A DNA stretch of 10,483 bases, from assembly GCA_021157815.1 (NCBI GenBank), contig JAGGVT010000050.1, positions 1 to 10,483 of the forward strand, written 5' to 3'. Source of the DNA: a bacterium (GTDB lineage: Bacteria > JAJVIF01 > JAGGVT01). Positions 1-10,483 of this stretch are shown here, one piece after another. Numbering within the stretch: the stretch's first letter is position 1; every line of letters starts with the position of its first letter. The translations under genes and the position numbers were made by a program. The notes beneath the pieces were generated by a model. It saw only the letters and a program-made list of their open reading frames with translations. It was not told where the DNA came from and made no database searches.

Positions 1-1
1 A

Positions 2-29
2 TGGATTCCGGGTCAAGCCCGGAATGACA
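2..29. repeat. REP-like palindrome, TGGATTC/GAATGAC family, variant stem
   Basis: The arms are ATTCCGGG and CCCGGAAT around a loop of TCAAG. They are flanked by TGG on the left and GACA on the right. These outer flanks match the palindromes at 2598-2624 and 6119-6143, whose stem is ATTCCCGC/GCGGGAAT instead. The changes fall on both arms so pairing is kept, which points to one family of structured intergenic repeats. It lies at the window edge, so its own neighbours are only partly visible. Confidence 0.7.
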
Positions 30-173
30 ACGAGTTCAATCGCGGATTTAGGGTATTCACTTACGATTCATGTCTGATAAATACCAATAAGCCGGTATGT
101 TCTTTATTAATCAGCAATACGGTAATTAGTCTCTAGCTTAACCGGACAGTAGTGATTTGAATCCTGAAGTTCA

Positions 174-260
174 GGGATTGTTGAAAGAGTCGATTTCTTT
201 CCGGAATGTAGGGGCGCAACAAGCAGCTCCCCTACATATAGCGCCTTTTCAACAATTCCC
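174..260. repeat. Degenerate small element with TGTTGAAA-type terminal inverted repeats
   Basis: The left end GGGATTGTTGAAAGAG and the right end CTTTTCAACAATTCCC are imperfect inverted repeats. They resemble the ends (GGGGCTGTTGAAAAAGC) of the 131-bp elements at 2404-2534 and 5866-5996. The centre (208-235) is another palindrome with arms GTAGGGG and CCCCTAC. The element ends two bases past the methyltransferase stop codon on the minus strand, so its hairpin may also act as the 3' end of that transcript. The rest of 30-173 shows only a short palindrome (CCTGAAgTTCAGG at 163-175) and no gene. Confidence 0.55.
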
Positions 261-262
261 TT

Positions 263-1108
263 TCAAATTACTTCGCTTACCAAGTCTCTCTCACGGGTCA
301 TCTCAATTATAAAATGATCTCCCATAGTGTTAAATAACGGCAGAGCGGATAGATTCTTGTCAAGCCAGCGGAATTTCCGATAGAATTTTCTCCGTCTTCT
401 GAAATGCCCTGAAAGATAGGGTGGGGGAAGCATCAGACCCAACGCCTCAATCCGGTCAATTGAGAAATACAATCCAAAGATATCCGCAATCTCTGATGGC
501 TGATAAAATCGGGACGGAACTCGTTTCCCGGCCATAGGAACAAGCGCGGAGCCGCGCCATCGTGAAAACGCGCGGCTAAATCGCCTGTGAAGCAGAAAAT
601 AAATCGTTTCAAAAATCGGTTTGCGGCCCATTACGACATGCAGTGATTTACCTCCGGGGTTAAGCAACCTTGCGTTAAGGCGTGCGAAACCGTCAAGATT
701 TTCTATCATATTCAACGGGCCGAAATTGGAATAAACGCCGTCAAATCCCATTGGCAGTTCCTCGATTAGTTTTAAAAGCTCCTCCGCTCGAAGATGTCTG
801 AGAGTTACATCGCGAGAAAAACCCGCTTTTTTGATTTTCTTTTCAGCTTCAGTGAGCATTCCGGATGAGAAATCACAAGCGATAACACTGATTCCACGCT
901 TCGCAAGATGGATAGCGTCATCACCGGTACCGCAGCCGATATCCAGAACAAGCATCCCGGGTTTAAAAAGGGCATCAAGGCGTTTCTGCACACGCGCGCG
1001 AAAATCCCTGCCGATTGCTGTCAGGCTGAAATCACAATCGTAGGTTTTAGACGCTCTATCGAACGCCTCATGTGATTTCTGCCTTAGTTCTTTCGTTAAT
1101 CTTGACAT
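263..1108 (-). CDS. Class I SAM-dependent methyltransferase
   Basis: This 281-residue protein has a Rossmann-type methyltransferase core. The glycine-rich motif I VLDIGCGTGDDAIHLAKRG lies at about residues 54-72. An acidic residue ends strand 2 (ACDFSSGML, D79), where it would hold the ribose of S-adenosylmethionine. FDGVYSNFGPLN (122-133) fits the motif IV position, and LLNPGGKSLHVVMGR (148-162) follows. The layout is that of the ubiquinone/small-molecule methyltransferase superfamily (Methyltransf_11/25). The basic C-terminal half (RRRRKFYRKFR near 236-246) is not diagnostic, and the substrate cannot be read from the sequence. The ATG at 1108 has no clear ribosome binding site. A GTAG-headed REP hairpin lies 16 bases upstream of it. 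The gene stands alone, and a degenerate inverted-repeat element begins just beyond its stop codon. Confidence 0.85.
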   Translation of the reverse strand: MSRLTKELRQKSHEAFDRASKTYDCDFSLTAIGRDFRARVQKRLDALFKPGMLVLDIGCGTGDDAIHLAKRGISVIACDFSSGMLTEAEKKIKKAGFSRDVTLRHLRAEELLKLIEELPMGFDGVYSNFGPLNMIENLDGFARLNARLLNPGGKSLHVVMGRKPIFETIYFLLHRRFSRAFSRWRGSALVPMAGKRVPSRFYQPSEIADIFGLYFSIDRIEALGLMLPPPYLSGHFRRRRKFYRKFRWLDKNLSALPLFNTMGDHFIIEMTRERDLVSEVI

Positions 1109-1123
1109 GGCATTAATTGAGTC

Positions 1124-1149
1124 GTAGCCCGGGAATCCACTTCCCGGGG
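1124..1149. repeat. GTAG-headed REP palindrome, same family as the RAYT-linked repeats
   Basis: GTAG is followed by the stem CCCGGGAA, loop TCCAC and TTCCCGGGG. The family near the transposase reads GTAA, CCCGGCA, TCCCCT/TCCCTT, TGCCGGGG-type arms. This copy keeps the foot tetranucleotide (here the classic GTAG), the outer CCCGG/CCGGGG and the TCC-ending loop, and differs in the inner pairs on both arms. An outer pair CGTAG (1123-1127) / CTACG (1163-1167) and a second small hairpin (GTTTT/AAAAAC, 1149-1163) could fold the region into a three-way junction. It lies about 8.3 kb from the RAYT. Confidence 0.65.
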
Positions 1150-1201
1150 TTTTCGTGAAAAACTACGTTTTATGTTGTTGCGTTTTATAAATATATTTTT
1201 C

Positions 1202-1381
1202 CCTGGGAGCGCTGGTCTCTGACCGGCACCTGAGCAAGCAAAATTGAAATGAAAAAAAAGGAATCTTTCGGACATGGTTGATATATTCAACTCTTTTCTT
1301 TTGGTATGTTGTCTGTTAAATATACTTTGCTGATTTCTATTAAACTGGTCCAAGTGCCGGTCAGAGACCAGCGCTCCCAGG
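1202..1381. repeat. Pair of 31-bp inverted repeats around an AT-rich spacer
   Basis: The arm at 1202-1232 begins CCTGGGAGCGCTGGTCTC and returns as its reverse complement at 1351-1381, with a single mismatch near the inner edge. Each arm also contains its own small hairpin, CTGGTC/GACCGG with a three-base loop. The 118-bp spacer is AT-rich and I see no convincing gene in it. The arrangement is like two REP units facing each other. Together with the REP at 1124-1149 it fills most of the 341-base gap between the two minus-strand genes. Confidence 0.75.
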
Positions 1382-1449
1382 TTCAGAATTTTGCCGATAC
1401 TATGTCATTTCTATAAACACTGGTTTTATTGCCTTTTTCCTATACCTTA

Positions 1450-2253
1450 TTAATTAAGTGAAAAATCCTTAAGAAGCCAGGTATCAGTCCCGCGGGCTTC
1501 TGAGCCGAAATACTGCATTACTATACCTACATTCTCAGCGTAATATGTCTGATAATTCCTGTCCTCACTTGTCATGTAACGCGTTTCAATCAGCATCGCG
1601 GTGAATGGCCCATTCGATGTTTGAACATTTTCAAAAGAGCGTACCGTACTTGACGGACTCTGTTTATCGGATTCATGCCATGAATCATTGATCTTAGGCG
1701 ATGACGGCATCACAAGAAGCGCTCGCCTTGTGGGACGCTTGATATCATGAGTTATCATCAGATTATCATTTTCCGTATAATAATAGCTGCTTTGCTCCCT
1801 GCCGTTTTCAGTCGATTTCACCTGATAAAGAGTTATCCTTCTGACCTCGATTTTATCCACAACTTCAATGGCCTTGGTTGTAATCGTTTTACCGTCACGA
1901 TTCATCATCCCCCCTTTTTTTGTGTGTTCATAGACCCATCGATTTCCCACTGCCAAAGGAAACCATTTCGTGCCGCCTGATAAATCGCTGGCTGTTTGCG
2001 TTGATGTTTCATCTGATTGAGTCGCGGATGATGTTTCTTCAGGTTTTTGAATATTTATTGTCGAGTGATGCCATTCATACTCCAGATTGAAAGTGCAAAT
2101 TTGCTTTAGCGTATTATACGGTTGCTTTTCAGCTGTTTGTGCCGGAAGAATCCATGGCAGCCCTAATATAATCGCAAGTAACATCAACGCGATTATCCAG
2201 AGAACGTTCGAACTCTTTCTCTGTGCTGCTTTATTGTAGTATGGGTGTCCCAT
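1450..2253 (-). CDS. Hypothetical membrane-anchored extracytoplasmic protein with PLAVGNRWVYE motif
   Basis: I do not recognise a named family for this 267-residue protein. After a short basic N-terminus (NKAAQRKSSN) there is one strong hydrophobic segment at about residues 17-37. It is either an uncleaved signal anchor or a signal peptide ending near LPAQTAEK. A Ser/Thr/Glu-rich linker follows (about 70-95). A soluble domain then opens with WFPLAVGNRWVYE (97-109), a motif common at the start of exported beta-rich bacterial proteins of unknown role. It ends YYAENVGIVMQYFG... WLLKDFSLN, also typical of such proteins. No catalytic residues stand out. I chose the ATG at 2253, with a weak GGA about seven bases upstream. 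A GTG one codon earlier (2256) is possible. A perfect TATAAT lies upstream at 2288-2293. Confidence 0.7.
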   Translation of the reverse strand: MGHPYYNKAAQRKSSNVLWIIALMLLAIILGLPWILPAQTAEKQPYNTLKQICTFNLEYEWHHSTINIQKPEETSSATQSDETSTQTASDLSGGTKWFPLAVGNRWVYEHTKKGGMMNRDGKTITTKAIEVVDKIEVRRITLYQVKSTENGREQSSYYYTENDNLMITHDIKRPTRRALLVMPSSPKINDSWHESDKQSPSSTVRSFENVQTSNGPFTAMLIETRYMTSEDRNYQTYYAENVGIVMQYFGSEARGTDTWLLKDFSLN

Positions 2254-2287
2254 CACACAATCCAGATGAAATCAGGAATCATGAATA

Positions 2288-2293
2288 ATTATA
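2288..2293 (-). promoter_or_regulatory. Candidate -10 box for the 1450-2253 gene
   Basis: On the minus strand the sequence reads GGTGTATAATTA, a perfect TATAAT about 35 bases before the ATG at 2253. No good -35 hexamer is seen at 16-18 bases, so this is only a candidate. Confidence 0.35.
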
Positions 2294-2317
2294 CACCAAT
2301 TCGCGGGAAAGTCTTTG

Positions 2318-2389
2318 GTAGGGGCGCCGCTTGTAGCGTTCTTTCTTGCTTGGAAAGCGTTTCGGAATCTTCAAACAGCAAGAAAAACG
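2318..2389. repeat. Truncated GTAGGGGCGC repeat followed by a long hairpin
   Basis: GTAGGGGCGCCGCTTGTAGC (2318-2337) matches the reverse complement of the palindrome at 208-235 but has lost its right arm. A long imperfect hairpin overlaps it: CGTTCTTTCTTGCT (2337-2350) pairs with AGCAAGAAAAACG (2377-2389) with one bulged base and a 26-base loop. The right arm runs straight into the interrupted palindrome at 2389. The phrase CAAGAAWACGTCATTCCCGC is shared with 5842-5860, so this flank belongs to the larger duplicated unit. Confidence 0.5.
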
Positions 2390-2403
2390 TCATTCCCGCG
2401 AAA

Positions 2404-2534
2404 GGGGCTGTTGAAAAAGCCCTGAATGTAGGGGGTAGGTCTCTGTGCCTACCCTAAATATTGGCATAAATACAGGGCAACCACGGAGAGTTGCCCCTAC
2501 GGTCTGGGATATAATGGGCTTTTTCAACAGTCCC
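2404..2534 (+). mobile_element. 131-bp MITE-like element, copy A, inserted in a REP palindrome
   Basis: The ends are GGGGCTGTTGAAAAAGC and GCTTTTTCAACAGTCCC, a near-perfect 17-bp terminal inverted repeat. The element splits a palindrome of the TGGATTCCCGC/GCGGGAATGAC family. The flank reads GTCATTCCCGCGAAA on the left and GAAAGCGGGAATCCA on the right, so GAAA (or CGAAAG, if ambiguous bases are shifted) is duplicated. Inside are two hairpins pointing at each other: GGGTAGG/CCTACCC (2433-2454) and GGGCAAC/GTTGCCC (2475-2496). Each is preceded by GTAG in its own orientation and has the loop TCTCYGTG. Reverse-complemented, the copy at 5866-5996 differs from this one at only about three positions. 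There is no coding capacity, so transposition would have to be supplied in trans. Confidence 0.8.
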
Positions 2535-2565
2535 GAAAGCGGGAATCCATTTTTCTTCGGATTCA

Positions 2566-2595
2566 ATCCTGTACGATAGTCTGGTTAAAACTTAA
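2566..2595 (+). pseudogene. 3' tail of a decayed GIY-YIG nuclease gene (copy A)
   Basis: Codons reading ILYDSLVKT-stop lie just two bases before the palindrome at 2598. The nucleotides CTGTACGATAGTCTG align with CTGCACGATAGTCTT in the clearer relic at 6014-6109, also next to its stop codon. Only about ten codons survive here. On its own this would be unconvincing, and the call rests on the match to the second locus. Confidence 0.45.
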
Positions 2596-2597
2596 AT

Positions 2598-2624
2598 TGG
2601 ATTCCCGCTTTCGCGGGAATGACA
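2598..2624. repeat. Intact REP-like palindrome (TGGATTCCCGC / GCGGGAATGAC)
   Basis: The left arm is TGGATTCCCGC, the loop TTTC and the right arm GCGGGAATGACA. One frame translates as WIPAFAGMT, a string I know from spurious ORFs across many bacterial genomes, so this is a widespread repeat. With the interrupted copy at 2389-2550 it forms an inverted pair around the GIY-YIG relic. The remaining gap to 2805 holds only a degenerate patch at about 2676-2727 (with CCCTGAGCGTAGTC and a terminal GGAATGAC) that looks like another decayed repeat. Confidence 0.85.
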
Positions 2625-2835
2625 TGTTATTCGACCTGATGAGTTAATCGAATGTGAGAAACAAAATCTGGCCATTCGCTTCTCGAAGACCCTGAGCGTA
2701 GTCAAAAGGCGCGAATATCGGAATGACGAACTATATATGTTTTGATGATGTTCTGAGACACATTCCCAACAGCGCCCTGACTTACAGCTTGACTAAAGAC
2801 TCGTTATGCGGTTTATTCTAGTTATGATGATATTC

Positions 2836-3390
2836 ATGTTTAGAAAATCAAAAAAACAAAATGGGCAGGATGGATTCAGTTTTATTTCACTTTTGATTTC
2901 ACTTGTCATCGTAGGAATTCTGGCGTCGATGGCGCTTGTTCATTACAGGTCGCTGGGATTGTTCAGCACTGATAGAACAAATCCTGAAAGCTTTGAGAGA
3001 CGGCTCGATAAAAATCTTGCTATTGAGAGTTTGAAAAAACTTCACACGATGGAGATTACTTATCATATTCGTTATAACCGGTACGGCACATTCAATGAAC
3101 TGCAAAGCGAGGGGTATATTCCAGCGGGTTATACAGCGAAACTGGGCGAACATGGAGTTCCATTCCTCGATTATTGGGACATCGAGATTAACGCGATGGA
3201 GGAATCATATTTGCTTCTTGCCACACCAAATGACAATGCTGCTGAATATGATAATGTTCCTATCCTGGGGATGAATGAATCCGGGCGTGTCTGGGAGGAG
3301 GAGGGGTTCGAGGAATTAGGGGATGAGCCTGAGGATAATACCGATGATGAAATTCCATTTCCATTTGGCTTGCCGGAAGAGGGCGATTAA
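2836..3390 (+). CDS. Type IV pilin / type II secretion pseudopilin-like protein
   Basis: From this start the protein has 184 residues. A short basic leader (MFRKSKKQNGQDG) is followed by FSFISLLISLVIVGILASMA, the class III prepilin pattern that prepilin peptidase cuts after glycine, here G13. The middle (about 60-125) has the pilin-like LKKLHTMEITYHIRYNRYGT and NELQSEGYI stretches. These resemble the Tyr/Gly-rich core of small pseudopilins in many environmental bacteria. The usual glutamate at +5 of the mature protein is serine here. The last ~32 residues are strongly acidic. An earlier ATG at 2806 would place an odd hydrophobic stretch (FILVMMIFM) before the basic leader, so I prefer 2836, although neither start has a clear ribosome binding site. 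A possible -35 TTGACT is at 2789-2794. The next gene begins 97 bases downstream. Confidence 0.75.
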   Translation: MFRKSKKQNGQDGFSFISLLISLVIVGILASMALVHYRSLGLFSTDRTNPESFERRLDKNLAIESLKKLHTMEITYHIRYNRYGTFNELQSEGYIPAGYTAKLGEHGVPFLDYWDIEINAMEESYLLLATPNDNAAEYDNVPILGMNESGRVWEEEGFEELGDEPEDNTDDEIPFPFGLPEEGD

Positions 3391-3441
3391 TTCAACCTGA
3401 TTGATTGTTTGGTAATCAAATAAATTAGCATCAAAAGTAAA

Positions 3442-3460
3442 CCTCCCGATTATTGGGAGG
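3442..3460 (+). terminator. Hairpin between pilin and cytochrome genes (terminator or processing site)
   Basis: CCTCCC and GGGAGG pair across a seven-base loop. The sequence that follows is ATATATCATTT, not a run of T, so it is a weak intrinsic terminator at best. A second, AT-rich stem (TTGATT/AATCAA, 3401-3419) precedes it. It could equally shape mRNA stability or hold back translation of the gene at 3488. Confidence 0.3.
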
Positions 3461-3487
3461 ATATATCATTTACAGGGCACACATAAC

Positions 3488-4945
3488 ATGAACAGGTTAA
3501 ACAGCATCCTTAAATATTTTGCGCCAATGCTTGTTTTCGCTTTTGCGATTGGATTATTGAATTGCGCGTCAGCATCCGTACAAGTGCCGAAACACGTTGT
3601 GATCTTTTTCTCATCTGAAACAAAGAATGAGCTTTTCGTCTGTGGGTGCAAGGAAAAACTCGGAGGGCTGGCACGTCGCAAGACAGCAATTAAAAACTGC
3701 GAATATCCGCACATTGTCGTGGATGTCGGAAGCTTTTCCAAAGGCAGCAAGAGATTCGAGAAACTTAAAACAGAAACGCTTTTGAAATGCTACAACAACA
3801 TCGGCTGCGATGTAATCAACGTAGGCACTAACGAATATCGTCTTGGAGATGAGCTTGTCAGGTATTTTGAGAAAATTGCGGATGCTCCATTCATCAGCGC
3901 GAACGTAGCTGATAAAAACCGGGAACTTGTGTTTCCGCCATATAAAATAATCACTGTTGATGGTTTGAAACTTGGGGTTATCGGCGTGGTGTCCTCGGCG
4001 TTTGTTAAGGACGAGGTACGATTGGGATACCGTATTCTGAATATTGAGGAGCAGGCGGCGAAATTTGTTCCAGAGGTGAGCAAACAATGTGACTTGGTTA
4101 TCCTGCTTGCGAACGCTCGCGACAACGAGATTGAAAACATCGCCGCAGCGAATCCCGGCATCGATGTCATTTTAGGCGGACGGACTTTCAATTACTCCGA
4201 GAATGACCGTCCCACGAAATTAGGCAACACAATAATCCATAAGAACGGCGGAATGGGCAAATATCTTGGGCGGCTCAGGCTTGACCTTCAGAGGGCAACT
4301 CCGGTAAAAATCAAGGACTACGAGGGTTTCAATGTCCATCTGGGCGATGACCTTGTGGATGATCCTGAAATTCTTAAGATTCTCGATGAATACAGGACCA
4401 GATTAAAAACAACGGATTTCACCAAGCCGGCTGAGGATTCGAAGGATGGAACCACTGGTACAGGAGAGAAGAAGGATTCAAGCGATGTGTCAGATGATGA
4501 TATTCTCGCTGATGCCGATTTGGCAAATGAAACTCCGGCATATTTAAGTTACACGGGCGCTTTGAAATGCGCGGAATGCCATAAGGAAATCTATAATAAA
4601 TGGCGCCGGACTCGCCATGCGAACGCGTTCATCACTCTTGCCGCGGAGCAGCAGGACAAAAATCCGCAATGCTTTCCCTGCCATACTGTGGGATTCAAGC
4701 GCATCGGCGGTTTCGTCGATTTCGAAAGCACTCCCAAACTTGTTGGCGTTCAATGCGAAAACTGCCACGGCGGCGGAGCGGCGCATGTAATTGCAATGAA
4801 AGACCCGGCAAAATCAGGTCCCGCGATTACAAGCCGTGTCCCGGAATTTTTCTGTAAAAAATGCCATAATGATGAGTGGGATGCTGAGTTCAACATGGAG
4901 GAAAAACTGCCTCTTGTTGATCATGGCACTGATGGGACTGAATAG
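3488..4945 (+). CDS. Exported tetraheme cytochrome c with degenerate 5'-nucleotidase-like metallophosphatase domain
   Basis: The 485-residue protein begins with a signal peptide (hydrophobic about 11-25). LLNC at 23-26 is an imperfect lipobox, and cleavage after ASAS is the alternative. Residues ~35-270 follow the UshA/5'-nucleotidase layout: GGLARR (59-64), a VVDVGS strand, GCDVINVGTNEYRLG (106-120), SANVADKN, FPPY, LGVIGVVS (162-169), GIDVILGG (224-231) and GKYLGRL (257-263). Yet the metal-binding signatures are replaced. GNHE is GTNE, the GD motif is GS, GGHSH is GGRTF, and no D-x-H is seen at the start. A CGC pair at 52-54 precedes GGLARR. After an acidic linker (~310-350) come four CxxCH heme sites (361, 395, 423, 456) in a cytochrome c554-like domain. 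H377 (RHANAF) and H433 are likely axial ligands. It probably acts in periplasmic electron transfer, with no known partner. nusB starts 20 bases downstream. Confidence 0.85.
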   Translation: MNRLNSILKYFAPMLVFAFAIGLLNCASASVQVPKHVVIFFSSETKNELFVCGCKEKLGGLARRKTAIKNCEYPHIVVDVGSFSKGSKRFEKLKTETLLKCYNNIGCDVINVGTNEYRLGDELVRYFEKIADAPFISANVADKNRELVFPPYKIITVDGLKLGVIGVVSSAFVKDEVRLGYRILNIEEQAAKFVPEVSKQCDLVILLANARDNEIENIAAANPGIDVILGGRTFNYSENDRPTKLGNTIIHKNGGMGKYLGRLRLDLQRATPVKIKDYEGFNVHLGDDLVDDPEILKILDEYRTRLKTTDFTKPAEDSKDGTTGTGEKKDSSDVSDDDILADADLANETPAYLSYTGALKCAECHKEIYNKWRRTRHANAFITLAAEQQDKNPQCFPCHTVGFKRIGGFVDFESTPKLVGVQCENCHGGGAAHVIAMKDPAKSGPAITSRVPEFFCKKCHNDEWDAEFNMEEKLPLVDHGTDGTE

Positions 4946-4965
4946 AATTAGTAACAGGAAATACA

Positions 4966-5430
4966 TTGACCAGCAGACGAAAACTACGAGAAATGATTTT
5001 TTCCCTTCTTTTCCAGATAGAGGTGGGGGAGCACGATTCAGAACAGACCCTGCAGAAGAGCATTGAGGAAGAAGAAATTTCGACTGATGACAGGAATTTT
5101 TACAGCGGGATGATAAGAGGAGTCTCGCGTGAAAGAAACGCGCTTGATGGCATTATCGAGGAATATGCCAGGGGTTGGAGACTTAACCGTATCGCAAAGG
5201 CTGATTTGTCAATTCTCAGGATGGCGATTTTCGAATTGCTGTTTGGCCTGTCAGGACTCGAGGCTGACCCTCCGGTAGTAATCAACGAGGCGGTTATGCT
5301 AGCGAAAAAATTCTCAGGGCCAAAAGCCGGCAAATTTATCAACGGCATACTGGGAAGCGTCGCCCGCGATATGAATGATACATCAAAAAACGTTGGCAGA
5401 ATCGCAGGTGATAATGTCCTTAAAAAATGA
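4966..5430 (+). CDS. nusB: Transcription antitermination factor NusB
   Basis: The 154-residue product has the all-helical NusB fold. It starts RRKLREMIFSLLFQIEVG (family form: RR.aRe.alq.LYq.e). The later stretch RIAKADLSILRMAIFELLF comes next, followed by PPVVINEAVMLAKKFSGPKA and the closing GKFINGILGSVAR, the most conserved part of the family. NusB binds boxA RNA together with NusE (ribosomal protein S10) and supports antitermination on rRNA operons. Length is normal. The start is TTG, preceded at 5-6 bases by ACAGGAA, and no better ATG lies nearby. The gene follows the cytochrome gene by 20 bases and overlaps the next gene by 17, so the three look cotranscribed. The usual neighbour ribH is not in view. 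Confidence 0.95.
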   Translation: MTSRRKLREMIFSLLFQIEVGEHDSEQTLQKSIEEEEISTDDRNFYSGMIRGVSRERNALDGIIEEYARGWRLNRIAKADLSILRMAIFELLFGLSGLEADPPVVINEAVMLAKKFSGPKAGKFINGILGSVARDMNDTSKNVGRIAGDNVLKK

Positions 5431-5824
5431 TGGGCATAAAAAGATTCCTCTCGGACCTGCTTTTGGCGATACTGCTCTTTATGCGGTCAGTTTTATCCTG
5501 TTCATGGTTTGCGGAATATGGTTTCCGCATCGAAATTTCCACGTTATAACATCACGGCTCGGCGCCGGTGGAGAACTTCCAAAGGGTTCACAAAGCGCGT
5601 ACGAACTGACAGAAATCCTGTATGCGTGGCAGGGGCTTTTGATAGTGCTGTTCATCGCGCTTGTTGTGTATTTCTGGTGGACATCCACATGGAAGCAATC
5701 GACATCTAAAAAATCCGGTAGATTCCTCCTGTGGTGCATTCCCGCCGGTTTTTATGTCATGATGCTGTGGATTCTCTACTGGCTGATGTTTCCCCTCCGC
5801 ATAGTAAGCGACGTGGTTGCGTAA
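5414..5824 (+). CDS. Small three-helix membrane protein of unknown function
   Basis: Not recognised. The 136-residue product starts MSLKNDGHKK and has three hydrophobic segments, at about residues 22-37, 74-92 and 105-128. The last is rich in Trp and Met (LLWCIPAGFYVMMLWILYWL). A loop between helices 1 and 2 (HRNFHVITSRLGAGGELPKG) is the only substantial polar region. There are no catalytic motifs. The ATG at 5414 has AGGTG just upstream and overlaps the end of nusB by 17 bases in another frame, consistent with translational coupling. The frame stays open to 5375, but the ribosome binding site favours 5414. Directly after its stop lies a broken palindrome fragment (ATTCCCGCGAACGCG). Confidence 0.7.
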   Translation: MSLKNDGHKKIPLGPAFGDTALYAVSFILFMVCGIWFPHRNFHVITSRLGAGGELPKGSQSAYELTEILYAWQGLLIVLFIALVVYFWWTSTWKQSTSKKSGRFLLWCIPAGFYVMMLWILYWLMFPLRIVSDVVA

Positions 5825-5865
5825 TTCCCGCGAACGCGAAACAAGAATACGTCATTCCCGCGAAA

Positions 5866-5996
5866 GGGGCTGTTGAAAAAGCCCATTATATCCCAGACCG
5901 TAGGGGCAACTCTCCGTGGTTGCCCTGTATTTATGCCAATATTTAGGGTAGGCACAGAGACCTCCCCCCTACATTCAGAGCTTTTTCAACAGCCCC
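5866..5996 (-). mobile_element. 131-bp MITE-like element, copy B, inserted in a REP palindrome
   Basis: This copy has the same length as the element at 2404-2534 and about 98% identity to it in the opposite orientation. Ends are GGGGCTGTTGAAAAAGC and its exact complement at the right (the other copy has one mismatch there). It interrupts the same family of palindrome at the same place, between GTCATTCCCGCGAAA (5851-5865) and GAAAGCGGGAATCCA (5997-6011). The two internal GTAG-headed hairpins are present, but a T-to-G change in one arm breaks a pair in the GGGTAGG stem. No coding capacity. Confidence 0.8.
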
Positions 5997-6013
5997 GAAA
6001 GCGGGAATCCATT

Positions 6014-6109
6014 TTATTCTTTAATAAGACTATCGTGCAGTTCTTTCCATTCCTGGTTAAGGCATTCAATCAACTCAATATTCCACGCATTGCCCCGTAT
6101 CTGCATCAG
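6014..6109 (-). pseudogene. C-terminal relic of a GIY-YIG endonuclease gene (copy B)
   Basis: Reading leftward to a stop at 6014, the frame gives LMQIRGNAWN then IELIECLNQEWKELHDSLIKE. This fits the end of small single-domain GIY-YIG nucleases (UPF0213/YhbQ-like), which typically close with a basic W...KI.LIE..NPEWKDL..-L pattern. The N-terminal GIY-YIG core is absent: the frame runs straight into the palindrome at 6119-6143. The stop codon is followed within two bases by the interrupted palindrome at 5997-6012. So about 31 codons survive between two inverted repeats. The assignment comes from remembered family pattern, not a search. Confidence 0.6.
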
Positions 6110-6118
6110 AAGAAAAAT

Positions 6119-6143
6119 TGGATTCCCGCTTTCGCGGGAATGA
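6119..6143. repeat. Intact REP-like palindrome (TGGATTCCCGC / GCGGGAATGA)
   Basis: Stem and loop are identical to 2598-2624, again translating as WIPAFAGM in one frame. It faces the interrupted copy at 5851-6012, with the GIY-YIG relic between them, and ends 20 bases from the stop codon of the minus-strand membrane gene. It may serve as that gene's 3' hairpin. Confidence 0.85.
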
Positions 6144-6162
6144 TGTGTTACCGGGACACATT

Positions 6163-7311
6163 CTACAAGTGCAAAAAATCAAACAGCATAATGAAAAAGG
6201 TTAAAAACGTGATTCCCTTTGCCAAAGCGGGAATAAATAATTGCTTTTCTATTATAACGCTTTTTCTGGCGTTTATTATTATGTTCATAACCGGCAATAT
6301 CCCGATAATTGCGTACTTTATCTCTTTTTTCCTGATTGCATGAATCAGGCAATTTACTGCAACGAAAACATAAGTAATCAGAATTAAGAAAGCGATAATC
6401 ATTAGTGAAATAATCGAATCGTGTGTAAGTCTATTAAATGGACGTGCAAATAATATGGATTGATTAAAAAGTAAAAAATACATTAGATATGAAATCAGTA
6501 TTCCATAGACGATGGAATACAAAGAAATTATCCACAGGGCTGCGCCTTTTTCTCTCTGAAGAACATAAATATTAAGTACTGGAATCAATCCTGTAATCAC
6601 AAATTCAAATATTCCGGTCTTTAATGCATGTTGAATGGAGATTACTGCCGGATAAATCAAAACACAAAATATGCAAAAACGAGGGAAGGTTAACCAGTAT
6701 AAATCAACCATGAAAAAGGGAAAAAGATCGAAAGGTAATTTCAGTAGATAAGTTAATAATTCGATGAGGATTATGAATAATAGCGTGATCCCCTGTACAA
6801 GTGTGGCGATGAATATAAACTTCTCTTTTAATCTATCTTTTCCGGAATTGTAAAGAATATTAAAACCCGGAAATACTCCTATGATAGCGGGTTTTATCTT
6901 CTTCCTCTCGATTCCGTAAAACACACAATCAACTAAAATGAAAATATATGTTATAAAAATTAAACCGGAAAAAAATATCACTGGAATTATAAAGAAGTCA
7001 TAATGGGTCTTTGCAAGAATCTTGTAAACTTTATTGAAGTCAAAGAAGAAAGCAAGGATTATCCCCGTAACCATAGTTCCATAAATGATAGAATAGATGG
7101 CTGTCATCCACTTGGGCGCGGCATTTTCTCTTACAAGATAGTAAATATTAAAAATAGGAATTAATCCTGTGATTATAAAAAAGCGTTTTCCAGTTTTGCG
7201 CGCGTGCTGAAATGACCGGATTGCGGGCCCAAGGAATAAAAAAAATGTCAGAATGAGGACTATACTAAAATGGATAATCTCATCTATATTGTCAGAATAC
7301 AGAGGCGGCAT
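6163..7311 (-). CDS. Polytopic membrane protein built from two tandem ~190-residue units
   Basis: The 382-residue product is almost wholly hydrophobic, with eight or more probable membrane segments. Its two halves align with a constant offset of 192 residues and no gaps: SFQHARKTG (33-41) with SIQHALKTG (225-233), GLIPIFNIYYLVRE (49-62) with GLIPVLNIYVLQRE (241-254), and RKKIKPAIIGVFPGFN (136-151) with RKKEIKYAIIGILPVMN (327-343). Each half holds two IP..N[IV] loops, a motif that recalls the DUF5684-type small membrane proteins. This is a weak resemblance. The upstream neighbour at 7475-8089 carries a single unit of similar design. I chose the ATG at 7311 because GAAGGA precedes it at five bases. 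A longer start at 7380 has no ribosome binding site. Base composition is clearly more AT-rich than in murG. Function unknown. Confidence 0.75.
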   Translation of the reverse strand: MPPLYSDNIDEIIHFSIVLILTFFLFLGPAIRSFQHARKTGKRFFIITGLIPIFNIYYLVRENAAPKWMTAIYSIIYGTMVTGIILAFFFDFNKVYKILAKTHYDFFIIPVIFFSGLIFITYIFILVDCVFYGIERKKIKPAIIGVFPGFNILYNSGKDRLKEKFIFIATLVQGITLLFIILIELLTYLLKLPFDLFPFFMVDLYWLTFPRFCIFCVLIYPAVISIQHALKTGIFEFVITGLIPVLNIYVLQREKGAALWIISLYSIVYGILISYLMYFLLFNQSILFARPFNRLTHDSIISLMIIAFLILITYVFVAVNCLIHAIRKKEIKYAIIGILPVMNIIINARKSVIIEKQLFIPALAKGITFLTFFIMLFDFLHL

Positions 7312-7407
7312 TTTTCCTTCGCCATAGTACAATGTTGGATTTAAAAGCGTAGGAATGAATGTGCAGATGAAATTATTCATTTTAAAATACCCAAATGCGT
7401 TTCTTTA

Positions 7408-7413
7408 ATTATA
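7408..7413 (-). promoter_or_regulatory. Candidate -10 box for the duplicated membrane-protein gene
   Basis: The minus strand reads AGTGTATAATTA, a perfect TATAAT. Start of transcription would be near 7401, about 90 bases before the preferred ATG at 7311. No strong -35 is visible. It implies that this gene need not depend on the murG transcript. Confidence 0.4.
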
Positions 7414-7474
7414 CACTATTTAGACAAACGTGGATAAAAAGGGTTTTGATGAATTTTCCTCAATTCTACTGTCT

Positions 7475-8089
7475 CTACCTTAATCTTGGGAGATTAGCTC
7501 GATACCGCCTGCTTTCTTCATCGTCGGGGTTATGGTAAAACGTCCTCCGACGTCTTCCTTTGCCAAACGCAAGATAAAACAGCGTGAGTACATTCACAAA
7601 CGGAATCATCATGAACACGCCGAGGAATCTGTGTTTCCCGATAGCGTATGAAATATGGCTCCACAGCATGCCCCAGTTGACGATGAAAAACACTGTCGCG
7701 ATGATGTAGATATCATAATAGATATCCGTGAATTTTTCCGAATGCTCGATGTAGAAATAGTTAATCGGGAGCGCCATGAGGAAAATAATCAGGAAAACAA
7801 GGGTTCCCACAGGCCAGCCTGCGATGCGAACCATCGGGATTATGTCCAGTACGGGGATACATGCCAGCGTGATTTGTGTCGAACTGTCCTCCTGGTTGGA
7901 GTTAATCACGATTGTAACGAGGCATATTGTGAAAACGATGAAACTTAAAATGAGGAAGATATAATTATTTGCGAAAAATAAGCCAGCGGGATTAACCAGC
8001 GCGGCGAGATACATCGAAATATAGAGAAAAACCTGGTCGATATACTCAGTCGGGATTGGTACTATCATACCGTAAATTAAAACGCTCAT
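7475..8089 (-). CDS. Membrane protein of unknown function coupled to murG
   Basis: This 204-residue protein has about four membrane segments (near residues 43-63, 95-112, 127-147 and 155-175) and a basic tail (GKGRRRRTFYHNPDDEESRR). Two loops, CIPVLDIIPMVRIAGWP (77-93) and MIPFVNVLTLFYLAFGKG (161-178), have the IP..[ND][IV] pattern. It also occurs four times in the neighbour at 6163-7311, and the spacing between loops is similar (84 versus 96 residues). It looks like one unit of the same fold. IAGWP and AFGKG are also reminiscent of the DUF5684 family. The ATG overlaps the murG stop as ATGA, so translation is probably coupled. Whether it works in wall synthesis cannot be told from sequence. 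Confidence 0.7.
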   Translation of the reverse strand: MSVLIYGMIVPIPTEYIDQVFLYISMYLAALVNPAGLFFANNYIFLILSFIVFTICLVTIVINSNQEDSSTQITLACIPVLDIIPMVRIAGWPVGTLVFLIIFLMALPINYFYIEHSEKFTDIYYDIYIIATVFFIVNWGMLWSHISYAIGKHRFLGVFMMIPFVNVLTLFYLAFGKGRRRRTFYHNPDDEESRRYRANLPRLR

Positions 8090-9261
8090 TTTTCCCTTTC
8101 GCCAAATCTGCCGGCGTCGGCAATTGCGGATATGAAATCGCTGGTCGCGTTTGGTTTGCCTAGCGCTTTCGATGCCTCACGCATCTTCTTCCGCTTTTTC
8201 GGATCGTTAATTATGCCGTATATTTCACGAAGGATATAATCCATCGACATGTGCCTTTCCTCAATTATCTCCGCCGCTTCATTGATTTTCAACGCCTGCG
8301 CGTTATGGTACTGATGATGATCCGCCGCGTGCGGGAACGGGATTAGAATCGCGGGAACTCCAACCGCGGTTATCTCAGCGATTGTATTCGCGCCAGCTCG
8401 TGAAACCACAACATCCGCCGCCGCCAGGGCATCCGACATTTGATTTATGAAACTGAAAAGGTGATATGTCTTTCCGAATGAACTTGTTTTTACCCGATTT
8501 TTAGCCACAAAAAACGCTTTCTTTCCCCACTGGTGAACCACCTGCGTGCCCGTGATTTGCTTATGTGTGCGTTTTGAATTAAGTTCCCACGCGGCCAGGA
8601 AAGTTGTATTAATTGTCTGCGCGCCCTGTGAACCGCCAAGCACCAGAATGGTATTCAGATCAGGATTCAAGCCCATTTTGCGGATTCCCGTTTCACGGTC
8701 GGTTTTCAAAATTTCCTCTCGAATCGGGCAGCCGGTAACCACAATTTTTTTCTTGAACCGCTTAAGTTCACGTTCAGCGAGCGCGTCCGCAAGGCAGATT
8801 CGTGTCGCGGATGGCGCTGCCCATCGCGTGCTTCGTCCGGGTTTGGCGTTTAATTCGAGCAGCACGGATGGAATCCTGCACATCGACGCCGCGATTATCA
8901 CCGGCCCCGCTACGAAACTGCCGAGTCCCACCACGACATCCGGCTTGAAATTACGGATTATTCTCTTCGCCTGCCGAACCGATTTAAACGTCATCAGATT
9001 TGTGGAAACCTTGAGATTGCTGATGATTGCCGCGGGAGTGTATCCGCGGCGGAAATAGTCGATGTCGATTGGTTTGAAAGGCACATCATGCTCGGGGACA
9101 ATTTCAGATTCGATGCGCTCCGATGTTCCAATCCACATGAATCGCAGATTGCCTACATCGCGGCGCAGCTTGTCGATGACAGCGAGACCGGGAAATATGT
9201 GCCCACCTGTCCCACCGCCGGCAAACAGGATACGACGATTATCAAACAACTCAGCGGCCAT
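8086..9261 (-). CDS. murG: UDP-GlcNAc:lipid I N-acetylglucosaminyltransferase MurG
   Basis: MurG adds GlcNAc from UDP-GlcNAc to lipid I on the inner face of the membrane, making lipid II for peptidoglycan. The 391-residue product shows the GT28 two-domain layout. The N-terminal loop is GGGTGGHIFPGLAV (about 15-28). GLGSFVAGP and LELNAKPGRSTRWAAP mark the lipid-side acceptor region, with the middle loop LVLGGSQGAQTIN. The UDP-GlcNAc-binding stretch VVSRAGANTIAEITAVGVPA continues into LIPFPHAADHHQYHNA. Length is at the upper end of the family. The start ATG at 9261 has no strong ribosome binding site. It is unusual in lying apart from murD, ftsW and murC: the next gene is a membrane protein joined by an ATGA overlap, and upstream lies a transposase. 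Confidence 0.95.
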   Translation of the reverse strand: MAAELFDNRRILFAGGGTGGHIFPGLAVIDKLRRDVGNLRFMWIGTSERIESEIVPEHDVPFKPIDIDYFRRGYTPAAIISNLKVSTNLMTFKSVRQAKRIIRNFKPDVVVGLGSFVAGPVIIAASMCRIPSVLLELNAKPGRSTRWAAPSATRICLADALAERELKRFKKKIVVTGCPIREEILKTDRETGIRKMGLNPDLNTILVLGGSQGAQTINTTFLAAWELNSKRTHKQITGTQVVHQWGKKAFFVAKNRVKTSSFGKTYHLFSFINQMSDALAAADVVVSRAGANTIAEITAVGVPAILIPFPHAADHHQYHNAQALKINEAAEIIEERHMSMDYILREIYGIINDPKKRKKMREASKALGKPNATSDFISAIADAGRFGEREK

Positions 9262-9321
9262 AAAGTTACGTTGTCTGCCTTACTTAACTGCACATGGAAT
9301 ATAATCTAACCTTAGAAGTAT

Positions 9322-9330
9322 ATCATATCA
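9322..9330 (-). promoter_or_regulatory. Candidate extended -10 promoter for murG
   Basis: On the minus strand TGATATGAT gives the TG-N-TATNAT extended -10 form, about 60 bases before the ATG at 9261. There is no matching -35, as is usual for extended -10 promoters. Confidence 0.3.
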
Positions 9331-9389
9331 GAGTTAAAGAGGGTAGTGGGTAAGTTGGGGTTACTTGGGTTGAGAGGCACTATAAACAT

Positions 9390-9414
9390 GTAACCCGGCA
9401 TCCCCTTGCCGGGG
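9390..9414. repeat. RAYT-linked REP palindrome, downstream side
   Basis: GTAA is followed by CCCGGCA, TCCCCT and TGCCGGGG, a hairpin of the same design as the array on the other side of the transposase and pointing the opposite way. It lies 27 bases beyond the transposase stop codon. It belongs to an 88-bp segment (9389-9476) that recurs at 10171-10258. Confidence 0.85.
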
Positions 9415-9441
9415 TCGCGACATAACCAGACCCCTACAATG

Positions 9442-9960
9442 TTAATCATATTCCGCACCGGAAATAGATATCACCTCTACTTCCGCCCAGTGTTTTTCAT
9501 ATATCCCTCTCTGAACATACTTATGAAAACTGGAATATTCCCACTCATGCGTTGATTTGACATATCCGTGTTTTACCGGATTGAAATGGATATACTCGAC
9601 ACAGTTTTTCAAGTCTTCATCTGATCGTACCGTATGCTCCCAGAATCGCGGCTGCCAAATTTTAACACCACTGCCAATTATTCCCTTTCTTTTAAGTTCG
9701 ATATTAACTTCTCGTTTGAAGAAAGCTATCATTTTCGAATAGTCTGATTTGCTGGGTTTTATCAGCCAGTGGAAATGATCAGGAAGTATTACCCATGCAC
9801 GGAAATTGACATCGAATTTATCGGCTGAATGTTGCATCTCCTGTTTGGCAAGTTCTTGTAATTCAGGGGATGAAAGCCATTTTTTTCGATTGAAAGTATT
9901 GAACGTGAGAAAGAAAACTGAATCGTTTGAAACTGGTTTGTGGCGACGATATTTTACCAT
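9442..9960 (-). CDS. REP-associated tyrosine transposase (RAYT, Y1 HUH family)
   Basis: This 172-residue protein has the IS200-like Transposase_17 layout. The HUH pair is H62-F-H64 in VILPDHFHWLIKPS, binding the metal ion. KMIAFFKREVN and IWQPRFWEHTVRSDEDL (101-117) are typical of the RAYT branch. The catalytic tyrosine is most likely Y123 in EYIHFNPVKHGYV. RAYTs nick single-stranded DNA at REP hairpins carrying a GTAG-type tetranucleotide, and are single-copy domesticated relatives of IS200/IS605 transposases. The cognate hairpins are present here: one downstream (9390-9414) and five upstream (9983-10196). All catalytic motifs are intact and the frame is unbroken, so it may be active. The ATG at 9960 has no obvious ribosome binding site. 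The array lies in the promoter region of the gene. Confidence 0.92.
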   Translation of the reverse strand: MVKYRRHKPVSNDSVFFLTFNTFNRKKWLSSPELQELAKQEMQHSADKFDVNFRAWVILPDHFHWLIKPSKSDYSKMIAFFKREVNIELKRKGIIGSGVKIWQPRFWEHTVRSDEDLKNCVEYIHFNPVKHGYVKSTHEWEYSSFHKYVQRGIYEKHWAEVEVISISGAEYD

Positions 9961-9982
9961 GATTGGGTATTATAACCTATTT

Positions 9983-10140
9983 CCCCGGCAAGGGGATGCC
10001 GGGTTACATTTTTCCCCGGTGAAGGGACACCGGGTTACATTTGGTTTGGGTAGGTTTGCAGATTCCCCGGTTAAGGGAAACCGGGTTACATTTGATACGG
10101 ACTGGTTTGCGGATTCCCCGGCAAAGGGATGCCGGGCTAC
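9983..10140. repeat. Array of four REP palindromes upstream of the RAYT
   Basis: Four 25-base hairpins lie in the same orientation at 9983-10007, 10014-10038, 10065-10089 and 10116-10140. Each starts CCCCGG and ends CCGGG[TC]TAC. The inner two pairs differ but stay complementary: CA/TG, TG/CA, TT/AA and CA/TG, around loops AGGGGA, AAGGGA-type. On the other strand the foot reads GTAA in three copies and GTAG in the last. The last three are spaced 51 bases apart, with related 26-base spacers (ending GGTTTGC[AG]GATT). Open frames across this region only translate the repeats and are not genes. Confidence 0.9.
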
Positions 10141-10171
10141 ATTTATCAGCAAGTAATCTGAAGTCCCTATT

Positions 10172-10196
10172 GTAACCCGGCATCCCTTTGCCGGGG
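10172..10196. repeat. REP palindrome in inverse orientation, copy 5 of the upstream group
   Basis: GTAA, CCCGGCA, TCCCTT, TGCCGGGG: the same hairpin reading opposite to the four at 9983-10140, so the group resembles a BIME. It is followed by sequence matching the transposase 3' flank. Confidence 0.85.
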
Positions 10197-10223
10197 TAAC
10201 GACATAACCAAGTTTCCACAACG

Positions 10224-10258
10224 TCAATCATATTCTGCACCGGAAATAGATATCGCCT
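10224..10258 (-). pseudogene. 3' stub of a second RAYT gene copy
   Basis: The minus strand ends ISISGAEYD-stop, identical in protein to the last residues of the intact transposase. The downstream 27 bases plus REP also match, giving an 88-bp direct repeat (10171-10258 versus 9389-9476) with a constant offset of 782. Upstream of codon ~11 the similarity stops abruptly. From here to 10431 I see no further gene. Confidence 0.65.
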
Positions 10259-10431
10259 TTCCAGCACCATATGTATCCTCGTTCTCCGCCATCCCCCTTG
10301 TGAAAAATTGCGCAAACTAAAGCTGGCATTTATCCACCAATAATGTAGAATATACCTCGTCAAAATTTTACAAACGGCTGCCTGCATCATGGCGGCTAAT
10401 CTTTTTGATTGCTCAAAGGGATACTGGGAAA

Positions 10432-10483
10432 ATGCTGGAAACACTGATATATCCAAAGTCTGTCGCCGTGGTGGGAGCGTCGA
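10432..10483 (+). CDS. NDP-forming acyl-CoA synthetase-like protein, N-terminus only
   Basis: The ATG at 10432 opens MLETLIYPKSVAVVGAS, running off the window after 17 codons. LxxLxxPxSVAVVGAS is the usual N-terminus of ADP-forming acetyl/acyl-CoA synthetases (CoA-binding Rossmann domain; also the Pat-type acetyltransferase fusions), which convert acyl-CoA, ADP and phosphate to acid, CoA and ATP. AAAGGG lies about 11 bases upstream as a possible ribosome binding site. Other CoA-binding-domain proteins begin in the same way, and the remainder is not visible. Confidence 0.7.
   Translation, partial: MLETLIYPKSVAVVGAS

Follow-up and report, generated by a model that had tools for sequence, protein, structure and literature searches.

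The window analysed here, a 10,483-nucleotide stretch of bacterial DNA, carries at positions 2404–2534 a 131-bp MITE in which, very probably, a REPIN of a second RAYT family has been packaged in IS1182-type ends; the unit would move as IS-bounded DNA, target the loops of other REP palindromes and carry the REPIN as cargo. The argument is built on ends common to several elements, loop targeting, target duplications, a core identical to the REPs of a resident RAYT, and further subfamilies of the MITE whose cores differ. Small repeats of the REP and MITE kinds are commonly regarded as separate classes. In this one genome the nesting runs both ways, with REPINs within MITEs and those MITEs within the loops of other REPs, and three families of genomic parasites are thus nested in one another. 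Such nesting would explain how an unrelated transposase can multiply REPs, and it means that RAYT activity cannot safely be read from how many copies a REP family has.

The coordinates given in the initial annotation for the 131-bp unit are correct, and sequence and folding confirm its description as terminal inverted repeats (TIRs) around two GTAG hairpins with the same loop and different stems. The TIRs are 19-bp inverted repeats with one mismatch, namely GGGGCTGTTGAAAAAGCCC on the left (2404–2422, plus strand), which is identical to the terminal sequence opening an IS1182-type relict at G000:C90:4771, and GGGCTTTTTCAACAGTCCC on the right (2516–2534, minus strand). Hairpin A (2428–2454, plus strand) has its GTAG foot at 2428–2431, followed by the stem GGGTAGG (2433–2439), the loop TCTCTGTG (2440–2447) and the stem CCTACCC (2448–2454). 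After a spacer at 2455–2474 comes hairpin B (2475–2500, minus strand), recognised by sequence, the folding test and its free copies in many phyla, with its foot at 2500–2497, the stem GGGCAAC (2496–2490), the loop TCTCCGTG (2489–2482) and the stem GTTGCCC (2481–2475). An IS-like subterminal stretch (2501–2515) completes the unit and, together with the TIR, reads GCCYATTAT on the minus strand, as does the left end of the relict. The two hairpins form a REPIN or BIME pair with outward GTAG feet and the common loop TCTCYGTG; GTAG abuts the stem foot in hairpin B, and in hairpin A a single G, absent from some other copies, lies between them. Each shows the GTAG foot, beside a stem whose basal pairs are G-C, that is expected of group-4 REPs. 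Against shuffled sequences, hairpins A and B fold at z-scores of -4.2 and -3.3, with nearly all shuffles folding worse, and a 181-nt region folds at -8.6, with no shuffle equally good. Rfam gave no matches within the window.

The host genome (an assembly of 3.2 Mb in 221 contigs, 91% complete) contains dozens of nearly identical copies of this MITE, and a search scored 40 matches at 95–100% identity. A 16-mer of the TIR occurs, with up to 2 mismatches, at 280 sites, whereas its reversed control has 6. Hairpin B, when as many as 3 mismatches are allowed, has 91 sites compared with 0 for its control, so that the unit stands well above chance. The element is short, non-coding, bounded by TIRs, present in many copies and accompanied by a target duplication upon insertion, as MITEs are. 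A second copy lies in the window itself (5866–5996, minus strand), where it occupies the loop of a different REP from the same family, with a GAAA duplication; the core of an intact partner REP adjoins it at 6122–6141. The listed 156-aa open reading frame at 5873–6343 begins within this second copy, runs through its hairpins and is probably spurious. Many contigs end in MITE copies, as is expected of any repeat; the possibility of a chimera or of an assembly artefact was rejected, since copies lie inside contigs and the duplications are regular. The 131-bp MITE was not found in the viral contigs or plasmids searched, nor in the relatives searched, none of which belongs to the same genus.

The surroundings of the unit reveal what it inserted into. 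The outer half of a target REP, CGTCATTCCCGC (2388–2399), which also flanks many other copies, is followed by GAAA (2400–2403), the loop of the target palindrome; GAAA is repeated at 2535–2538 on the other side and leads into the inner half, GCGGGAATCC (2539–2548). The partner REP of this target pair, GGATTCCCGCTTTCGCGGGAATGAC, stands intact at 2599–2623 as an unoccupied target. The initial annotation had left out the target REP halves (2388–2403 and 2535–2548), the GAAA duplication and the partner REP (2599–2623), and did not note the MITE's own targeting of loops in other REPs. When a palindrome loop was called from at least 7 of 9 complementary bases on either side of a 3–7 nt loop, 48 of the 57 hairpin-bearing copies with both flanks read lay in such loops, compared with 1.4% of random sites, proportions that are approximate rather than unbiased because the hairpin or an exact TIR was the main basis for choosing copies. 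In most copies within clear palindromes the duplicated segment is the loop itself, of 4, 5 or 6 nt; some MITE copies are without a recognisable palindrome or duplication. The target palindromes are several and unrelated, including ATTCCCGC(GAAA)GCGGGAAT, GCGGGC(ATCCT)GCCTGC, GCGGAC(AGCCTT)GTCCGC, GCCGCA(GTAGCC)TGCGGC and others. Exact, intact copies of the ATTCCCGC palindrome number 37 in the genome; the one at 2601–2620 is the partner to the invaded REP. The palindrome starts with CGTCATTCCCGC, and its resemblance to the CGTC-tagged REP super-family of PMC3733652 offers a lead.

Among insertions into the ATTCCCGC family, 24 copies have an outer half on one flank and an inner half on the other; in 18 of them an intact partner REP survives within about 170 bp, always on the inner side, as predicted. 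Another 10 copies are flanked by two outer halves, with loops mostly inverted; the partner REP is absent from all 10, and inner/inner copies number zero among the ATTCCCGC-family copies examined. Recombination between two MITEs occupying one REP pair, with deletion of the intervening DNA, predicts exactly outer/outer copies without a partner and no inner/inner copies. An apparent doubly occupied pair was met at C150, where the end of a 210-type element sits in one REP and the 131-bp element in the other. The outer/outer copies could instead have arisen in one step, by replacement of the stem-loop, since IS1272 has been reported to replace its target inverted repeat without duplication (PMC5678879) and the inner part of the target pair is indeed missing from these copies. 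We regard this as unlikely, if well worth keeping in mind: the IS1272-type outcome, in which the stem-loop is removed and nothing is duplicated, is not the pattern seen here, most copies keeping both stem halves of the target and duplicating the loop, an apparent doubly occupied pair exists, and the lack of inner/inner copies is what deletion between MITEs in direct repeat would leave.

The ends of the unit are of the DDE type, as seen from an IS1182-type relict transposon and from the target duplications. The relict (995 bp, G000:C90:4771–5765) opens with the same TIR and holds two transposase fragments, which match the NCBIfam IS1182 transposase model at E-values of 2.7e-32 and 1.2e-13, neither reaching the cut-off for the whole protein, and cover positions 14–82 and 422–487 of the 488 in NF033551; they also match the Pfam families DUF772, DDE_Tnp_1 and DDE_Tnp_1_6. 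The first 24 bases of its left end, including the GCCTATTAT subterminus, recur at one end of numerous copies of the MITE. Another related copy, on C56, shows the same internal gap as the C90 relict. The suggestion that the unit has DDE-style inverted ends holds. The suggested look for the TIR at the ends of a full-length transposon led to the relict: the left end is the one common to relict and MITE, the right TIR of the relict is degenerate, and neither an intact copy nor an intact IS1182-type transposase gene was found in the 91%-complete assembly. Movement of the MITE by a DDE-type transposase is well supported.

Occurrence of the TIR without the hairpins had been set beforehand as a check on the two-layer reading, and such occurrences were seen on the 995-bp relict and on MITEs of 190 bp and about 210 bp, all with the same TIR and devoid of GTAG-TCTCYGTG hairpins. 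The TIR is thus not tied to these hairpins. The 190-bp elements (L072:552–741, L194, L200, L202, L203, L208, L209, L211) have a core that starts with GTCATTCCGGG-CTTGA-CCCGGAATCC and closes with a degenerate inverted copy; the CATTCCGGG REP of this core has 118 copies in the genome, a minority of them within TIRs (8 confirmed among the loci read). The elements of about 210 bp (L192, L197, L205, L210, L212, L071), in which the halves are rearranged between copies, have as their core a palindrome set GTAACCCGG...CCGGGTTAC, one motif of which also occurs free at C85. The same ends thus enclose REP-like sequences of at least two families, probably three. Since different REP families lie behind the same TIRs, packaging occurred more than once.

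Such observations can be joined into a mechanism. Most likely the MITE is mobile as DNA delimited by IS ends, with an IS1182-type DDE transposase carrying out both cutting and joining in trans. This transposase would target an extruded palindrome and join the ends of the element across its loop; repair would then duplicate the loop, and the 4–6 nt loop would become the target duplication. The REPIN core is most likely passive cargo, and it may have been acquired when REPs entered the IS ends or became bracketed by them.

GTAG-TCTCYGTG hairpins outside the TIRs, which the initial annotation had asked for, are found in other bacteria, where more than 100 stretches carry them. In a pattern scan, hairpin B with the loop YCYCYGTG was met in at least 114 stretches of genome contigs, and the record titles among the matches listed include Binatia, several deltaproteobacterial groups, Gammaproteobacteria, Nitrospirae, Planctomycetes, Chloroflexi, Chlorobium, Cyanobacteria, Chthonomonadia and others. 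No TIR core lay within 150 bp of the free hairpins among the matches listed. An inverted partner within 90 bp accompanies 60 of 122 free hairpins among the matches listed (a partner facing the same way, 7), usually GGGCAGG-CACGGGGG-CCTGCCCCTAC. The pair GTAGGGGCAAC-YCYCYGTG-GTTGCCC / GGGCAGG-CACGGGGG-CCTGCCCCTAC stays almost the same letter for letter across many phyla (L076–L189), which seems hard to explain without frequent horizontal transfer. Several free hairpins lie in frame within REP-associated tyrosine transposase genes, just past the MPNHxHG motif; REPs in frame inside genes of TnpAREP subclass 2.4, equivalent to RAYT group 4, have been described by Quentin et al. (PMC6006769).

Hairpins beside another RAYT gene had likewise been sought, and they both flank a group-4-like RAYT of the host genome and lie in frame within it, which, with the free copies, supports the proposal that the MITE encloses a REP pair of a second RAYT-type family. 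This gene, on contig C10 (G000:C10; L267:324–1220), is an open RAYT of 298 aa matched at an E-value of 6.4e-78 by a profile of hairpin-containing RAYTs and, below the cut-off, by the NCBIfam REP-associated tyrosine transposase model; it is called group-4-like, or subclass 2.4, by the in-gene REP trait and not by the authors' profiles. Free REPs with the loop TCTCYGTG precede it (L267: 69–93, 132–156, 192–217 and 283–308), two further REPs lie in frame within it (651–676 and 945–970), and a MITE copy with diverged ends follows 72 bp downstream (1293–1422). The REPs in and around the gene have the same loop as the MITE core, and related stems. The cognate RAYT of the packaged hairpins is, as judged from sequence, present in the host genome at C10. 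A genome search with Pfam Y1_Tnp missed it, the REP-inserted gene scoring below the cut-off, and RAYTs with in-gene REPs may thus escape Pfam-based surveys. The REPs near the nine RAYTs found with Pfam are without the loop of the MITE core, except for one lone hairpin at C85, which has the stem and loop of hairpin A and no TIRs.

Two accounts would dispense with one of the layers. If the hairpins were mere internal structure of a MITE, unrelated to REPs or RAYTs, it would be natural that copies of hairpin B in the host genome lie mostly within TIRs, and strong folding is common among MITEs; however, the same pair occurs free across phyla, same-loop REPs stand in and around the C10 RAYT, and elements with the same TIRs exist without the hairpin pair. 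We reject this account, which the free copies refute and which we find scarcely credible. Nor is it at all probable that the unit is a long BIME or REPIN family moved by a RAYT, its "TIRs" being flanks only. REPINs are indeed multi-copy and arranged in inverted pairs, and some REP dimers are known inside long palindromes (PMC3733652), but the ends here are exact, the target loop is duplicated, and identical ends bound elements with other cores and the relict with its DDE transposase fragments; the common ends contradict it.

A further possibility is that both layers are alive, with a group-4 RAYT nicking and copying the packaged REPs, and so spreading or reshaping the core, and an IS1182-type transposase moving the whole unit. 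The open C10 RAYT with its same-loop REPs and the MITE copy 72 bp away would suit this, as would the TIR-free C85 hairpin with the stem and loop of hairpin A. One MITE copy on C139 (L054:490–791 = G000:C139:16889–17190), 302 bp long, contains five tandem 43-bp units of hairpin B and spacer, and subfamilies carry compensated changes in the stems: 9 of 62 copies have a C-G pair in place of T-A in stem A, and 8 of 62 a G-C pair in place of A-T in stem B. Tandem units, however, also result from replication slippage or unequal crossing-over, each compensated pair may be one event inherited by one subfamily, and the 190- and 210-bp elements moved without GTAG-TCTCYGTG REPs. The C139 array, the C85 hairpin and the compensated stems may therefore leave room for RAYT action, each having a simpler account, and we hold joint activity to be improbable. 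More doubtful by a shade is the wider idea that IS1182-type ends act as a palindrome-hunting packaging system which, by insertion into REP loops, repeatedly brackets REPINs of different families (at least two cores so far, probably three) and makes of them transposons that insert into REPs in their turn, the packaged REPs staying substrates of their own RAYT, so that two independent engines would drive one element. We favour a REPIN carried passively within IS1182-type ends.

Several parts of this picture are already known, namely REPs as IS targets, stem-loop targeting by the IS1182 family, and REPs inside group-4 RAYT genes. As far as the open-licence literature shows, the nesting of REPs, MITE and target REPs with duplication of the loop only is new. 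The IS1182 family and IS1272 (PMC5678879) are alike in that the transposase fragments match the IS1182 model and that palindromes or stem-loops of variable stem sequence are targeted; a palindromic target has been reported for some IS1182-family members. In IS1272, however, the target stem-loop is reportedly deleted without duplication, whereas here the target is kept and its loop duplicated, and the 131-bp element, unlike these, is non-autonomous. The same paper draws the loop-duplication outcome as a hypothetical pathway c beside the stem-loop replacement reported for IS1272, and the copies described here provide natural evidence for such a loop-duplicating route of hairpin-targeted DDE transposition. 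In contrast to the REPs and REPINs of TnpAREP subclass 2.4 (PMC6006769), most copies found in the host genome are locked within DDE-type ends. REPs are also preferred landing sites of the IS3, IS110, IS4, IS256 and IS5 families (Tobes and Pareja 2006, PMC1525189); the available text does not name IS1182, and here a REP-carrying MITE does the inserting. GTAG-15 of A. variabilis and GTAG-23 of T. roseum (PMC3733652) are similarly REP dimers nested in another palindrome, but the text available mentions neither transposon ends nor target duplications nor a parent IS for them. BrickBuilt, a MITE of Porphyromonas gingivalis (PMC4596501), likewise holds a repeat array within a bacterial MITE; its array is a 23-nt minisatellite rather than REPs, and the available part of that paper mentions no REP targeting.

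The window has a RAYT gene of its own, at 9442–9960 on the minus strand, which is surrounded by a different REP family, GTAACCCGGCATCCC, at 9391–10210. This family takes the form GTAACCCGGCATCCCTTTGCCGGGG and includes compensated stem variants.
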